A stretch of 64,000 nt of DNA from Mucilaginibacter arboris (lineage in GTDB: Bacteria > Bacteroidota > Bacteroidia > Sphingobacteriales > Sphingobacteriaceae): NCBI RefSeq assembly GCF_009754915.1, contig NZ_WPIK01000005.1, positions 124,001 to 188,000 on the forward strand, in the 5' to 3' direction. The translations under genes were made by a program, and so were the position numbers. Shown here piece after piece: positions 1-64,000 of the stretch. Position 1 is the first letter of the stretch. Each line of letters starts with the position of its first letter. A model generated the notes under the pieces. That model made no database searches. It saw only the letters and a list, made by a program, of their open reading frames with translations, and had not been told where the DNA came from.

Positions 1-674
1 TTTTCTATTTTAGCAATAACACGCGCTACTTTACCGCTTTTGCTAATTACACGTTTTAAATCGATCACATCCAGTTCTGTGCGCACAAACGATAAACCAA
101 TCCATTCTACATCGTTTTTAAGTGCAAATTCCAGATTATGCAGATCTTCTTCCGTTAAACTTGGTATAGATACTTTGGTATTAGGCAGGTTAACCCCTTT
201 TCGGGAAGTTAAAATACCACCATGTATAACCTCACAAACAACAGTATCTTTATTATTGGTTTCTTTAACACGCATTTGCAGCTTACCGTCGTCCAGTAAA
301 ATGATCTCGCCGGCAACTACATCTTTTGGAAAGTTTTCGTAAGTAATATAAATCTGGTTTTCATCGCCTACACATTCTTTAGTGGTCATGTTAATGGTAG
401 TTCCGTTAATTAACTGAACGCCACCTTCTTTAACCAAACCAATCCTGATCTTTGGCCCTTGCAAATCTGCCAGAATGCCCACATTCAGTTTATATTGCTC
501 ATTAATTGCACGAATATTATCAATTGCTACCTGATGGTCTTCCTGTTTACCGTGAGAAAAGTTAAGTCGGCAAACATTCACCCCAGCCCTGATTAAAGAC
601 AGCAGCATCTCTTTTTGTGATGAAGCCGGTCCGAGCGTGGCAACTATCTTAGTTCTTTTATGCGAAATTTTCAT
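1..674 (-). CDS. pyk: Pyruvate kinase, N-terminal part (cut by window edge)
   Basis: Pyruvate kinase makes pyruvate and ATP from phosphoenolpyruvate and ADP in the last step of glycolysis. The reading frame starts at an ATG at 674 and runs off the left edge, giving about 224 residues of an expected ~470. The translation begins MKISHKRTKIVATLGPAS and contains the NFSHG motif, the QGPKIRIG segment at the start of the B domain, and near the edge VARVIAKIE, the usual active-site strand of the TIM barrel. The IPExxxVDY gene lies upstream in the same direction across a 206-base spacer. The C-terminal domain is outside the window. Confidence 0.95.
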   Translation of the reverse strand, partial: MKISHKRTKIVATLGPASSQKEMLLSLIRAGVNVCRLNFSHGKQEDHQVAIDNIRAINEQYKLNVGILADLQGPKIRIGLVKEGGVQLINGTTINMTTKECVGDENQIYITYENFPKDVVAGEIILLDDGKLQMRVKETNNKDTVVCEVIHGGILTSRKGVNLPNTKVSIPSLTEEDLHNLEFALKNDVEWIGLSFVRTELDVIDLKRVISKSGKVARVIAKIE

Positions 675-826
675 TTAAAATAATTTGGTTTTCGTGTTAT
701 AAATATTTTTTGAAGTGTTAAAGAAGGCTTCTCTGTTTTAATTTTTTAATGATGCTACCTGTAATGTTACGGATTAGATTTTTTATAGAGTTATAAACGA
801 AAAAATGAATAATAGTAATTTTTTAC

Positions 827-838
827 ATGCTTCTTTTA
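827..838 (-). repeat. TAAAAGAAGCAT dispersed motif, copy 1
   Basis: Exact 12-base word on the minus strand, in the spacer between pyk and the IPExxxVDY gene. On the motif strand it is preceded by a T-rich stretch (TTTTG then TTTGCA). Confidence 0.85.
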
Positions 839-880
839 TGCAAACAAAATTAGTGTAATTTTTACACTAAGCGAAATTGT

Positions 881-1300
881 TTAAAATAATAGGTTTTCGT
901 TTGATTTAATTGCTTTAGGGTTTACCTGCTTAACCGCTTCTATATCTTTTATATGTTTTAAGCGGAACAACGTATTATCAAGGTCTTCCTGATCGAAATG
1001 GTTTTTAACAAGCATAAAATAATTAACTTCCCCCATTTCGGGAATTAGATACCCCGCCATACTTTTGTTGCAAATGATGTAAAACTCTGTTTCCGAAGCT
1101 TCAATTTTATAGAAATACTGCGAAAACTGTAGCGGCTCGTTTCCGGCAAATAAATCTAAACAGTAATCGCTTATTTTTCTAAAATCAGAGTTCAACTCCT
1201 TATTAATATGGTAGCATAATCTATAATCTCTTAAATGCGAAGTAATGGCAATCAGTATAAAATCAAGGTCGAGTTCAAAATTTAGTATTTTCCTGCTCAA
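881..1300 (-). CDS. IPExxxVDY family protein
   Basis: A 139-residue protein of the Bacteroidota-specific IPExxxVDY family, whose biochemical role is not known to me. The family hallmark is visible as IPEMGEVNYF near residue 86, preceded by the typical N-terminal run DFILIAITSHLRDYRLCY. No signal peptide or membrane segment is seen, so it is probably cytoplasmic. The only plausible start in frame is TTG at 1300 (ATT codons also precede it), because an in-frame stop lies four codons upstream and no ATG occurs in the N-terminal region. It sits upstream of pyk in the same orientation and may be transcribed with it. Confidence 0.8.
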   Translation of the reverse strand: MSRKILNFELDLDFILIAITSHLRDYRLCYHINKELNSDFRKISDYCLDLFAGNEPLQFSQYFYKIEASETEFYIICNKSMAGYLIPEMGEVNYFMLVKNHFDQEDLDNTLFRLKHIKDIEAVKQVNPKAIKSNENLLF

Positions 1301-1467
1301 AATAATAGGTTATAAAATTATTCTAAATTACAAATCAAACCTTTATTACCTTAATGCTATCCTGCTTTTAATTAATAATTTTTAATTTTCTCAGAACAGC
1401 AAAAAGTACCTGTAAAACCAGTAGGTTTGTTACAGCAAATTTAACCGACGCAAAATTTTTTGTTAGG

Positions 1468-1498
1468 TTTGATATTTGATTTAATTTATTTTTCTTTG
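1468..1498 (+). promoter_or_regulatory. Bacteroidota-type promoter for acpP-fabF-rnc
   Basis: TTTG at 1468-1471 and TTTCTTTG at 1491-1498 are separated by exactly 19 bases, matching the Bacteroidota -33/-7 layout (TTTG, N19, TAnnTTTG) with one mismatch. It lies 32 bases before the acpP start. Confidence 0.6.
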
Positions 1499-1530
1499 CA
1501 CAGATTTATTTAACCATAAAAATTAAGACT

Positions 1531-1767
1531 ATGTCTGATATCGCTTCCAGAGTAAAAGCAATTATCGTAGAAAAATTAGGTGTTGACGAAAACGAAGTTA
1601 CACCAGAAGCAAGTTTCACAAATGATCTTGGTGCAGATTCTTTAGATACTGTAGAACTGATCATGGAATTTGAAAAAGAATTTAATGTAGCTATTCCAGA
1701 TGACCAGGCAGAGAACATAGGCACTGTAGGCCAGGCCATTGCTTATCTGGAAAAAAACGTTAAATAA
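1531..1767 (+). CDS. acpP: Acyl carrier protein
   Basis: Carries growing acyl chains in fatty acid synthesis on a 4'-phosphopantetheine arm. The 78-residue length is standard. The attachment serine is Ser37 within [10 protein letters not shown], and the protein is acidic with the usual four-helix pattern. It starts at an ATG preceded by a good promoter and is followed after 20 bases by fabF and then rnc, the usual acpP-fabF-rnc arrangement in Bacteroidota. Confidence 0.97.
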
Positions 1768-1787
1768 TAGCGCTTTTTACTAATTAA

Positions 1788-3041
1788 ATGGAGTTAAAAA
1801 GAGTAGTTGTAACAGGTCTTGGCGCACTTACTCCAATTGGCAATAATGTTCCGGATTACTGGAATGCTTTGCTTGCTGGTGTAAGTGGCGCTAACTTCAT
1901 CAAGAGCTTTGATACCACAAAATTCAAGACAAAATTTGCCTGCGAAGTAAAAAATTTTAATGCCGAAGATATTTTTGGCAAAAAAGAAGCACGCAAGATG
2001 GACCCTTTCGTTCATTATGCAATGGTTGCAGCAGATGAAGCAGTTCGGGATGCTGATTTGGATTTTCCAAACTTGGATACCAATCGTATCGGCGTTATCT
2101 GGGGCGCCGGAATTGGTGGTTTAAAAACGTTCTTAGACGAAGTATCTAACTTTGCCAAAGGTGATGGTACGCCGCGTTATAATCCTTATTTTATTCCAAA
2201 AATGATCCTGGATATTGCGCCCGGCCATATTTCTATTAAATATGGTTTGCGCGGTCCAAACTTTTCTACCGTATCGGCTTGTGCTTCCGGCACAAATGCC
2301 TTGATCGATTCTTTTAATTACATTCGTTTAGGCACAGCAGATGTTATCATTTCCGGTGGTTCTGAAGCTATTATTAATGAAGCCGGAATGGGCGGGTTTA
2401 ATGCCATGCATGCTTTATCTACCCGAAATGACGACCCGGCTACAGCTTCGCGCCCTTTTGATAAAGACCGTGATGGCTTTGTAGCAGGCGAAGGTTCCGG
2501 TGCTGTAATTTTAGAAAGCCTGGAACATGCCAAAGCACGGGGCGCAAAAATTTATGCCGAAATGGTTGGTGGCGGCATGAGTGCTGATGCAAATCACATT
2601 ACCGCCCCTCACCCGGAAGGATTAGGCGCACGTTTGGTAATGACAAATGCTTTAACAGATGCCGGTTTAACCACCAGTGATATTGATTACATCAATGTTC
2701 ACGGTACTTCTACCCCGCTTGGTGACATCAGCGAAACAAAAGCTATTGTAAGTTTATTTGGTGACAATGCTTATAAATTAAACATCAGTTCTACCAAATC
2801 TATGACGGGCCATTTGCTTGGTGCTGCAGGTGCCATCGAGGCTATTGCTTCTATTCTGGCCGTAAAAAACGATATTGTCCCTCCTACCATCAATCACTTT
2901 ACTGACGATCCGGAGTTTGACCCTCAGTTAAACTTTACTTTTAACAAGGCGCAAAAACGCTTAGTGCGTACTGCCCAAAGCAATACATTTGGCTTTGGCG
3001 GCCATAATGCTTCTGTAATTTTCAAAAAATACGAAGAATAG
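1788..3041 (+). CDS. fabF: 3-oxoacyl-[acyl-carrier-protein] synthase II
   Basis: Condensing enzyme that elongates acyl-ACP with malonyl-ACP. The 417-residue protein has the KAS II catalytic triad: Cys165 in SACASGTN, His305 in VHGTSTPLGD and His342 in MTGHLLGAAG, plus the C-terminal NTFGFGGHNAS signature. It lies 20 bases after acpP and six bases before the rnc start codon, so the three are almost certainly one operon. Length and motifs are complete. Confidence 0.97.
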   Translation: MELKRVVVTGLGALTPIGNNVPDYWNALLAGVSGANFIKSFDTTKFKTKFACEVKNFNAEDIFGKKEARKMDPFVHYAMVAADEAVRDADLDFPNLDTNRIGVIWGAGIGGLKTFLDEVSNFAKGDGTPRYNPYFIPKMILDIAPGHISIKYGLRGPNFSTVSACASGTNALIDSFNYIRLGTADVIISGGSEAIINEAGMGGFNAMHALSTRNDDPATASRPFDKDRDGFVAGEGSGAVILESLEHAKARGAKIYAEMVGGGMSADANHITAPHPEGLGARLVMTNALTDAGLTTSDIDYINVHGTSTPLGDISETKAIVSLFGDNAYKLNISSTKSMTGHLLGAAGAIEAIASILAVKNDIVPPTINHFTDDPEFDPQLNFTFNKAQKRLVRTAQSNTFGFGGHNASVIFKKYEE

Positions 3042-3047
3042 TAGTTG

Positions 3048-3773
3048 ATGCCGGTTTTAAGGTTTTACAAGCTTTACTTATCCCCCAACAGAAAATACGT
3101 TAAACTGTTAAAAAACCTGCTGGGTTTTGTGCCTGGCAATTTAATGCTGTACCGTTTGGCTTTCCGCCATAAATCTGTTGCGCAAGTTGTAAAAAAAGGT
3201 GTTAAAAACAGCAACGAAAGGCTGGAATTTCTGGGTGATGCTGTTTTAGGTTCTGTTGTGGCAGAAATCCTGTTTAAAATGTACCCTTACGAAGATGAAG
3301 GCTTTTTAACAGAGCTTCGTTCTAAAATTGTAAGCCGCATCAACCTGAACCAACTTGGCCGTAAACTTGGTTTTGAGCAATTGGTAGAGTTTGATAACCG
3401 CGTTATCAATACCAGCCGACAAAGTTCATTATTAGGCGATGCTTTTGAAGCTTTGATAGGCGCCGTTTACTTAGATAAAGGCTACAATTTTACCAAAGAG
3501 TTTTTAGCTACACGCATCATTAAACCGCATGTAGATATTCATAAGCTTGAAAACACGGAAACCAATTTCAAAAGTAAACTGATTGAATGGTGCCAGCGCC
3601 ATAGTAAAGATATTACTTTTGAACTCACAAGCAACCAACAGGGCGAAAGCTCAAAACTTTTTACCGTTCAGGCCAGCATAGATGGCGAGATATTTGGCAG
3701 CGGAAAAGAATTCAACAAAAAAACAGCCGAAAAGCTGGCAGCCGAAAAAGCCTGCGAAGCTTTAGGAATTTGA
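3048..3773 (+). CDS. rnc: Ribonuclease III
   Basis: Double-strand-specific endoribonuclease acting in rRNA and mRNA processing. With the start placed at ATG 3048 (a TTG at 3045 is also in frame) the protein has 241 residues. The catalytic signature NERLEFLGDAVL spans about residues 56-67, the second acidic site lies in LLGDAFEALIGAVYLD, and a C-terminal double-stranded-RNA-binding domain covers about residues 170-240 with the basic ending KKTAEKLAAEKA. It follows fabF by six bases and closes the operon. Confidence 0.95.
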   Translation: MPVLRFYKLYLSPNRKYVKLLKNLLGFVPGNLMLYRLAFRHKSVAQVVKKGVKNSNERLEFLGDAVLGSVVAEILFKMYPYEDEGFLTELRSKIVSRINLNQLGRKLGFEQLVEFDNRVINTSRQSSLLGDAFEALIGAVYLDKGYNFTKEFLATRIIKPHVDIHKLENTETNFKSKLIEWCQRHSKDITFELTSNQQGESSKLFTVQASIDGEIFGSGKEFNKKTAEKLAAEKACEALGI

Positions 3774-3812
3774 TTTTCGAAATTACATATTTTTAGCGGC
3801 ACTGTACTTTTG

Positions 3813-3930
3813 AAGATTTCTCCCGTTGGCAAATGACAGTGCGGTTAAAATTCATGCTTCTTTTATCAAACAAAAATCATTAAGTAAAACTTGTCGAAGA
3901 AGACTTTTCCCTTTGGCCGAAATGACAAGG
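3813..3930. repeat. Tandem pair of dispersed GAAGA..AAATGACA repeat, each followed by the 12-base motif
   Basis: Two similar segments in the same orientation, 3813-3843 and 3899-3930, share GAAGA(T/C)TT(C/T)TCCC, TTGGC and AAATGACA. Each is followed by a TAAAAGAAGCAT word on the minus strand (3854-3865 and 3931-3942). Related half-sites, arranged as inverted pairs, occur at about 8688, 13393 and 28533. Confidence 0.6.
3854..3865 (-). repeat. TAAAAGAAGCAT dispersed motif, copy 2
   Basis: Exact 12-base word in the rnc-downstream spacer, lying between two direct repeats. Upstream on its own strand is a T-rich block (ATTTTTG then TTTGA). Confidence 0.85.
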
Positions 3931-3942
3931 ATGCTTCTTTTA
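3931..3942 (-). repeat. TAAAAGAAGCAT dispersed motif, copy 3
   Basis: Exact word overlapping the last bases of the convergent secreted-protein gene that ends at 3940, and abutting the second direct repeat ending at 3930. Confidence 0.85.
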
Positions 3943-4677
3943 GTATAGTTTTTTTAGTGGCGGCAAACCTTTCCCTTCTTTAAAACCTTGTGCTGATTTT
4001 TTGATATAATTAATTAAATCGTAATCGTTCCAGGCATTTAATTGATCGAAAGAAGGCCGGTAACTTTCCATAAACGGCTGGATCTGTTCTTCCTTCAAAT
4101 CTGTAACTTGCTTAATTACGTTTTGGTTAAAGCGCTTGTCGATGCTTATTTGTTCAGTTTCATTCTTGGAAAACTCCTGAAAATGCTTTGCCTGTTTTGG
4201 TGTTTTCCCAAAAAGTTCGTATAATCCTGTTATTGGCGAAGTTAGAAAAGAAAGCGCAGGTGGTTTGCCGTTGTAAAATGAACCCTGGCCCCGATAGGCC
4301 CGCATGCCTTCGTCCAGTTCCTGCTTTTTTGTTTGTCCTACAATTTTAACTTCATTTAGTTGAATAACCGGCGAAAGCTGTATAACTACATCTTTCTGAT
4401 CGATAACTGTAAAAATGTATTCTGTATAATCCTTTTTAAATATTCTTAACGTATCGCCAACAGCAGCTTTTATGTTAAAGGCGCCTAAATCATTACTGGC
4501 AACCGTAATTTTATTAGTTCTGTTTAAAATGAGTGCATTTGCTACATGCTGTCCGTTTTGTTTTTGAAAGAGAACGCCTTTCAGCAAAAATCCCTGCTGG
4601 GCAAAAACAGGGCAAGAACCACAAATACAAGCCAAAATCAGCATAAACCTTGTGCCGGAAAAAACAATTCTAAACAT
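3940..4677 (-). CDS. Secreted protein with carboxypeptidase-like regulatory domain
   Basis: A 245-residue protein of unknown function. It begins with a signal peptide (hydrophobic run VFSGTRFMLILACICG ending near PVFAQQ), followed by a beta-sandwich region at about residues 30-110 that fits the CarboxypepD_reg-like fold common in Bacteroidota envelope proteins (GVLFQKQNGQHVANALI, then DLGAFNIKAAVGDTLRI and QLNEVKIVG). The rest is charged and helical, with no further family recognised. There is no TonB-receptor barrel, so it is probably periplasmic or attached to the outer membrane. It is convergent with rnc and divergent from yicC. Confidence 0.7.
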   Translation of the reverse strand: MFRIVFSGTRFMLILACICGSCPVFAQQGFLLKGVLFQKQNGQHVANALILNRTNKITVASNDLGAFNIKAAVGDTLRIFKKDYTEYIFTVIDQKDVVIQLSPVIQLNEVKIVGQTKKQELDEGMRAYRGQGSFYNGKPPALSFLTSPITGLYELFGKTPKQAKHFQEFSKNETEQISIDKRFNQNVIKQVTDLKEEQIQPFMESYRPSFDQLNAWNDYDLINYIKKSAQGFKEGKGLPPLKKLY

Positions 4678-4811
4678 CGAAGTAAACTTACCAAAAGCAT
4701 CAGTAACTAAGCGTTAAACTATGTTAATTATCAATTTTAGGGTGATAAAAACAGCATCGTATCATTTTTATGCTTAGTTTTTTTAACACTTTAGCCGTGC
4801 TGATTAATTTT

Positions 4812-4819
4812 TATCTTTG
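4812..4819 (+). promoter_or_regulatory. Promoter -7 element for yicC, very close to the start codon
   Basis: TATCTTTG matches TAnnTTTG exactly, with a weak TTTA about 18 bases upstream. Only three bases separate it from the ATG at 4823, so the transcript may be nearly leaderless. Confidence 0.5.
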
Positions 4820-4822
4820 CAG

Positions 4823-5698
4823 ATGATTAAATCAATGACGGGTTTTGGGTTGATAAGCCAGGACCTGGGCAACGTAAAATATACAGTTGAAATAAAGTCC
4901 CTCAACAGCAAATTCCTGGAGCTGTCTATCAAACTTCCCCGTGCTTTTTCTGATAAAGAGTTTGAATTACGTAATGAGTGCAGCCGGTTAATTGATCGCG
5001 GCAAAGTAAACCTAAGCATCAATGCAGAACAAAACGAATCTAAAAGTGCCGCATTAGGTATTGATGTAGTTTTGCTTCAGCAATATTTAGAGCAGCTAAA
5101 ACAAGTAAGTACAAAAGTTAACCAGCCTGCTGATAACTTGTTACAATTAGCTATGGGTTTACCGGATGTAGTGAAATATCAGGAAGAAAAAGCATCAGAA
5201 GATGAATGGAAAACGGTCATGCAGCTTTTTAAAAAAGCAGTGGATGCGTTCCAGCAGTTCCGGGCAGATGAAGGAAAAGTACTCGAAACAGACCTCAAGC
5301 TTCGTATTGGCCATATTCTTGAAAATTTAGCCCAGGTAGAAACAGCCGAATCGGAAAGGATTATCACCATTAAAGAACGTTTAAATAATTTTTTAACCGA
5401 AGCTGTTGGCCGCGAAAACATCGACCAGAACCGTTTTGAGCAGGAACTGATTTATTATATTGATAAATTGGATATTACAGAAGAAAAAATCAGGCTAAAA
5501 GCACATTGTGATTATTTTCTGGAAACACTAAAAAGCGCAGATGCAAACGGTAAAAAATTAGGTTTCATTGCTCAGGAAATTGGCCGCGAAGTAAACACGC
5601 TGGGTTCTAAAGCAAACCATGCAACCATACAAAAATTAGTGGTTGGCATGAAAGAAGAACTGGAAAAGATTAAAGAACAATTGCTGAATGTGCTTTAG
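4823..5698 (+). CDS. yicC: YicC/YloC family endoribonuclease-like protein
   Basis: A 291-residue YicC family protein. Members have been linked to endoribonuclease activity and stationary-phase survival. The hallmark N-terminus MIKSMTGFG is present and fixes the start at ATG 4823 rather than the TTG two codons earlier. The C-terminal half carries the conserved RFEQELIYYIDKLDITEE and the segment ending LGFIAQEIGREVNTLGSKA, followed by a helix rich in Glu and Lys. It precedes gmk and nadD in the same direction; yicC-gmk neighbourhood is common in bacteria and the three probably form a transcription unit. Confidence 0.92.
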   Translation: MIKSMTGFGLISQDLGNVKYTVEIKSLNSKFLELSIKLPRAFSDKEFELRNECSRLIDRGKVNLSINAEQNESKSAALGIDVVLLQQYLEQLKQVSTKVNQPADNLLQLAMGLPDVVKYQEEKASEDEWKTVMQLFKKAVDAFQQFRADEGKVLETDLKLRIGHILENLAQVETAESERIITIKERLNNFLTEAVGRENIDQNRFEQELIYYIDKLDITEEKIRLKAHCDYFLETLKSADANGKKLGFIAQEIGREVNTLGSKANHATIQKLVVGMKEELEKIKEQLLNVL

Positions 5699-5715
5699 TT
5701 AATAGTTATTAGATA

Positions 5716-5757
5716 ATAGTAGATGGTTTATAGAGGCTACTATCAACCATCTACTAT
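5716..5757. repeat. Inverted repeat between yicC and gmk
   Basis: Arms ATAGTAGATGGTT (5716-5728) and AACCATCTACTAT (5745-5757) are perfect 13-base complements around a 16-base loop. There is no T-run, so it is not a classical terminator; short ACCATC-type repeats of this kind also fill the next 30 bases. Confidence 0.6.
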
Positions 5758-5790
5758 CAACAATAGACCATTAACCATCAACTAAAACCT

Positions 5791-6363
5791 ATGAACCAAA
5801 ACGGCAAACTCATCATATTTTCTGCACCTTCCGGAGCCGGCAAAACTACTATTGTGCATCATTTATTAACTAAATTTGATGATCTGGAGTTTTCCATTTC
5901 TGCCACTACACGCCACCCGCGCGGAGATGAACAGCATGGAAAGGATTATTATTTTATATCGCAAACAGAGTTTTTGCACCGCATTGCCCAAAAAGAATTT
6001 GTAGAGTTTGAGGAAGTTTATTCGGGCACTTTTTATGGAACGCTCCGTAAAGAAATTGAACGGATCTGGGACAAAGGCAAACATGTTATTTTTGATATTG
6101 ATGTAATTGGTGGCCTGCATTTAAAAAGAAAGTATGACGGAAAGGCACTGGCCATATTTGTACAGCCGCCATCACTGGAAGTGCTGATTGAAAGGTTGAG
6201 CGGACGCGGAACAGATAGTGAAGAAAAATTATTAGAGCGTTACGCTAAAGCCGAAAAAGAACTGAACTACGCACCGCAGTTTGATGTAATTTTAAAAAAT
6301 CACGACCTGGAAACAGCCTGCAAAGAAGCCGAAAAACTGGTTTCGGATTTTATTGGCCGTTAA
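5791..6363 (+). CDS. gmk: Guanylate kinase
   Basis: Phosphorylates GMP to GDP with ATP. The 190-residue protein has the P-loop FSAPSGAGKTTIVHHL at residues 9-24, followed by the GMP-binding segment SISATTRHPRGDEQHGKDYYFIS and the GTFYGT loop. The LID region is FVQPPSLEVLIERLSGRGTDS. Length is at the short end of the normal range. It is followed after 24 bases by nadD. Confidence 0.96.
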   Translation: MNQNGKLIIFSAPSGAGKTTIVHHLLTKFDDLEFSISATTRHPRGDEQHGKDYYFISQTEFLHRIAQKEFVEFEEVYSGTFYGTLRKEIERIWDKGKHVIFDIDVIGGLHLKRKYDGKALAIFVQPPSLEVLIERLSGRGTDSEEKLLERYAKAEKELNYAPQFDVILKNHDLETACKEAEKLVSDFIGR

Positions 6364-6377
6364 CCATTTTTACCTGA

Positions 6378-6389
6378 TAAAAGAAGCAT
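6378..6389 (+). repeat. TAAAAGAAGCAT dispersed motif, copy 4 (overlaps nadD start codon)
   Basis: Exact word whose last two bases are the A and T of the nadD ATG at 6388. Upstream is the extended form: CCATTTTTA, then CCTGA, then the word. Confidence 0.88.
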
Positions 6390-6960
6390 GAAGATTGGTT
6401 TGTTTTTTGGCTCTTTTAATCCCATACATACCGGCCACTTAATTATTGCCAGTTATATGGCCAGCCATACTGACCTGGATAAAGTCTGGCTCGTTGTATC
6501 TCCGCATAATCCTCTAAAAAAAGCAAGCGATTTAATTAATACTTATGACCGGCTGGAAATGGCCAAACTGGCAACAGAAAACTCGGATTGTATTGATGTA
6601 AGTGATATAGAACTGAAACTGCCGCGCCCTTCCTACACCATTGACACGTTAACGCATTTGCAGGAAAAATTCCCTAATCACCAGTTTGCGCTGATTATGG
6701 GTTCTGATAACCTGAACTCTTTACAGAAATGGAAAAACTACGAAATTTTGCTGCGCGATTACCAAATTTACGTTTATCCGAGGCCAGGTTTTGAAAATGC
6801 AGCATTAAGCGCGCATCCATCTGTAACCATTACCTCTACGCCGTTGATAGAAATTTCTTCTACTTTTATCCGTAAATCCATCGCCCAGAAAAAGAATGTA
6901 CAATATTTTTTGCCAGATGCGGTGTTGGAATTTATTGAGAGTAAAAATTTGTACCGGTAA
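6388..6960 (+). CDS. nadD: Nicotinate-nucleotide adenylyltransferase
   Basis: Joins ATP and nicotinate mononucleotide to deamido-NAD in NAD synthesis. The 190-residue protein opens with the nucleotidyltransferase motif MKIGLFFGSFNPIHTGHL, containing the HxGH-type element, and ends with the second conserved motif ISSTFIRKSI (the SxxxxR element). The ATG at 6388 is overlapped by a TAAAAGAAGCAT word, an unusual place for a repeat. It is probably co-transcribed with gmk. Confidence 0.95.
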   Translation: MKIGLFFGSFNPIHTGHLIIASYMASHTDLDKVWLVVSPHNPLKKASDLINTYDRLEMAKLATENSDCIDVSDIELKLPRPSYTIDTLTHLQEKFPNHQFALIMGSDNLNSLQKWKNYEILLRDYQIYVYPRPGFENAALSAHPSVTITSTPLIEISSTFIRKSIAQKKNVQYFLPDAVLEFIESKNLYR

Positions 6961-6990
6961 ATTCGTTATCTTTATAAAAAGAGAAAGTTT

Positions 6991-7176
6991 ATGGTAATTG
7001 CAAAAGAAAAAATACTTCATTTACTTCATTATATGCCAGATGAAATTGATGTAGATGAGGTAGTTGATCAAATAAAACTTACTGCTAAAATTGACCAGGC
7101 ACTTGAAGAATCTAACAGAGGCTTAGGACAAGATTGGGAAGAATTTAAAAAAGAATGGCTAAACGAAGACTTGTAA
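6991..7176 (+). CDS. Orphan antitoxin-like small protein (paralogue of next gene)
   Basis: A 61-residue acidic protein that resembles the next gene: both contain a short helix ending in HYMP/NHMP, then an acidic D(V/D)(D/L)V(V/E) stretch, then KIxxA. The bases before the two start codons are also alike (CTTTATAAAAAGA then an A-rich stretch and TTATG), which suggests duplication of the gene with its leader. No toxin follows directly. A role as a second antitoxin for the ParE-like toxin at 7378 is inference. Confidence 0.6.
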   Translation: MVIAKEKILHLLHYMPDEIDVDEVVDQIKLTAKIDQALEESNRGLGQDWEEFKKEWLNEDL

Positions 7177-7207
7177 CCATTGAAATACTTTATAAAAAGA
7201 AAAACTT

Positions 7208-7393
7208 ATGCTGACTAAAGAAAGAGTACAGGAGCTGATTAACCACATGCCCGAAACCTTTTCAGTTGATGATTTAGTTGAAGAGGTAATTTTGCTGCAA
7301 AAAATTGAAAAAGCCCAACAGCAAATTAAAAATGGTGAGTTTTATACTGAAGAAGAAATTGATAGAGAAATTGATTCATGGCTGCAACAGTAA
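7208..7393 (+). CDS. Antitoxin of a ParE/RelE-type toxin-antitoxin pair
   Basis: A 61-residue acidic protein whose 3' end overlaps the toxin gene by 16 bases, the usual translational coupling in type II pairs. N-terminal MLTKERVQELINHMPETFSVDDLVEEVILLQKI is typical of short Bacteroidota antitoxins that lack an obvious DNA-binding fold; the C-terminal EEEIDREIDSWLQQ is likely the toxin-binding tail. It would bind and neutralise the toxin encoded by the overlapping frame. Confidence 0.75.
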   Translation: MLTKERVQELINHMPETFSVDDLVEEVILLQKIEKAQQQIKNGEFYTEEEIDREIDSWLQQ

Positions 7394-7701
7394 TTTACAC
7401 AAGAACAGCCAGAATTGATTTGCAGGAAATATTCACTTTTATCAGTAAAAATTCTTTGCGCTATGCACAAAAAGAAATAAACGAAATACGGCAAGAAGTT
7501 AAAAAACTTAAATCAAATTTATACTTAGGGCATCAGTTTTATGAAAAAGGCGATGAGCTAACAAGAGAAATAGTTTATAAGAATTATCGTATTATTTATA
7601 ATATTTCATCAAATTATACAAAAATCCAAATTCTTACCATCCATCACCATGCCCGGCTTTTATCTAACAATCCAGGCCTTGATGATAATGATGATGAATA
7701 A
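7378..7701 (+). CDS. ParE/RelE-family toxin
   Basis: A 107-residue protein of the ParE/RelE superfamily. It shows the N-terminal TARIDLQEIFTFI pattern (ParE-like helix pair), the central LYLGHQFYEKGDELTREIVYKNYRIIYNI strand set with a basic YRIIY core, and the closing ILTIHHHARLL strand. ParE relatives act on DNA gyrase and RelE relatives cleave mRNA; the sequence alone does not decide which. It overlaps its antitoxin by 16 bases. Confidence 0.82.
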   Translation: MAATVIYTRTARIDLQEIFTFISKNSLRYAQKEINEIRQEVKKLKSNLYLGHQFYEKGDELTREIVYKNYRIIYNISSNYTKIQILTIHHHARLLSNNPGLDDNDDE

Positions 7702-7781
7702 TTGATATAAAACGATTATCAATTAAACCAGCAAGTAGTTACTGATGTTGTGGGCTAACGGCAATACCAATTTTATAGTGC

Positions 7782-7793
7782 TAAAAGAAGCAT
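7782..7793 (+). repeat. TAAAAGAAGCAT dispersed motif, copy 5
   Basis: Exact word downstream of the toxin gene, in extended form: ACCAATTTTA, then TAGTGC, then the word. Confidence 0.88.
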
Positions 7794-7847
7794 TATCATT
7801 CCGGATATAAAAGAATCAGCTTTAAATTTAAACAGCTTTAACAACTA

Positions 7848-8258
7848 TTACCTGTTTTTTAACTGGTTTAGCAGAAGCTCGTTCTTTTCACGTTCGCTTT
7901 GCAGTAAACGCTCGTATAGTTTCCGGTTTTCTTCGTAATTTTCAATCAGTTTATCCAAAGGGTTAAAATTGCAACTTTGGGCATTGAGCACATAACTGCT
8001 ATTGCTAAAGCTGTTATCCTGGAAAGTGTTGAAATAATTTATAGCAGCTTCTTCATTAAAGTTTTTAATGGCATCTGCTGTTACCTCCAAAACTTTGGCA
8101 ACTTTTTCCAGCGTTTCATCTTCCACATTTTCACTTTGTTCCAGTTTGGATATAGCTTGCTGACTGATGCCTAACCCGGCCGCAAGGGCATCTTGTTTCA
8201 TTCCCCGCAGTTCCCGGATGCGGCTAATTTTCTTGCCAATGTGAAGTGTTTCTGCCAT
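7848..8258 (-). CDS. XRE-family helix-turn-helix regulator
   Basis: A 136-residue DNA-binding protein. The HTH at about residues 8-60 reads GKKISRIRELRGMKQDALAAGLG followed by ISQQAISKLEQSENVEDETLEKVAKVL, a standard Cro/C1 fold. The C-terminal third is a charged helix with coiled-coil character (KLYERLLQSEREKNELLLNQL). The ATG at 8258 is chosen over the TTG at 8276. It is divergent from the 93-residue gene at 8379 and may control it or itself; that is inference from position. Confidence 0.82.
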   Translation of the reverse strand: MAETLHIGKKISRIRELRGMKQDALAAGLGISQQAISKLEQSENVEDETLEKVAKVLEVTADAIKNFNEEAAINYFNTFQDNSFSNSSYVLNAQSCNFNPLDKLIENYEENRKLYERLLQSEREKNELLLNQLKNR

Positions 8259-8378
8259 ACCTTCAAATATAATCAATTTAAGCTTTTGTTTTAAACAACC
8301 TTTTTATATTGTAAAACACAACCTTGCGGTGGTTCGGTACATCAAAAGCCCGGGGTAACTTGCTTTTTTATTTTACAA

Positions 8379-8660
8379 ATGATGGAAGTTATAAAAGAAT
8401 CCGTAAAACAAACAGACCTCAACGCACTCGAAGAGATTGCTGATATTTTTTTTCCCGCCACACCTTATACGCCTGCACAGGAAGAGCTATGGAACTGGTT
8501 TATGTTTGCCCTGTCTGCCAAAGGCATAACCATTAAAACTTTGCAGGCAAATGAATTCGCCCAATTTTCCGATCAATTAACCAAACTAACCAAGGCAATA
8601 TATGCCCAAACCCGATTGCAGCAAACAGCAGTAGAGAAAAAGGAAGCAGAACCTGATTGA
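8379..8660 (+). CDS. Small protein of unknown function
   Basis: A 93-residue protein with no family I recognise. It has no signal peptide or membrane segment; the centre is aromatic (ELWNWFMFALSAKG) and the C-terminal part helical and charged, ending EKKEAEPD. Two adjacent ATG codons (8379 and 8382) could start it. It lies 120 bases from the divergent XRE regulator gene, whose target it might be. Confidence 0.5.
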   Translation: MMEVIKESVKQTDLNALEEIADIFFPATPYTPAQEELWNWFMFALSAKGITIKTLQANEFAQFSDQLTKLTKAIYAQTRLQQTAVEKKEAEPD

Positions 8661-8687
8661 TCTTGCCCTGTATTCCTGGTTGTTTTT

Positions 8688-8775
8688 GTCATTCCCGACG
8701 TTAGGAGGGACCTTCTTCTAAGTAGTTTAACCCATTATTTTGAAAGAAGGTTTTTCCCTGCGCCGAAATGATAAC
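8688..8775. repeat. Imperfect palindromic intergenic repeat (GTCAT family), copy
   Basis: GTCATTCCCGACG and AGGAGGGACCTTCTTC in the left arm face GAAAGAAGGTTTTTCCC and GCCGAAATGATAAC in the right arm. It has the same inverted layout as the copies near 13393 and 28533. Confidence 0.6.
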
Positions 8776-8809
8776 GCCGACTTTGTTAGCCTGCTAAAAG
8801 ATAAACTTT

Positions 8810-8817
8810 TATCTTTG
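8810..8817 (+). promoter_or_regulatory. Promoter -7 element for miaE, five bases before the start
   Basis: TATCTTTG matches TAnnTTTG exactly. The GTG start of miaE follows after five bases, so the expected transcription start falls at or next to the start codon. Confidence 0.45.
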
Positions 8818-8822
8818 CCTTT

Positions 8823-9422
8823 GTGAGCGAGAAAACCATCCTGAAACTACAACTGCCCACCGATCCGCAATGGGTTACAAACGTTGTGCAAAGTAATATT
8901 GAAGAAATTTTAACAGATCATGCGTTTTGCGAGCAAAAAGCAGCAAGCAATGCCATTACTTTGATTGTCCAAAACCCGAATTTATCAGAATTAGTTCAGG
9001 AAATGGTGATGCTGGCACAGGAAGAACTGGACCATTTTAAACGCGTACACGATTTGATTTTGCAACGGGGGTTTGTTTTAGGCAGAGAGCGAAAAGATAA
9101 TTACGTAAACGAACTGGCAAAATTTATTATTAAAGGCGGAGGCCGCGAAGCACAACTGATAGACCGTTTACTGTTTTCGGCAATGATTGAAGCGCGGAGC
9201 TGTGAACGGTTTAAAGTAATGTCGGAACATATAAACGATGCCGAACTTTCTGCTTTTTACCACGAATTAATGGTAAGCGAAGCAACGCATTATTCCATGT
9301 TTATCCGCCTGGCTAAAAAATACGCAACAACTATTGATGTTGACAGTCGCTGGAAAACTTTCCTGGAATATGAAGCGCAGGTTGTACAGAACTACGGCAA
9401 AACCGAAACGATCCACGGTTAG
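8823..9422 (+). CDS. miaE: tRNA-(ms2io6A)-hydroxylase (MiaE-like)
   Basis: Non-haem di-iron enzyme that hydroxylates the isopentenyl side chain of ms2i6A at tRNA position 37. The 199-residue protein has the ferritin-like ligand pattern: Glu in SNAITLIVQNP-region helices, EELDHFKRVHD, then EARSCERF and SEATHYSMF with the ExxH pairs that bind iron. GTG at 8823 is the start, fixed by the promoter immediately upstream. No partner genes (miaA or miaB) are in the window. A repeat-rich spacer with a long palindrome follows. Confidence 0.85.
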   Translation: MSEKTILKLQLPTDPQWVTNVVQSNIEEILTDHAFCEQKAASNAITLIVQNPNLSELVQEMVMLAQEELDHFKRVHDLILQRGFVLGRERKDNYVNELAKFIIKGGGREAQLIDRLLFSAMIEARSCERFKVMSEHINDAELSAFYHELMVSEATHYSMFIRLAKKYATTIDVDSRWKTFLEYEAQVVQNYGKTETIHG

Positions 9423-9512
9423 AAGAGCCTTTTGTCATTCCGCAGGGAGGAACCTTCATCAAATAGTTTTACTTAATGAATTTTTACCTGGTAGAATTGG
9501 TGTTTGTATATA

Positions 9513-9563
9513 ATCACTAACAGACCTATAAGGTTTTGAAAACCTTATAGGTCTGTTAGTGAT
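9513..9563. repeat. Perfect 51-base palindrome (possible bidirectional terminator)
   Basis: Two 25-base arms, starting ATCACTAACAGACC and ending ATAAGGTTTT, are perfect complements with a single G between them. It sits about 90 bases after miaE. It is flanked on both sides by a related direct repeat that itself resembles the extended form of the 12-base motif. Confidence 0.9.
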
Positions 9564-9630
9564 TTACCGGGTAAAAATTGGTGTTTACATTTAATCAATA
9601 AAAAAACAATAGTTAACATTTTTTAGGTGA

Positions 9631-9642
9631 TAAAAGAAGCAT
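9631..9642 (+). repeat. TAAAAGAAGCAT dispersed motif, copy 6
   Basis: Exact word, extended form: ACATTTTTTA, then GGTGA, then the word. Confidence 0.88.
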
Positions 9643-9749
9643 CGGCCTCAAAAAAAGAAGGCCAGAAAAAAAAATTAAACAACTTCATAGTTAGTTTCTT
9701 TCGCTTTGAATAAAATCTCTCACTTCGTTCGGGATAACAACTACAACCA

Positions 9750-9761
9750 ATGCTTCTTTTA
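9750..9761 (-). repeat. TAAAAGAAGCAT dispersed motif, copy 7
   Basis: Exact word on the minus strand, preceded on that strand by an A-run and CAGGCA; the T-rich block of other copies is absent here. Confidence 0.85.
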
Positions 9762-9831
9762 TGCCTGTTTTTTTTGCCTCACCTAAATCCTCTCCAAAGG
9801 AGAGGACTTGCCTTTCTTACGACAATAGGCT

Positions 9832-9843
9832 ATGCTTCTTTTA
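9832..9843 (-). repeat. TAAAAGAAGCAT dispersed motif, copy 8
   Basis: Exact word lying one base beyond the stop codon of the FAD monooxygenase gene (ends at 9845). Confidence 0.85.
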
Positions 9844-9844
9844 C

Positions 9845-11452
9845 CTATGCTTTTTGGGGCTTAATGCAGCCGGCCACCTGTTCTAAATAATGGCCGATCA
9901 GATCAACATGAATCGTATCATTTAAATACCCAATATACATATCAGGCCGAACGATGATGGCTTTCCGCTGATCTGCCTTCATCTCAAAACAATCAAAAAC
10001 ATTTTTATTTTTTGCAGAAAAAGGCAGGTAAAAGAAGTTTAACTGCGGATAATTTTGGGTAATCCATCTGGCCAGGTTAAATAAATCATTTTCCTTCAAT
10101 TTTCCCAAAGCTATAAAAGTAAATCCGGGCTTGGCGCACCATTCGTGCAGATCGGTTTCCTGCTGCTTTTTCTCGTCAAAAATCTTAATAAAAGGCAAAC
10201 GGTCGCCGGCTTTAACATTTCCGGCCTTGCTTAGGTTTAGGTTGATTTTACTGCTGCGGTAATCAATGCCGATTTGCGAAATCGTTTTAAAGCCAAACTC
10301 GCGAAAGCTTTCCCGTTTCCAGAAATAGCTGATTAGCTTCGGAAAAATGTGATTTCTAAAAAAACGGTTTAATACATTTTGAGAATTGATCACATTAAAA
10401 AGCTTGTCGGTGGTAGCAAGAAGCTTTTTAGCAACCGGCATCCGTTCATCAATATAACTGTCTAAAATTACAGGTTTATAAATGTTATTGATCACGCCCG
10501 CCAGTTTCCATGCCAGGTTATAAGCGTCCTGCAAACCCGTATTCATTCCTTGTCCGCCTGCCGGCGAATGGATGTGCGCAGCATCGCCAATCAAAAAGCT
10601 TCTTTTATCCCTAAAATTTTCGGCCATGCGATGATGCAATTTATAAATAGAAAAAGCATGACAGGTTTTAATGGAAAGATCAGCAGGTAAAGCTTTAGAA
10701 AGATCTGGTTCGATATCTGCAAAGCTAACTTCTTCGCGGTCTGCAAATGCTTTTGGCAAAGTTGCAACCACACGAAAACGGTTAACACCTTTCATCGGAA
10801 AAAGGGCGATAAAAGAAGCATTGCCCATTTTTAAAGTAACCTGTTTATCTGCAAAAGATTGATCAAATTCTACATCTGCCAGATAAAATTTATTGGCGTA
10901 GGCATCGCCTTTAAAATCTATTTTTAGTTGTTTTCTAACATTGCTGTGCGCGCCATCCGCACCGATAATCCAATCGGCAGTTATCGTGCTTCTTTTACCA
11001 TCACTTTCTATAACTGCCTTTACACTTTTTTCTTCCTGCGAAAATCCTGTTAAAGTAATGTTCCAATAAACCGGACAACATTTTACGGTGAGAAAACCAA
11101 GCAGCAAGCGTTCGTTTTTACTTTGTTCGAGCATGTGAACGAACGGGAAAAGTGTTTTATTGACACCGAGGTTTTGGAGGGAAAGCCGTATGAGCTCTTT
11201 TTCATCATTTTGAATAGAAACACTTTCTGCCTGAATCCCTTCCTGCAAAGCCTGGCCTGCCAAACCCATTTGCCGGTAAATTTCCATCGATCGTGCCTGT
11301 ACAGCTAATGCACGCGATTGGTCTGTCGGCCCTTTTTTACTATCGATAATTAAGGGTTGTATGCCATGGCGAAGTAACTGTGCGGCCATCATCAGGCCCG
11401 AAGGCCCAGCGCCTACAATTAAAACAGGATAATGACTTTCGGCAGGAATCAT
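9845..11452 (-). CDS. FAD-dependent aromatic-ring monooxygenase (PheA/TfdB-like)
   Basis: A 535-residue class A flavoprotein monooxygenase, expected to hydroxylate an aromatic or polyketide substrate with NADPH and oxygen. The FAD fingerprint VLIVGAGPSGLMMA is at residues 10-23, the DG motif in IIGADGAHSNVRKQL near residue 165, and the second FAD motif LIGDAAHIHSPAGGQGMN followed by TGLQDAYNLAWKLA near 285-320. The C-terminal ~120 residues fit the thioredoxin-like domain of phenol-hydroxylase relatives. The substrate is not predictable. The gene carries one exact and two near copies of the 12-base motif, plus one abutting its stop. Confidence 0.85.
   Translation of the reverse strand: MIPAESHYPVLIVGAGPSGLMMAAQLLRHGIQPLIIDSKKGPTDQSRALAVQARSMEIYRQMGLAGQALQEGIQAESVSIQNDEKELIRLSLQNLGVNKTLFPFVHMLEQSKNERLLLGFLTVKCCPVYWNITLTGFSQEEKSVKAVIESDGKRSTITADWIIGADGAHSNVRKQLKIDFKGDAYANKFYLADVEFDQSFADKQVTLKMGNASFIALFPMKGVNRFRVVATLPKAFADREEVSFADIEPDLSKALPADLSIKTCHAFSIYKLHHRMAENFRDKRSFLIGDAAHIHSPAGGQGMNTGLQDAYNLAWKLAGVINNIYKPVILDSYIDERMPVAKKLLATTDKLFNVINSQNVLNRFFRNHIFPKLISYFWKRESFREFGFKTISQIGIDYRSSKINLNLSKAGNVKAGDRLPFIKIFDEKKQQETDLHEWCAKPGFTFIALGKLKENDLFNLARWITQNYPQLNFFYLPFSAKNKNVFDCFEMKADQRKAIIVRPDMYIGYLNDTIHVDLIGHYLEQVAGCIKPQKA
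10810..10821 (+). repeat. TAAAAGAAGCAT dispersed motif, copy 9 (inside the FAD monooxygenase gene)
   Basis: Exact word within coding sequence; on the gene strand it encodes Asn-Ala-Ser-Phe. Near copies in the same gene lie at 10598-10607 (10-base core) and 10986-10997 (one mismatch) in a different reading frame. Confidence 0.85.
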
Positions 11453-11555
11453 TTTTTAGAAACGGTACAGCAGCAGAATTGTTGGCTTTTTATCTGAATT
11501 GAATTGCTTTTTCAGTTTCAAATTAAAGCCTTTTACACTTTGCTTTATATTTTTA

Positions 11556-11567
11556 ATGCTTCTTTTA
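11556..11567 (-). repeat. TAAAAGAAGCAT dispersed motif, copy 10
   Basis: Exact word; on its strand preceded by TGTTTTTTTA, then TGA. Confidence 0.87.
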
Positions 11568-11790
11568 TCATAAAAAAACATTAACCCTGATTGTTTTTGT
11601 GGAGAAGCTGCTTGTGATTATTTTTTTCAGGATGATTTTAGTACCGGTATCACTATAAATCATCCCCCTAACCCCCTTCAAAGGAGAAGCCTGAAGCAGA
11701 CTTTTCTAAACAATAGAAAGGTAACAAACGATGGCTCCCTCTCCTTTGGAGAGGGTTGGGGTGAGGCTTTCAACACCAATTTTTATGCCC

Positions 11791-11802
11791 TAAAAGAAGC
11801 AT
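11791..11802 (+). repeat. TAAAAGAAGCAT dispersed motif, copy 11
   Basis: Exact word with the fullest extended form: ACACCAATTTTTA, then TGCCC, then the word. Confidence 0.9.
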
Positions 11803-11835
11803 TGTAGTTTTTTCAAACATGAACTCAACCAGCCT

Positions 11836-12549
11836 CTACGATCGGTTCAGCAGAAAAATTGTTGGTTTTTTATGCAGATCGGGCGCTTGTTTTCTCCACT
11901 CAGCTATATCTTTGGTGTAAATCGTTTCATCCGCAGCAGTTAAATTACAAGCGATACAGAGAAGTGTTTTTGGATGGGCGCTTTTTAACACCTCTTCCAT
12001 CAACTGATTATTACGAAAAGGTGTTTCGATAAAAATTTGTGTTTGCTGATAACGTTCTGATAAGCCTTCCAGTTCTTTAATTTTCCGGGAACGTTCTGCT
12101 TTATCGATCGGCAGATAACCGTGGAAAGCAAAACGCTGCCCGTCAAAACCGGAAGCCATCAAAGCCAGCAAAATAGAACTCGGCCCAACCAGCGGAACTA
12201 CTTTAATTCCTCTGCGATGTGCTTCGGCCACCAAATCCGCTCCCGGATCGGCAACGCCTGGGCAGCCGGCTTCGCTCATTAAACCAACATCTTTTCCGGC
12301 CTCCAATCCACCAAAAAAGTACGACAAACTGCCGCCGCGCTGGTGCTTGCCATAATCGTGCAGGGTTAAATCTCCCTGCGCCGTTCTTAATCCTGCTTCT
12401 TTTAAAAATTTTCGCGCAGTTTTTTCGTTCTCAACAATATATTCGTTGATAGAATTAATCTTTTCCTTTAAAAAAGGCGTAAAAGATTTTAAAGCCGCCT
12501 CATCAGCAAGCGGTACAGGAATTAAAAATAAGGTTCCTTTAGTCATCAT
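11836..12549 (-). CDS. RsmI-like SAM-dependent methyltransferase (tetrapyrrole methylase fold)
   Basis: A 237-residue SAM methyltransferase of the tetrapyrrole-methylase fold, related to RsmI, which 2'-O-methylates cytidine 1402 of 16S rRNA. Visible landmarks are the N-terminal GTLFLIPVPLAD, the SAM loop LMSEAGCPGVADPGADLV, then VPLVGPSSILLALMASGF and the segment ETPFRNNQLMEEVL. The protein is shorter than classical RsmI (about 280), so the exact target is uncertain. Two adjacent ATG codons lie at the start; a CATTTTTG -7-like element directly precedes them on the minus strand. It is divergent from the gene at 12600. Confidence 0.8.
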   Translation of the reverse strand: MMTKGTLFLIPVPLADEAALKSFTPFLKEKINSINEYIVENEKTARKFLKEAGLRTAQGDLTLHDYGKHQRGGSLSYFFGGLEAGKDVGLMSEAGCPGVADPGADLVAEAHRRGIKVVPLVGPSSILLALMASGFDGQRFAFHGYLPIDKAERSRKIKELEGLSERYQQTQIFIETPFRNNQLMEEVLKSAHPKTLLCIACNLTAADETIYTKDIAEWRKQAPDLHKKPTIFLLNRS

Positions 12550-12599
12550 TGCAAAAATGTAATTTTTTATTTAACTTTTGGTTTTGAAAGGAGCAATAA

Positions 12600-13316
12600 A
12601 TGAAGGCGTTAGGTATCAACTGGTTTATTGAAGGCTCGATTGATTTTGAGCACAAAAAATATGTTTTGCTGGCTTACCTGCAACATATTAACAAGCATTT
12701 CCGCAGTAGCCAGCTATACCCTGACCTGGGCGATCTTGTTTTTCATTACAATAACTTACTGCATTTTAAAAACAATAAAGTATTGATGCAGCAAAATTTT
12801 CCGCAGCGTTTAACCAAAGCTGATTTTGATGCCTTGAAATTGACGTACGAGAAAATGGTGAAAGATGATTATGTAATGCAGGAAATTGAGCAGATTATCA
12901 CTTTTTCTTTGGAGAAAATGAACCCGGCTTTGCAGCAGGGAAAAGAAATTTACGATTTTGTAGAAACGCGCCTGCTGATTGATGCTATCGGGCTTGTACC
13001 GCTGGTGCCAGATTATGGCTACTTATTTATCCGCAACGGAGATGAAAAAGGCCTGCACGTTTACGAATACCGGATTACTGTTTTTGAAGGGAAAGACGAT
13101 CAATACCGCGGCATCAACACGGCTTATATTGCCAATTATAGCTTAAGCTTTGTGCATACGCCGGAATCCATTAAAATTGATCTGATCAACAGCCGGAAGC
13201 AGTTGCCCAATCCGGCGGTTTACCAGGTTGCCTGCGATATTTCTTTTCCGCTGGAGCAAACTTTGCTGCCCGTTGCCAAAAGGAGTTTGGTAAAATATAT
13301 TAGTAAGGCAGCTTAG
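12600..13316 (+). CDS. Conserved protein of unknown function
   Basis: A 238-residue protein that I do not assign to a named family. It has no signal peptide or membrane segment. The N-terminal half is helical and charged; the C-terminal half looks beta-rich (LVPDYGYLFIRNGDEKGLHVYEYRITVFEG, then NTAYIANYSLSFVHTPESIKIDLI) and ends with a helix SLVKYISKAA. It is divergent from the RsmI-like gene with a 50-base spacer, so both could share a control region. The coding density and normal length argue it is a real gene. Confidence 0.65.
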   Translation: MKALGINWFIEGSIDFEHKKYVLLAYLQHINKHFRSSQLYPDLGDLVFHYNNLLHFKNNKVLMQQNFPQRLTKADFDALKLTYEKMVKDDYVMQEIEQIITFSLEKMNPALQQGKEIYDFVETRLLIDAIGLVPLVPDYGYLFIRNGDEKGLHVYEYRITVFEGKDDQYRGINTAYIANYSLSFVHTPESIKIDLINSRKQLPNPAVYQVACDISFPLEQTLLPVAKRSLVKYISKAA

Positions 13317-13366
13317 ATCGGTTGCGGGTTTTGGGTTGCGGGTTGCCTGTTATGGGTTTCTCTTTG

Positions 13367-13378
13367 ATGCTTCTTTTA
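13367..13378 (-). repeat. TAAAAGAAGCAT dispersed motif, copy 12
   Basis: Exact word in the spacer after the gene ending at 13316; extended form on its strand: CCCATTTTTA, then CCCGG, then the word. A palindromic repeat follows at once. Confidence 0.9.
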
Positions 13379-13392
13379 CCGGGTAAAAATGG

Positions 13393-13485
13393 GTGCGTTG
13401 TCTTTTCGACGATAGGAGAAATCTTCTTCAAAGTGGCTCCATCCTGCATTATTCGATGAAGATCCCTCCTATCGTCGGGATGACA
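13393..13485. repeat. Palindromic intergenic repeat (GTCAT family), near-perfect copy
   Basis: Left arm GCGTTGTC, TTTCGACGATAGGAG, AAATCTTC pairs with right arm GATGAAGATCCCTCC, TATCGTCGGGATGACAACGC. It lies between convergent genes and could act as a bidirectional terminator. Confidence 0.7.
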
Positions 13486-13513
13486 ACGCGAACCGGCAAC
13501 AGGCAACCCGTAA

Positions 13514-14770
13514 CTAAACCAACCGTGCTAAAGCCGCTTCAATCCGTGGCAGTATTGCTTCAATTTCTGCAACTGTGCTTGCCCCAAGCGAAGCACGGAA
13601 CCAGTTCACATCGTCGTCTGCGCCAAAAGCAGAAAACGGAACCAAAGCCACCTGTGCTTCTTTTATCAGGTAAAAATTAATATCGGTTGAAGTTTGAAGA
13701 ACTTGCCCGGCAGGCGTGGTTTTTCCGGAATAATCAATTTGAAGGGTTAAGTAAATAGCGCCCATCGGTGTAATGGCATCTACCGCAAAACCTTTTTCTT
13801 TTAAGCTGATGAAGCCATGGTATAAAGTTTCCAGGCTTTTTTGAATATTTTGTTTGAAGGTAGTCAGATAAGATCCGACCGCTTCGTCCTCTTTCAGAAA
13901 TTTTGCCATGGCAACCTGCTCCGGTTTTGGCGACCAGGCACCCATGTGGCCAACAATGGCTTTCATGTAATTGATGATCGGTGCCGGGCCAAACCCCCAG
14001 CCAACCCTCACGCCGGTTGCAGCAAAACATTTAGAACTGCCATCCACAAAAACCACATAATCGCGCAATTGCGGACGTAAAGAAACCGGGTTAAAATGTT
14101 CATGATCGCCGAAAGTTAACTGCGAATAGATCTGATCGTACAAAATGTACAACGGTTTTTCGCTCTTGCTCCGGCTTTTGTTTTCTTCAATCACCAGGTC
14201 ACAGATCGCTTCCAGGTCTTCTTTGGAAAACATCGTTCCGGTTGGGTTTAACGGAGAACATAAAGAAAGCAGTGCAGCGCCTTTTACATGCGGCCGCAAG
14301 TCGTCTGCCGTTGGCATAAAATTATTTTCCGGTTGGGTTGGTACAATAACCGCTTCGGCCTTTAACAAATCGCAGTAATGGTTATTGTTCCAGGATGGCG
14401 ACGGAAAAACCACTTTTTCGCCTTCATTTACCAAAGCCAGATAGATGGCATAAATAAGCGGGCGGGAGCCACCGGAAATCAGGATTTCCTGGGCATTATA
14501 TTCCAATCCAAAACGCGATTTTAAAAATGCAGAAACACTTTCGCGCAAATCTAAAACGCCGTCTGCCGGCGGATAATTGGTTTGATGTGCTTCGTAAGCT
14601 TTGATGATCAATTGCTGTAATTTATCCGGGATCGGGAAAATGGCCGAATCAAAATCGCCGATGGTGAGGTTAGCAATCTGCTCGCCTTTCTTTTTCAGTT
14701 CGTTGATTTCGCCGGCAATTTTGATGATCTCAGAACCATGAAGGTTTTGAGCGAGGTTGGAAACTTGCAT
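13514..14770 (-). CDS. Class I/II pyridoxal-phosphate aminotransferase
   Basis: A 418-residue fold-type I aminotransferase. Landmarks are the N-terminal IANLTIGDFDSAIFPIP, the substrate and cofactor loops ISGGSRPLIYAIYLAL, SPLNPTGTMFSKEDLEAI and ILYDQIYSQLTFG, and the Schiff-base lysine in DGSSKCFAATGVRVGW. Substrate specificity (aspartate, aromatic or other) cannot be decided. ATG at 14770 is preferred over the TTG at 14794. A one-mismatch copy of the 12-base motif lies inside at 13654-13665. It stands next to the DUF262 genes but on ordinary grounds looks like core metabolism. Confidence 0.88.
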   Translation of the reverse strand: MQVSNLAQNLHGSEIIKIAGEINELKKKGEQIANLTIGDFDSAIFPIPDKLQQLIIKAYEAHQTNYPPADGVLDLRESVSAFLKSRFGLEYNAQEILISGGSRPLIYAIYLALVNEGEKVVFPSPSWNNNHYCDLLKAEAVIVPTQPENNFMPTADDLRPHVKGAALLSLCSPLNPTGTMFSKEDLEAICDLVIEENKSRSKSEKPLYILYDQIYSQLTFGDHEHFNPVSLRPQLRDYVVFVDGSSKCFAATGVRVGWGFGPAPIINYMKAIVGHMGAWSPKPEQVAMAKFLKEDEAVGSYLTTFKQNIQKSLETLYHGFISLKEKGFAVDAITPMGAIYLTLQIDYSGKTTPAGQVLQTSTDINFYLIKEAQVALVPFSAFGADDDVNWFRASLGASTVAEIEAILPRIEAALARLV

Positions 14771-14804
14771 TTTTTGTTGTTTTAGCGGCGGCAAAGATAA
14801 GTTT

Positions 14805-16673
14805 TTAGTTTTTTATACTATTTTCCAATAATAAAATCATTTCTTCTCCATGCTTTTTGATCTGGTCTGTATTCCAATCATTAACGCTGTAAGAAAACAT
14901 AATTTGTTGTTTTAAACTTTCCACTGATTGCTTTTTATTAAACTGTTCCTTCTTTGCATGAAAATTATAATCACTATATTTAGAATTACTGCTTTGACTT
15001 ATTAAACAAAGGTTTCCGAAATGATCAAGGATTTTTTTTTCGCTTTCAAATTCCTCATTAGTTTCACTTTCAATTATTTTTAAGCTATGGATATCTTTTT
15101 GAGGATGCAAGTGCTCTACAGAATTGTTTTGAGTAAATCTGAAACTGTTAAATCTACTATTGTCAAAAGGAATATTTGATTTAACGTTCGGGTTATTATA
15201 CTCCTTCCACAAAAGATAGTCTAAATAATTAAACAAATATCTGTGAGTACTCGTTCCGTTATTATATCCTAATTTTTTTGATTCTTTAAACCTCCTCTTA
15301 GCAATATTATTTAATTCTTCTAAAAACTCTTTATCAAAAATTTTGAATTCTTTTTTTTGAAAAAAAATCAGAATTTCTTTTAGCCAATTTTTATTATTAT
15401 TCCCAGGAAACGAAACTTGTAACATCGATTGAACCATTATAAATTCTTTGTTCTCGAATGCATCTTCAGTATTATCTTTACTAAAAGTATTTTTATAAGA
15501 AAGGATTCCATCAGAATTCTTCGGTTGTGATAGCTTCCATCCCCAATCATCATTTGCTTCTTCTCTTTTAATTATATATTTATCAAATAGCGTTCGATAC
15601 TTTAATAATGAATTTATAAATTCAATAGCAGGAGGTAATTTTCTTCCTGCTATTTTATTCGTATAGCCGAACTCGTCCAATAATTTTTTATCATCTAATG
15701 CTACTATAACACCTGAAATTTGAATGCTTAAAACTTGTAGCAAAAAATTGGGGAAATCGACAACTGATTTATATTTATCTTCCGTGACTGTCTCTTCTGT
15801 ATTCGGTTTTAAATTTTCGTTTTTTTGTAAAAGGTTGGATAACGTATTATCCTTGTTTGTTGCTAACGTACTTTCGTCTTTAATGCTTTCTATCAGCTTT
15901 AAATAATTTTCAGGTATTCCATCGTAGTTTCCACCAAATATTTCCTTTCTTTTATCCGGATTAAAGCAGCTTTGAATTGGTCTGTCCATTTGGGAGCAGG
16001 CATTCCAAATCAAAGCAAATTTCTCTCTAAGTTCTGCATCTATAGTTGATAAAAACCTCGCTTTCAATAGTTCATGCTTTTCAAGCTGTTCTCCTCTATT
16101 ATTCATTATTTCGAAATAATGGTTAATATCAGTATCTGGTGGAACTTCAATCCGTATTATCTTTACCTTATTATAGAAATAGTTAAAATAATTATCGAAC
16201 CCCTCTTTTTCTTTTATGGTAAAAAAGCTTTCAATAGTCCGAACAGCTTCCTTTATTTTTGGTAAGCCGAAATCTCTATCTGCATTTACTTGTTTTGCAT
16301 TTTCATAGTTAGTAAACAAGCTGCCTATAAAACTTTTTATTTCTTTCCTTGCATCAAAATGTAAGTTGGAATTTGGTATAGCTTCATTACTAAATTTTTC
16401 TCTATTACCATTAATAACACTATTGATTAAAGTAATAGTTGTGTGTCTTTGTTGTCCGTCTATAATTTCAAAATAACCATTGTCTTTCTTTTTATCCACT
16501 ACCAGTGTGCCTATATAATAATTACTATTAGCATTTGCTTTATACATATCCCAGACATCTTGCAGTAATTGATTAACTTCAATTACTCCCCATGCATAAT
16601 TTCTTTGGTAAAGCGGAATAATGTATTGATCCGAACCTAATAGTTTGGAAATAGTTAGTTCTGTAGGTTGCAT
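14805..16673 (-). CDS. DUF262-DUF1524 protein (GmrSD/SspE-like nuclease candidate)
   Basis: A 622-residue protein of the DUF262 superfamily, whose studied members (GmrSD, SspE, BrxU) are restriction-type defence enzymes. DUF262 motifs are intact: IPLYQRNYAW at 19-28, the GTLVV strand at 55-59 and DGQQR at 72-76, the ParB-like nucleotide-hydrolysing core. The C-terminal region carries the DUF1524 HNH-like motif: EHLHPQ at 520-525, then FGNLCLIS near 552 and an Asn-Ser-Lys-Tyr run after it, in the usual order. It starts three bases after the stop of the upstream DUF262 gene, so the pair is co-transcribed. Its composition is AT-rich and it lacks the 12-base motif, consistent with acquisition. 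Confidence 0.85.
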   Translation of the reverse strand: MQPTELTISKLLGSDQYIIPLYQRNYAWGVIEVNQLLQDVWDMYKANANSNYYIGTLVVDKKKDNGYFEIIDGQQRHTTITLINSVINGNREKFSNEAIPNSNLHFDARKEIKSFIGSLFTNYENAKQVNADRDFGLPKIKEAVRTIESFFTIKEKEGFDNYFNYFYNKVKIIRIEVPPDTDINHYFEIMNNRGEQLEKHELLKARFLSTIDAELREKFALIWNACSQMDRPIQSCFNPDKRKEIFGGNYDGIPENYLKLIESIKDESTLATNKDNTLSNLLQKNENLKPNTEETVTEDKYKSVVDFPNFLLQVLSIQISGVIVALDDKKLLDEFGYTNKIAGRKLPPAIEFINSLLKYRTLFDKYIIKREEANDDWGWKLSQPKNSDGILSYKNTFSKDNTEDAFENKEFIMVQSMLQVSFPGNNNKNWLKEILIFFQKKEFKIFDKEFLEELNNIAKRRFKESKKLGYNNGTSTHRYLFNYLDYLLWKEYNNPNVKSNIPFDNSRFNSFRFTQNNSVEHLHPQKDIHSLKIIESETNEEFESEKKILDHFGNLCLISQSSNSKYSDYNFHAKKEQFNKKQSVESLKQQIMFSYSVNDWNTDQIKKHGEEMILLLENSIKN

Positions 16674-16676
16674 ATT

Positions 16677-17966
16677 TTAATTATTGCAGGTAAATACTTC
16701 CTGTACTTCTGGAATTTCCTTTTTAATTGGTTGCGGTTGCGGTAGCTGAAGTTTTAATAAATCTTTCGGATAATAAGCGCCATTTATTCTTTTAAATATA
16801 TTCTCATTCTCCCGAATGTATTTATCAATGGAAGAATAACTAACTCTGTTCTGCATCAAACGAAGAGTGTATGCCCATTTATAAAATATCTTTGATATTT
16901 CGGCGAAGTTTATTTCTCCTTCTCCAAATTTATCGATATAGTGTAGTGCAGATGCTTCATACATTTCTCTTACATAAGTGTCACCAGTTCTATTGCACAA
17001 TTTATACAAACAATGTTTTTTGTAAAAACTATAGAATTCAGAATTATTATCCGTGAAAAGCTTAGCATATAAATCAGAGTAAAATGCTACATATTCAAAA
17101 AAACGTTTTCCATTTATTATCATTTGGGTTAATTGAAAAGGAAATTGAACTTTTAAACCAAAAGATTCATACATAGAATCGTTGGAATGTTGCTTGACAA
17201 GTGCATCGTTTAACATATATAATCTTAAATAGGGATAATTTTTATATTTATTCAGGTTCATCCCTTTAAATTCATCAATGTCATCCTTTTTGAAAGAACC
17301 GGCATTTTCACCTTTAGCCCATTTTCTTATACGATATATATACTTAGCTAAATTGTTTAGTAAGCCCACATTTGCTGCTTTCTCCCATTCAACTACACAA
17401 TTTAAACGTTCTTCTGAAGTATTGCTCTCCATCTCGCGAAGATGAAACGCTTTTAGCAAATCATAAGGTTCAAGTGCTTTTCCTCTTGCATTCTGAGAAT
17501 CAAATAGCTGAAAGGCTTCTGAAATATCATCTAACTCAATTTTAACAAATTCACAGCTTGTTAAAAGATATTCTTTAAATTTTGATTTTTGAACATCATT
17601 AAAACTACTGAACCATTCTTTGACCCTCGCATCATTGTTTCTTATATTATATATAGAATCAGCATGAGGAAATTCCTCATTTAATAATCGCATCCCTTTT
17701 TCACCTAAATAATTTAGAATTAGGGTAATAGTTACTAACCTTTGCTGCCCATCAACAATATCGAGTTTGCTATAGTTATTATGTAAGATAACCGTTCCAA
17801 TTCTATATTTTTCTTTTCCTTTATGTTGGCTATCCCAAATATCATCGAGTAGCTGTACTATATTTTTTTCTTTCCATTTGTAAGGTCTTTGATAATCTGG
17901 TATTGATAGCTCCATTTCAATAAGATCAGATAACATTATATACTCAGCTGGTACGTTTTTCTCCAT
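16677..17966 (-). CDS. DUF262 protein without nuclease tail
   Basis: A 429-residue partner of the following gene. It has the DUF262 core: IPDYQRPYKW at 22-31, the IGTVIL strand at 56-61 and DGQQR at 72-76. Unlike its neighbour it shows no HNH-like His-Asn motif near the C-terminus, which ends in a proline-rich stretch (LQLPQPQPIKKEIPEVQEV). A split arrangement, with one protein sensing or hydrolysing nucleotide and the other cutting, is an inference from the gene pair. The next gene upstream, 62 bases away in the same orientation, is a WYL regulator. Confidence 0.82.
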   Translation of the reverse strand: MEKNVPAEYIMLSDLIEMELSIPDYQRPYKWKEKNIVQLLDDIWDSQHKGKEKYRIGTVILHNNYSKLDIVDGQQRLVTITLILNYLGEKGMRLLNEEFPHADSIYNIRNNDARVKEWFSSFNDVQKSKFKEYLLTSCEFVKIELDDISEAFQLFDSQNARGKALEPYDLLKAFHLREMESNTSEERLNCVVEWEKAANVGLLNNLAKYIYRIRKWAKGENAGSFKKDDIDEFKGMNLNKYKNYPYLRLYMLNDALVKQHSNDSMYESFGLKVQFPFQLTQMIINGKRFFEYVAFYSDLYAKLFTDNNSEFYSFYKKHCLYKLCNRTGDTYVREMYEASALHYIDKFGEGEINFAEISKIFYKWAYTLRLMQNRVSYSSIDKYIRENENIFKRINGAYYPKDLLKLQLPQPQPIKKEIPEVQEVFTCNN

Positions 17967-18028
17967 ATTAAATTACCTTTAAATTTATTGTCTAATTCAT
18001 TTAGTTTTTCACATTCGTTAAATACTAT

Positions 18029-18928
18029 CTAATATAATTTAAACGCTCTTCGATGTGCTTCTTTTACCACATCAATTAAAGATGCCGGTTCTATAACCTT
18101 CACGCCATCGCCATAAGAAAGCAGCTCTTTAATAAAATCAAAGGCAATATATACTTTTAACTGAATGCGTAACTCCTTCTCGTTATTAATTAAAATTTCC
18201 TGGCTTTGGTGCAAAGACAAAGTTTTAACATATTTCCCCTGTTGAACTGTAAAAGACAAAATAACTTTTTCAGGAACTGAACCATCAATCGAACCGATGA
18301 TCCCAAAACTATGCTGGAATTTTTCTTTGGGATTTTGATTAATAGGATAAGTAAATTTCTTTTTGGTGATTTCTATTCCGGTAATCCTGTCCAAACCATA
18401 AGTTTTTATGGTATTATCTTTCAAGTCCTTCGCAATTAAATACCAGCGGTTTTTAAATTCTTTTAAAAAATAAGGATTGGTTTTTCTTAAACTTCGTTCT
18501 TCATGCCAAAAAGTTTGGTAGTTCAGATTAACTTGCAATCGGTTTTTTATGGCGTGTAATAAACCATGAAAGTTTTCCAACCCCAATGGTTTCTGTTTTT
18601 CAAAATCAAGATGTTCTGATAAAGCTGCATTTATATTCAAAGCGTTATAAGTATCAAAAGCCTCTAATAACCGATCACTAAAAAGTTCATTTTTAACTTT
18701 ATCAATTTCATATTTCTTTTTAGAAAAATTAAATTGGATGCTTCTTTTATATAATAAATTTATGGCATCCAAATCTCGCTTAAAAGTCTTTTTAGAAACT
18801 TTCAAATCAACTCCATGAAGCTTTGATTCTTTTTCCAGATCAGATTCAATTTCTTTAAGGGTTGCAGGTGATTTTTCTAATCTTCTGATAATGGCACTGT
18901 AACGCAATAGCATTTCTTTATTAGACAT
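18029..18928 (-). CDS. WYL-domain transcriptional regulator
   Basis: A 299-residue regulator with an N-terminal winged helix region (RYSAIIRRLEKSPATLKEIESDLEKE, followed by SKKTFKRDLDAIN), a central WYL domain (NPYFLKEFKNRWYLIAKD near residue 150 and GLDRITGIEI), and a C-terminal WCX-like extension. WYL proteins sense nucleic acids or nucleotides and frequently control defence operons. It precedes the two DUF262 genes in the same direction, so it is a likely controller of them. It contains one exact and one near copy of the 12-base motif. Confidence 0.85.
   Translation of the reverse strand: MSNKEMLLRYSAIIRRLEKSPATLKEIESDLEKESKLHGVDLKVSKKTFKRDLDAINLLYKRSIQFNFSKKKYEIDKVKNELFSDRLLEAFDTYNALNINAALSEHLDFEKQKPLGLENFHGLLHAIKNRLQVNLNYQTFWHEERSLRKTNPYFLKEFKNRWYLIAKDLKDNTIKTYGLDRITGIEITKKKFTYPINQNPKEKFQHSFGIIGSIDGSVPEKVILSFTVQQGKYVKTLSLHQSQEILINNEKELRIQLKVYIAFDFIKELLSYGDGVKVIEPASLIDVVKEAHRRAFKLY
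18738..18749 (-). repeat. TAAAAGAAGCAT dispersed motif, copy 13 (inside the WYL gene)
   Basis: Exact word in coding sequence on the gene strand, encoding Tyr-Lys-Arg-Ser-Ile. A one-mismatch copy in another frame lies at 18055-18066 (Val-Lys-Glu-Ala-His). Confidence 0.85.
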
Positions 18929-18991
18929 AAGTGCTGTTTTTTCTCAAATATAAATTTCAACTACGCCATAATAAGTCGCAGTTAGATTTAT

Positions 18992-19537
18992 TCAATAGCT
19001 TTTCTGATTTTGCCATTCTCCGTTTTTGTATAAAAACATCGACTGATCCCAAACCTTAATATCAATCCAAATGCTGTCAATATCAAAAATTTGTTGCATA
19101 ATGCCTGAATGATAAGCCAGTTCGTGCATCAAATAACAGCATCGTTTTTCCAACTGTGGTAACCAGCCGCTTTCCCGCCAATCTTCCCCATCGCAAAGCA
19201 GTCCCCAATCATTATTGCTAACATTGTGAAGGCCGAAGGGATGACGGGCCGTAAAAACAGGGTCGCCGTCAGAATATTTTGTGAAAAAAACTACTTCTGC
19301 AAAAACTTCATAATCAGTTATTAAGTTAGTTGTATCTTTTAACTTTTGCTCCATTGATAGTATTTCTTGTTTTGCCTGCTTTACAATTTTCTCTTCTGTA
19401 TTGGAAAGAAAAGCATTCAATTGATTTAAAAAAGCAACATGTTCGGTAGTTATTTCAAAGTCTCTCCAAGTTTGTACCCTTTCATTTTCAAGAGCTATTT
19501 TTAAAGCGTCTTCCCCTTTATTATCGTCTGATTTCAT
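18992..19537 (-). CDS. Protein of unknown function, linked to an AAA ATPase
   Basis: A 181-residue soluble protein that I cannot place in a named family. The N-terminal half is helical and charged (a helix around KIVKQAKQEILSMEQKLKD), and the C-terminal half is rich in Trp, Tyr, His and Cys (DWGLLCDGEDWRESGWLP, KRCCYLMHELAYH). It begins 19 bases downstream of the AAA ATPase gene and is surely co-transcribed with it, which suggests that it is the ATPase's client or partner. That link is inference from position only. Confidence 0.6.
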   Translation of the reverse strand: MKSDDNKGEDALKIALENERVQTWRDFEITTEHVAFLNQLNAFLSNTEEKIVKQAKQEILSMEQKLKDTTNLITDYEVFAEVVFFTKYSDGDPVFTARHPFGLHNVSNNDWGLLCDGEDWRESGWLPQLEKRCCYLMHELAYHSGIMQQIFDIDSIWIDIKVWDQSMFLYKNGEWQNQKSY

Positions 19538-19556
19538 AATTGATTGTTAATGTTGC

Positions 19557-20681
19557 TTAAATACTATTCGCCCGAAACCCAATAACATTACTTCTTTTAG
19601 CAGGATAAAAACCTTTTTCCTCCTGATTATAAATGGCAGTAAGTAGTGCAGGCGAATTGAAAGTTGTTGTAAAACCTAATTTATTGGAAAGCGATTGCGC
19701 TTTGTCGGCTTCCAGTTCTTTAAACTCATACTTAGCAATTAACCTTCCTTTTCTTAGCAAAGCATTATCAACTTTTGATAAATCAGTATTGAAAGAACAA
19801 ATAACCTGGATGTTCAAACAGTCGGAAAGTAAACCATCAGAAATATTAAGCAATGCCGAAACGGGAGAGTTTTCATCCTGATTTCTGTCAACAACTATAT
19901 TTTCAGCATCTTCAATTACAAAGATGGAATTAGGATTATTGATCAGAATAGAGATCAAATCGGGACTGGTAATTGCCGCTGCCATATTTGGAGGCAGAAA
20001 AATAATGCTTTTTTTAACAGATGAAATTAAGTATCTGATGTAAGAGGTTTTGCCCGTTCCGGGTTTGCCATGCAGAAGGATTAAACCTTTATCATTTTTT
20101 TTGGAAAGTCTTTTTAATATGGTTTGATGGACTTCTTTAAAATCATCATTGTAATTGCTTTCAATACTTAGTTTGGGCTTTGTTATCACTAAAGATTTTT
20201 TAATGATACCTGTAGCTGTATTTACAATCAAGCTCATTTCGGGCTTGGATTTTCCTTTTACAAAGCGATGGATCCCGTAAATAATTTTTTCAATTTTTGA
20301 AATTTCTGTTTTTCTGAAAAGGAAGCGGACAATACATTCAGTTGCATCAAAATCAACAATCAGATCATCATACAGAAAATAAAAAATATCGTCGAAATTA
20401 GCTTTTTTGCTGTTGTTGAGATACCTTTTATCATAATAGCAGTTTTTTATCTCACTGATGTAATGCTTTAAAAACCAATTGTTCGCTTTTTTACAATCTA
20501 TATTTATTTCGTGGACGAAATTAGGTATGGCTTTAAAATGGGCAACAAACAAGGTAAACTCATTTAAATATGAACCGCGCCTTGGGGCAAATACTTCCGA
20601 CAAGTCCATTGCTCCATAAATTTTTTCCGTTTCAAAAATCTGGGTAGGAAAGTTTTTGAGATTGATTATTTTTGATGGCAT
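19557..20681 (-). CDS. AAA+ ATPase (Bcs1-like AAA core, novel N-terminal region)
   Basis: A 374-residue ATPase. The AAA core has Walker A LLHGKPGTGKTSY, Walker B SIFVIEDAEN, a sensor-1 stretch IQVICSFNTDLSKVDNALL and the arginine-finger context RKGRL, most like the Bcs1/CDC48 branch. The ~190-residue N-terminal part is not recognisable and likely specifies the substrate. ATG at 20681 (MPSKIINLKNF) is preferred over the upstream ATG at 20735, which would add an unlikely hydrophobic leader. It is followed after 19 bases by the 181-residue gene and lies in the defence-like island. Confidence 0.8.
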   Translation of the reverse strand: MPSKIINLKNFPTQIFETEKIYGAMDLSEVFAPRRGSYLNEFTLFVAHFKAIPNFVHEINIDCKKANNWFLKHYISEIKNCYYDKRYLNNSKKANFDDIFYFLYDDLIVDFDATECIVRFLFRKTEISKIEKIIYGIHRFVKGKSKPEMSLIVNTATGIIKKSLVITKPKLSIESNYNDDFKEVHQTILKRLSKKNDKGLILLHGKPGTGKTSYIRYLISSVKKSIIFLPPNMAAAITSPDLISILINNPNSIFVIEDAENIVVDRNQDENSPVSALLNISDGLLSDCLNIQVICSFNTDLSKVDNALLRKGRLIAKYEFKELEADKAQSLSNKLGFTTTFNSPALLTAIYNQEEKGFYPAKRSNVIGFRANSI

Positions 20682-20786
20682 CGTTATTACGTTTATTATT
20701 TTTTGTAAAAGTAGAATTGAGCTGCGCCAAAACATGTCGTAGTAAAAAAATCATGTAATTGCTTTTAAGTAATGGAGGGGGATAGA

Positions 20787-21017
20787 ATGAATACAAATTT
20801 TAAATTAACTTCAATAGAATCTAAGCAGGATTATAAAATAGCAACTGCCAGATATGAAGAAATTAAGCATGCACCAAAAGGTTCTGATGAACATAAAGAA
20901 AAACTTTTGTTAGTACACTTAATATCTGAGTATGAAAACGCACAATGGGATTTGCCGGAAGTAAGTTTGGTAGAATTAAATAAAATCTGGATAGAAGATT
21001 ATGGAAGCAACGCTTAG
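20787..21017 (+). CDS. HigA-like N-terminal domain protein lacking the HTH
   Basis: A 76-residue protein resembling the segment that precedes the DNA-binding domain of HigA-type antitoxins: IESKQDYKIATARYEEIKHA, then KGSDEHKEKLLLVHLISEYE. In HigA an XRE helix-turn-helix follows, but here the protein ends with WIEDYGSNA. ATG 20787 is preferred because a purine-rich AGGGGGATAGA precedes it; ATG 20772 is possible. Its 3' end overlaps the DUF2442 gene by 17 bases, so the two are coupled. No HigB-like toxin is adjacent. Confidence 0.6.
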   Translation: MNTNFKLTSIESKQDYKIATARYEEIKHAPKGSDEHKEKLLLVHLISEYENAQWDLPEVSLVELNKIWIEDYGSNA

Positions 21018-21234
21018 CATTACCAACGTTAGTTTCATCAATGAAAACACCCTTGTTCTCGACCTTTCCAACAAACGTTCCATCCAAATTCCTTTAGACG
21101 AATTTCCAGATATTGCTGCATTGAACACTCAAGAAAAAGAAGATTTTGAAATTATTGACGATGAATATTTATCGTTTTTGGCGATTGATGAAATTTATTC
21201 TCTAAAAGATTTGATCGGCTATAAAAATCAATAG
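21001..21234 (+). CDS. DUF2442 protein
   Basis: A 77-residue protein of the DUF2442 family, identified by the central NKRSIQIPLDEFPDIAALNTQEKEDFEII followed by FLAIDEIYSLKDLIG. DUF2442 genes often lie beside toxin-antitoxin-like small genes; the molecular role is unknown to me. It overlaps the HigA-like gene by 17 bases and is followed by the promoter of the ribosomal protein operon. Confidence 0.72.
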   Translation: MEATLSITNVSFINENTLVLDLSNKRSIQIPLDEFPDIAALNTQEKEDFEIIDDEYLSFLAIDEIYSLKDLIGYKNQ

Positions 21235-21298
21235 GAAGTTCCCTCTTCCCCCCAAACTCCCATACTTCTTTTACCACCAAAAAATTTACACACAACTC

Positions 21299-21328
21299 TT
21301 TGTATTAAAACATTTTCCAGTATCTTTG
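21299..21328 (+). promoter_or_regulatory. Promoter of the rplM-rpsI-rpsB-tsf cluster
   Basis: TTTG at 21299-21302, an 18-base spacer and TATCTTTG at 21321-21328 form a near-consensus Bacteroidota promoter. A leader of about 50 bases follows before the rplM start. Confidence 0.7.
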
Positions 21329-21383
21329 CAGTCCCGAAAATTGCGGGGAAAATAAACTGTTTAATTAATTTAATACAAAGCAA

Positions 21384-21827
21384 GTGAATACGTTAAGTTA
21401 CAAAACTGTCTCTGCCAATAAAAAGACCGTCAATAAAGAATGGGTTGTTATTGACGCACAAGGAGAGATTTTGGGGCGCTTGTCTTCTAAGATCGCGATG
21501 GTGATTAGAGGAAAACACAAGCCAGGCTTCACCCCAAACGTAGACTGCGGCGATAATGTGATCGTTATCAATGCAGACAAGGTAAAACTGACCGGAAACA
21601 AATTCAGTGAAAAAGAATATGTTTCTTATACCGGTTATCCGGGCGGCCAAAAATTCATTTCTCCTAAGGAGTTAATGGCAAAACATCCAACACGCGTGGT
21701 AGAAAAAGCGGTGCGTGGTATGTTACCTAAAACACGTTTGGGCAAAGCCTTATTTGGTAACCTGCATGTTTATGCAGGCGCCGAGCATCCGCACGAAGCA
21801 CAAACCCCTAAAACCATTACACTTTAA
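21384..21827 (+). CDS. rplM: 50S ribosomal protein L13
   Basis: A 147-residue large-subunit protein. Landmarks are WVVIDAQGEILGRLSSKIA, VINADKVKLTGNKF, YTGYPGGQK and the C-terminal GMLPKTRLGKALFGNLHVYAG. The start is GTG at 21384. It is followed after 20 bases by rpsI, the usual L13-S9 pair, and a strong promoter lies 55 bases upstream. Confidence 0.97.
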   Translation: MNTLSYKTVSANKKTVNKEWVVIDAQGEILGRLSSKIAMVIRGKHKPGFTPNVDCGDNVIVINADKVKLTGNKFSEKEYVSYTGYPGGQKFISPKELMAKHPTRVVEKAVRGMLPKTRLGKALFGNLHVYAGAEHPHEAQTPKTITL

Positions 21828-21847
21828 TTTCTAAAGGAGAAAAAGAA

Positions 21848-22234
21848 ATGTCAGTTACCAACACATCCGGCAGGAGAAAAACTGCAGTTGCCCGCATTTA
21901 TCTGCAAGAAGGCAACGGTGCCATCATCGTGAATGGCAAAGATTACAAAGAGTATTTTCCAACATTACCATTGCAGTACATGGTTACCCAATCATTAGAA
22001 GTTTCTGGCTCTGCCGGAAAATTTGATGTGAAAGTTAACGTAGCAGGCGGTGGCGTAACCGGACAGGCTGGTGCCGTTCGTTTAGCCATTGCTAAAGCAA
22101 TTGTTGAATTAGATGCTGAAAAGAAAGCTGCTTTAAGCGCAAAAGGTTTAATGACGCGTGACCCACGTATGGTGGAACGTAAAAAACCAGGCCGTAAGAA
22201 AGCACGTCGTAAGTTCCAATTCAGTAAACGTTAA
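21848..22234 (+). CDS. rpsI: 30S ribosomal protein S9
   Basis: A 128-residue small-subunit protein. The N-terminal TSGRRKTAVARIYL, the GGGVTGQAGAVRLAIAKA loop and the basic tail KKPGRKKARRKFQFSKR, which reaches the ribosomal P site, are all present. It lies between rplM and rpsB with 20-21 base spacers. Confidence 0.97.
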   Translation: MSVTNTSGRRKTAVARIYLQEGNGAIIVNGKDYKEYFPTLPLQYMVTQSLEVSGSAGKFDVKVNVAGGGVTGQAGAVRLAIAKAIVELDAEKKAALSAKGLMTRDPRMVERKKPGRKKARRKFQFSKR

Positions 22235-22255
22235 TTTTTTAGGAGGACACAAACA

Positions 22256-23122
22256 ATGGCAAGAACAACATATCAGGATTTACTGGATGCAGGTGTACAC
22301 TTTGGCCACCTTACCCGTAAATGGGACCCGAAAATGGCTCAGTACATTTTCATGGAACGTAATGGTATCCACATTATCGATTTAAATAAAACTTTAAGCA
22401 AAGTTGATGAAGCCGCGGCTGCTATCAAACAAATTGTAAAATCAGGCCGTAAAGTATTATTTGTTGCTACTAAAAAGCAAGGAAAAGACTTAGTTGCCGA
22501 TTTTGCAAAATCTGTAAACATGCCTTTCGTAACCGAACGTTGGTTAGGTGGTATGTTAACTAACTTCCAAACCGTTCGTAAGTCAATTAAAAAGATGTCT
22601 AACATCGATAAAATGACTAAAGATGGTACTTACAGCATCCTTTCTAAAAAAGAAAGATTGATGATCCAGCGGGAACGTATTAAATTAGAATCACTTTTAG
22701 GTGGTATTGCTGATTTGAACCGTTTACCGGCTGCTTTATTTTTAGTTGATGTGAAGAAAGAGCACATTGCTGTTACGGAAGCCTTAAAACTAAACATTCC
22801 TACGTTTGCAATGGTGGATACTAACTCTGATCCATCAAACATCGATTTCCCGATCCCGGCAAATGACGATGCAACTAAATCTATCTCTTTAATTTGCGGT
22901 ATCATTACCAAAGCAATTGAAGAAGGTTTAGAAGAACGCAAACGCGATAAAGAAGACGAAGCTGAAAAAGAAGCTGCTGCTGCAAAAGCAAAAGCAGACC
23001 AGCCCCAGCCAGAACCGAACGCTTCGGGCAACCGTAGCAGAAGAGGTACAGGTACACCAGTTGAAGCAGCTGCCGAAACCCCTGCTCCTGCATCAGCACC
23101 AGCTGAAAGCACAGAAGAATAA
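22256..23122 (+). CDS. rpsB: 30S ribosomal protein S2
   Basis: A 288-residue small-subunit protein. Landmarks are the N-terminal LLDAGVHFGHLTRKWDPKM, the segment RWLGGMLTNFQTVRKSI and the IPTFAMVDTNSDPSNIDFPIPANDDA region. The last ~60 residues are a low-complexity tail rich in Ala, Glu and Pro (a feature common in Bacteroidota S2), making the protein longer than the E. coli form (about 241). It is followed by tsf after a 150-base spacer. Confidence 0.97.
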   Translation: MARTTYQDLLDAGVHFGHLTRKWDPKMAQYIFMERNGIHIIDLNKTLSKVDEAAAAIKQIVKSGRKVLFVATKKQGKDLVADFAKSVNMPFVTERWLGGMLTNFQTVRKSIKKMSNIDKMTKDGTYSILSKKERLMIQRERIKLESLLGGIADLNRLPAALFLVDVKKEHIAVTEALKLNIPTFAMVDTNSDPSNIDFPIPANDDATKSISLICGIITKAIEEGLEERKRDKEDEAEKEAAAAKAKADQPQPEPNASGNRSRRGTGTPVEAAAETPAPASAPAESTEE

Positions 23123-23130
23123 CGATCTGT

Positions 23131-23180
23131 TGTAAGTTGTGGGCTGTAAGTTGCCGGTTTTAATAATTGCACAACTTACA
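23131..23180. repeat. Inverted repeat between rpsB and tsf
   Basis: Arms TGTAAGTTGTG (23131-23141) and CACAACTTACA (23170-23180) are perfect complements around a 28-base loop. Further GTAAGTTG/CACAACTT words lie inside. No T-run follows, so it may tune, rather than end, transcription. Confidence 0.55.
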
Positions 23181-23272
23181 GTTCACAACTTTATACATTT
23201 CACAAAATTATTAATCAATTTGTTGTGATAAGTCTGGCAGCAGACAAACCCAACATACAATTTATAAAAACA

Positions 23273-24124
23273 ATGTCAACAGTACAAATCTCTGCATCAG
23301 ATGTAAATAAATTACGCCAGCAAACCGGTGCCGGTATGATGGATTGTAAAAAAGCGCTGACTGAAACTAACGGTGATTTTGAAGCAGCTATTGATTATCT
23401 GCGTAAAAAAGGTGCTAAAGTTGCAGCAAGCCGTCAGGACCGCGAATCAAATGAAGGTGTTGTTATTGCACGCACTAATAATGATGGAACCCGCGGTGTT
23501 TTAATAGAATTAAATTGCGAAACAGATTTCGTAGCTAAAAATGCTGCTTTTATTGCTTTTGCAAATGATATTGCCAACCGTGCCGTAGAAGAAAAACCAG
23601 CAAACATTGCAGATTTAACTGCTTTAGGTGTTGATGTAGATAACAGTCGTTTAACTATTGGCGATGCTATTTTAGATCAAACCGGAAAAATTGGCGAAAG
23701 GATCAGTATTTCTAAATATGAAGTATTGGAAGGCGCACGCGTCGTTCCTTATATTCACGGTAACTTCCGTTTAGGTGTTCTGGTTGCTTTAAATGCAGTT
23801 GCCGAAGGTGTTGATGAAGCCGGTAAAGACGTAGCTATGCAAATTGCTGCCATGAACCCGGTTGCTATTGATAAAGGTGATGTGGATGCAACAACCATCC
23901 AACGCGAGCTGGATATTGCAAAAGAGCAAATCCGTGCCGAAGGAAAACCGGAAGAAATGGTTGAAAAAATTTCTCAGGGAAAACTGAACAAATTCTATAA
24001 AGATTCTACTTTGTTAAACCAGGAGTTTGTTAAAGACTCTTCTAAAACCATTGCCCAGTTTTTAAACGGGGTTGAAAAAGGGCTTACCGTAACTGCTTTC
24101 AAAAGGGTTGCATTAGGCTCCTAA
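23273..24124 (+). CDS. tsf: Translation elongation factor Ts
   Basis: Nucleotide-exchange factor for EF-Tu. With ATG 23273 the protein has 283 residues; an in-frame GTG at 23225 would add 16 unlikely ones. The N-terminal UBA-like region with KLRQQTGAGMMDCKKALTE, the TDFVAKN motif (ELNCETDFVAKNAAF) and the C-terminal LLNQEFVKDSSKTIAQFL are all typical. A clear terminator follows. Confidence 0.96.
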   Translation: MSTVQISASDVNKLRQQTGAGMMDCKKALTETNGDFEAAIDYLRKKGAKVAASRQDRESNEGVVIARTNNDGTRGVLIELNCETDFVAKNAAFIAFANDIANRAVEEKPANIADLTALGVDVDNSRLTIGDAILDQTGKIGERISISKYEVLEGARVVPYIHGNFRLGVLVALNAVAEGVDEAGKDVAMQIAAMNPVAIDKGDVDATTIQRELDIAKEQIRAEGKPEEMVEKISQGKLNKFYKDSTLLNQEFVKDSSKTIAQFLNGVEKGLTVTAFKRVALGS

Positions 24125-24133
24125 AATTTACTT

Positions 24134-24165
24134 AAAATCCCCGCTGTTTAGCGGGGATTTTTTTT
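24134..24165 (+). terminator. Rho-independent terminator after tsf
   Basis: Perfect stem ATCCCCGC (24137-24144) and GCGGGGAT (24151-24158) with loop TGTTTA, followed by eight T residues. Confidence 0.93.
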
Positions 24166-24190
24166 GTGCTTTTTTTACAGGTCAAAAATT

Positions 24191-25312
24191 ATGATCATCG
24201 CTTTTTATAATTCAAAACTGATAACAAACGGAACAATAACCGAAGGCAAAGCAGTTTTAGTTGAAAATGGGTTTGTTATCGATATTATTGATCAGGCTGA
24301 TTTTTTTGCCGATAAAAACAGCATCAACCTAAAAGGAAACTTTTTAGCTCCCGGATTAATAGACCTGCAAATTTACGGCAGCGGCGGCCAGTTGTTTGGT
24401 GGAAAACCAACAATAGCTGCTTTACAGCAAATGGAAACAGATTTGCTGCAACAAGGCACTACCGGTTTTCTGGCTACCATTGCAACCAACACAACTGAAA
24501 TTGTGGAGCAGGGAATTGAAGCTGCAAAAACTTATCGTAAAAACAGTATTGGTAATTGTTTGGGTTTGCATTTGGAAGGCCCGTTCCTCAACCCAAAACG
24601 AAAAGGTGCACATCCGGAAAATTTAATCAGAAAAGCTTCTGTTCAGGAACTAAAAAAATGGTTTGATGCTGCCGAAGGAGAAATCAAAATGATGACGATT
24701 GCCCCGGAATTGCAGGACGACGAAGTGCTGGAGTTTCTGGACCAGCAAAACATCATCCTTTCGGCCGGACATAGCAATGCTTCTTTTGCACAAGCAAACC
24801 GTTTTTTAAAATCTTCCGTAAAAGCAGTTACGCATTTATACAATGCCATGCCGCAAATGCATCACCGCGATCCGGGTTTTATTCCGGCTATTTTCGAGCA
24901 AAAGCCTTATGCCAGCGTTGTAGCAGATGGTATTCATGTAGATTATCCCATGATCCGTTTAGCTAAGCGGGAACTAAATGACAAGCTTTTCCTGATTACG
25001 GATGCCGTAACCGAAACCAATGAAGGCGTTTATCAGCACCGCTTCAACCAAAACCATTATGTAATGCCCGACGGAACTTTGTCTGGCTCAGCATTAACGA
25101 TGTTAAAAGCAGTACAAAATTGCGTTCAGTTTGCTGCTATTCCGCTTGCTGAAGCAATCAATATGGCTTCTCTTTATCCGGCTAAATTGCTGAAAGACGA
25201 ATCAAAAGGACAAATTAAAAAAGGCTGCCGGGCAGATTTTGCCGTATTTAATGATGATTTTCAGCTTTTAGGTACTTCTTTTAACCAGCAATATTTACAA
25301 AATAAAGCTTAG
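24191..25312 (+). CDS. nagA: N-acetylglucosamine-6-phosphate deacetylase
   Basis: Removes acetate from GlcNAc-6-phosphate, feeding amino sugars to glucosamine-6-phosphate. The 373-residue amidohydrolase has the metal-binding segments GLHLEGPFLNPKRKGAHP, ILSAGHSNASF, VTHLYNAMPQMHHRDPG and the catalytic aspartate in LITDAVTETN. ATG at 24191 is chosen, because the upstream ATG at 24164 overlaps the terminator T-run. A one-mismatch copy of the 12-base motif (24777-24788) and a TAAAAACAGCAT variant (24313-24324) lie within it. GlmS at the right end of the window acts in the opposite direction of the same pathway. Confidence 0.92.
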   Translation: MIIAFYNSKLITNGTITEGKAVLVENGFVIDIIDQADFFADKNSINLKGNFLAPGLIDLQIYGSGGQLFGGKPTIAALQQMETDLLQQGTTGFLATIATNTTEIVEQGIEAAKTYRKNSIGNCLGLHLEGPFLNPKRKGAHPENLIRKASVQELKKWFDAAEGEIKMMTIAPELQDDEVLEFLDQQNIILSAGHSNASFAQANRFLKSSVKAVTHLYNAMPQMHHRDPGFIPAIFEQKPYASVVADGIHVDYPMIRLAKRELNDKLFLITDAVTETNEGVYQHRFNQNHYVMPDGTLSGSALTMLKAVQNCVQFAAIPLAEAINMASLYPAKLLKDESKGQIKKGCRADFAVFNDDFQLLGTSFNQQYLQNKA

Positions 25313-25351
25313 CTCAAAACTTAATTATTTATATTAAATCATTTACTTCAC

Positions 25352-26056
25352 ATGAAATACAAAAGAATCCTCCTGAAACTTAGTGGCGAATCTTTAATGG
25401 GCGACCGCCAGTACGGCATTGATAACAAACGTGTTTTACAGTATGCAGAGGATATTAAAAGTGTATTTCATTCCGGAATTGAAATAGCGGTTGTTGTTGG
25501 AGGAGGAAATATTTTCCGCGGATTAAGTGCAGAAAAATCAGGCATGGAACGTGCCCAAGCCGATTACATGGGCATGTTGGCAACCGTAATCAATTGCATG
25601 GCGTTGCAAAGTGCTTTGGAAGGCATTGGCATAGAAACGCGTTTACAATCGGCCATTAAAATGGAACAGATCTGCGAACCTTATATCCGCCGCCGCGCCA
25701 TGACGCATTTGCAAACCGGCCGCGTGGTTATTTTTGGCGCAGGAACCGGAAACCCTTATTTTACTACCGATACCGCTGCCTCTTTAAGAGCTATTGAAAT
25801 TAAAGCGGATGTTGTTTTGAAAGGAACACGTGTTGATGGCATTTATTCGGCCGATCCGGAAAAAGATCCATCAGCAGTTAAATATGATGAAATTACTTTT
25901 CAGGAAGTTTACGATAAAGGCTTGAATGTAATGGACATGACCGCGATTACTTTATGCCAGGAAAACAAGCTGCCAATTATTGTTTTTGATATGAACAAAC
26001 CCGGGAACTTCAGAAAGATTGCTGATGGAGAAGCAATTGGCACGATAGTACACTAA
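25352..26056 (+). CDS. pyrH: UMP kinase
   Basis: Phosphorylates UMP to UDP. The 234-residue amino-acid-kinase-fold protein shows [14 protein letters not shown] at the start, the [11 protein letters not shown] loop, the central [30 protein letters not shown] segment and the C-terminal [12 protein letters not shown]. It lies just upstream of frr, the common pyrH-frr order, with tsf-rpsB two genes earlier. Confidence 0.96.
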
Positions 26057-26105
26057 TTTTACCGGCATAAAAACAGCATCAGCATAAATATTGGAACAGT
26101 ATTTT

Positions 26106-26113
26106 TACTTTTG
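26106..26113 (+). promoter_or_regulatory. Promoter -7 element before frr
   Basis: TACTTTTG matches TAnnTTTG; the frr ATG follows 19 bases later. No clear TTTG lies 19 bases upstream, so support is partial. A TAAAAACAGCAT variant word lies just before (26068-26079). Confidence 0.4.
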
Positions 26114-26131
26114 CAAAAACCAAATGAAGAG

Positions 26132-26695
26132 ATGAGCGAACTCATTAAAAAACAGTTAAAAGAAACCAAAACTCACATGGAGAAAGCCATTGAGTTTATA
26201 GATAACGAACTAACCAAAGTTAGGGCAGGAAAAGCTTCTCCATCCATGTTAGATGGCGTTTATGTTGATTATTACGGCACCGCTACGCCTTTGGCACAAG
26301 TAGGAACCGTAAATTCCCCGGATGCACGTACTTTGGTAATTCAACCCTGGGAAAAAAACATGTTAGGGCCGATTGAAAAAGCGATCATTGAATCAAACCT
26401 TAGCTTAAACCCTCAAAACGATGGTCAAATTATTCGCATTAACGTTCCGCCTTTAACCGAAGAACGCCGTAGGGATTTGGTAAAAAAAGTAAAATCTGAA
26501 GCAGAAGCCGGCAAGGTAACTATTCGGAATTTACGCAAAGACGCCAACGAAAAAATTAAGAAATTAAAATCTGAAGGTGTTTCTGAAGATGAAATTAAAG
26601 TTGGCGAAGGCGATGTGCAAAAATTAACTGATAGTTATATTGTAAAAGTTGATCAGTTAGCAGAATTAAAAGAAAAAGACATTATGACGGTTTAA
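26132..26695 (+). CDS. frr: Ribosome recycling factor
   Basis: Splits post-termination ribosomes together with EF-G. With ATG at 26132 the protein has 187 residues, the usual family length; the TTG at 26111 would overlap the promoter. Landmarks are the helix ELTKVRAGKASPSMLDG, VDYYGTATPLAQVGTV, and RINVPPLTEERRRDLVKKV. A terminator follows. Confidence 0.95.
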   Translation: MSELIKKQLKETKTHMEKAIEFIDNELTKVRAGKASPSMLDGVYVDYYGTATPLAQVGTVNSPDARTLVIQPWEKNMLGPIEKAIIESNLSLNPQNDGQIIRINVPPLTEERRRDLVKKVKSEAEAGKVTIRNLRKDANEKIKKLKSEGVSEDEIKVGEGDVQKLTDSYIVKVDQLAELKEKDIMTV

Positions 26696-26720
26696 ACATT
26701 TTTGTTTAAATTAGTTTTAA

Positions 26721-26757
26721 GAGGGAATAAACCGTTCTGGTAATTCCCTTTTTTTAT
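26721..26757 (+). terminator. Rho-independent terminator after frr
   Basis: Stem AGGGAAT (26722-26728) and ATTCCCT (26743-26749), with an inner ACC/GGT pairing, followed by a run of T residues. Confidence 0.85.
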
Positions 26758-26769
26758 TTCTATATCATT

Positions 26770-28524
26770 ATGAAGCTCCTTATTACCTACTTAAAAGCAC
26801 ACCGCGGCTACGTGTTGTTAGCCTTAGTGTTAGCCGCCATTAACATGGGCTTTTCATTGCTCGATCCTTATATAACCGGCCGCATCGTAGACCTTTATAT
26901 CGAAAAAATTAATGTACTCTCCCGCCATCAATATGTTTACGGCGTTTTAGGGTGGGTTGGTTTAGCTATCGGTGCTGCAATGGTATCGCGTATTGCTAAA
27001 AATTTCCAGGATTATTACACCAATATTGTGGTACAAAAAGTAGGTGCAAGAATGTATGCCGATGGTTTGGAACATTCGTTAAAATTGCCTTACCAGGTTT
27101 TTGAAGATCAACGTAGCGGAGAAACATTAGGCATCTTACAAAAAGTACGATTGGATACCGAAAAATTCATTACTTCTTTTATCAGTGTTTTATTTGTAAG
27201 CCTGGTAGGAATGGTTTTTATCACCGTTTACTCAGTTAGCGTAAGCTATAAAGTTACACTGGTTTATTTTGCTTCTATCCCGGTCATCACTTTTGTAAGC
27301 ATGTTTTTAAGCCGCAAAATAAAAACGATCCAAAAGAAAATTGTAACGCAAACTACCACGCTTGCCGGTTCTACTACAGAATCTTTGCGCAATATCGAAC
27401 TGATAAAAAGTTTAGGTTTAGCCGGACAGGAAATTAAACGCCTTAATAAAACTACTTATCAAATACTGGATTTAGAACTAAAAAAAGTAAAATACGTGCG
27501 CAGCATGAGTTTTGCACAAGGCACTACTGTAAATTTTGTCCGCAGCACAATGATCGTAGTTTTACTGGTCCTGATCTTTGAAAGGACCATTTCTGCCGGC
27601 CAGTATTTCTCATTTCTGTTCTATTCATTTTTCCTGTTCAACCCCTTACAAGAGTTAGGTAATGTAATTTTGAACTGGCGGGAAGCAGAAGTTTCTTTAA
27701 ACAACTTTAAGCAGATTTTAAGTACCGAAATAGATGCAAAACCTGTTCGCCCGGTTCATCTGCCTCAAATTAATACTTTAACTTTTGATAAAGTTAGTTT
27801 CAGGCACTTAACCAGCAACCGCAATGCCATTACCGATATTGCTTTTAGTGCAGAAAAAGGAGAAACCATTGCTTTTGTTGGCCCTTCCGGTTCCGGAAAA
27901 ACAACTTTGGTAAAAATGCTGGTTGGTTTATACCAGCCTTTGAGCGGAAAAGTTTTTTATAATGACATCAGCAGTTCTGAAATTGATTTAGATGAGCTCC
28001 GTGAGAAAATCGGATTTGTAACGCAGGACACGCAGTTATTTTCCGGAACGATACGCGAAAACTTGCTATTTGTACAACCAAACGCAACAGACGAAGAATG
28101 TTTGAGTGTTTTACAAAAAGCAGCCTGTTATAATTTATTGGCACGCGCAGAGCATGGATTAGACACGGTAATTGGTGAGGGCGGCGTAAAGGTTTCGGGT
28201 GGAGAAAAGCAGCGTTTGTCGATTGCGAGAGCTTTACTGCGGAAGCCTGATCTACTGGTTTTCGACGAAGCAACTTCTTCTTTGGATTCTATTACGGAAG
28301 AAGAGATTTCTAAAACAATACGTGATGTTTCTGATTTGCAAAACCACATTACCATTTTGATTGCGCACCGTTTATCAACCATTTTACACGCTGACCGCAT
28401 TTATGTATTAGAAAAAGGCCGCATCATTGAATCAGGAAAACACGCTGAACTTCTGGATCAAAAAGGTTTGTATTATGCCATGTGGCGCCAGCAAATTGGG
28501 GAAAGAACGGATGTTGAAGTTTAA
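26770..28524 (+). CDS. ABC transporter, fused membrane and ATPase domains
   Basis: A 584-residue type IV-fold exporter half-transporter. The N-terminal ~300 residues form a six-helix membrane domain (for example LLALVLAAINMGF, SFISVLFVSLVGMVFITVY, STMIVVLLVLIF). The nucleotide-binding domain has Walker A FVGPSGSGKTTLVKML, Q-loop VTQDTQLFSG, signature VSGGEKQRLSIARALL and Walker B LLVFDEATSSLD. It probably works as a homodimer; the cargo is not predictable. A palindromic repeat and a convergent MFS gene follow. Confidence 0.92.
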   Translation: MKLLITYLKAHRGYVLLALVLAAINMGFSLLDPYITGRIVDLYIEKINVLSRHQYVYGVLGWVGLAIGAAMVSRIAKNFQDYYTNIVVQKVGARMYADGLEHSLKLPYQVFEDQRSGETLGILQKVRLDTEKFITSFISVLFVSLVGMVFITVYSVSVSYKVTLVYFASIPVITFVSMFLSRKIKTIQKKIVTQTTTLAGSTTESLRNIELIKSLGLAGQEIKRLNKTTYQILDLELKKVKYVRSMSFAQGTTVNFVRSTMIVVLLVLIFERTISAGQYFSFLFYSFFLFNPLQELGNVILNWREAEVSLNNFKQILSTEIDAKPVRPVHLPQINTLTFDKVSFRHLTSNRNAITDIAFSAEKGETIAFVGPSGSGKTTLVKMLVGLYQPLSGKVFYNDISSSEIDLDELREKIGFVTQDTQLFSGTIRENLLFVQPNATDEECLSVLQKAACYNLLARAEHGLDTVIGEGGVKVSGGEKQRLSIARALLRKPDLLVFDEATSSLDSITEEEISKTIRDVSDLQNHITILIAHRLSTILHADRIYVLEKGRIIESGKHAELLDQKGLYYAMWRQQIGERTDVEV

Positions 28525-28532
28525 GTTTACCC

Positions 28533-28646
28533 GTATTGTCATTACAATAGGAGGAATCTTCTTCAATAAAAGAAATACAAGTTTTATGCTGATAAAAGAA
28601 GTATTGATTGCTTGATGAAGATTTCTTCCCTACGGGCGAAATGACA
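28533..28646. repeat. Palindromic intergenic repeat (GTCAT family) with the 12-base motif variant in its loop
   Basis: Left arm TTGTCATT, AGGAGGAATCTTCTTCAA faces right arm TTGATGAAGATTTCTTCCC, GCGAAATGACAA. The loop holds TAAAAGAAGTAT (28593-28604, one mismatch) preceded by TTTTATGCTGA. It separates two convergent genes and may be a bidirectional terminator. Confidence 0.7.
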
Positions 28647-28655
28647 AAAAACTTA

Positions 28656-29951
28656 TTATACTTTTGCTGCTTCCGGTGCGTTAATTTCACTCAACCGCAT
28701 GGGTACCAGCTTTTTGGTTTTTAAATATGTTGTTAGTACCACAATCAAGGTCATCGAGCCGCCAAAAATGACCGAAGTAACCGTTCCCATTAAACGGGCA
28801 GTTAATCCGGACTCAAAAGCACCAATCTCATTAGAAGAACCAATAAACATAGAATTCACTGCAGATACACGGCCACGCATCTGGTCTGGCGTAAGCAGTT
28901 GCATGATGGTGGAGCGGATCAGCACGCTAATGCTATCAAATGCGCCTAATGTAAACAGGAAGAACAGTGATAAATAGTAGTTTTTAGAGAACCCGAACAG
29001 AATAATAGAAACACCAAAACCAACAACTGCAATTAGTAAATTACGCCATGGTTTCCCCATTGGGGAGAAGCGGGTCATGGCCAACATGGTCAACACTGCA
29101 CCGACGGAATCTGCAGCACGCATCATCCCAAAACCTTCCGCTCCAACTTTTAAAATATCATTTGCAAAAACAGGCAATAAGGCAACTGCCCCACCAAAGA
29201 ATACAGAGAACAGGTCTAAACTCATTGCTCCCAGCATCATCCGGTTATTGAAAACGAAATGAATGCCTTCTGATAAACTTTTATAAATGCTTTCTTTAGG
29301 TACATATTCTGCTTCGTGTTTGTTTAATGTGGCAATTGCAATGATAGCCATGGTAACAAACAGAACCACAAGTGAAAACGTAAATGAAATACCTAATTTA
29401 TCTAAAATAATGCCACCGGCTACCGGGCCTAAAACAGATGCAGATTGAAAAGCTGAACTATTCCAGGTTGAGGAATTTGGGTAAAGTTCACGCGGGATAA
29501 TCCTTGTCATGACGGAGAAAGCTGTAGGGCCGTAAAAGCCGCGTGCCAAGCCGATAAAAAAGATCATCACATAGATTACCAGGACAATATGACTGGTGCT
29601 TAAATAACGTGTTGCAGCAGGCAAAGTAACCAGGAGCATTATTGTAGAACAAATCCACATGACCGAAAAGATCAGCAGCAGCAAGCGCTTTTTCTCTGAT
29701 TTATCAGCAACATAGCCACCATATAAAGCAATGCCGATGGAAGGAATGGCTTCGGTAAGGCCGATCATACCTAAAGCAAGGGCACTTTTTGTGAGCTGAT
29801 AAATATGATAGCCTACTATTACGGCTTGCATTTGGTAGGCAAACGTAAAAAAGAAACGCATGGCTAAATACGACCTGAACTCCTTAAAACGGAGGGCTGC
29901 AAAAGGATCGGGTTTGGTTGAATTCGAGGGGACTTCGTCGGACACTGACAA
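28656..29951 (-). CDS. MFS transporter
   Basis: A 431-residue major facilitator protein with about twelve hydrophobic segments and the MFS loop signature between helices 2 and 3, GGYVADKSEKKRLL. Relatives of this type (with FAALRFKEFRSYL at the N-terminus) include the Entner-type drug exporters and enterobactin exporter EntS-like proteins; substrate is not predictable. The start is uncertain: TTG at 29951 or GTG at 29945, no ATG being near. It is convergent with the ABC transporter gene. Confidence 0.85.
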   Translation of the reverse strand: MSVSDEVPSNSTKPDPFAALRFKEFRSYLAMRFFFTFAYQMQAVIVGYHIYQLTKSALALGMIGLTEAIPSIGIALYGGYVADKSEKKRLLLLIFSVMWICSTIMLLVTLPAATRYLSTSHIVLVIYVMIFFIGLARGFYGPTAFSVMTRIIPRELYPNSSTWNSSAFQSASVLGPVAGGIILDKLGISFTFSLVVLFVTMAIIAIATLNKHEAEYVPKESIYKSLSEGIHFVFNNRMMLGAMSLDLFSVFFGGAVALLPVFANDILKVGAEGFGMMRAADSVGAVLTMLAMTRFSPMGKPWRNLLIAVVGFGVSIILFGFSKNYYLSLFFLFTLGAFDSISVLIRSTIMQLLTPDQMRGRVSAVNSMFIGSSNEIGAFESGLTARLMGTVTSVIFGGSMTLIVVLTTYLKTKKLVPMRLSEINAPEAAKV

Positions 29952-30001
29952 TATATTTTTTACAAAAATAAGCTATAATGCCTAAAATTGTTTTGTTTTG
30001 A

Positions 30002-31387
30002 TTAAAATGATAGTCCATGCTGATCGATCAGATAAATTAAAGAAGCCATAGAAGCGGCGCCTAACTCCAATTCCCGCTTGTTTACGTTTTCAAAAACATC
30101 TTTTGCAGAATGATGCAGATCAAAATAACGTTGCGAATCCGGACGGAAGCCAATTAAAATTACAGCAGGAACAGTTGCTTTTAAAGGCTCTATATCTGTT
30201 CCGGCGCCGCCATTTATGAATCGGTCAACTTCATAAGGTTCTAATAATGATTTCCAGTTTTTATTGATTTTTTGCAGAAGTTGAGGTTGTATGGCATTAA
30301 ATGAAAAACCGCGTGGCGTAAATCCACCTTCGTCTGATTCGATTGCTGCAATGTGCTTTTCGTTATTTTTTTGCGCCAGCTCTGCATATTTTGTACCTCC
30401 TTTATGTCCGTTTTCTTCATTCATAAACATAACCGCGCGGATAGAATGTTTAGGGCGATAACCTATAGCTTTAAAAATCCTTAACACTTCTACCGATTGC
30501 ATTACGCCGGTTCCGTCATCATGTGCACCTTCTGCTAAATCCCAGGAATCTAAATGGCCGCCAACTGTAATAAACTCGTTTGGGTTTTCCGTTCCTTTTA
30601 ATTCGCCTACAACGTTGTAAGAAAGCACATCAGGTAAAGTCTGGCAGTTCTGTTTGAAGTAGAACTGAACAGCTCCCTTTTGTTTTAAAAGCGCACTTAA
30701 TTGATTAGCACCTTTGGTTGAGATTGCTGCTGCCGGAATTTTGTTTCCGCCTTCTTCATACGATGTTGCACCTGTATGCGGATAATCGTCTATAATTTCT
30801 GTCATTGAACGAACAATCACCCCAACTGCTCCGTATTTGGCAGCTTCAGCCGGACCACGAAAACGCTGATCGCTTGCGGTACTATAAGCGGCACCGGTTT
30901 CAATAAAGCGAGGGTCGAAAGGACGGTTATAAAATACTATTTTGCCTTTTACCGCTTGTTCGCCTAAAGTTTTCAGTTCCTGCAAACCTTGCACTTCTAT
31001 CACTTCGGCCGTTAAACCGTTTTTTGCTGTTGCTACGGATCCGCCCAATGCGACTACAGGAACCGAAATTTGCTGATTGCCTGCAATTATTTTTGCCTGC
31101 TCTTTTTCGCCACGGACCCAATGCGGTACCATAACTTCCTGCAAAAAAACTCTGTCGAAACCATAATGCTCCATCAGTTTTTTTGTCCAGTCGACTGCTT
31201 TTTGCGCATTTGCTGATCCACTTAAGCGCGGACCGATTTTTTTGCACAAGTATTCCAGGTTCTGGTATGGTTTTCCGTTTACCAGTGCTTCATCATAAAT
31301 TTTTCTTAAAAACAAAGAATCTGTATGTTGAGCAGATACAGCTAAAGAACTACTTAGAAAAATAGCAAGTAAAAATTTAAACCTCAT
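30002..31387 (-). CDS. Secreted M28-family zinc peptidase
   Basis: A 461-residue exported metallopeptidase of the M28 family, similar to carboxypeptidase Q (PGCP) type dipeptidases. A signal peptide (FLLAIFLSSSLAVSAQ) leads. A PA-type insert lies in the middle (about 100-250), and the zinc ligands are visible in VGGHLDSWDLAEGAHDDG, the catalytic pair in MNEENGHKGG, then AIESDEGGF and the C-terminal DLHHSAKDVFENV. It should act in the periplasm on small peptides. Confidence 0.9.
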   Translation of the reverse strand: MRFKFLLAIFLSSSLAVSAQHTDSLFLRKIYDEALVNGKPYQNLEYLCKKIGPRLSGSANAQKAVDWTKKLMEHYGFDRVFLQEVMVPHWVRGEKEQAKIIAGNQQISVPVVALGGSVATAKNGLTAEVIEVQGLQELKTLGEQAVKGKIVFYNRPFDPRFIETGAAYSTASDQRFRGPAEAAKYGAVGVIVRSMTEIIDDYPHTGATSYEEGGNKIPAAAISTKGANQLSALLKQKGAVQFYFKQNCQTLPDVLSYNVVGELKGTENPNEFITVGGHLDSWDLAEGAHDDGTGVMQSVEVLRIFKAIGYRPKHSIRAVMFMNEENGHKGGTKYAELAQKNNEKHIAAIESDEGGFTPRGFSFNAIQPQLLQKINKNWKSLLEPYEVDRFINGGAGTDIEPLKATVPAVILIGFRPDSQRYFDLHHSAKDVFENVNKRELELGAASMASLIYLIDQHGLSF

Positions 31388-31403
31388 AAAAGCAGCATAT
31401 CAG

Positions 31404-31411
31404 CAAAGTTA
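31404..31411 (-). promoter_or_regulatory. Promoter -7 element for the M28 peptidase gene
   Basis: On the minus strand TAACTTTG matches TAnnTTTG, 16 bases before the ATG at 31387. A TAAAAGCAGCAT variant (31387-31398, one mismatch) on the plus strand overlaps the short leader and start codon. Confidence 0.45.
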
Positions 31412-31436
31412 AAATTTGTACTGCCTTCTCAAAACG

Positions 31437-33542
31437 TCAGGAAATTTTATTCCAGCTTAAACCTGCACTTTTTTGTTGAAAATGCTGATAAAGCAATGCA
31501 TTTTCAGGCAAATGCAATTGCGGATCTGTTTTAAACAACCTTTCAACCTCCTGCCGCGCCTGTTGTAATGCAGGCTGATCTTCTACCAGATTAGCTATCT
31601 TCAAATCCAGCACGCCGCTTTGCTGTTTTCCTTCGATATTTCCCGGACCGCGTAGTTGCAGGTCAATTTCAGATATTTCAAACCCATCGTTTGTACGCAC
31701 CATTGTTTCCAACCTGATCCTTCCTTCTTTGGATAATTTTTGGTTACTCATTAAGATACAATAAGATTGTTCGGCTCCACGGCCAACTCTTCCGCGTAGC
31801 TGATGCAACTGCGAAAGGCCAAAACGTTCTGCATTTTCAATAATCATTACCGAAGCATTAGGCACGTTTACACCAACTTCAATTACGGTTGTTGCAACCA
31901 TAATTTGCGTTTCGCCCTTTACAAACCGGTTCATTTCAAACTCTTTGTCGGCTGCTGTAAGTTGTCCATGCACAATACTAATCCGGTATTCTGGCAGTGG
32001 AAATTCTCTCGACATCACTTCCAAACCGTCATTCAGGTTCTTTAAATCGAGCTTTTCGCTTTCTTTAATCAGTGGATAAACTACGTAAATTTGCCTTCCT
32101 TTGGCAATTTCTTCTTTGATAAAACCAAATACGCGCAAACGTCCACTTTCAAAAAAGTGTTTTGTTTCAATTGGTTTTCTTCCGGCTGGCAATTCATCAA
32201 TTACAGATACATCCAAATCGCCGTACAAAGTCATGGCCAACGTACGTGGAATAGGTGTTGCAGTCATCACTAAAATATGCGGGGGAATACTGTTTTTACG
32301 CCATAATTTTGCGCGTTGCTCCACCCCAAAACGATGCTGCTCGTCAATCACCACAAAACCTAAATTTTTAAACTGAACTTTATCTTCAATCAAAGCATGT
32401 GTACCAATTAAGATATTTAGCTTGCCGCTTTCCAAATCTTCGTGAATAATTTTTCGTGCTTTCCGTGTTGTTGATCCGGTTAATAAAGCTACTTCTACAA
32501 AGCCTTCCCCCAATAATTGTTTTATAGACTGATAATGCTGATTAGCCAGAATTTCTGTTGGCGCCATCATGCAAGCCTGAAAACCATTATCAATAGCTAA
32601 AAGAATACTCATTAAGGCAACAACCGTTTTACCGCTGCCAACATCACCTTGTAACAAACGGTTCATTTGGATGCCTTTTTGTGTATCTAAACGGATCTCC
32701 TTTAAAGTTCTTTTTTGTGCCGATGTAAGTTCAAACGGCAGTTTGTTGGTGTAAAATTCGTTGAAGTAATGACCAACTTTACCGAAAATACTTCCTTTAA
32801 ACTTTTGCTCCCGAAACAGTTTATTTTTTAGCAATTTAAGCTGAAGGAAAAACAGTTCCTCAAACTTTAGCCGTTTGGATGCTTCTTTTAGCTGCATAAA
32901 ATTTTCGGGAAAATGGATATGCTGATAAGCAATTCTCCTATCAATCAGCTTATTGGATGCAAGAATGTAAGGCGGCAAATTTTCACTGATATTTCTACCA
33001 TATTGCTCTAATAAAGCAGCAACTAATTTCTGGATACCTTTAGTATCAAGTAAAAATTTTTTTAGTTTTTCTGTAGAAGTATAGGCAGGCTGTAAAGCTA
33101 AACTACCCTGATTTTTAGCAGCATCTGTACCATAAAGTTCAGTTTCCGAATGTGCAATCTGAGGTTTGCCATTAAAAAAGCCCGGCTTGCCAAAAAAAAC
33201 ATAAGCTTTTCCTACCACGAGGTTTTGGAAAGCCCGGGCAATACCCTGAAACCATACTAATTCTATAGGCCCGGTTTCATCATAAGCAGAAGCAACAAGC
33301 CTTTTACCAGCTTTTTCGCCTACTATTTCTTTATGTTTTAAACGGGCAATAATTTGTACGTAAGGCAACTCCAGAGATACTTCTTTTATCTTATAAAAAC
33401 GGGTACGGTCTATGTATTTAAAAGGAAAATGCTGAAGCAAATCACCGTAAGTAGCAATGCCAAGCTCTTTTTTTAAAGCTGCCCCACGTGCTGCCCCAAC
33501 GCCTTTTAAATATTCAATGGGTGTTTGAAAAAATTCATCCAA
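31437..33542 (-). CDS. recG: ATP-dependent DNA helicase RecG
   Basis: Branch-migrating helicase that remodels stalled forks and Holliday junctions. The 701-residue protein has the N-terminal wedge domain (IEYLKGVGAARGAALKKELG and an OB-fold region), Walker A LLQGDVGSGKTVVAL, motif II in FVVIDEQHRFGVEQR, motif III MTATPIPRTLA, and the C-terminal QLRGRVGRG and TRG-like LRGPGNIEGKQQSG. One exact and one near copy of the 12-base motif lie within it. Confidence 0.96.
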   Translation of the reverse strand: MDEFFQTPIEYLKGVGAARGAALKKELGIATYGDLLQHFPFKYIDRTRFYKIKEVSLELPYVQIIARLKHKEIVGEKAGKRLVASAYDETGPIELVWFQGIARAFQNLVVGKAYVFFGKPGFFNGKPQIAHSETELYGTDAAKNQGSLALQPAYTSTEKLKKFLLDTKGIQKLVAALLEQYGRNISENLPPYILASNKLIDRRIAYQHIHFPENFMQLKEASKRLKFEELFFLQLKLLKNKLFREQKFKGSIFGKVGHYFNEFYTNKLPFELTSAQKRTLKEIRLDTQKGIQMNRLLQGDVGSGKTVVALMSILLAIDNGFQACMMAPTEILANQHYQSIKQLLGEGFVEVALLTGSTTRKARKIIHEDLESGKLNILIGTHALIEDKVQFKNLGFVVIDEQHRFGVEQRAKLWRKNSIPPHILVMTATPIPRTLAMTLYGDLDVSVIDELPAGRKPIETKHFFESGRLRVFGFIKEEIAKGRQIYVVYPLIKESEKLDLKNLNDGLEVMSREFPLPEYRISIVHGQLTAADKEFEMNRFVKGETQIMVATTVIEVGVNVPNASVMIIENAERFGLSQLHQLRGRVGRGAEQSYCILMSNQKLSKEGRIRLETMVRTNDGFEISEIDLQLRGPGNIEGKQQSGVLDLKIANLVEDQPALQQARQEVERLFKTDPQLHLPENALLYQHFQQKSAGLSWNKIS
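32879..32890 (-). repeat. TAAAAGAAGCAT dispersed motif, copy 14 (inside recG)
   Basis: Exact word in coding sequence, encoding Leu-Lys-Glu-Ala-Ser. A near copy at 33377-33388 encodes Ile-Lys-Glu-Val-Ser. Confidence 0.85.
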
Positions 33543-33580
33543 AATTTAACAGTTTATGAGCGGACATAAATTTTGGTGCA

Positions 33581-33592
33581 TAAAAGAAGCAT
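33581..33592 (+). repeat. TAAAAGAAGCAT dispersed motif, copy 15
   Basis: Exact word in the 60-base spacer between recG and the ridA-like gene; extended form: ATAAATTTT, then GGTGCA, then the word. It is on the strand opposite to both genes. Confidence 0.88.
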
Positions 33593-33602
33593 TTGCTGAT
33601 TT

Positions 33603-33983
33603 TTATGGCTTAACAGCTATTGCTGAGATCTCGACATTTACATTTTTAGGCAACACAGAAACTTCTACTGTTTCCCTGGCCGGAAAGTTTCCGGTGAAGT
33701 AAGACCCGTAAATATCATTTATCAAACTGAAATTATTCATGTCAGATAAAAAGATAGTGGTTTTAACAATATCATCAAAAGTAAGCCCGGCCTCAGCTAA
33801 AATGGCTTTTATATTTCTAAGAACGGTATGTGTTTCTGCTGTTATATTATCTGTTATTAACTGTCCGGAAGCTGCATCAATAGCAATTTGCCCGGAAATA
33901 AATAAAAAGCCCCCTGCTATAACAGCCTGGTTGTATGGGCCGATGGGCTGAGGGGCTTCTTTTGTATTGATAATTGTTTTCAT
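33603..33983 (-). CDS. ridA: RidA family deaminase
   Basis: A 126-residue Rid/YjgF protein that hydrolyses reactive enamine and imine intermediates from PLP enzymes. It has the family pattern IGPYNQAVIAGGFLFISGQIA, the central DIVKTTIFLSDMNNFSLIN and the active-site arginine in FPARETVEVSVLP. Length is standard. It lies upstream of recG in the same orientation. Confidence 0.93.
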   Translation of the reverse strand: MKTIINTKEAPQPIGPYNQAVIAGGFLFISGQIAIDAASGQLITDNITAETHTVLRNIKAILAEAGLTFDDIVKTTIFLSDMNNFSLINDIYGSYFTGNFPARETVEVSVLPKNVNVEISAIAVKP

Positions 33984-34056
33984 TAAGTAACTTGTTTTTA
34001 AGGATAATGAGCTTCTTGGGCCTATTAATCAGGATTTAAATTGTGGCCATAGAGGT

Positions 34057-34200
34057 TTATCGTTTTAATATAAACCAGTCGATCAGTTTCCAGATAATGC
34101 CCAGTAAAAATATAATAATTGCCGTTTTGTTTATAAAATGCATTGCCCTGATGTTAAAATTATCGGGCCTGTCTTTATCTTTTTTTCTGAAAAAGTACAT
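34057..34200 (-). CDS. Small single-span membrane protein
   Basis: A 47-residue ORF read directly from the sequence: MYFFRKKDKDRPDNFN at the start, then a transmembrane segment TAIIIFLLGIIWKLIDWFI and a closing LKR stop. The ATG is at 34200 and the TAA at 34057-34059. A basic N-terminus before one hydrophobic helix suggests an inner-membrane protein. Similar ~50-residue proteins (DUF6728-like, by my recollection) occur next to ridA and recG in Bacteroidota. It sits downstream of the OmpA terminator. Confidence 0.6.
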   Translation of the reverse strand: MYFFRKKDKDRPDNFNIRAMHFINKTAIIIFLLGIIWKLIDWFILKR

Positions 34201-34211
34201 AGTACAAATAT

Positions 34212-34248
34212 AAAAAAAGGGGCCCAGAAAAATCCGGGCCCCTTTATA
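34212..34248 (-). terminator. Rho-independent terminator of the OmpA gene
   Basis: On the minus strand the stem GGGGCCC (34236-34242) and GGGCCCC (34219-34225) is followed by seven T residues (plus-strand A-run 34212-34218). Confidence 0.9.
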
Positions 34249-34264
34249 TGAATTAAAGAATTAA

Positions 34265-35626
34265 TTACATACCTGATTTAAATTCAACACGGCGGTTTAA
34301 TACACGTCCTTGTTCAGTTGAATTATCAGCTATCGGGTTAGTTTCACCGTAAGCTTTAATTTTTAAACGTTTAGCATCAACACCAGAGTTAACTAAGTAA
34401 GTTTTAACTGAGTTTGCCCTGTCTTTAGATAAACGCATGTTGTGGGCAGCAGAACCTTCAGAAGAAGCGTAACCATCTAATTCGATTGTCATAGTTGCAT
34501 TGCTTCTCAAATCAGCAGAAACTTTATCTAAAGTTGGATAAGCTGAAGTTCTTAATACTGAACTGTCAAACTCAAACTGAATGTTAGTATAATTACCAGG
34601 AGTAGATGCTACAGTAGTGTCTGGTTTAGGGAATTTAATTTCGCAACCAGAACCATCAACAATAGTACCAGCAGGAGTACCTGGGCATTTATCAAACTGA
34701 TCTGAAACACCGTCGCCGTCAGAATCTTTTTTCAGATCGTTAACAGCGCTTTCCACATTAGATACACGGCCTTTTAAAGCTTCAACTTCCTGACGTAAGG
34801 TTGGGTCTTTCAATTCATCATACATCATGGCAACCGGGTTAACCCAGTCTAAATTTGGTTTTGCTTTGTTGCCTAAAGTAAACTCTAAACCACCGTAACC
34901 ATAAGAAAATTTATCTTTTGTAGGGTAGTTTACACTAGCACCATCTAAGTTATCGCCATCAACAAAAGTTGCTTTATAACCTAAATTTAAGGCGATACCG
35001 TCTGACAACCTGAATTTCACACCAACACCAACCGGAATTACCAATTCGTGAACATAAGTGTGGCCATCGTTCGCATTATTTTTATAATCAATAACCCGGC
35101 CATTAGACAAGGTAACTTTAGGTGCGTAACCTGCTAAACCAGCACCGGCATCTACAAAGAAATTAACTGCATTTTTTCTTCTGATGAAATCAACTGTTGC
35201 TACGTTTACTACACCGCTTAAAGTAGCAGAATAGGCTAAATCTGTTCTAAAAGAGGTATAGCCACCGCGGGAACCATTGGCTGCACCAGAAATGTTTCTG
35301 CTATTATCGCCGGAAAGTACTCCACGCGTTCCATCCAGTTGTAAGCCAAAAGCATGGCCTAATTGTTTTCTGATGGAAAGGCCATAACCTAAATCCGAAT
35401 TATTTTTAGTGAAGTCATTGGAGCCAAAAGGAATTTGAGGGGATAATACGCCCGCATTTACACCAATACTCCATGTTCTGTACTGCGCCCTGCCACCAAA
35501 TACCTTGGCTGAACCGGGAACAACAGTTGTAGTCGAGTCTGATGAGGTTTGTGCGTGGGCTGCAACAACACCCATCAAAGAAGCAATCGACAGTACAACT
35601 GTTTTCTTTAATGTAGAATAGTTCAT
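34265..35626 (-). CDS. OmpA-family outer membrane protein
   Basis: A 453-residue abundant-type outer membrane protein. It has a signal peptide (VLSIASLMGVVAAHAQ), an N-terminal beta-barrel rich in aromatic and Gly residues (about 45-255), a short coiled region (EVEALKGRVSNVESAVNDLKK), one calcium-binding TSP3-like repeat (DSDGDGVSDQFDKCPGTP), and a C-terminal OmpA peptidoglycan-binding domain (NIQFEFDSSVL, LDGYASSEGSAAHNMRLSKD, RRVEFKSG). It has its own terminator and promoter and is divergent from the aminopeptidase gene. Confidence 0.93.
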   Translation of the reverse strand: MNYSTLKKTVVLSIASLMGVVAAHAQTSSDSTTTVVPGSAKVFGGRAQYRTWSIGVNAGVLSPQIPFGSNDFTKNNSDLGYGLSIRKQLGHAFGLQLDGTRGVLSGDNSRNISGAANGSRGGYTSFRTDLAYSATLSGVVNVATVDFIRRKNAVNFFVDAGAGLAGYAPKVTLSNGRVIDYKNNANDGHTYVHELVIPVGVGVKFRLSDGIALNLGYKATFVDGDNLDGASVNYPTKDKFSYGYGGLEFTLGNKAKPNLDWVNPVAMMYDELKDPTLRQEVEALKGRVSNVESAVNDLKKDSDGDGVSDQFDKCPGTPAGTIVDGSGCEIKFPKPDTTVASTPGNYTNIQFEFDSSVLRTSAYPTLDKVSADLRSNATMTIELDGYASSEGSAAHNMRLSKDRANSVKTYLVNSGVDAKRLKIKAYGETNPIADNSTEQGRVLNRRVEFKSGM

Positions 35627-35664
35627 AATTTTAAGATTAACGATTTTAATTGTGATTTTTTTTT

Positions 35665-35672
35665 CAAAAATA
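35665..35672 (-). promoter_or_regulatory. Promoter -7 element of the OmpA gene
   Basis: Minus-strand TATTTTTG matches TAnnTTTG about 38 bases before the ATG. A TTTG lies 24 bases further upstream, a little beyond the usual spacing. Confidence 0.4.
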
Positions 35673-35777
35673 GTTATTAAGTTTGATTCGTTGTACCAAA
35701 CTTCGTTCCATTTTTATATTTTATTTTTTAAATAAGTATATAAATTTCCTGCATCAAACATAATTTACTATAAGTTA

Positions 35778-37067
35778 ATGAAATACGGACCTATAATTAC
35801 TGATTTATTCTATACGAACAGAAAGAAATTTTGTTTAAAATTAAAGCCGAATTCTATAGTTTTAATCAATGCCAACGATGAATTTCCGCGCAGCGGCGAC
35901 CAAAATCATACTTTTAAACAAAATGCCGACCTGTTTTACCTGACAGGAATAGACCAGGAGCAGACAATTTTACTGTTATTTCCCGATTGTCCGAATCCGC
36001 TGTATAAAGAAGTACTTTTTTTAAGACAAACCAATGAACACATTGCTGTTTGGGAAGGCCATAAATATACTAAAGAAGAAGCAGAGAAAGCCTCTGGCAT
36101 CAAAACAATTTACTGGTTACAGGAATTTGATGCCATTTTAGCAGCAGTAATATTTTATGCTGAAAATATTTATATCAACACCAATGAAAATGATCGTTAT
36201 GAACATACTGTTTCTTATCGCGACCTGCGGTTTATTCAAAAGCTAAAAGAAAAATATCCGTTACACCAGTATCTGCGTGCTGCGCCAATTTTCCGTAATT
36301 TGCGTGCAGTAAAATCTCAGGTAGAAGTTGAACTGATAAGCAAAGCCTGCCAAATTACAAGGGATGCTTTTTTAAGGGTACTAAAATTTGTAAAACCCGG
36401 TGTGTCCGAATATGAGATCGAGGCCGAAATTATCCACGAGTTTATCCGGCAGCGGGGAAGCGGCCATGCCTATAACCCGATTATCGCTTCCGGTAGCAAC
36501 GCAACTATCCTTCATTATAATGAGAACAACCAGGTTTGTAAAGACGGTGAGGTGATTTTAATGGATTTTGGTGCGGATTATGCCAATTACAATGCTGATT
36601 TAACGCGCTCTATCCCCGTGAACGGCCGTTTTACTTCTCGCCAGAAAGAGGTTTACAATTCAGTTTTACATGTAATGAAAGAATCGGCCAAGCTTTTAAA
36701 AGGTGGAACGATCTGGAACTCGTATCAGGAAGAAGTTGGAAAGATTATGACTTCGGAACTGATCAAATTAAAATTGCTGGATAAAAACGATGTAGAAAAG
36801 CAAAACCCTGCCATGCCTTTATATAAGAAGTATTTTATGCACGGCAACTCGCACCACCTGGGCCTGGATGTCCATGATTTTGCCGGAAGGTATACGCCAT
36901 TTGCAGCCGGAAACGTATTAACGGTTGAACCTGGAATTTATATCCCGGCAGAAGGTTTAGGTATCCGATTGGAAAATAATATCCTGATCACCGAAAACGG
37001 CACTGTTGATTTAATGGCCGATATACCTTTAGAAGCGGAGCATATTGAAGAACTGATGAATGCTTAA
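35778..37067 (+). CDS. pepP: Xaa-Pro aminopeptidase (M24B)
   Basis: Removes the N-terminal residue from peptides with proline in second position. The 429-residue protein has the N-terminal aminopeptidase-P domain (RSGDQNHTFKQNADLFYLTGI) and a pita-bread domain with all five metal ligands visible: Asp and Asp in MDFGADYANYNADLTRS, His in GNSHHLGLDVHD, Glu in LTVEPGIY and Glu in IRLENNILIT. It is cytoplasmic, with no signal peptide. Confidence 0.93.
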   Translation: MKYGPIITDLFYTNRKKFCLKLKPNSIVLINANDEFPRSGDQNHTFKQNADLFYLTGIDQEQTILLLFPDCPNPLYKEVLFLRQTNEHIAVWEGHKYTKEEAEKASGIKTIYWLQEFDAILAAVIFYAENIYINTNENDRYEHTVSYRDLRFIQKLKEKYPLHQYLRAAPIFRNLRAVKSQVEVELISKACQITRDAFLRVLKFVKPGVSEYEIEAEIIHEFIRQRGSGHAYNPIIASGSNATILHYNENNQVCKDGEVILMDFGADYANYNADLTRSIPVNGRFTSRQKEVYNSVLHVMKESAKLLKGGTIWNSYQEEVGKIMTSELIKLKLLDKNDVEKQNPAMPLYKKYFMHGNSHHLGLDVHDFAGRYTPFAAGNVLTVEPGIYIPAEGLGIRLENNILITENGTVDLMADIPLEAEHIEELMNA

Positions 37068-37077
37068 TTTATACCGG

Positions 37078-37089
37078 TAAAAGAAGCAT
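37078..37089 (+). repeat. TAAAAGAAGCAT dispersed motif, copy 16
   Basis: Exact word ten bases after the aminopeptidase stop; extended form: TTAATTTATA, then CCGG, then the word. Confidence 0.88.
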
Positions 37090-37135
37090 GTATATTATTT
37101 CTAAGTTAAAAACCGTTGATTAAACTAAATAATTT

Positions 37136-37351
37136 ATGAGACAAGTAACCATATATACAACAGATGAAGATTATAATCACTTTGTGCAATTGGTCAAAAA
37201 CCTTCATTATGTTAAAAAAATAGAAACTGACGAAGAGCCAACAAAAGAAGAGATTATCGAAAATTTAAAAGCCGGATTGGAGGAAGTTCGCCTTTTTGAA
37301 AAAGGCAAATTAAAAACTACACCTGCTAAAGAGTTTTTAAATGAGTTATAA
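37136..37351 (+). CDS. Antitoxin of a RelE-type pair
   Basis: A 71-residue protein with an acidic centre (VKKIETDEEPTKEEIIENLKAGLEEV) and a Bacteroidota antitoxin layout: an N-terminal beta hairpin MRQVTIYTTDEDYNHFVQLVKNL and a C-terminal helix. Its stop overlaps the toxin gene by 11 bases, indicating translational coupling. Confidence 0.75.
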   Translation: MRQVTIYTTDEDYNHFVQLVKNLHYVKKIETDEEPTKEEIIENLKAGLEEVRLFEKGKLKTTPAKEFLNEL

Positions 37352-37667
37352 AGTTGAATTATCTTTAAACTTTAAAAAAGAAGCTAAAAGACTAACTAAA
37401 AAATATCCTTCTTTAAAATGGGAATTAGACGCTCTGTTTATAGAGTTAGAAGACAACCCAACTTTAGGTACTTCGCTTGGCAATAGTATTTATAAAATGC
37501 GGTTAGCTATTGCGTCTAAAAATAAAGGAAAGTCTGGAGGTGCAAGGGTAATGTCGTTTGTAAAAGTTACTAAAACAATTGTACTGCTGTTTTCCATTTA
37601 CGACAAGGGAGAAAAAGACACAATTTCCGATCAGGAAATCCAAGAATTGTTAAAAGGTTTCCTGTAA
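37341..37667 (+). CDS. RelE/HigB-type toxin
   Basis: A 108-residue protein of the RelE superfamily. It begins VELSLNFKKEAKRLTKKYPSLK (the typical helix-rich start) and continues with the core LGNSIYKMRLAIASKNKGKSGGARVMSFVKV and a C-terminal strand TIVLLFSIYDKGEKDTI ending in a helix. The pattern KSGGARV is typical of addiction-module killer proteins that cleave mRNA. It overlaps its antitoxin by 11 bases. Confidence 0.82.
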   Translation: MSYKVELSLNFKKEAKRLTKKYPSLKWELDALFIELEDNPTLGTSLGNSIYKMRLAIASKNKGKSGGARVMSFVKVTKTIVLLFSIYDKGEKDTISDQEIQELLKGFL

Positions 37668-37705
37668 TTAAAATTACATATTTTTCTTTACCAATTTTAT
37701 ACCGG

Positions 37706-37717
37706 TAAAAGAAGCAT
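37706..37717 (+). repeat. TAAAAGAAGCAT dispersed motif, copy 17
   Basis: Exact word ten bases before the start of the glycosyltransferase gene at 37728; extended form: ACCAATTTTATA, then CCGG, then the word. It closely matches copy 16. Confidence 0.9.
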
Positions 37718-37727
37718 TCTATATATC

Positions 37728-38609
37728 ATGAAAGTTGCAGGTTTCACATTTATCCGTAACGCTGTTAAAAATGATTATCCTATAGTAGAAGCCATCACCT
37801 CTATCCTGCCGGTTTGTGATGCTTTTTATGTTGCTTTAGGAAATTCTGAAGATGAAACGCAGCAATTGATCGAGAAGATCGGTTCACCCAAAATTCACTT
37901 GATAAAAACAGTATGGGACGAATCGATCCGTGAAGGCGGAGCTGTTTTTGCTGCCGAAACCAACAAAGCTTTCCAGGCCATTCCTACAGATTTCGATTGG
38001 GCTTTTTACATTCAGGGCGATGAGTGTGTGCACGAAAAATATCTGCCAGCTATCCGGCAGGAAATGGAAAGCAATCTAAATGATCTTCGAGTTGAAGGTT
38101 TACTTTTTAAATACCTGCACTTTTACGGTTCTTACGATTATTACAGCCATTCGCGCCGCTGGTATCGCAGGGAAATTAGAGTCATTAGAAACAATAAGGC
38201 AATTCATGCTTACCGTGATGCACAAGGTTTTCGTTTGGATAACCGAAAAATTAAAGTAAAACTAATTGATGCTTACATCTATCATTATGGCTGGGTAAAA
38301 CCACCGAACGGATTAAAAAACAAAGTGCGTAATTTTAATCAGTTTTATCATGATGATGTTTGGATAGAAGAAAATACGCCATCAGAAACTGCTGATTTTG
38401 ATTACAAAAACGCCGATCGTTTGCTTCCTTTTGATGGAACACATCCGGCAGCAATGCAAAAAAGAGTTGCAGCAAGCAATTGGAAATTGTTGATAGATCC
38501 AAAAAAGATCAGCAAGCAAATGTCTTTCAGAAGAAAATTTTTGCAAAAGATAGAAGATCTGACGGGCTGGCGTATTAGTGAATACCGGAATTACGAGATC
38601 GTAAAATAA
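37728..38609 (+). CDS. Glycosyltransferase-like protein (GT2-related)
   Basis: A 293-residue protein related to GT-A-fold glycosyltransferases. It opens with a Rossmann-type strand MKVAGFTFIRNAVKNDYPIVEAI and has an acidic cluster in AFYIQGDECVHEKYL at the expected place of the metal-binding motif. The C-terminal region is basic and aromatic. No membrane segment is seen. It is followed after 17 bases by a canonical GT2 gene and belongs to the surface-glycan region; its sugar and acceptor are unknown. Confidence 0.7.
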   Translation: MKVAGFTFIRNAVKNDYPIVEAITSILPVCDAFYVALGNSEDETQQLIEKIGSPKIHLIKTVWDESIREGGAVFAAETNKAFQAIPTDFDWAFYIQGDECVHEKYLPAIRQEMESNLNDLRVEGLLFKYLHFYGSYDYYSHSRRWYRREIRVIRNNKAIHAYRDAQGFRLDNRKIKVKLIDAYIYHYGWVKPPNGLKNKVRNFNQFYHDDVWIEENTPSETADFDYKNADRLLPFDGTHPAAMQKRVAASNWKLLIDPKKISKQMSFRRKFLQKIEDLTGWRISEYRNYEIVK

Positions 38610-38626
38610 GTTTAAGCTCAAAAAAA

Positions 38627-39619
38627 ATGATCCGTAAAAGAAGCATTTCTGTCATCCTGCCCAATTACAACGGTGCATATCTGCTCGAAAAATATCTGCC
38701 TTTTACTTTAACAGCTATTCAAAATGCAGGCGTTGTGTACGAGGTAATCGTGGTGGATGATGCTTCAAAAGATCGATCTATTCATTTCCTTCTTACGCAT
38801 TATCCTGAAATTATTTTAATTTGCAATCCACAAAACAAAGGTTTTTCTCATACCTGTAACACCGGAATTCAAGCCGCAAAACATGAACTTATTTTTTTGC
38901 TGAATACAGATGTAAAACTTACTCCTGATTATTTTGAGCATCAATGGCGATATTTTGAGCGCGAAGATACTTTTGGTGTAATGGGAAGGATTATTGATAT
39001 GGAAGGTGATCATATTCAGGATGCTGCCCGAACACTTGCTTTTAACGGTTTTAAAATCAAAACAAACCGCTTTTTTTACAGTGAAAATCCTGCTGATTTT
39101 GTTCCGACAGCTTATTTATCCGGCGCAAATGCATTAATCGATGCCAAAAAATTAAAAGCAATCGACGGTTTTAACGAGCTTTTTTCTCCTTTTTATGGTG
39201 AAGATTTTGAAATGGGTTTAAGAGCTTGGCGTTTGGGCTGGAAATGCTGGTACGAACATCAATCAGTTTGTCGACATCTGATTTCAGCCAGTACTAATAG
39301 GTTTAAATCGACAGATTGGGTTAAGAGTATTTATTATAGAAATCGGTTTTTTGTTCACGCTATTCATTTAGACGGCTTTAATTTAGGTTGCTGGTATTTA
39401 CAAATTTTGCTTATTGATCTTCTCCCCCAACTTATTACCGGAAAATTCTGGATGCTAAAAAGCTATATACAACTATTCAGGCAACAAACCACTGTTAAAT
39501 TTTCTAAAAAAAAACTTACGATCTTAATAGAAAAACATAGTTGCAAAAAAAGTATTACCGATGTTGCCGCGGAACTGAACAGTATAATTAAAAATATTAA
39601 GATTATTTATTTGAAGTAA
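38627..39619 (+). CDS. Glycosyltransferase family 2
   Basis: A 330-residue GT2 enzyme. The nucleotide-sugar fold is clear in SVILPNYNGAYLLEKYLP and EVIVVDDASKDRS, with the metal-binding acidic region LLNTDVKLTPDYFEHQW and the acceptor-site motif FSPFYGEDFEMGLRAWRLGW. A hydrophobic C-terminal patch (LDGFNLGCWYLQILLIDLL) suggests membrane association. Relatives build O-antigen or exopolysaccharide chains. The first codons overlap a TAAAAGAAGCAT word. Confidence 0.87.
   Translation: MIRKRSISVILPNYNGAYLLEKYLPFTLTAIQNAGVVYEVIVVDDASKDRSIHFLLTHYPEIILICNPQNKGFSHTCNTGIQAAKHELIFLLNTDVKLTPDYFEHQWRYFEREDTFGVMGRIIDMEGDHIQDAARTLAFNGFKIKTNRFFYSENPADFVPTAYLSGANALIDAKKLKAIDGFNELFSPFYGEDFEMGLRAWRLGWKCWYEHQSVCRHLISASTNRFKSTDWVKSIYYRNRFFVHAIHLDGFNLGCWYLQILLIDLLPQLITGKFWMLKSYIQLFRQQTTVKFSKKKLTILIEKHSCKKSITDVAAELNSIIKNIKIIYLK
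38635..38646 (+). repeat. TAAAAGAAGCAT dispersed motif, copy 18 (start of the GT2 gene)
   Basis: Exact word at codons 3-7 of the GT2 gene, encoding Arg-Lys-Arg-Ser-Ile; the upstream bases are an A-run and ATGATCCG. Confidence 0.85.
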
Positions 39620-39781
39620 AGCTTATTTAAGCTTAAGTTCTACTTCTTGAGGCGTTAGCTTAAGTATTAAGCATTTTCCCACAGCTTTTAAGCTTATATA
39701 TTTTTTACTACCTAACCTTTTAATTTAACTTTTTTAATTATCTTTAAAAAAAATAATTTATTATTGATCTAAAAAACTTTT

Positions 39782-40417
39782 ATGAAAAACTCTATCCTCT
39801 TATTTATTCTTTTTTCTGTATTTACAATTATTGGACCTGGTAATTTAAGTAAGGTTTTGCCTGTTAGTATTGGCAAAGTGTTAAAAGATTCAACACTTAT
39901 TAATAAAAAAACAAAATCTACTGTAAGTCCAAGTTCGGCTTTCAGTTGTAAACGCGCTTTGGGACTTGTTTCTGTAGATAGTAGATGTGGACTTATAGTT
40001 AATATGCCTACTTACAATCAACCTTCAATTACATATAGATACACCAGTGGGTTTCAAATTTATTCTCCAGACAGAAGCTGTTTTCTAGCATGGCAGGGCG
40101 ATGGGAATCTAGTACTTTATGAAACTGCAACCGGACGATCTCGTTGGGCATCTAATACTTATCATCGAGGTGAAATCCTTGCATTTCAACCCGATAACAA
40201 TATAGTTATATACGATAATCAAGGTAGAGGGATTTGGGATTCTGGTACTATGGGATGGTGTTTTCATCAAGGACAATACGGAGACGCGGGAGCAAACTTA
40301 TACATTACCAATCTTGATGCTGGCGGTTCTCTTATTCTTGTTGGAATTGGAGACAACATTAATATGGGGTCTAATGCATCTTCCGGTAGCCATTTTCGAC
40401 AAGATTATTATAATTAA
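39782..40417 (+). CDS. Secreted bulb-type lectin (MMBL domain), first copy
   Basis: A 211-residue exported protein. After an N-terminal hydrophobic leader (ILLFILFSVFTIIGPGN) the body is a bulb-type (monocot mannose-binding) lectin domain at about residues 80-160, with two intact QxDxNxVxY mannose-binding motifs: QGDGNLVLY at 105-113 and QPDNNIVIY at 136-144. Functions known for bacterial MMBL proteins include lectin-like bacteriocins (LlpA) and glycan adhesins; here the role is unknown. A close paralogue follows at 40608, and the surrounding genes are for glycan synthesis. Confidence 0.78.
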   Translation: MKNSILLFILFSVFTIIGPGNLSKVLPVSIGKVLKDSTLINKKTKSTVSPSSAFSCKRALGLVSVDSRCGLIVNMPTYNQPSITYRYTSGFQIYSPDRSCFLAWQGDGNLVLYETATGRSRWASNTYHRGEILAFQPDNNIVIYDNQGRGIWDSGTMGWCFHQGQYGDAGANLYITNLDAGGSLILVGIGDNINMGSNASSGSHFRQDYYN

Positions 40418-40426
40418 TTTTTTTAC

Positions 40427-40593
40427 TTAAGAGTCTGTTTAAAATTATATCAGAAATTTATAATGCTTCTCTTGTGCCTGTAAATTCTGTTTTTAGATGC
40501 TGTTTCAGTACAAAAAATACAATAGGTCAATGATTATCATGTGCTAAAAGAAGCATAGAAAATATATTGAACAAAATTTAAACAGGCTCTTAA
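40427..40593. mobile_element. MITE-like element with terminal inverted repeats
   Basis: A 167-base segment between the two lectin genes ends in inverted repeats: TTAAGAGTCTGTTTAAA (40427-40443) and TTTAAACAGGCTCTTAA (40577-40593), differing at one position. The inner parts are also partly complementary, with a degraded 12-base word (ATGCTTCTCTTG, 40463-40474) on the left and an exact one (40545-40556) on the right in opposite orientations. No protein is encoded, so it would need a transposase in trans. The ends resemble those of IS elements; I see no certain target duplication. Confidence 0.65.
40545..40556 (+). repeat. TAAAAGAAGCAT dispersed motif, copy 19 (within MITE-like element)
   Basis: Exact word preceded by ATTATCATGTGC; it is the mirror of the degraded copy at 40463-40474. 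Confidence 0.87.
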
Positions 40594-40607
40594 AACTTCA
40601 ACTTTTT

Positions 40608-41234
40608 ATGAAAAACTCTATCATCTTGCTTATTCTTCTTTCGATTTTTTCTTTTATTGGGGTAGATAATCTAAGTAAAGTTTTGCCTGTAAGTATTGGC
40701 AGCAACGTATTAAAACATTCAATCCATGTAAATAAAAAAGCAAAACCTATTGCAAGTCATAGTTCTGCATTCAGTTGTAAACAAGGCTTGTGGTGGAGGT
40801 ATGTAGATCCTAACGCAGTGGCTGCAGTAGTTATGCCTCGTCCTGGTCAACCGTCAATTGAATATAGATATACCAGCGGTTTTACTATATATTCTCCAGA
40901 TGGATCCGTCTTTTTAGCGTGGCAAGGGGATGGTAATTTAGTAGAGTACCAAACTTCAAGCGGGCGAGCTATCTGGGCATCTAACACTTACCATAAAGGT
41001 GAAATTCTTGCTTTTCAACCTGATAATAATATAGTTATTTACGATAATCGGGGTAGAGGAGTTTGGGATTCTGGGACTATGGGATATTGTGGGTTTACTG
41101 GACAGCCTGGAGATCGTGGGGCTACTTTATACCTTAGTAATACTGGTGAGTTGAGCCTTCTGGGAGATGATACAGGTTTGCTGTTGGGTTATGCTGGAAC
41201 AAACTCTGGATCACACTTTAATCAAAATTATTAA
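40608..41234 (+). CDS. Secreted bulb-type lectin (MMBL domain), second copy
   Basis: A 208-residue paralogue of the preceding lectin. It shares a near-identical leader ([18 protein letters not shown] and [11 protein letters not shown]) and has both mannose-binding motifs, QGDGNLVEY and QPDNNIVIY, intact. Differences concentrate after residue 50 and in the C-terminal third, where the two proteins have diverged ([20 protein letters not shown] here). The tandem copies are separated by a MITE-like element, and a gene-poor kilobase follows. Confidence 0.78.
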
Positions 41235-41333
41235 CGGTTTTTACTACACATAGAAAATAATAAAATTTTTTTCTACGTAATTGTTAGTTAATATGCCCTT
41301 ACAAAATTCTATAATTGTATTTTATATTTAATT

Positions 41334-41385
41334 AAAGCTTACATCACTAAATTTGTTGTAGATAAGATTTAATGATGTAAGCTTT
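41334..41385 (+). terminator. Hairpin after the lectin pair (possible terminator)
   Basis: Arms AAAGCTTACATCA (41334-41346) and TGATGTAAGCTTT (41373-41385) are perfect complements around a 26-base loop that is itself partly complementary (TAAAT..ATTTA). A short T-run follows, so it could end lectin transcription. Confidence 0.5.
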
Positions 41386-41802
41386 TTCTAAAACTGAGCT
41401 ATGTGTATGTAGAGTAATTATTATGAAGATCAATTATAAATCAATTGTCATAACCAAAATAAATAGCTTCATTAATTGCAAATGATACCTGTAAAATTAA
41501 GCACTTGCAATTATTTATTCGATTCTAAAACTCACTTTCCTAATAAGTGCATATAGCGTTTTTTTTAAATAAACGATAATAGTTTGTAAAATATTCAATG
41601 CCAGAATTAGTGGTTTTTATGAGAATAAGTTAGTTAGGGGCAACAGGGATAATTTGGGTATTAAACATCTCTTTATTTAAAAAAGGTGCAATGATTATAA
41701 AAAATGATCCACTGAGCATTTGTGTAAGTAACGGATTGTATTGTAAAAGAAATTTAGGCTGTTTTTAAAGCCTTAAAACGACACAAAGCAACAGAATAGA
41801 AA

Positions 41803-41973
41803 TCACTGACCTAATTTGGCATCCTTTTCAACAAACTGTTTAGTATACCTGTAATGTATGCTAAAATTTTTTAATTGAGTTTCACTGAAACAAAGATTAT
41901 AACCAGAAAAATACAATTGTTGAGACAATGCAACAGCAAAAAGTTTTTCTAAAATATCGGAAGCAGAAAACAT
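41803..41973 (-). CDS. Possible small ORF of unknown function
   Basis: A 56-codon frame starting ATG at 41973: MFSASDILEKLFAVALSQQL, then YFSGYNLCFSETQLKNF, then SIHYRYTKQFVEKDAKLGQ. The residue mix is plausible for a protein, but there is no promoter, family match or neighbour supporting it, and it lies in a gene-poor region. It may be a remnant of a larger gene. Confidence 0.22.
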   Translation of the reverse strand: MFSASDILEKLFAVALSQQLYFSGYNLCFSETQLKNFSIHYRYTKQFVEKDAKLGQ

Positions 41974-42235
41974 GATCCAAGATCAATTTGAAACTAAGAA
42001 GCACTTCTCATATTTAAATATATTACAAGAATACATTTTGTACTAGAATATATAACAGCAGAACTCTTAAAAACACAATTGAACGAACAGAAAATTACAG
42101 TTCATCTCTTTGTCCAACTTTTATTACGTGACAAATTTAATTCAACTAATATTAATTTTTATAGAATTTAGTCAATCATTAGTAAATGACCTTCTAAATT
42201 ACAATATTAAATATCTTTTACTATGATTGATCGAA

Positions 42236-44878
42236 ATGAACAAGCGTAACCTATTTTATATAGGTTTAATTACGTTTTTTTCGTTCCTGCTATCTAATAC
42301 TTATGCACAAAAAATCGTTACTGGAAACCTAAAAGATAGTTTTAATAAAAATATTATTGGAATGAATGTCCGGCTGGTTTCTGGCAAAGATACCCTTTAC
42401 TCAAAAAGTGATGAAAAAGGGGGATTTATCTTTAATAATATCAGAGATAATGATTTTTCACTTTCCATAATTTCACTAATCTATAAAAGTCCTTTTTTTC
42501 GTTTTTCTTTTCAAAAAGATCAGACGATCATGCAATTAAAGTCAATTGTTTTGCGACCAGTTACAACAGCATTGAAAGAAGTACAGATAAAAGGTAAGGT
42601 AACACCGGTTATTTTCAAAAAAGACACAATCGAATACAATGCTCTGGCATACCCAGTTGAAAAATACGCTCGGGTAAAAGAAATACTTAAACATCTTCCT
42701 GGAATAGAAATTGATAATAACGGTAACTTAACGTTTGAAGGACAGTCCATTTCCAAATTAAGAGTAAACGGAAAAGATTTTTTCTCTGGTAATGTAACCG
42801 AGTTCATAACACAGTTGCCGGCAAATATCATTTCAAAATTACAAGTTATCAATGATTATGGTGATCGGGCAAACTTTACAGGCATCAAAAATGGCGTTGG
42901 CGAAAAAATGCTAAATCTTGTAACAAATTCCAACATTAATAGTGGTACGTTTGGAGGAGTAGCTTTAAACAGTGGAACGGACAAACGCTATGGAATGAAC
43001 CTAAATGGTAATTATTGGAAAGATACCAAACAGATTTCACTAAATACAAGTCTAAACACAGCCAGCAATGAGAGTGGCATAACAACTGCCAATTTTTTAA
43101 GATTAAATTATAGAAATAATATAGGAGAGAAAATCGTTTTTAACGGAGACTTTAACTATCAGCAGTCGCATAGTAAACTTAGTACTTCCAGTTCAAATGA
43201 AACCTTTAATGGTTTTGGAACTATCTACAATAATAGTTCAAACTTAACCGAAGGTAATAGAAGTAATTATTCATTAAATTCAAATATCCAATACATACCT
43301 GATGAGTCCAATTTTATTACTGCATCATTATCTGTTCAAAATTCAGATGTTGAAAACATTATGACTACTAGTGGAATTCAAAGTGGAGTGATTCATCAAA
43401 TGAATTATACAAATACTAATGCGATTTCAAGTGTGCCAATATATAATGGTTCTTTTTCAGTAAGCCATCAGTTTAAAAAAAGAGGTAGAAGCATAAGCTT
43501 AGACTTAATTGTTAATAAAAATGATAATGTAAACAGTCAAGATATAAGCGATAAAACAGGTTATATTAGCGATAGTAATGCGTTGCTTAAAGATTCGCTA
43601 TTTCATAGAGTGATTAATACCGATAGCAAAACTTTATCTTCTTCTTTGGATATGGAGTATGCAGAACCTATTAAAGATAATATGAATTTAAACATGTTTT
43701 ATAAGTTCGAAAAAGCAAAAACCAATAATACATTTTTTACAGACTTAGTCGATTTAACTGGTAATAAATACAGGATTGACTCGCTAAGTAATATTTACCA
43801 TACGGTTTTTAACACAAGCACCACAGGCATTAACTATAATTATACTAAGGGAAAATTGTCCACGAAATTGAATTTAGCTTTGCAATATAACTTACGAGAT
43901 ATGACTTACGATGATAGGAATTACAATATATCCAAATCTTACTTTAACTTTATTCCTACAGTTATTTTTACCTATGATTTTTCAAAGGAAAAAACTTTTA
44001 GTTTTCGCTATTCAGCAAATACATTATACCCTGATTTTGAAAAGTTATTACCAATTAAGGATCTCCGTAATGTACAAATCAGCATAATTGGGAATCCTTA
44101 TTTAAGCCCTGCTATAACTCATTTGGTAAATTTTAATTTTAGAGTTATACATCCTAATACGAATTCAATTTTACTATTGGGCCTCTATGGTTCAGCCACA
44201 CAAAATCAAATTGTAGCAAACACAGTATTAGTAAAAGATACCTTGAATAGCTTTAAGCAAGAAAATCGTTATTTAAACGTTAATGGCACCTATAATATAG
44301 GTAGTTCATATAATTATACTTTTCCCCCACTCGTAATTAAAGCAGTGAAATTCAATACAAGCATGATAGGGGGAACAAGTTACAGCAATGGAACAATCTA
44401 TACCGACAATAACAAGAGTTTTATAACCAAAATAATTTTTACCCAGCAAGCGCGACTTTGGGTCAACACAAAAAATATAGGTTTTGATGGAGTTGTTGAT
44501 TACAGCTACAATTATAATAGTTACTCAATAAATTCAAGTAATATAGCGCCGATTCAGATTTTACAGTTTAAAGGCTCGAGTTGGATAAATATCTTAAATT
44601 CTTTAAATTTAAGTTTTGATGCCACTAAAAAAATCAATAAAGGCTATCAACCCTCATTAATCGGGAACCCGCTTATCTTGAATGCTTCAATTGGACAAAA
44701 GTTGTTCAAAAAATATAATGGAAGTGTGCGTATAACATTCACAGATTTATTAAACCAAGTAAATAATATTCAAAGAAATATTAATGGAAATTCTGTTGTT
44801 GATACAAGGACAAATTTTGTTACCAGATATATTTTATTAGCTTTTCAAATCCAAATTGATAGATTTAATAAAAAATAA
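42236..44878 (+). CDS. Outer membrane beta-barrel protein (TonB-receptor-like)
   Basis: An 880-residue outer-membrane protein. A signal peptide (IGLITFFSFLLSNTYAQ) leads into a carboxypeptidase-like regulatory domain (about 25-110) and a plug-like region (YARVKEILKHLPGIEIDNNG, FEGQSISKLRVNGKDFF, KLQVINDYGDR), then a long barrel rich in Asn, Ser and aromatic residues ending QIQIDRFNKK. It fits the Bacteroidota group of TonB-dependent-receptor-like proteins without a canonical TonB box. ATG at 42236 is preferred to the TTG at 42227. Ligand unknown; no SusD partner is adjacent. Confidence 0.83.
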   Translation: MNKRNLFYIGLITFFSFLLSNTYAQKIVTGNLKDSFNKNIIGMNVRLVSGKDTLYSKSDEKGGFIFNNIRDNDFSLSIISLIYKSPFFRFSFQKDQTIMQLKSIVLRPVTTALKEVQIKGKVTPVIFKKDTIEYNALAYPVEKYARVKEILKHLPGIEIDNNGNLTFEGQSISKLRVNGKDFFSGNVTEFITQLPANIISKLQVINDYGDRANFTGIKNGVGEKMLNLVTNSNINSGTFGGVALNSGTDKRYGMNLNGNYWKDTKQISLNTSLNTASNESGITTANFLRLNYRNNIGEKIVFNGDFNYQQSHSKLSTSSSNETFNGFGTIYNNSSNLTEGNRSNYSLNSNIQYIPDESNFITASLSVQNSDVENIMTTSGIQSGVIHQMNYTNTNAISSVPIYNGSFSVSHQFKKRGRSISLDLIVNKNDNVNSQDISDKTGYISDSNALLKDSLFHRVINTDSKTLSSSLDMEYAEPIKDNMNLNMFYKFEKAKTNNTFFTDLVDLTGNKYRIDSLSNIYHTVFNTSTTGINYNYTKGKLSTKLNLALQYNLRDMTYDDRNYNISKSYFNFIPTVIFTYDFSKEKTFSFRYSANTLYPDFEKLLPIKDLRNVQISIIGNPYLSPAITHLVNFNFRVIHPNTNSILLLGLYGSATQNQIVANTVLVKDTLNSFKQENRYLNVNGTYNIGSSYNYTFPPLVIKAVKFNTSMIGGTSYSNGTIYTDNNKSFITKIIFTQQARLWVNTKNIGFDGVVDYSYNYNSYSINSSNIAPIQILQFKGSSWINILNSLNLSFDATKKINKGYQPSLIGNPLILNASIGQKLFKKYNGSVRITFTDLLNQVNNIQRNINGNSVVDTRTNFVTRYILLAFQIQIDRFNKK

Positions 44879-45042
44879 TTTTTAGTCCATTTACAATATA
44901 TGAACAACCATTTGTAATAAGTTTACGAGCTTTAAAGTTGATTTATAACATCAATAGTATTTATTCTGTATCGTGTTGATGAATCGACTAAAACACTGCC
45001 GACCTCTAATATTTTCTTAATTTTACAGGCTTAACGCTTTTA

Positions 45043-46869
45043 ATGAAAACCTACTTCCGCCTGCTTTCCTTTGCCAAACCGATAGAAAAATTCGCTATTC
45101 CTTATTTTATCGCTACTATTTTATCCGTTATTTTTAACACACTAAACTTAACTTTAGTAGCGCCTCTTTTAACAACGTTATTTGCTAAAGACAGAACAAC
45201 AACGCTTATAGCAAAGCCTAAAAGTTTTTTTTCTGTTGTAGATACCTTTACCTATTATGTACAGTATGCAAACGTACATTATGGCCTTTTAAATGCTTTA
45301 AAATTTGTTTGCATTGCCATTATTGTAGCAACTTTTTTAGGCAATCTTTTTAGGTATGTTTCCCAGCGTATTATGGAAAACCTAAGAATCCATACGTTGC
45401 TTAACCTAAGAAAAACTGTTTTTAACAATGTAATGGACTTACATTTAGGCTATTTTAGCAACGAGCGTAAAGGTGATATTATTTCTAAAATTGCTTCGGA
45501 TGTACAGGTAGTCCAGTTCTCCGTTACCGGCACATTACAGGTGGTTTTTAAAGAACCTTTTCAGTTGATCGCTTACATTGTGATGCTGTTTTTAATCAGC
45601 TTTAAACTTACTTTGTTTTCGTTACTGGTGATCCCGGTTTCGGCATTTGTAATTTCCCGGATTGTAAAAAGTTTAAAACAACAGGCAGCCGCATCACAAC
45701 AATCATACGGTACAATGATCAGTTATTTAGACGAGGCATTGTCTGGCATAAAAATCATTAAAGCATTTAACGCTACTTCTTTTATCAAACAAAAATTCAG
45801 CAACGAAAACAACAGTTATTCCCGCATTATCCGTTCTATGGCAAAACGGCAGCAGATGGCTTCTCCAATGTCAGAATTTTTAGGCGTTTCAATGGTTGCG
45901 GGCGTTGTATTATATGGTGGATCGCTCATCATCAATCATCAATCTGATGCCCTTACACCAGAAGCTTTTATTCTCTATATTATTTTGTTTTCGCAGGTGA
46001 TGCGTCCGGCAAAAGCCATTTCTGATGCTTTCAGTAACATTCATTCAGGCATTGCTGCCGGCGAACGCGTATTGGAACTGATTGATGAAAAGGCTCAGAT
46101 TAAAGATGCGCCCGATGCTGTTTTTATCGATACTTTTTCGGAGAGCATCCGCCTGGAAAATGTTTCTTTCGCTTATCAGGAAAAAGAGGTGCTAAAAGAA
46201 GTATCGCTTACCATTCCGAAAGGAAAAAACATTGCATTAGTTGGCCCTTCTGGCGGCGGAAAATCTACGTTAATGGATTTATTGCCCAGGTTTATCGAAC
46301 CTAAAAGCGGAAGGATCTTGATTGATGGAAAAGATATCCAACACGTAAAAACGGATTCTTTACGCGGATTAATGGGTATCGTAAACCAGGAATCTATCTT
46401 ATTTAACGATACTATTTTTAACAACATCGCTTTTGCAAAACCAAATGCCACACAGGCAGAAGTAGAAGCTGCTGCCCGAATTGCTAATGCGCATGAGTTT
46501 ATTTTAAATACAGAAAACGGTTATCAAACCAATATCGGTGATCGCGGCTCCAAACTTTCCGGCGGGCAAAAACAGCGTATTTCTATCGCGCGTGCCGTTT
46601 TAAGCAATCCGCCAATTATGCTTTTGGATGAAGCAACTTCGGCTTTAGATACCGAATCAGAAAAATTAGTTCAAGACGCTTTGAATAATCTTACCAAAAA
46701 CCGAACTTCCTTAATTATTGCACATCGTTTAAGCACCATTCAAAACGCCGATGAAATTGTTGTTTTAGAAAACGGGCGAATTGTAGAGCAAGGAAATCAC
46801 CAGCAATTGGTCAACCAAAACGGCTTGTACAAAAGGCTGATCGATATGCAAACTTTTAATGCAGATTAA
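45043..46869 (+). CDS. ABC exporter, MsbA/lipid-flippase-like
   Basis: A 608-residue half-transporter with an N-terminal six-helix membrane domain and a C-terminal ATPase: Walker A LVGPSGGGKSTLMDLL, Q-loop GIVNQESILFND, signature LSGGQKQRISIARAVL and Walker B IMLLDEATSALD. The closest well-known relatives are MsbA and other lipid or glycolipid flippases; its place in the glycan region fits export of a lipid-linked glycan. It is followed after 19 bases by the GT9-like gene, so the two are probably co-transcribed. Confidence 0.88.
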   Translation: MKTYFRLLSFAKPIEKFAIPYFIATILSVIFNTLNLTLVAPLLTTLFAKDRTTTLIAKPKSFFSVVDTFTYYVQYANVHYGLLNALKFVCIAIIVATFLGNLFRYVSQRIMENLRIHTLLNLRKTVFNNVMDLHLGYFSNERKGDIISKIASDVQVVQFSVTGTLQVVFKEPFQLIAYIVMLFLISFKLTLFSLLVIPVSAFVISRIVKSLKQQAAASQQSYGTMISYLDEALSGIKIIKAFNATSFIKQKFSNENNSYSRIIRSMAKRQQMASPMSEFLGVSMVAGVVLYGGSLIINHQSDALTPEAFILYIILFSQVMRPAKAISDAFSNIHSGIAAGERVLELIDEKAQIKDAPDAVFIDTFSESIRLENVSFAYQEKEVLKEVSLTIPKGKNIALVGPSGGGKSTLMDLLPRFIEPKSGRILIDGKDIQHVKTDSLRGLMGIVNQESILFNDTIFNNIAFAKPNATQAEVEAAARIANAHEFILNTENGYQTNIGDRGSKLSGGQKQRISIARAVLSNPPIMLLDEATSALDTESEKLVQDALNNLTKNRTSLIIAHRLSTIQNADEIVVLENGRIVEQGNHQQLVNQNGLYKRLIDMQTFNAD

Positions 46870-46888
46870 CAAGTAAACACAAAGGAAT

Positions 46889-47830
46889 ATGTTTAAAAAG
46901 AGAAGTTTAGTAAGCAAACTTTGGCTGAAATACAAAGACCGAAATCTGTACAAACAGTATAAGTGGGAACAGAGCAATTACACAGAGCAAGAAGTATTAA
47001 ACTTTTTTACCGGAAGTGATCGATTAGATACACAAGAAAAAATCATAGCGGTTGCCAAAGAAGACAAGCAATTAAACATCATTCATAGTGGCAATGCAGG
47101 AGATATTATATATGCTTTGCCTACAATCAAAAAGATTTTTGAATTAACGGGTGTACCTATTAATTTTTACTTGCGTTTAAATCAACCTTTGATTATGTCA
47201 GGATACAATTCGCATCCTATGGGAAATGTAAGGCTTAATCAATCAATGGCTGCAATGTTGTATCCTATTTTAAATTTGCAGAATTATTTACATAAGTGTG
47301 AAACTTATCAAAATCAGAAAATCCATATTGATTTGGATTTTTTTCGTTCTAAAATAATCTCCCAAACTAATTCTAATTTAGCAAGGTGGTACAGCTATGT
47401 AACTGGTATTACACCCGAACTTTGGAAATCCTGGCTTAATACAGAATCTGATTTTTCCTATGCTGATAAAATTATCTTAGCGCGAAGTGAGCGTTACTGT
47501 AATTCTACTATTGATTATTCTTTTTTAAAAAATTACAATAATGTATTATTTGTAGGCGTAAAATCAGAATACGAAACTATGAAAAAGATAGTTCCTAACC
47601 TTCAATGGATACAGGTTAAAGATTTTTTAGAATTAACCCGCATTATTGCCGGATGTAAATTTTTTATAGGTAATCAATCATTCCCTTATTCTATTGCTGA
47701 AGGATTAAAAGTGCCTCGAATATTGGAAGCTTATTATCATATATCTAATGTTATTCCTGAAGGAAAAAATGCTTATGACTTTTACTTTCAAAATCATTTT
47801 GAATCATTGGTAAATCAACTTTCAAAATAA
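46889..47830 (+). CDS. GT9-like (heptosyltransferase-related) protein, copy A
   Basis: A 313-residue protein with a GT-B layout. The N-terminal Rossmann entry LNIIHSGNAGDIIYALPTIKKI and the C-terminal FIGNQSFPYSIAEGLKVPRILE resemble the nucleotide-sugar site of GT9 heptosyltransferases (usually FxGxDSGPxHLA). The match is partial, so the activity is inferred. A paralogue of similar length lies at 48814, on the other side of a broken gene. It follows the ABC exporter by 19 bases. Confidence 0.55.
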   Translation: MFKKRSLVSKLWLKYKDRNLYKQYKWEQSNYTEQEVLNFFTGSDRLDTQEKIIAVAKEDKQLNIIHSGNAGDIIYALPTIKKIFELTGVPINFYLRLNQPLIMSGYNSHPMGNVRLNQSMAAMLYPILNLQNYLHKCETYQNQKIHIDLDFFRSKIISQTNSNLARWYSYVTGITPELWKSWLNTESDFSYADKIILARSERYCNSTIDYSFLKNYNNVLFVGVKSEYETMKKIVPNLQWIQVKDFLELTRIIAGCKFFIGNQSFPYSIAEGLKVPRILEAYYHISNVIPEGKNAYDFYFQNHFESLVNQLSK

Positions 47831-47886
47831 TTGTTAATTTATATCATTTTACTTTTCTGATTTATAATCTTTATCATACATAGCTC

Positions 47887-48734
47887 ATGGGTCTTAACTT
47901 CATCAAAAGAATTGCTCAAATAAGGGATTTATTAAATGTTCTACATAAAAAACTGGATGATAATAAAGGGATTACGGTTACACAGTTTCTTTCTGAACAT
48001 TTATATAATAATCCAAAATACGCTAATTCAAAACGTCTCAATATGCATGAATATCAGGTATTTTCTCAAAATGGAGAAGATGGTATTATTCAGGAAATTT
48101 TTAACAGGATCGGTTACACTAATAAGTATTTTATAGAATTTGGCGTTGAGAACGGATTAGAATGTAATTCAACAAACTTGTTGTATAAAGATTGGAAAGG
48201 TTTATGGATAGAAGGAAGCGCCGTGATTGTAAACAAATCTCAGAACGTTTCAGAAATTTATTAGAAGCCGGCCGTTTAAAAATTAAGCATGCATTTATAA
48301 ACGCTGAAAACATTGAATCACTTTTTGATGAAGCTAATGCTCCTGCAGAACCTGATTTACTTTCGATTGATATTGACTACAATGACTATCATGTTTGGCA
48401 GGCCATTACAAAATATAAACCACGCGTGGTTATTATCGAATACAATTCCATTTTCAGACCTGATACTCATTTTGTGGTAAAATATAATCCTAAAAGAATG
48501 TGGGATAAAACCAGCCACTTTGGCACTTCATTGCTTGCTTTAGAACAATTAGGGAATCAAAAAGGTTATTGTTTGGTTGGCTGTGTGTTTACCGGCAGTA
48601 ATGCTTTCTTTGTTCGTGAGGATTTAGTGGGGGATTTGTTTGAATCTCCTTATTCTGCTGAAAACCATTATGAACCCAACAGAGATTATCTTTATTATAA
48701 AGCCGGTCATCCTAAAAACCACATTCCTGATTAA
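47887..48734 (+). pseudogene. Frameshifted methyltransferase-like gene (FkbM-related)
   Basis: Two overlapping frames form one protein. Frame one (47887-48264) covers the N-terminal half, including HEYQVFSQNGEDGIIQEIF and FIEFGVENGLECNSTNLLY, the SAM-site region, up to GLWIEGSAVIV. Frame two continues KQISERFRNLLEAGRLKIKH and LLSIDIDYNDYHVWQAI to a stop at 48734. The break is at about 48231-48233, in GTAAACAAATC; one extra A there would restore a single ~282-residue protein. The gene lies between the two GT9-like paralogues. Recent mutation, phase-variable A-run and sequencing error are all possible. Confidence 0.75.
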
Positions 48735-48813
48735 CCTTAACTTTATTTATTATTAATGTTAATCTAGGGCTAACATGCTACTGCAATAGTTAATTTCCAA
48801 AGTCTTTTAAATA

Positions 48814-49779
48814 ATGAAGCATTACGAAAGTTTTCAGAAAAAGAATAAGCTCCAGGAGCTTTGGCTAAAACTGAATGATGTTAAAGCGTATAAACAATAT
48901 AAATTTATTTTAAAAGAGTATAGAAAAGCAGTTAAACTTAACAAGTTTGTAAATGATGGCCATGCTTTGGATATAAATAAAATTATTGAAATAGCTGATA
49001 AAACAACCTCCCTAAATTTTATTCATAGTGGAAATGCCGGAGATATTGTTTACGCATTGCCAACTATCAAAAAAATCTGGCAACTTGTACAAAAGCCAGT
49101 TAACTTATACCTTAAATTAGAGCAGCCGCATAACTTAGCCTTACATTTTAAACATCCTTTAGGTAGTGTGATGCTTAATGAGCGAATGGCGCAAATGTTG
49201 CTTCCCTTGCTATCCTCACAAACTTATATAAACATTTGCGAAATTTATTCTGATCAAAGAATAGATATTGATTTGGATCAAATAAGAAGGGCTGGGCTAA
49301 TGCTTGATCGAGGAAGTATCGCCAGGTGGTATGGATATATTTTTGGCATTAATGCAGATCTGTACAAAAGCTGGCTGGAAGTAAAGCCCAATTTAAATTA
49401 TTCTGATACAATTATTATTGCCAGAAGTCAGCGTTATCGCAGTCCTTTTGTTGATTATTCTTTCCTCCGCAATTATTCAAATTTAGTTTTTGTAGGTGTA
49501 AAGGCTGAGTTTGAAGAAATGAAATTAGAAATACCGAACATCCGATACTTTGAAGCAACTGATTTTTTACAACTCGCAGAAATTATTGCAGGATGTAAAT
49601 TTTTTATCGGAAATCAATCTTTCCCTTTTTCAATTGCCGAAGGTTTAAAAGTTCCTCGGATTTTAGAAACCTTTTTTGATACGCCAAATGTTATCCCCGA
49701 AGGGGAAAACAGTTATGATTTTTATTTCCAGGAACACTTTGAAACGTTGGTGAAGCTAATATCTACAAAAAGTAAATAA
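48814..49779 (+). CDS. GT9-like (heptosyltransferase-related) protein, copy B
   Basis: A 321-residue paralogue of the protein at 46889, with the same landmarks: FIHSGNAGDIVYALPTIKKIW near residue 70, IIIARSQRYRSPFVDYSFLRNY in the middle and FFIGNQSFPFSIAEGLKVPRIL near residue 270. The two proteins share most of the C-terminal half and differ in the linker regions, so they have probably diverged to use different sugars or acceptors. Confidence 0.55.
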   Translation: MKHYESFQKKNKLQELWLKLNDVKAYKQYKFILKEYRKAVKLNKFVNDGHALDINKIIEIADKTTSLNFIHSGNAGDIVYALPTIKKIWQLVQKPVNLYLKLEQPHNLALHFKHPLGSVMLNERMAQMLLPLLSSQTYINICEIYSDQRIDIDLDQIRRAGLMLDRGSIARWYGYIFGINADLYKSWLEVKPNLNYSDTIIIARSQRYRSPFVDYSFLRNYSNLVFVGVKAEFEEMKLEIPNIRYFEATDFLQLAEIIAGCKFFIGNQSFPFSIAEGLKVPRILETFFDTPNVIPEGENSYDFYFQEHFETLVKLISTKSK

Positions 49780-49815
49780 ATACTTATACTGTTTTTATCT
49801 ACATAAATGTCTTAA

Positions 49816-50910
49816 TTATCTTCCAATTGACCACTTAAACCGGGTTCTGTTTATTAGAGTTACTATAACAAATGTTGTTGTATATACTATTATAAAACGC
49901 AGTATCTGGTAACCAACAAGCTTTATCAATGGTAAATTTGTAACATCAAATTTTAAAGGTCTAAAAATTTCTGTCAAAACCATGGCAATTAATATGTAAT
50001 GTATGAGATAGATACCGTAAGTTGTTTCTCTTGGTTTTAGACAAGTTACAAGTTTGAAGCTTTTGATTTTAAGTAATAAAAAAAAGCAAATCAGTGAATA
50101 GAAAATATTACTGATCCGCAAACTATTGTAAGGATCAATGCTATATATGCTTTTTAAAAACAGGCTTTCCCTAACACCGCATACTAAAGCAATTATTGCT
50201 GCTAAGACCCAAATTAAAACAGGCGTTTTTCCTAACCAAGCTTCTATGCTTGTAAGATTCCTGTTAAATTGTGCTCCCAACCACAGAAAAAAAACAAAGC
50301 CTAAAATTGCTGTTGAATGTCTTGCATCTACCCATTGTCCGTATATATTAATGACATAAACCGAAGTAAAAATAAGTAGTATTGCCCCAAAAAGATAAGA
50401 GTACAAATACTTTCTAAATATTAAAAGAACGGTGATACAACAGAGAAAATTAGGAATAAACCAATAGTTGCTATATAAATAAATGGCTTTTAAATGATCA
50501 ATTAAATCATCACTATAATTTTTATCTAAGTGTCCGTTATTAAAACGGTAGGCCGAAATAAAATCTGTAACGATCATAATTGTCAGGAAAAATAACGACC
50601 AAAAAACCCAGGGCATAAATGTATTTTTCACCCGTCTGTTTAAATATTCCAAAGGAGAATAATCAGTAAATTTTTCGCCAATAAGAAAACCTGCTAATAA
50701 GAAAAAGTTGATCGTACCAAATTTTACCAATTGCATGAATGTTGCAAAAACAACTTTACTTAAAGTATCTGTAGGATGATAAACATGTTCATCAAAAGAG
50801 ATAGAATGTTCGGCAACGATACTAATCATTGCAATGCAGCGGATAGCATCTACAAATTCGTAATTCCTTTTTGGGGTTGGCGTATCGTTTACCAGGTTTT
50901 GCATTTGCAC
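49816..50910 (-). CDS. Acyltransferase 3 family membrane protein
   Basis: A 364-residue membrane enzyme that transfers acyl groups to surface glycans. It has about ten hydrophobic segments and the family start FVDAIRCIAMISIVAEHS, where the His of AEHS corresponds to the catalytic histidine. It is convergent with the glycan genes, which supports a role in decorating their product. An in-frame ATG at 50904 is an alternative start. Confidence 0.85.
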   Translation of the reverse strand: MQMQNLVNDTPTPKRNYEFVDAIRCIAMISIVAEHSISFDEHVYHPTDTLSKVVFATFMQLVKFGTINFFLLAGFLIGEKFTDYSPLEYLNRRVKNTFMPWVFWSLFFLTIMIVTDFISAYRFNNGHLDKNYSDDLIDHLKAIYLYSNYWFIPNFLCCITVLLIFRKYLYSYLFGAILLIFTSVYVINIYGQWVDARHSTAILGFVFFLWLGAQFNRNLTSIEAWLGKTPVLIWVLAAIIALVCGVRESLFLKSIYSIDPYNSLRISNIFYSLICFFLLLKIKSFKLVTCLKPRETTYGIYLIHYILIAMVLTEIFRPLKFDVTNLPLIKLVGYQILRFIIVYTTTFVIVTLINRTRFKWSIGR

Positions 50911-50954
50911 TTTACAATTTAATTACTATTTTACAAATACTGTTTTTATATAGG

Positions 50955-50966
50955 TAAAAGAAGCAT
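50955..50966 (+). repeat. TAAAAGAAGCAT dispersed motif, copy 20
   Basis: Exact word between the acyltransferase start and the infB-operon terminator; extended form: ACTGTTTTTA, then TATAGG, then the word. Confidence 0.88.
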
Positions 50967-50969
50967 TAC

Positions 50970-51007
50970 AAAAAAAGAGCCTTGCTATTTTTTAAATAGT
51001 AAGGCTC
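50970..51007 (-). terminator. Terminator of the rimP-nusA-infB operon
   Basis: Minus-strand stem GAGCCTTACTATTT and AAATAGCAAGGCTC (plus-strand 50977-51007) is followed by a T-run. It lies about 30 bases after the last gene of the operon. Confidence 0.88.
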
Positions 51008-51037
51008 AATATTTTCAAACTTTTTAAATGAACAAAC

Positions 51038-51235
51038 TTATTGCATAAACTTAACAATTGCCAATACACCAACTAAAATTGCAATAAGTTGTACAACACT
51101 GGTGATAAATATTGCTTTGTAAACATCTAATTTGCTGTCTTTAATTTCTCCTCGTAAAGTCATTTCAAGTTTCAGAATATCTTCACGAACGGCACTTTTA
51201 TAATCTTTAAATGAAGTCGTGATATAAGTTTGCAC
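51038..51235 (-). CDS. Small membrane protein with coiled coil, unknown function
   Basis: A 65-residue protein: a charged helical N-terminal half (YKSAVREDILKLEMTLRGEI) and one transmembrane segment (FITSVVQLIAILVGVLAIVKF). It resembles the short DUF1640-like coiled-coil-plus-helix proteins. The gene lies 11 bases after infB and before the operon terminator, so it is the last gene of that operon. Confidence 0.6.
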   Translation of the reverse strand: MQTYITTSFKDYKSAVREDILKLEMTLRGEIKDSKLDVYKAIFITSVVQLIAILVGVLAIVKFMQ

Positions 51236-51246
51236 CTCTTTTAATT

Positions 51247-54200
51247 TTAAGCCAGTTTCCTTTTCACCTCTACATTTTCGTAAGCTTCTACAATATCGCC
51301 TACTTCAATGTTATTAAAGTTGTTGATGTTTAAACCGCACTCATAACCTGTTGCTACTTCTTTTACATCGTCTTTATAACGTTTTAAAGAAGCTAATTCT
51401 CCTGTATAAATCACTACGCCATCACGTACAATCCTGATTTTACTGTTACGGCTAATTTTTCCATCCAGTACCATACAACCTGCAATTGTACCAACTTTAC
51501 TGATTTTAAATGTTTCACGAATTTCTACGTTGGCAACAATTTTCTCTTCGAATGTTGGTGCCAACATACCTTCCATGGCTGCTTTAATTTCGTTGATAGC
51601 ATCGTAAATGATAGAATATAAACGAATATCTATTTGTTCCTGCTCTGCTAATTTACGTGCACTTCCGGAAGGGCGAACCTGGAAACCGATAATAATGGCA
51701 TCAGAAGCAGAAGCAAGCAATACATCAGATTCTGAAATCTGCCCAACTGCTTTTCCAATAATATTTACCTGGATTTGCTCGGTTGACAGTTTTAACAAGG
51801 AATCAGAAAGCGCTTCGATAGAACCATCCACATCACCTTTTACAATAATGTTTAGTTCCCTGAAGTTTCCAATTGCTAAACGACGGCCAATCTCATCAAG
51901 CGTAATATGTTTTTGCGTTCTTAAACCTTGTTCGCGTTGCAGTTGTAAGCGTTTGTTCGCAATTTCCCGGGCTTCAACTTCGCTTTCCATCGCATTAAAC
52001 TTGTCGCCTGCTGTTGGAGCACCTTGCATACCCAATACTTGTACTGGTGTTGACGGGCCGGCTTCTTCAACTCTTTGTCCGCGTTCGTTGGTCAATGCTT
52101 TAACACGTCCGCTATAACAACCTGCTAATATTGGATCGCCTACACGTAATTTTCCGGACTGTACTAAAACTGTTGTTACAATACCACGGCCTTTATCTAA
52201 TGCAGCTTCTATCACTGTTCCAACGGCACGTTTATTTGGATTGGCTGTTAGTTCCAATAATTCCGCTTCCAGCAATATCTTTTCAAGTAACAAATCAATA
52301 TTTAAACCGGTTTTAGCAGATATTTCCTGTGCCTGGTATTTTCCACCCCAATCTTCAACCAAAATATTCATCCCTGCTAACTGCTCGCGTATTTTGTTTG
52401 CATTAGCGCCGGGACGGTCAATTTTATTAAAGGCAAAAATAATTGGGGCACCTGCTGCCTGGGCGTGATTAATTGCTTCCCGGGTTTGAGGCATAATGCT
52501 GTCATCGGCAGCAATCACAATAATTACAATATCTGTTACCTGTGCACCCCTTGCACGCATCGCTGTAAAAGCTTCGTGGCCAGGTGTATCCAGGAAGGTG
52601 ATTTTCTTTTTATTTTCTAAGGTAACTTCGTAAGCACCAATATGCTGTGTAATTCCACCTGCTTCACCAGCTATTACATTGGTTTTGCGGATAAAATCCA
52701 GTAACGATGTTTTACCATGATCTACGTGGCCCATAATGGTTACAATTGGTGCACGCGGGACCAAAGTATCCGCAGCATCTGCTTCATCTAAACTACCTTC
52801 TTCATCTTGCGGTTTAACAAACTCTACCTCATAACCAAACTCATCGGCTACAATGGTCAATGTTTCTGCATCCAGGCGCTGGTTAATAGAAACGAACAAG
52901 CCGAGGCTCATACAGGTAGAAATAATCTGAGTGACAGATACATCCATCATGGAAGCCAACTCATTTGCCGTAACAAATTCGGTAACTTTAAGTACTTTGG
53001 ATTGTAACTGTTGTTCCATTGCTGCATCTTCTGCCGAAGAAGCATAATCATCGCGTTTTTGACGGCGAAGTTTAGCACGCTGAGCAAATTTACCGGATTT
53101 ACCAGCACCGCTTAAACGAGCTAAAGTAGCTTTAATCTGATCCTGGATTTCCTTTTCTGTTGGTTCTTCTTTCGGACCAGATGAAGGTGCAGGCCGGTTA
53201 TTGCCATGCGCATTTCTATTGTCTGGCCGGTTATTATTGTTTGTGTTTCTGTTAAAAGGCGGACGGTTACCTGCGCCACTTGCAGGCGGACGCTGGTTTT
53301 GGCCAGGGGCATGAGAACCTGCATTGCCTTGCGGATGTGAACCCTGATTATTAGGTGCCTGACCCGTATGGGGCGGCTGTCCCGGACCGTTTTCTTTACG
53401 TTTGCGTTTTCGTTTCTGATCGGCAGTGCTGTTATTGCCTACGTTAGAAGATGCTACAGGCTGGTCTTTCCGTTTTGGCGGTGTAACAGGCAAAGTCATC
53501 CTGCCAATTACATTCGGACCGGTTAAACGGTCTGCACGTGCCCTGATCACTTCAGATTCAGGTACTGCTTCTTCTGCCGGAGCAGATGCAACAACGGGTG
53601 TTGGTATTGGCTGCACCGCAACTATTTCTGGTGCCTTTGCCTCCGGTGCTTTAGCAGCAACCGGTATTTGTGCAGGTGCTTGCTGCGGCACTTCTGTTCT
53701 GGGTGCTTCTTTTATCACCTCTTTTTCTGTTTCCTGTGTCTTTTGTACCGGAGCAGGAGGTGTTGTTGTTGCTGCCGGCTCAGGTTGTTTTTGTTGAACA
53801 GGCTCAACGGTTGCAACTGGTTTTGCTGCTTCGGGCTTAACCATTTCCGGCTTAACTTCTACAGGTTTTATTGTTTCAACCGGTTTAACATCAGCCTTCG
53901 GTGCTTCTTTTACCACCTCTTTTTCTTGGCGGCCCTTGCCATTCAAGTCATCTAAATTTATTTTGCCTACTACTTTTACGCCCGGTAAAGAAGAATCATC
54001 TTTTGTGCCCTGGTTATGTGCAGCAGGCCTTGCAGTATCAGGGTAATTAGTGGAATTTTTTATTAAAACTTCGTGGTGCTCTATATCTTTATCTTTACCA
54101 GAAAAAGCAGCCGGCCGCTCTGCAACATGGACTGCTTCTTCTTTTCTGATTTTTCCAATGCTGATTTGCTTGGCTTCCTCTTTTATATTTTTATCACCCT

Positions 54201-54363
54201 GAAATTCTTTCAAAAGAGCCTCATACATATCAGGCTCCAGTTTAGTAGTCGGTTTGTTTTCTACCTTATAGCCTTTCCCTCCCAGGAAACTAACTATAGT
54301 ACCAGTGCCTATGTTCAGCTCTTTTGCTGCTTTAAATAATTTTATAGATTTGTCTTCTGACAT
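51247..54363 (-). CDS. infB: Translation initiation factor IF-2
   Basis: GTPase that places initiator tRNA on the 30S subunit. The 1038-residue protein has a long, disordered N-terminal region (to about residue 430) rich in Pro, Ala, Lys and Gln with short repeats, then the G domain: G1 [17 protein letters not shown]3 [11 protein letters not shown]4 FNKIDRPGA, and C-terminal domains II-IV. The long N-terminal region is typical of Bacteroidota. Two one-mismatch copies of the 12-base motif encode VIKEAP and VVKEAP in it. Confidence 0.97.
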
Positions 54364-54389
54364 TTATATTGCTTTCTGCGCTTTTTATA

Positions 54390-54397
54390 CAAAAGTA
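54390..54397 (-). promoter_or_regulatory. Possible internal promoter before infB
   Basis: Minus-strand TACTTTTG matches TAnnTTTG 27 bases before the infB ATG, in the nusA-infB spacer. It is a candidate secondary promoter. Confidence 0.35.
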
Positions 54398-54422
54398 CAT
54401 TTTTTTAATTTGTTATTTCATT

Positions 54423-55658
54423 TTATTCAAATTCTGAGTGTAAAATTGACAGCACTTCTTTAACGGTTTCTTCTTCCAGGTCAGTACGTTTAACTAATTC
54501 GTCAACACTTAGGTTTAAAATTGATTTTGCAGTATCTAAACCGATACGTTTAAACTCATCCAGGATCCAGCCATCAATCTCATCAGAAAATTCTTCGATG
54601 TCCACATCTTCTTCATGCTCATCTACTTCACGGTAAACATCTATTTCATAACCTGTCAATTTACCTGCCAGTTTTATATTATGCCCGCCACGGCCAATCG
54701 CTAATGATACCTGGTCTGGTTTTAAATAAACCGCAGCTGTCTTCTTGTCATCATCCAGTTTAATAGAAGTAATTTTAGCAGGAGAAAGTGCCCGCTGAAC
54801 GTATAAAGACGCGTTATTTGTAAAATTGATAACGTCGATATTTTCATTCTTTAACTCTCGGACAATGCCGTGGATCCGGGAACCTTTCATACCAACACAA
54901 GCACCAACCGGATCAATACGGTCATCATAAGATTCTACCGCTACTTTTGCCCTTTCGCCTGGTTCGCGTACAATTTTTTTAATGGTGATCAGCCCATCAA
55001 ATATTTCCGGTACCTCCATTTCAAACAAACGTTGTAAAAATTCTGGAGCGGTACGAGAGATGATAATTTTAGGGTTGCTGTTCATCATATCAACTTTATA
55101 GATAACAGCACGAACGGAATCACCTTTTTTAAAGTAATCTGCCGGAATTTGTTCTGTTTTTGGAAGCAACAGTTCATTGCCTTCATCATCCAGGATCAGC
55201 GTTTCTTTTTTCCAAACCTGATAAACTTCCCCCGTTACAATTTCGCCAACGCGGTCTTTGTATTTTTTGTAGATCTCATCTTTCTCCAGCTCTAAAACTT
55301 TGGAAACCAAAGTCTGGCGGGCAGCTAAAATTGCACGCCGGCCGAAACTTTCCAGTGTAATGAGTTCAATATGTTCATCGCCTACTTCCAGGTCCGGATC
55401 GTAGGTTTTTGCTTCGGCCAGTTCTATTTCCAGGTCATCATCCTCAGAAAAACCATCTTCCATTACTATCCGCGTACGCCAGATTTCCAAATCCCCATTA
55501 TCTGTATTTACGATAATATCGCAATTTTCATCTGTGCCGTATTTTTTTCTGATCATACTTCTCAAAACATCTTCCATCACACTCATCATGGTTGGCCGGT
55601 CGATGTTTTTGAAATCTTTAAATTCCTGAAAAGAATCAATTAAATTTATGTTGCTCAT
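54423..55658 (-). CDS. nusA: Transcription termination/antitermination factor NusA
   Basis: RNA-polymerase-associated factor. The 411-residue protein has the N-terminal polymerase-binding domain, an S1 domain (VGEIVTGEVYQVWKKETLIL), and two KH domains (VGACVGMKGSRIHGIVRELKNENIDVI and VSLAIGRGGHNIKLAGKLTGYEIDV). The C-terminal region is short and acidic, as in other Bacteroidota. It is the second gene of the rimP-nusA-infB operon, with spacers of about 60 bases. Confidence 0.96.
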   Translation of the reverse strand: MSNINLIDSFQEFKDFKNIDRPTMMSVMEDVLRSMIRKKYGTDENCDIIVNTDNGDLEIWRTRIVMEDGFSEDDDLEIELAEAKTYDPDLEVGDEHIELITLESFGRRAILAARQTLVSKVLELEKDEIYKKYKDRVGEIVTGEVYQVWKKETLILDDEGNELLLPKTEQIPADYFKKGDSVRAVIYKVDMMNSNPKIIISRTAPEFLQRLFEMEVPEIFDGLITIKKIVREPGERAKVAVESYDDRIDPVGACVGMKGSRIHGIVRELKNENIDVINFTNNASLYVQRALSPAKITSIKLDDDKKTAAVYLKPDQVSLAIGRGGHNIKLAGKLTGYEIDVYREVDEHEEDVDIEEFSDEIDGWILDEFKRIGLDTAKSILNLSVDELVKRTDLEEETVKEVLSILHSEFE

Positions 55659-55723
55659 TTTTTCATCAAAAATTATCTATTCAAACAATGTTCCAATTTT
55701 TTGTTGCTTCTTTTAGCACCTTT

Positions 55724-56188
55724 TTATTTGAACGATATTAAAACGGTTGCTTCATTTATTTGTGTATAAGGCAGCTTTGTTTCTGCAAACGTAGCTTTTT
55801 TACCTTTTACGGTTATTTTTTCTTCTATCAATATGCCTTCATCATCAGCAGCTATTAGTTTACCTTCTTTCTGGCTGCCATCTGTTAATTTTAAATGTAA
55901 GTTTCGGCCAATATTTTTTTGATATTGCCTTACAGATTTTAAAGGATAATCTATTCCCGGCGAAGAAACTTCCAGGTTATACGCTTGTTCAATTACATTG
56001 TTTTCTTCGAGATGAAAGCCAACATGCCTGCTGATTGCTGCACAATCTGCAATCCCGATTCCCTGGTCTCCATCTACCAGTACAATCAGTTTACCGTTAA
56101 CGTGCATTTTTACATCAACTAAAAACAAATCCGGCCGGTCGCTAATCTTTTCTTCTACCAGGTTTTTTACCTGCTGTTCAATAGTCAT
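55724..56188 (-). CDS. rimP: Ribosome maturation factor RimP
   Basis: A 154-residue factor needed to assemble the 30S subunit. It has the conserved GIGIADCAAISRHVGFHLEE and the EVSSPGIDYPLKSVRQYQKNIGRNLHL segment, followed by an Sm-like C-terminal domain. It is the first gene of the operon with nusA and infB, and its leader carries a terminator-like hairpin. Confidence 0.93.
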   Translation of the reverse strand: MTIEQQVKNLVEEKISDRPDLFLVDVKMHVNGKLIVLVDGDQGIGIADCAAISRHVGFHLEENNVIEQAYNLEVSSPGIDYPLKSVRQYQKNIGRNLHLKLTDGSQKEGKLIAADDEGILIEEKITVKGKKATFAETKLPYTQINEATVLISFK

Positions 56189-56206
56189 ATTTCAAAATTA
56201 ACGGTT

Positions 56207-56240
56207 AAAAGAAAAGAGGGAACGATGCCCCTCTTTCTTT
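56207..56240 (-). promoter_or_regulatory. Hairpin in the leader of the rimP-nusA-infB operon
   Basis: On the minus strand AAAGAAAGAGGGG (56228-56240) pairs with CCCTCTTTTCTTTT (56207-56220), with one bulged base, about 20 bases before the rimP ATG. The T-rich right arm makes it terminator-like, suggesting attenuation; a role in autogenous control by NusA is inference. Confidence 0.55.
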
Positions 56241-56248
56241 AATGGTTA

Positions 56249-56256
56249 CAAATATA
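56249..56256 (-). promoter_or_regulatory. Promoter -7 element of the rimP-nusA-infB operon
   Basis: Minus-strand TATATTTG matches TAnnTTTG, with CTTGAC about 17-19 bases upstream. Transcription would begin just before the leader hairpin. Confidence 0.45.
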
Positions 56257-56389
56257 AATAAATTATTTAACAGTCAAGCTCTTAATCTTTTTATTACAGC
56301 AAACTTAATAAATCATTATGCTGTTTTTACCGCATAAAAAAGAGCAGGCATTTAAAAAAATATAGATTTGCACTTGTTATTATATTGCT

Positions 56390-56728
56390 ATGAGATTTAT
56401 AATTGAAATTTTATTAACCGGATTGGCTGTTTTTATAGCCGCGCATGTAATACCGGGCGTACATGTAAACGGTTATTTTACAGCCGTACTTACCGGCGTT
56501 TTATTAGCGGTAGTTAATGCAACAATTGGTTTTATTTTGCGGATACTTACCTTCCCGATTAATATTTTAACATTAGGGCTGCTTTCATTTATCATCACTG
56601 TTTGTATGGTATTACTGGTTTCCAGTATGTTAAGCGGTTTTAGTGTTGATGGTTTTTTTACCGCAGCCCTGTTTGCAATTGTATTGGCAGTATTAAAAAT
56701 GATTTTTGGCGCTTTTGAAACAAGATAA
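56390..56728 (+). CDS. Phage-holin-family (PF04020-like) membrane protein
   Basis: A 112-residue integral membrane protein with four hydrophobic segments, including LLTGLAVFIAAHVIPGV, ATIGFILRILTFPINILTLG and LSFIITVCMVLLVSSML. The pattern LTFPINILTLGL is the hallmark of this chromosomal family, which is annotated as phage holin by similarity but occurs widely outside prophages. No phage genes surround it. Confidence 0.82.
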   Translation: MRFIIEILLTGLAVFIAAHVIPGVHVNGYFTAVLTGVLLAVVNATIGFILRILTFPINILTLGLLSFIITVCMVLLVSSMLSGFSVDGFFTAALFAIVLAVLKMIFGAFETR

Positions 56729-56731
56729 TAC

Positions 56732-57976
56732 TTACTTTTCTGCCAGCAACTGGTTAATCAAAGTTTCAAACTCATGGGTAAATTCGGTATAATGATCTCC
56801 GGTTCCGGGCCCGCTAAAACCAGTATGAATTTTACGTACATCGCCTTTTTTATCGATAATAATAGTGGTTGGAAAACCAACAATGCCCGATAGTGCAGGG
56901 AGGCTTTTGGCAGCTTCGTTTTTATTGTTCGTGTATCCGGTAACCAGCAAATCGTATGGAACATTAAACCGGTTTTTCAACTGCTCAATATTCTTTTTCG
57001 AGGTAGCAAAATCAGTTGTCCGCTCGTAAGCCAATCCTAAAACAGCTACTCCTTTTACATGGTATTTTTTGTAGAAATCAACCAGATAAGCAGTTTCGTC
57101 CATACAGTTTGGGCACCAGGAACCCATTATTTGTAAAATAACTACTTTGTTTTTAAACTGATCGTCAGTTAGAGAAACCGGTTTTTTGTTGAGATCAGGA
57201 AAAGTAAAATCAATTTTTTTATACCCTGGCTTTAAAACGGTAAGCGAATAAGCATCAGGCAGTTTAGCATTTTCATTTTTAACAGCATTCCATAACTGAA
57301 CAGAAGAAGCGCCCGAATAAAACTTTCCGTTGGTAATTGTTTGGCTATTACTGATTTTCCCCGTAAACAAAAAAGCATGCGAACCATCAAAGCACGACAA
57401 GTACAATTCATCTCCCGAAACTGTTCCCTGTAAAAAGCGATAATCGCCGGTTGTGGTTAAAAATGTACCGGTAATATCGTTTCCGGTTTGTTTAAATTCG
57501 CCAACGGTAACATCTTTATTTTGCAAATCTTCGTCGGTAAAAGTAGCAGACCAACGGCCGGAAATAGTATATTTTGGTTTTGCGGGAGACGAAAAGAAAC
57601 GCCAGGAAACATCCGGCTCAGCAGAAAAAGGAACCAGTACATTGCGGTTACCTAAATGCCTTACCCAGTTTCCGCGAAGAAAACCTGAACTTAAAGCAGC
57701 CCTGATTTCCGAATCAAACAAAGGCATTTTAATCAAAACAGAATCGCCTTTAACGGTAATATCAGTTACTTTAAACCTTTCTTTTCCGTTGATAATCGTC
57801 ATCAGCTTTTTACCAGCGCTGTCTTTCAATTCAAAATTGAAAGGAATATAATTGCCGGAAGTTGTTTTTAGTTTAGCCAGCCATATGCCATTTTTTAATG
57901 CCGAAACATAATTAAACGAACTTAAAAGAACAGCTAAAGCCCCAATTATAAAAGAATAATATATTTTGATTTTCAT
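56732..57976 (-). CDS. TlpA-family thioredoxin-like protein with novel N-terminal domain
   Basis: A 414-residue exported redox protein. A signal peptide (FIIGALAVLLSSFNYVSA) is followed by a beta-rich region (about 30-240) and a C-terminal thioredoxin fold with the redox pair Cys288-Pro-Asn-Cys291 in IMGSWCPNCMDETA and the cis-Pro segment GFPTTIIIDKKG. It should reduce disulfides in the periplasm. The gene is convergent with the holin-like gene. Confidence 0.88.
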   Translation of the reverse strand: MKIKIYYSFIIGALAVLLSSFNYVSALKNGIWLAKLKTTSGNYIPFNFELKDSAGKKLMTIINGKERFKVTDITVKGDSVLIKMPLFDSEIRAALSSGFLRGNWVRHLGNRNVLVPFSAEPDVSWRFFSSPAKPKYTISGRWSATFTDEDLQNKDVTVGEFKQTGNDITGTFLTTTGDYRFLQGTVSGDELYLSCFDGSHAFLFTGKISNSQTITNGKFYSGASSVQLWNAVKNENAKLPDAYSLTVLKPGYKKIDFTFPDLNKKPVSLTDDQFKNKVVILQIMGSWCPNCMDETAYLVDFYKKYHVKGVAVLGLAYERTTDFATSKKNIEQLKNRFNVPYDLLVTGYTNNKNEAAKSLPALSGIVGFPTTIIIDKKGDVRKIHTGFSGPGTGDHYTEFTHEFETLINQLLAEK

Positions 57977-58014
57977 TTTGAAAATTTCTGGATCAATATG
58001 TTTCGGAGATAATG

Positions 58015-58026
58015 ATGCTTCTTTTA
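58015..58026 (-). repeat. TAAAAGAAGCAT dispersed motif, copy 21
   Basis: Exact word between rfaE2 and the TlpA gene; extended form on its strand: TAGTTTTTTA, then CCTGA, then the word. Confidence 0.9.
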
Positions 58027-58038
58027 TCAGGTAAAAAA

Positions 58039-58536
58039 CTACAAGCCTTCCCTAATTTTCCGGATAATGTTGGTGCTGGAACTGTTATCCAGATAATTGA
58101 TCAGTTCTACTTTTCCGCCGTGATCTAAAACCCATTGTGCACCTGCAATTTCTTCTACTTTATAATCGCCGCCTTTTACCAGCACATCCGGACTAATTAA
58201 TTGTATCAGTTTTTCTGGTGTATCTTCCTCAAAAACAACCACGAGATCTACAAAGTGCATGGCGGCGATCAACAGTGCGCGGTCTGCTTCTTTTTGAATT
58301 GGCCTTCCGGCAGATTTTAAACGCTTAACAGAAGCATCGGCATTTACGCCTACAATTAAACGGTTGCCAAAAGAAGCTGCGCCAGCCAGGCTGATAACAT
58401 GGCCGGCATGTAAAATATCAAAACAGCCATTGGTAAAAGCAATTTTTTGATTGGTTAAGCGCCAGGCAGCAACAATGTGTTTTGCTTGTTCGGCACTAAC
58501 TATTTTACTTTTTACTACTGCTAATTTATCAAGCAT
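58039..58536 (-). CDS. rfaE2: D-glycero-beta-D-manno-heptose 1-phosphate adenylyltransferase
   Basis: Makes ADP-heptose precursors for lipopolysaccharide. The 165-residue protein is the adenylyltransferase half only, with the HxGH-type motif FTNGCFDILHAGHVISL, the VGVNADASVKRLK region and the C-terminal SSSTNIIRKI. It starts three bases after panD and ends the panC-panD-rfaE2 operon. A one-mismatch copy of the 12-base motif lies at 58325-58336. Confidence 0.9.
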   Translation of the reverse strand: MLDKLAVVKSKIVSAEQAKHIVAAWRLTNQKIAFTNGCFDILHAGHVISLAGAASFGNRLIVGVNADASVKRLKSAGRPIQKEADRALLIAAMHFVDLVVVFEEDTPEKLIQLISPDVLVKGGDYKVEEIAGAQWVLDHGGKVELINYLDNSSSTNIIRKIREGL

Positions 58537-58539
58537 AAA

Positions 58540-58887
58540 TTAAATGAGTTTGTTGTCGTTATCCGGAAATACTAAAATTGGTTCGTAAACTTTTGCTTCT
58601 TCCATCGGCAAAAATCCGTATGACATGATGATCACAATATCGCCAACCTGTGCCAAACGAGCAGCTGCACCATTTAAACAAACCGTTCCTGATCCGCGTG
58701 CTCCTTTTATCGCATAAGTTTCAAAACGTGCACCATTATTATTGTTTACCACCTGCACACGCTCGTTTGCAATAATATTTGCCGCATCCATTAAATCTTC
58801 ATCAATAGTAATGCTTCCGACATAGTTAAGTTCGGCTTGCGTTACTTTTGCACGATGAATTTTAGATTTTAAAATCTGAATAACCAT
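58540..58887 (-). CDS. panD: Aspartate 1-decarboxylase
   Basis: Makes beta-alanine for pantothenate. The 115-residue pro-enzyme self-cleaves between Gly24 and Ser25 (NYVGSIT) to give the pyruvoyl group, exactly the family position when ATG 58887 is used; this supports that start over TTG 58893. The segments [20 protein letters not shown] and [10 protein letters not shown] are typical. It lies between panC and rfaE2. Confidence 0.95.
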
Positions 58888-58920
58888 AAACAAAGGTAAT
58901 ATTAATATAAAAAAGGTTTT

Positions 58921-59757
58921 TCAACTTAGCATCATATTATCGATCAGCCGGGTTTTTCCAACCTTTGCAGCAACCAAAGCAATAACGCCTTTACTGTCAT
59001 CGCTTAAATCATTATCCAGATTATTTGCATTTACTATTTCAAGGTATTCTAATTGAACCTGTGGCTCAATACTAATCATTTCTGCTGCTTCTTTAACCAA
59101 TTCAGCTGATGCTTCTTTTACATAACTTTTTTTAAGTTGATGCAAAGCATACGACAGGACCAGCGCATGTTTTCTTTCTTCAGTGCTTAAATGGATATTC
59201 CTGGAACTCATAGCCAGTCCGTCTGCTTCGCGGATAATCGGGCACATTACCAATTTTACCGGAAGGCTTTTCAGTTCAACCATTTTTTCAACCACCTTGA
59301 CCTGCTGAAAATCTTTTTGGCCAAAAAAAGCAAAATCAGGTTTTACAGCTATAAAAAGCTTATAAACAATCTGCATTACGCCTTGGTAATGCCCGGGGCG
59401 AAACCGACCTTCTAACCGGTGTTCTATCTCCCCAATATCTAAATGCCAATACTCTTTTTGCGGGTACATTTCCTGCACATCAGGCATAAATAAAATATCA
59501 CATTTGGCTTGTTTCAGTTTTTCAATGTCGGCTTCAATTGGCCTCGGATATTTGTCCAGGTCGGTGGTATCTGTAAACTGCGTAGGGTTTACAAAAATAC
59601 TACAGACTACTGTTGCCGTTTGTGCTTTTGCTGTTTCTATTAATGTCAGGTGTCCGCTATGCAAAGCGCCCATTGTTGGCACCAGCCCTACCGGTTTTTT
59701 ACGATCCGGGTTTTGCAGATGACCTTGCAGTGCTGCAATTGTTTTAAAGATTTCCAA
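58921..59757 (-). CDS. panC: Pantothenate synthetase
   Basis: Joins pantoate and beta-alanine with ATP. The 278-residue protein has the adenylation motifs VPTMGALHSGHLTLI, FVNPTQFTDTTDLDKYPR, the FFGQKDFQQVKVVEKMV segment and AMSSRNIHLS. It starts the panC-panD-rfaE2 operon; the exact 12-base motif occurs in its 3' part. It is divergent from the starch-synthase-domain gene. Confidence 0.95.
   Translation of the reverse strand: MEIFKTIAALQGHLQNPDRKKPVGLVPTMGALHSGHLTLIETAKAQTATVVCSIFVNPTQFTDTTDLDKYPRPIEADIEKLKQAKCDILFMPDVQEMYPQKEYWHLDIGEIEHRLEGRFRPGHYQGVMQIVYKLFIAVKPDFAFFGQKDFQQVKVVEKMVELKSLPVKLVMCPIIREADGLAMSSRNIHLSTEERKHALVLSYALHQLKKSYVKEASAELVKEAAEMISIEPQVQLEYLEIVNANNLDNDLSDDSKGVIALVAAKVGKTRLIDNMMLS
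59109..59120 (-). repeat. TAAAAGAAGCAT dispersed motif, copy 22 (inside panC)
   Basis: Exact word in coding sequence, encoding Val-Lys-Glu-Ala-Ser. Confidence 0.85.
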
Positions 59758-59851
59758 GCGTATAAATTAAATTGAGTTCAAATTTGAACATTTGATTAAA
59801 ATATACTACTATCCACTTGCACAATTGATTGATTAATCATAAGATAATGTT

Positions 59852-59859
59852 TATCTTTG
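59852..59859 (+). promoter_or_regulatory. Promoter -7 element of the GT5-domain gene
   Basis: TATCTTTG matches TAnnTTTG; an ATTG lies 20 bases upstream. The ATG follows 47 bases later. Confidence 0.5.
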
Positions 59860-59906
59860 TACCCTTAATTGTAAATTTCTTTACATATAATTAACAACAA
59901 TAAAAG

Positions 59907-60731
59907 ATGAGTAAATCGAAGCTTTTGTTTATTACACAAGAAATGTCGCCTTTTCTTGAACTTTCTAAAATTTCCGAAATCACCCGTCAGCTTCCGCAGG
60001 CTATGCAGGAGAAAGGATTTGAAATCAGGATCCTGATGCCGCGGTTTGGAAACATTAATGAACGAAGGAACCGTTTACATGAAGTGATCCGCCTTTCGGG
60101 CATGAACATCATTATTGATGATAATGATAACCCGCTGATTATTAAAGTAGCTTCTATACCCGCTGCACGCATGCAGGTTTACTTTTTGGATAATGAAGAA
60201 TACTTTCAGCGTAAATATGTTTTAAGGGATAAAGAAAACAAGTTTTATGCCGATAACGATGAGCGCATGATCTTCTTTTGCAAGGGTGCGTTAGAAACGG
60301 TAAAAAAATTAGGCTGGGCGCCGGATATTATCCATTGCCATGGCTGGTTAACCTCTTTAGTTCCTGCTTATGTTAAAACCAGTTATAAAGATGACCCTAC
60401 TTTTAAAAATTCTAAAGTAATCTATTCTCTGTATAACAATGATTTTAGTGAAACACTGAATGCCGGCTTTGCACAAAAAGCAGTAATGAACGGTATGACT
60501 GAAAAAAACATCGAAACTTATAAAGAAGGCACTAATTTAGCTTTAGATAACGGTGCTTTGCAGTATGCAGACGGAATTGTTATTGGCAGCAGCGAAGTTG
60601 GCCCGGAACTGTTAAATAATGTTAAAAAGGCAGGTAAACCTGTTTTGGATTACGATTTAACACTTGATCCGGAAAATTTTTACAACTTTTACGAAGAAAT
60701 TACCAACGACGAATTGGTACATGTTGCATAA
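59907..60731 (+). CDS. Starch/glycogen-synthase catalytic-domain protein (GT5, N-terminal half only)
   Basis: A 274-residue protein matching the GT5 starch-synthase N-terminal domain: FITQEMSPFLELSKISEITRQLPQ (the ADP-glucose-loop region), IRILMPRFGNIN, and DIIHCHGWLTSLVPAYV. The GT-B C-terminal half that binds ADP-glucose in full-length GlgA is missing. Such short forms are common in Bacteroidota and may be non-catalytic or act with a partner. It is followed after 14 bases by the DUF4270 gene, then glmS. Confidence 0.82.
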   Translation: MSKSKLLFITQEMSPFLELSKISEITRQLPQAMQEKGFEIRILMPRFGNINERRNRLHEVIRLSGMNIIIDDNDNPLIIKVASIPAARMQVYFLDNEEYFQRKYVLRDKENKFYADNDERMIFFCKGALETVKKLGWAPDIIHCHGWLTSLVPAYVKTSYKDDPTFKNSKVIYSLYNNDFSETLNAGFAQKAVMNGMTEKNIETYKEGTNLALDNGALQYADGIVIGSSEVGPELLNNVKKAGKPVLDYDLTLDPENFYNFYEEITNDELVHVA

Positions 60732-60745
60732 GATTTGAATCGTAT

Positions 60746-62200
60746 ATGAAATTTGTTAAAACAGACTTATTGACATTGTTAATAAGTCTTTTTATTTTAA
60801 GTGGTTGTAAAAAACCTGATGCTGTTGGTTTAGCTATTGATCCTTCCGAAGTTATTAACGGTACTTTACTGGATACCGTTTCTATCAAAACAAGCACCTT
60901 AAAAGATGATAGTGTTGTTACCAGTAACCTTATCGCTTCAAGGGAAGGAGGCACTTATTATATAGCACCTTTAGCTTATTATAAAGACCCCGTTTTTGGT
61001 ATTACAGAAGCCAACGTAGCATTGTCTATGGGTACGCCCGGCAGTGTTGCTTTTACCAAACCTACCGGAACAGTTACTGTAGACTCGGCAGTTTTGGTAT
61101 TGCGTTATGCAAAAGGCTTTTATGGCGATACTACTTCAACTAATTATAAACTAAACGTTTATCAACTGGCAGAACAGCCTTTAAACCAAACCTATTATAA
61201 TACCAAAGCCTGGGCTTACAACAGTGCTTTAATTGGCACAGGGAGTTTTCATGCACGCCCAAGCGACAGTGTAAATGTTTTACAAATTGTTACCGGTGCA
61301 AAAGATACACTGAAAAAATTGCCGCCGCAAATCCGGATCCCGGTAAATACCGCTTTTGTTAAAAGTAGTATTTTAAGTGCCGATTCTTTAAAATTAATTG
61401 GCACCGAAGCTTTTAAAAGGTATTTTAAAGGCTTATACCTAACTTTTGACAAAGCACAAACTACAGGTGGGCCTGGCGGTAATTTTTATTTGTTAACAGA
61501 TTCATGTAGCCTGGATGTTTATTATAAAAACACAAGCACTGCAGGTGTAATTGATACAGTAATGGCTTCTTTTCCGGCATCAGGTAATTTTGCTTCGCAA
61601 ATTAAACATGACTATACGGGTACGGTTATCCCGGATGCTTTAATCAATGGTGCAGCAGGCAAGTCATCAGGTACAGTTTACATACAGGGCTTAGCAGGCT
61701 TAAGAACTAAAATCAGCTTTCCTTCCCTCGCAACTAATGTAAAACAGATTATAGGGAATGCGGCCTTAAACCGGGCAGAGTTAATTATAACACCGGTAGC
61801 AGGCACACAACTTTATCCTTTTTTACCTGTGCCAAGGTTAACCATGTACCGTTATAATGTTGCTAAACAACGAACTTACATACCCGATGCCAGTACCAGT
61901 GATGTAAGGACTTATTCTTTATCTACGATATCTAATTACTTAACCGGTTTCGGAGGATTTTATGATAGCAAAAAAAATGAATATCATTTTGTAATAACAA
62001 GTTATATTGGTGATTTAATTTCAGGCAAAACGATTGATTACGGAACTTTTCTTGCTGCAGCAGATTACGATAATACAACATCCATAGAATATAGCACCGG
62101 TTCTGTTTACAGTGCAGGAAGATTGGTTGCAGGAAATGATAAAACTTCTGCTTATAAAATGAAGCTGAATATTATTTATACGCCCGCATTAATTAAGTAA
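60746..62200 (+). CDS. DUF4270 lipoprotein
   Basis: A 484-residue surface lipoprotein of the DUF4270 family. The lipobox is LFILSGC with the lipidated cysteine near residue 21, followed by KKPDAVGLAIDPSE and a beta-rich body (for example TVTVDSAVLVLRYAKGFYGDT). Its function is unknown to me; it is regularly found between the GT5-domain gene and glmS in Bacteroidota, as here. Confidence 0.85.
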   Translation: MKFVKTDLLTLLISLFILSGCKKPDAVGLAIDPSEVINGTLLDTVSIKTSTLKDDSVVTSNLIASREGGTYYIAPLAYYKDPVFGITEANVALSMGTPGSVAFTKPTGTVTVDSAVLVLRYAKGFYGDTTSTNYKLNVYQLAEQPLNQTYYNTKAWAYNSALIGTGSFHARPSDSVNVLQIVTGAKDTLKKLPPQIRIPVNTAFVKSSILSADSLKLIGTEAFKRYFKGLYLTFDKAQTTGGPGGNFYLLTDSCSLDVYYKNTSTAGVIDTVMASFPASGNFASQIKHDYTGTVIPDALINGAAGKSSGTVYIQGLAGLRTKISFPSLATNVKQIIGNAALNRAELIITPVAGTQLYPFLPVPRLTMYRYNVAKQRTYIPDASTSDVRTYSLSTISNYLTGFGGFYDSKKNEYHFVITSYIGDLISGKTIDYGTFLAAADYDNTTSIEYSTGSVYSAGRLVAGNDKTSAYKMKLNIIYTPALIK

Positions 62201-62237
62201 TATCCATATTTAGCATACTCTTTTTAACGATACATTT

Positions 62238-64000
62238 ATGTGTGGAATTGTTGGATACATAGGCAATAGGGACGCTTATCCTATTCTTATAAAAGGTTTA
62301 CACCGCTTAGAATACCGCGGTTACGACAGTGCAGGTGTTGCCTTGTTAGACCAGGACCTTAAAGTTTATAAAAAGGCGGGAAAAGTAAGCGGCCTGGAGA
62401 ATTTCGTCAAAGATATTCCTTTAAAAGGTACTGCCGGAATGGGGCATACGCGTTGGGCCACGCATGGCGCACCCAGCGATCGTAACTCTCACCCGCATTC
62501 ATCCGGTAATAGAAAACTGACTATCATTCATAATGGCATCATCGAGAATTATGCTACCTTAAAAGAAGCATTGATCGAAAAAGGCCACGAATTTAAAAGT
62601 GATACCGATACTGAAGTTTTGATCCATTTGGTTGAAAACATTCAGGAAGAAACAAAATTAGGCCTAAAAGAAGCCGTACGTATAGCTTTAACACAGGTGA
62701 TTGGTGCTTATGCCATTGTAATTATGAGCAGTGAGGAACCCGATCTGCTAATTGCAGCACGTAAAGGCAGCCCAATGGTAATTGGAGTTGGTAAAGGAGA
62801 ATATTTTATTGCTTCTGATGCCACGCCAATTGTTGAATATACCAAAAACGTTATCTACTTAAATGATAACGAGATTGCTATTATTAGCAGGAATAACTTA
62901 CTGATTAAAAGCATCGACAATGTTGTACAAACTCCGTATGTGCATGAGCTGGAGCTGAAGCTTGAAATGCTGGAAAAAGGTGGTTTCGACCACTTTATGA
63001 TGAAGGAGATCTATGAGCAGCCGCGTTCCATCCGCGATTGTATGCGCGGCCGTATTTATCCGCAGCAAGGCCGGGTACAATTGGGCGGCTTAAAAGAATA
63101 TGCCGAAAAGCTTAAAAACATCGACCGGATTATTATTGTGGCTTGCGGTACTTCCTGGCATGCAGGTTTAGTTGGCGAATACCTGATTGAAGAATACGGA
63201 CGTGTACCGGTAGAAGTTGAATATGCTTCAGAGTTTCGTTACCGCAATCCGATCATCTCCGAAAAAGACCTGGTAATTGCCATTTCGCAATCCGGGGAAA
63301 CAGCCGATACAATGGCTGCATTAGAACTGGCAAAAGATAAAGGTGCAACCATTTTTGGTATTTGTAATGTTGTTGGCGCATCTATTCCCCGCATTACGGA
63401 TGCCGGCGTTTACACACATGCCGGCCCGGAAATTGGTGTAGCTTCAACCAAAGCATTTACAGCACAAGTTACGGTATTAACCCTTATTGCTTTATACATT
63501 GCACAAATAAAAGGAACGGTTAGCCAAAGCAAACTGATTACTTTGTTAACAGAACTTAATGAAATACCAGATTTAATTGAGCAGGCTTTAAAGCACAACG
63601 AGGAAATTAAAACCATTGCAGCGAAATTTAAAGATGCGCGGAATTTTTTATTTTTAGGGAGAGGAAGTGCTTTTCCGGTTGCACTGGAAGGTGCGCTTAA
63701 ACTAAAAGAAATTTCTTACATCCATGCCGAAGGTTATCCTGCTGCCGAGATGAAACATGGCCCGATTGCTTTGATCGACGAAGAAATGCCAGTCGTTTTT
63801 ATCGCTACCAAACATTCTTCCTACGAAAAAGTAATCAGCAACATTCAGGAAGTGAAAGCACGTCGCGGACAAGTGATTGCAATTGTTACCGAAGGCGATA
63901 CAGAAGTGAAAAAAATGGCAGATTATGTGATCGAAATTCCGCAAACAGATGAAGCTTTTTTACCGCTACTGGCCACTATTCCATTGCAACTGCTGGCCTA
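62238..64000 (+). CDS. glmS: Glutamine-fructose-6-phosphate aminotransferase (cut by window edge)
   Basis: First enzyme of UDP-GlcNAc synthesis. The frame starts at ATG 62238 with MCGIVGYIGNRDAYPILIKG, where Cys2 becomes the N-terminal nucleophile, and runs off the right edge at about residue 587 of an expected ~612. Landmarks are HRLEYRGYDSAGV, GHTRWATHG, the first SIS domain ACGTSWHAG and QSGETADTMAAL, and the second with FLFLGRGSAFPVALEGALKLKEISYI and AEMKHGPIALID. The catalytic C-terminal segment lies outside the window. Confidence 0.96.
   Translation, partial: MCGIVGYIGNRDAYPILIKGLHRLEYRGYDSAGVALLDQDLKVYKKAGKVSGLENFVKDIPLKGTAGMGHTRWATHGAPSDRNSHPHSSGNRKLTIIHNGIIENYATLKEALIEKGHEFKSDTDTEVLIHLVENIQEETKLGLKEAVRIALTQVIGAYAIVIMSSEEPDLLIAARKGSPMVIGVGKGEYFIASDATPIVEYTKNVIYLNDNEIAIISRNNLLIKSIDNVVQTPYVHELELKLEMLEKGGFDHFMMKEIYEQPRSIRDCMRGRIYPQQGRVQLGGLKEYAEKLKNIDRIIIVACGTSWHAGLVGEYLIEEYGRVPVEVEYASEFRYRNPIISEKDLVIAISQSGETADTMAALELAKDKGATIFGICNVVGASIPRITDAGVYTHAGPEIGVASTKAFTAQVTVLTLIALYIAQIKGTVSQSKLITLLTELNEIPDLIEQALKHNEEIKTIAAKFKDARNFLFLGRGSAFPVALEGALKLKEISYIHAEGYPAAEMKHGPIALIDEEMPVVFIATKHSSYEKVISNIQEVKARRGQVIAIVTEGDTEVKKMADYVIEIPQTDEAFLPLLATIPLQLLA
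62560..62571 (+). repeat. TAAAAGAAGCAT dispersed motif, copy 23 (inside glmS)
   Basis: Exact word in coding sequence, encoding Leu-Lys-Glu-Ala-Leu. Confidence 0.85.

What the first reader, a model, noticed from the sequence alone, without database searches (positions are those of the whole stretch)
14805..18928. Two-gene DUF262 system with WYL regulator: candidate defence module
A DUF262-only protein and a DUF262-DUF1524 protein are encoded three bases apart, behind a WYL regulator in the same direction. GmrSD, SspE and BrxU are single or differently split DUF262-DUF1524 enzymes. Here two complete DUF262 cores exist with one HNH-like tail, suggesting a heteromeric enzyme. I see no phosphorothioation or BREX genes beside it, so it may act alone, perhaps against modified phage DNA.
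Basis: partly seen in the sequence, partly recalled or inferred. Interest (0 to 1): 0.62.

Follow-up and report, generated by a model that had tools for sequence, protein, structure and literature searches.

The report
TgvAB-type two-protein phage restriction system
A Bacteroidota genome carries a two-gene anti-phage enzyme of a kind already described in cholera bacteria (TgvAB), which probably cuts chemically modified phage DNA; the pair is real and widespread, but not a new type of system, and the neighbouring regulator probably belongs to another gene.

Summary
In detail: gene A (16677-17966, DUF262 + DUF7834) and gene B (14805-16673, DUF262 + DUF1524) lie three bases apart behind a WYL gene. 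The two-DUF262/one-HNH design is not new: it was published in 2024 as TgvAB and, in a second form, in 2025 as GrwAB. In TgvAB both proteins and both DGQQR motifs are needed against T-even phages. Among the 80 best named loci kept from a genome scan, B follows A directly in all 78 where the contig goes on, and A and B distances correlate at r 0.93. Type I restriction genes are neighbours in 15-19%. The WYL gene is probably not part of the system: it is the first upstream gene in none of 78 loci found to have one, while WYL genes stand by homologues of the window's AAA gene in 4 of 17 loci. One addition: A's tail, DUF7834, matches between the two GmrSD domains in two single-chain relatives, so A looks like a GmrSD chain without its nuclease, which fits a heterodimer. 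The V. cholerae proteins were not compared directly.

The parts
14805..16673 (-). tgvB-like gene: DUF262 (GmrSD_N, aa 9-208), helical middle, DUF1524 His-Me nuclease (GmrSD_C, aa 473-613); QR 23-24, DGQQR 72-76, FxxxN 187-191, EHLHPQ with H521, GNL N554, NS N563
   Evidence: model mean pLDDT 86.3; aligned along its whole length with SspE, DndI and BrxU
16677..17966 (-). tgvA-like gene: DUF262 (aa 14-175) + helical DUF7834 (aa 187-414), no nuclease signature; QR 26-27, DGQQR 72-76, FxxxN 155-159
   Evidence: model mean pLDDT 90.1; whole-chain alignments with DndI and SspE
18029..18928 (-). WYL-WCX regulator gene, 62 nt upstream of tgvA; probably part of the AAA gene's module rather than of the restriction system
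18992..19537 (-). 181-aa protein without a clear family, between the WYL and AAA genes
   Evidence: no homologue in the loci
19557..20735 (-). AAA ATPase gene (392 aa); homologues in 17 of 395 sampled genomes of the phylum, own included
14807..20785 (.). inserted block between the aminotransferase gene and rplM, absent from this site in two genomes of the same genus (approximate ends); gene GC 0.29-0.36 against 0.45 (aminotransferase) and 0.41 (rplM-tsf)
   Evidence: A, WYL and AAA also have no match elsewhere in those two genomes

Best explanation
[quoted passage not shown] Shown in print for V. cholerae TgvAB, not here: both proteins are needed, both DGQQR motifs are needed, the DUF1524 histidine and asparagine are needed, and T-even phages with sugar-modified hydroxymethylcytosine are hit. 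Inferred here from anatomy: A is a GmrSD-like chain that keeps the sensor/NTPase and the helical middle but has no nuclease; B carries sensor, middle and nuclease; the two act together, perhaps as a heterodimer built like the homodimers reported for BrxU and DndI, with NTP hydrolysis at the DUF262 sites releasing B's nuclease on modified foreign DNA. The substrate in this host is not known, and the WYL gene probably does not belong to the system. The confidence given is for the kind of system and for joint action of A and B; the heterodimer step alone stands at about 0.5.
For: Domains above cut-off. QR, DGQQR and FxxxN intact in both proteins, His-Me residues in B. B directly follows A in 11 of 11 loci with a full A (of 17 loci examined) and in 78 of 78 named loci where the contig continues, of 80 kept. 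Mantel r 0.93 over 77 pairs, highest of 2000 permutations 0.21. The EHxx[PA][QR] signature is in 0 of 86 A and 78 of 80 B sequences. Two single-chain GmrSD enzymes have DUF7834 between GmrSD_N and GmrSD_C, one at 27.5 bits (cut-off 27), one at 24.4, below it. Neighbours: HsdS domain in 15 of 78 first-upstream genes, HsdM_N in 11 of 72 second-upstream, HSDR_N in 11 of 69 first-downstream; one E. coli plasmid has hsdM-hsdS-A-B-IS30-hsdR, the V. cholerae order but for the IS. Functions from PMC11411939 (section 9 and passages) and PMC12137116 (passages).
Against: VC1767 and VC1766 were not compared directly; the assignment rests on architecture, motifs, gene order and a chain of homologues. The pair here is not inside a type I operon. 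The 80 loci are the best matches to the A profile, so remoter A homologues are not represented. Identity to the nearest sampled homologues is about 40%, so the target may differ. PMC11411939 states that TgvA resembles GmrSD only in its DUF262 domain, which my DUF7834 reading partly contradicts. A's structural match was made with the whole chain (DndI Z 14.0, rmsd 6.0; SspE Z 15.6, rmsd 17.8; BrxU Z 7.1, rmsd 15.3), the tool warns that mostly helical models reach about 14 without a clear relative, and the helical half was not searched alone. No complex was modelled.
Confidence: 0.82

Rival explanations
1. A is not a structural half of the enzyme but an accessory: it overcomes a phage inhibitor of B, or restrains B until a modified base is met. 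PMC11411939 names the first and leaves a regulatory role open. (This rivals the heterodimer step, not the family assignment.)
For: Some GmrSD enzymes are inhibited by an injected phage protein, and the need for TgvA is unexplained (PMC11411939 section 9).
Against: A keeps DGQQR in 85 of 86 sequences; the DGQQR of TgvA is itself needed in the published work; A keeps the domain that lies between sensor and nuclease in single chains.
Confidence: 0.22
2. The pair senses phosphorothioate rather than a modified base, like SspE and DndI, using phosphorothioation genes elsewhere in the genome.
For: The closest solved structures are DndI, SspE and a DUF262 protein without a more telling name (20yv); both proteins keep P-x-Y-Q (A 23-26, B 20-23), which in DndI (P23, Y25, Q26) lies in the sensing patch (PMC11662687 passages).
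Against: No DndB (PF14072) in the genome. The patch lies in a motif shared by these enzymes generally, so it does not discriminate. DndCDE and SspBCD were not searched.
Confidence: 0.06
3. The WYL gene is a BrxR-like repressor of tgvAB, and WYL-tgvA-tgvB is one regulated defence operon in this genome.
For: Same strand, 62 nt upstream; WYL-WCX architecture; in a published survey 37 of 210 BrxR-associated defence systems were type IV restriction (PMC9122601 passages). AAA homologues, to which I assign the WYL gene, are over-represented in genomes with a full A: 3 of 6 against 14 of the other 389 (P 0.001, or 0.014 without the own genome), so the block may be a mixed defence island after all.
Against: A WYL gene is the first upstream gene in 0 of 78 named loci with an upstream ORF, by a WYL model built from few sequences. 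WYL matches lie anywhere in 4 of 87 loci: L097 and L100 on the same strand within 1.5 kb upstream with two ORFs between, L080 0.7 kb and L117 about 6.6 kb downstream of B. WYL lies within 1.3 kb of the AAA homologue in 4 of 17 other AAA loci, none of them with tgvAB. The palindrome upstream of the WYL gene is no better than chance (417 of 1000 base shuffles).
Confidence: 0.25
4. The pair is inactive or has no defence role in this host.
For: In several homologous loci A or B is split into pieces or shortened (L068, L070, L075, L077, L080, L084, L124, L126).
Against: Both frames are intact in the window and the motif residues checked are kept.
Confidence: 0.06

Closest known systems
TgvAB of Vibrio cholerae VPI-2 (VC1767-VC1766)
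   Same: Two adjacent genes in the same order; both proteins with N-terminal DUF262 and QR, DGQQR, FxxxN; DUF1524 nuclease only in the second (PMC11411939; window)
   Different: Not inside a type I restriction operon (optional in print: 1,341 tgvAB hits against 79 five-gene clusters); target unknown; no direct sequence comparison made; a WYL gene stands upstream
GrwAB of West African-South American V. cholerae
   Same: Two DUF262 proteins, one with DUF1524 (PMC12137116 and PMC12409362 passages)
   Different: The nuclease-less partner GrwB is described with an extended C-terminus of several unknown domains; the window's A is 429 aa with one further domain
Single-chain GmrSD enzymes (Eco94GmrSD, BrxU)
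   Same: DUF262, helical middle, DUF1524 (window B; B aligns with BrxU at Z 10.3, rmsd 9.2, 393 residues)
   Different: One chain is enough there; here a second nuclease-less chain accompanies it
SspE and DndI (phosphorothioate-sensing)
   Same: Top structure matches of both models; DndI is a homodimer in the crystal (PMC11662687)
   Different: They work with a phosphorothioation system; no DndB here
HEC-06 of PADLOC (Hma-embedded GmrSD-like protein)
   Same: Best PADLOC model for both proteins (B 7.9e-38, A 4.7e-28)
   Different: Functions on its own according to PMC11411939; the PADLOC version used is of 2023, before TgvAB was published

Membership tests
GmrSD family (type IV restriction) | DUF262 (PF03235) with DGQQR | tested here: met
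   Both proteins over the cut-off; motif in 85 of 86 A and 79 of 80 B sequences
GmrSD family (type IV restriction) | DUF1524 (PF07510) His-Me nuclease in the same system | tested here: met
   B 57.9 bits against cut-off 23; H521, N554, N563 kept
TgvAB | Adjacent A (DUF262, no DUF1524) then B (DUF262 + DUF1524) | tested here: met
   Window; 11 of 11 and 78 of 78 loci where the contig goes on
TgvAB | QR, DGQQR and FxxxN in both proteins; H...N...N in B | tested here: met
TgvAB | Homology of both proteins to VC1767 and VC1766 themselves | not tested
   The V. cholerae sequences were not obtained; the Vibrio genus search failed. Nearest stand-in: a Vibrio aerogenes plasmid pair, A 40% identical, next to hsdR-hsdM-hsdS
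TgvAB | Both proteins required; restricts phages with sugar-modified cytosine | not testable with these tools
   needs a phage assay
GrwAB | Nuclease-less partner with extended multi-domain C-terminus | tested here: not met
   A is 429 aa with DUF262 + DUF7834 only; 64 of 64 aligned A sequences match just these two Pfam families. No direct comparison with GrwB
BrxR/CapW-type WYL regulators | WYL + WCX domains | tested here: met
BrxR/CapW-type WYL regulators | N-terminal winged helix-turn-helix | tested here: inconclusive
   No Pfam match in the N-terminal part; no model made
BrxR/CapW-type WYL regulators | Inverted-repeat operator upstream | tested here: inconclusive
   Best palindrome matched by 417 of 1000 shuffles; not all BrxR homologues have one (PMC9122601)
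Phosphorothioate-dependent SspE/DndI systems | Accompanying phosphorothioation genes | tested here: inconclusive
   No DndB in the genome; other dnd/ssp genes not searched

The most novel reading that the evidence does not exclude
In the TgvAB kind the second chain is a GmrSD enzyme whose nuclease has been lost: DUF7834, a family of unknown function, is the helical middle that in single-chain enzymes links the DUF262 sensor to the DUF1524 nuclease. TgvAB would then be an obligate heterodimer with two sensor/NTPase sites and one nuclease, answering why TgvB alone does not work.
Probability: 0.5. Interest if true: 0.4.

Novelty: new member of a known kind. Interest (0 to 1): 0.22.

Why it matters
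It extends a recently described two-protein type IV restriction system to a further Bacteroidota genome and shows, on the loci sampled, that the pair is inherited as a unit across distant bacteria. The useful addition is a concrete, testable answer to an open point in the TgvAB paper, namely what TgvA is: a nuclease-less GmrSD chain. Separating the WYL gene from the system weakens a tempting operon reading.

Tried and rejected
WYL as the pair's own regulator: judged unlikely, not excluded. WYL is not among the families shown for the neighbours, but those lists show 25 of 99, 95 and 92 families, so a single WYL neighbour could be hidden. Five of the 80 loci have under 700 nt upstream of A (L069, L071, L090, L106, L112). 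A palindrome upstream of the WYL gene (18959-18983, 9 of 12 pairs) looked like an operator, but 417 of 1000 base shuffles scored as well; dropped.

A hidden nuclease in A's tail: no His-Me signature by pattern in 86 A sequences, and no strand of three or more residues in that half of the model; rejected.

BREX in the genome: one PglZ-domain protein, open frame 521 aa, on contig C1. Its length fits PorX, a Bacteroidota response regulator (recalled, not tested). No other BREX gene was searched.

Placing the pair by residue numbers: in V. cholerae TgvB H571 and N602 are 31 apart. Taking N602 as the last asparagine of the motif (the passage does not say which), 19 of 79 B sequences have 31, 34 have 32, and the window has 42, the largest. 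This does not bring the window closer to V. cholerae.

A genus search around Vibrio failed on the kind of handle and was not repeated. Papers with DUF7834: none in the library. Papers naming TgvAB: 4. Read as passages: PMC11411939 (also section 9), PMC12409362, PMC12137116, PMC4619093, PMC10952713, PMC9122601, PMC11662687; listing only: PMC13268207 and the other papers. The Gomez and Waters study was seen only as cited there.

Rows dropped: L136-L138 (partial matches) were not examined; L050 appears to be the same contig as L039 (same length) and was left out of the Mantel test but not of the counts; proteins outside set lengths, and some within, were left out of alignments A6 and A7; L152 was brought in by the WYL search and is not in the 4 of 17. 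L200 ends about 1.1 kb beyond its AAA gene, so a WYL gene there could be missed.
Full report
What is there. The window holds three minus-strand genes at the stated places: B 14805-16673, A 16677-17966 and a WYL gene 18029-18928, with three bases between A and B. Pfam finds GmrSD_N (DUF262) in both A and B, GmrSD_C (DUF1524) in B only, DUF7834 in the rest of A, and WYL plus WCX in the regulator, all above the curated cut-offs. PF03235 finds no other DUF262 protein in the draft genome.

Surroundings. In two genomes of the same genus these genes are missing between the aminotransferase gene and the rplM region. The alignments break off at window 14813 and 14806, at the stop of B, and resume at 20786 in one genome and 21009 in the other. 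In their place one has about 0.6 kb and the other about 2.3 kb with a histidine kinase/response regulator pair. The inserted block thus holds B, A, WYL, a 181-aa protein without a clear family and an AAA ATPase. GC is 0.29-0.36 in its genes against 0.45 and 0.41 in the flanking genes.

How common and how fixed the pair is. Of 17 loci first examined, 11 have a full A homologue and all 11 have B directly downstream; two others (L037, L038) are single-chain enzymes and four were fetched for synteny only. B follows directly in 78, split or shortened in some; in the other two (L089, L109) the contig ends. Of 10 viral-contig loci, 7 were examined: 5 have the pair and 2 end at A. The named hosts span several phyla (record titles include Bacteroidota, Pseudomonadota, Verrucomicrobia, Planctomycetota, Treponema, Helicobacter and a Methanobrevibacter MAG; phylum names partly recalled; MAG contigs may be misplaced). 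Distances among A and among B proteins correlate at r 0.93 over 77 pairs, window included, against at most 0.21 in 2000 permutations. In a sample of 395 genomes of the phylum, own included, 46 match the A profile at E 1e-15 or better, most through the DUF262 part alone; a full A is in 6 (G000, G014, G090, G193, G202, G401). On plasmids, 1003 of 72,556 records match A by protein, 876 over at least 80% of its length; 914 are Klebsiella.

What is known. PMC11411939 (section 9 and passages) describes TgvAB: TgvA with DUF262, TgvB with DUF262 and DUF1524, both needed for protection against T-even phages, DGQQR of both and H571/N602 of TgvB essential, and 1,341 tgvAB hits in 41,142 genomes, Bacteroides fragilis among them. 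My loci repeat the published context: HsdS domain in 15 of 78 first-upstream neighbours, HsdM_N in 11 of 72 second-upstream, HSDR_N in 11 of 69 first-downstream. One E. coli plasmid shows hsdM-hsdS-A-B-hsdR with an IS30 before hsdR; a Citrobacter plasmid has the pair beside methyltransferase, helicase and AbpA genes, a Klebsiella plasmid between a type I system and Hhe, a Vibrio aerogenes plasmid after hsdR-hsdM-hsdS, an Aliarcobacter plasmid between a PD-(D/E)XK nuclease gene and a UvrD-helicase gene. The window's pair is not inside a type I operon; two N6_Mtase matches, one full-length, lie on other contigs.

Mechanism. The sensor and nuclease residues checked are kept. The DUF262 parts of A and B are homologous over about 210 residues (27% identity, E 2e-15; profile probability 99.7%), but the nuclease signature is in 0 of 86 A and 78 of 80 B sequences. 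The new point is A's second half. In two single-chain enzymes (L037, L038) DUF7834 matches between GmrSD_N and GmrSD_C, one just over and one below its cut-off. A's model (pLDDT 90.1) has DndI as best Foldseek match (E 8e-07) and aligns with it over 351 residues (Z 14.0, rmsd 6.0), with SspE at Z 15.6 but rmsd 17.8, with BrxU at Z 7.1, rmsd 15.3. These are whole-chain alignments in which the DUF262 half shares the credit; the tool's note says mostly helical models reach about 14 without a clear relative, and the helical half was not searched alone. So the argument rests mainly on the sequence match and the shared order of domains. DndI is a homodimer in its crystal (PMC11662687 passage) and BrxU is normally a dimer that becomes monomeric on NTP binding (PMC10952713 passage). 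I infer a heterodimer in which A replaces one half. No complex was modelled.

The WYL gene. But a WYL gene is the first upstream gene in none of the 78 named tgvAB loci that have an upstream ORF. WYL matches occur in 4 of 87 loci: L097 and L100 within 1.5 kb upstream on the same strand with two ORFs between, L080 and L117 downstream. The search model was built from few sequences and may miss distant WYL proteins. Of 17 other loci with the AAA gene, 4 have a WYL gene within 1.3 kb (L202, L203, L208, L209); one of the 17 has tgvAB (L033) and it is not among the four. In L202 the order AAA, small protein, WYL on one strand is that of the window, though its small protein is an RNase_T exonuclease and shows no similarity to the 181-aa protein here. 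The three nearest WYL relatives (53%, 44%, 35%) have no A or B homologue in the stretches fetched. Against a clean separation: AAA homologues occur in 3 of the 6 sampled genomes with a full A and in 14 of the other 389 (P 0.001, 0.014 without the own genome), about 7 kb from the pair in G193 but about 0.9 Mb away in G090. The AAA gene may itself belong to defence islands.

Verdict. A real, intact, inserted TgvAB-type restriction pair; a new member of a known kind. Its modest interest lies in the DUF7834 observation, which makes the open question of TgvA's role testable.

Noticed in passing
19557-20735 (-), with 18992-19537 and 18029-18928: AAA ATPase gene with homologues in 17 of 395 sampled genomes of the phylum, beside a WYL gene in 4 of 17 other loci and beside varied genes: RNase_T exonuclease (L202, L152), PD-(D/E)XK_4 nuclease (L211, L213), RtcB (L201). 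May be a separate nucleic-acid-related module.
   Followed up: partly
14807-20785: Variable site between the aminotransferase gene and rplM: three same-genus genomes carry three different contents.
   Followed up: partly
20814-21236: Two small plus-strand ORFs before rplM that resemble, by eye and from recall, toxin-antitoxin-type or DUF2442-type proteins; DNA alignment reaches the first in one same-genus genome and the second in both.
   Followed up: no
G000 contig C1, 263238-263816: PglZ-domain protein (open frame 521 aa), probably PorX of type IX secretion (recalled) and not BREX.
   Followed up: no
L047 and the plasmid hits: 914 of 1003 plasmid records with an A match are Klebsiella; the one examined has the pair between a type I system and the anti-phage gene hhe.
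   Followed up: no
L203 (G201): An AAA homologue with a WYL gene about 9 kb from a single-chain DUF262 gene (open frame 622 aa) on the same contig.
   Followed up: no
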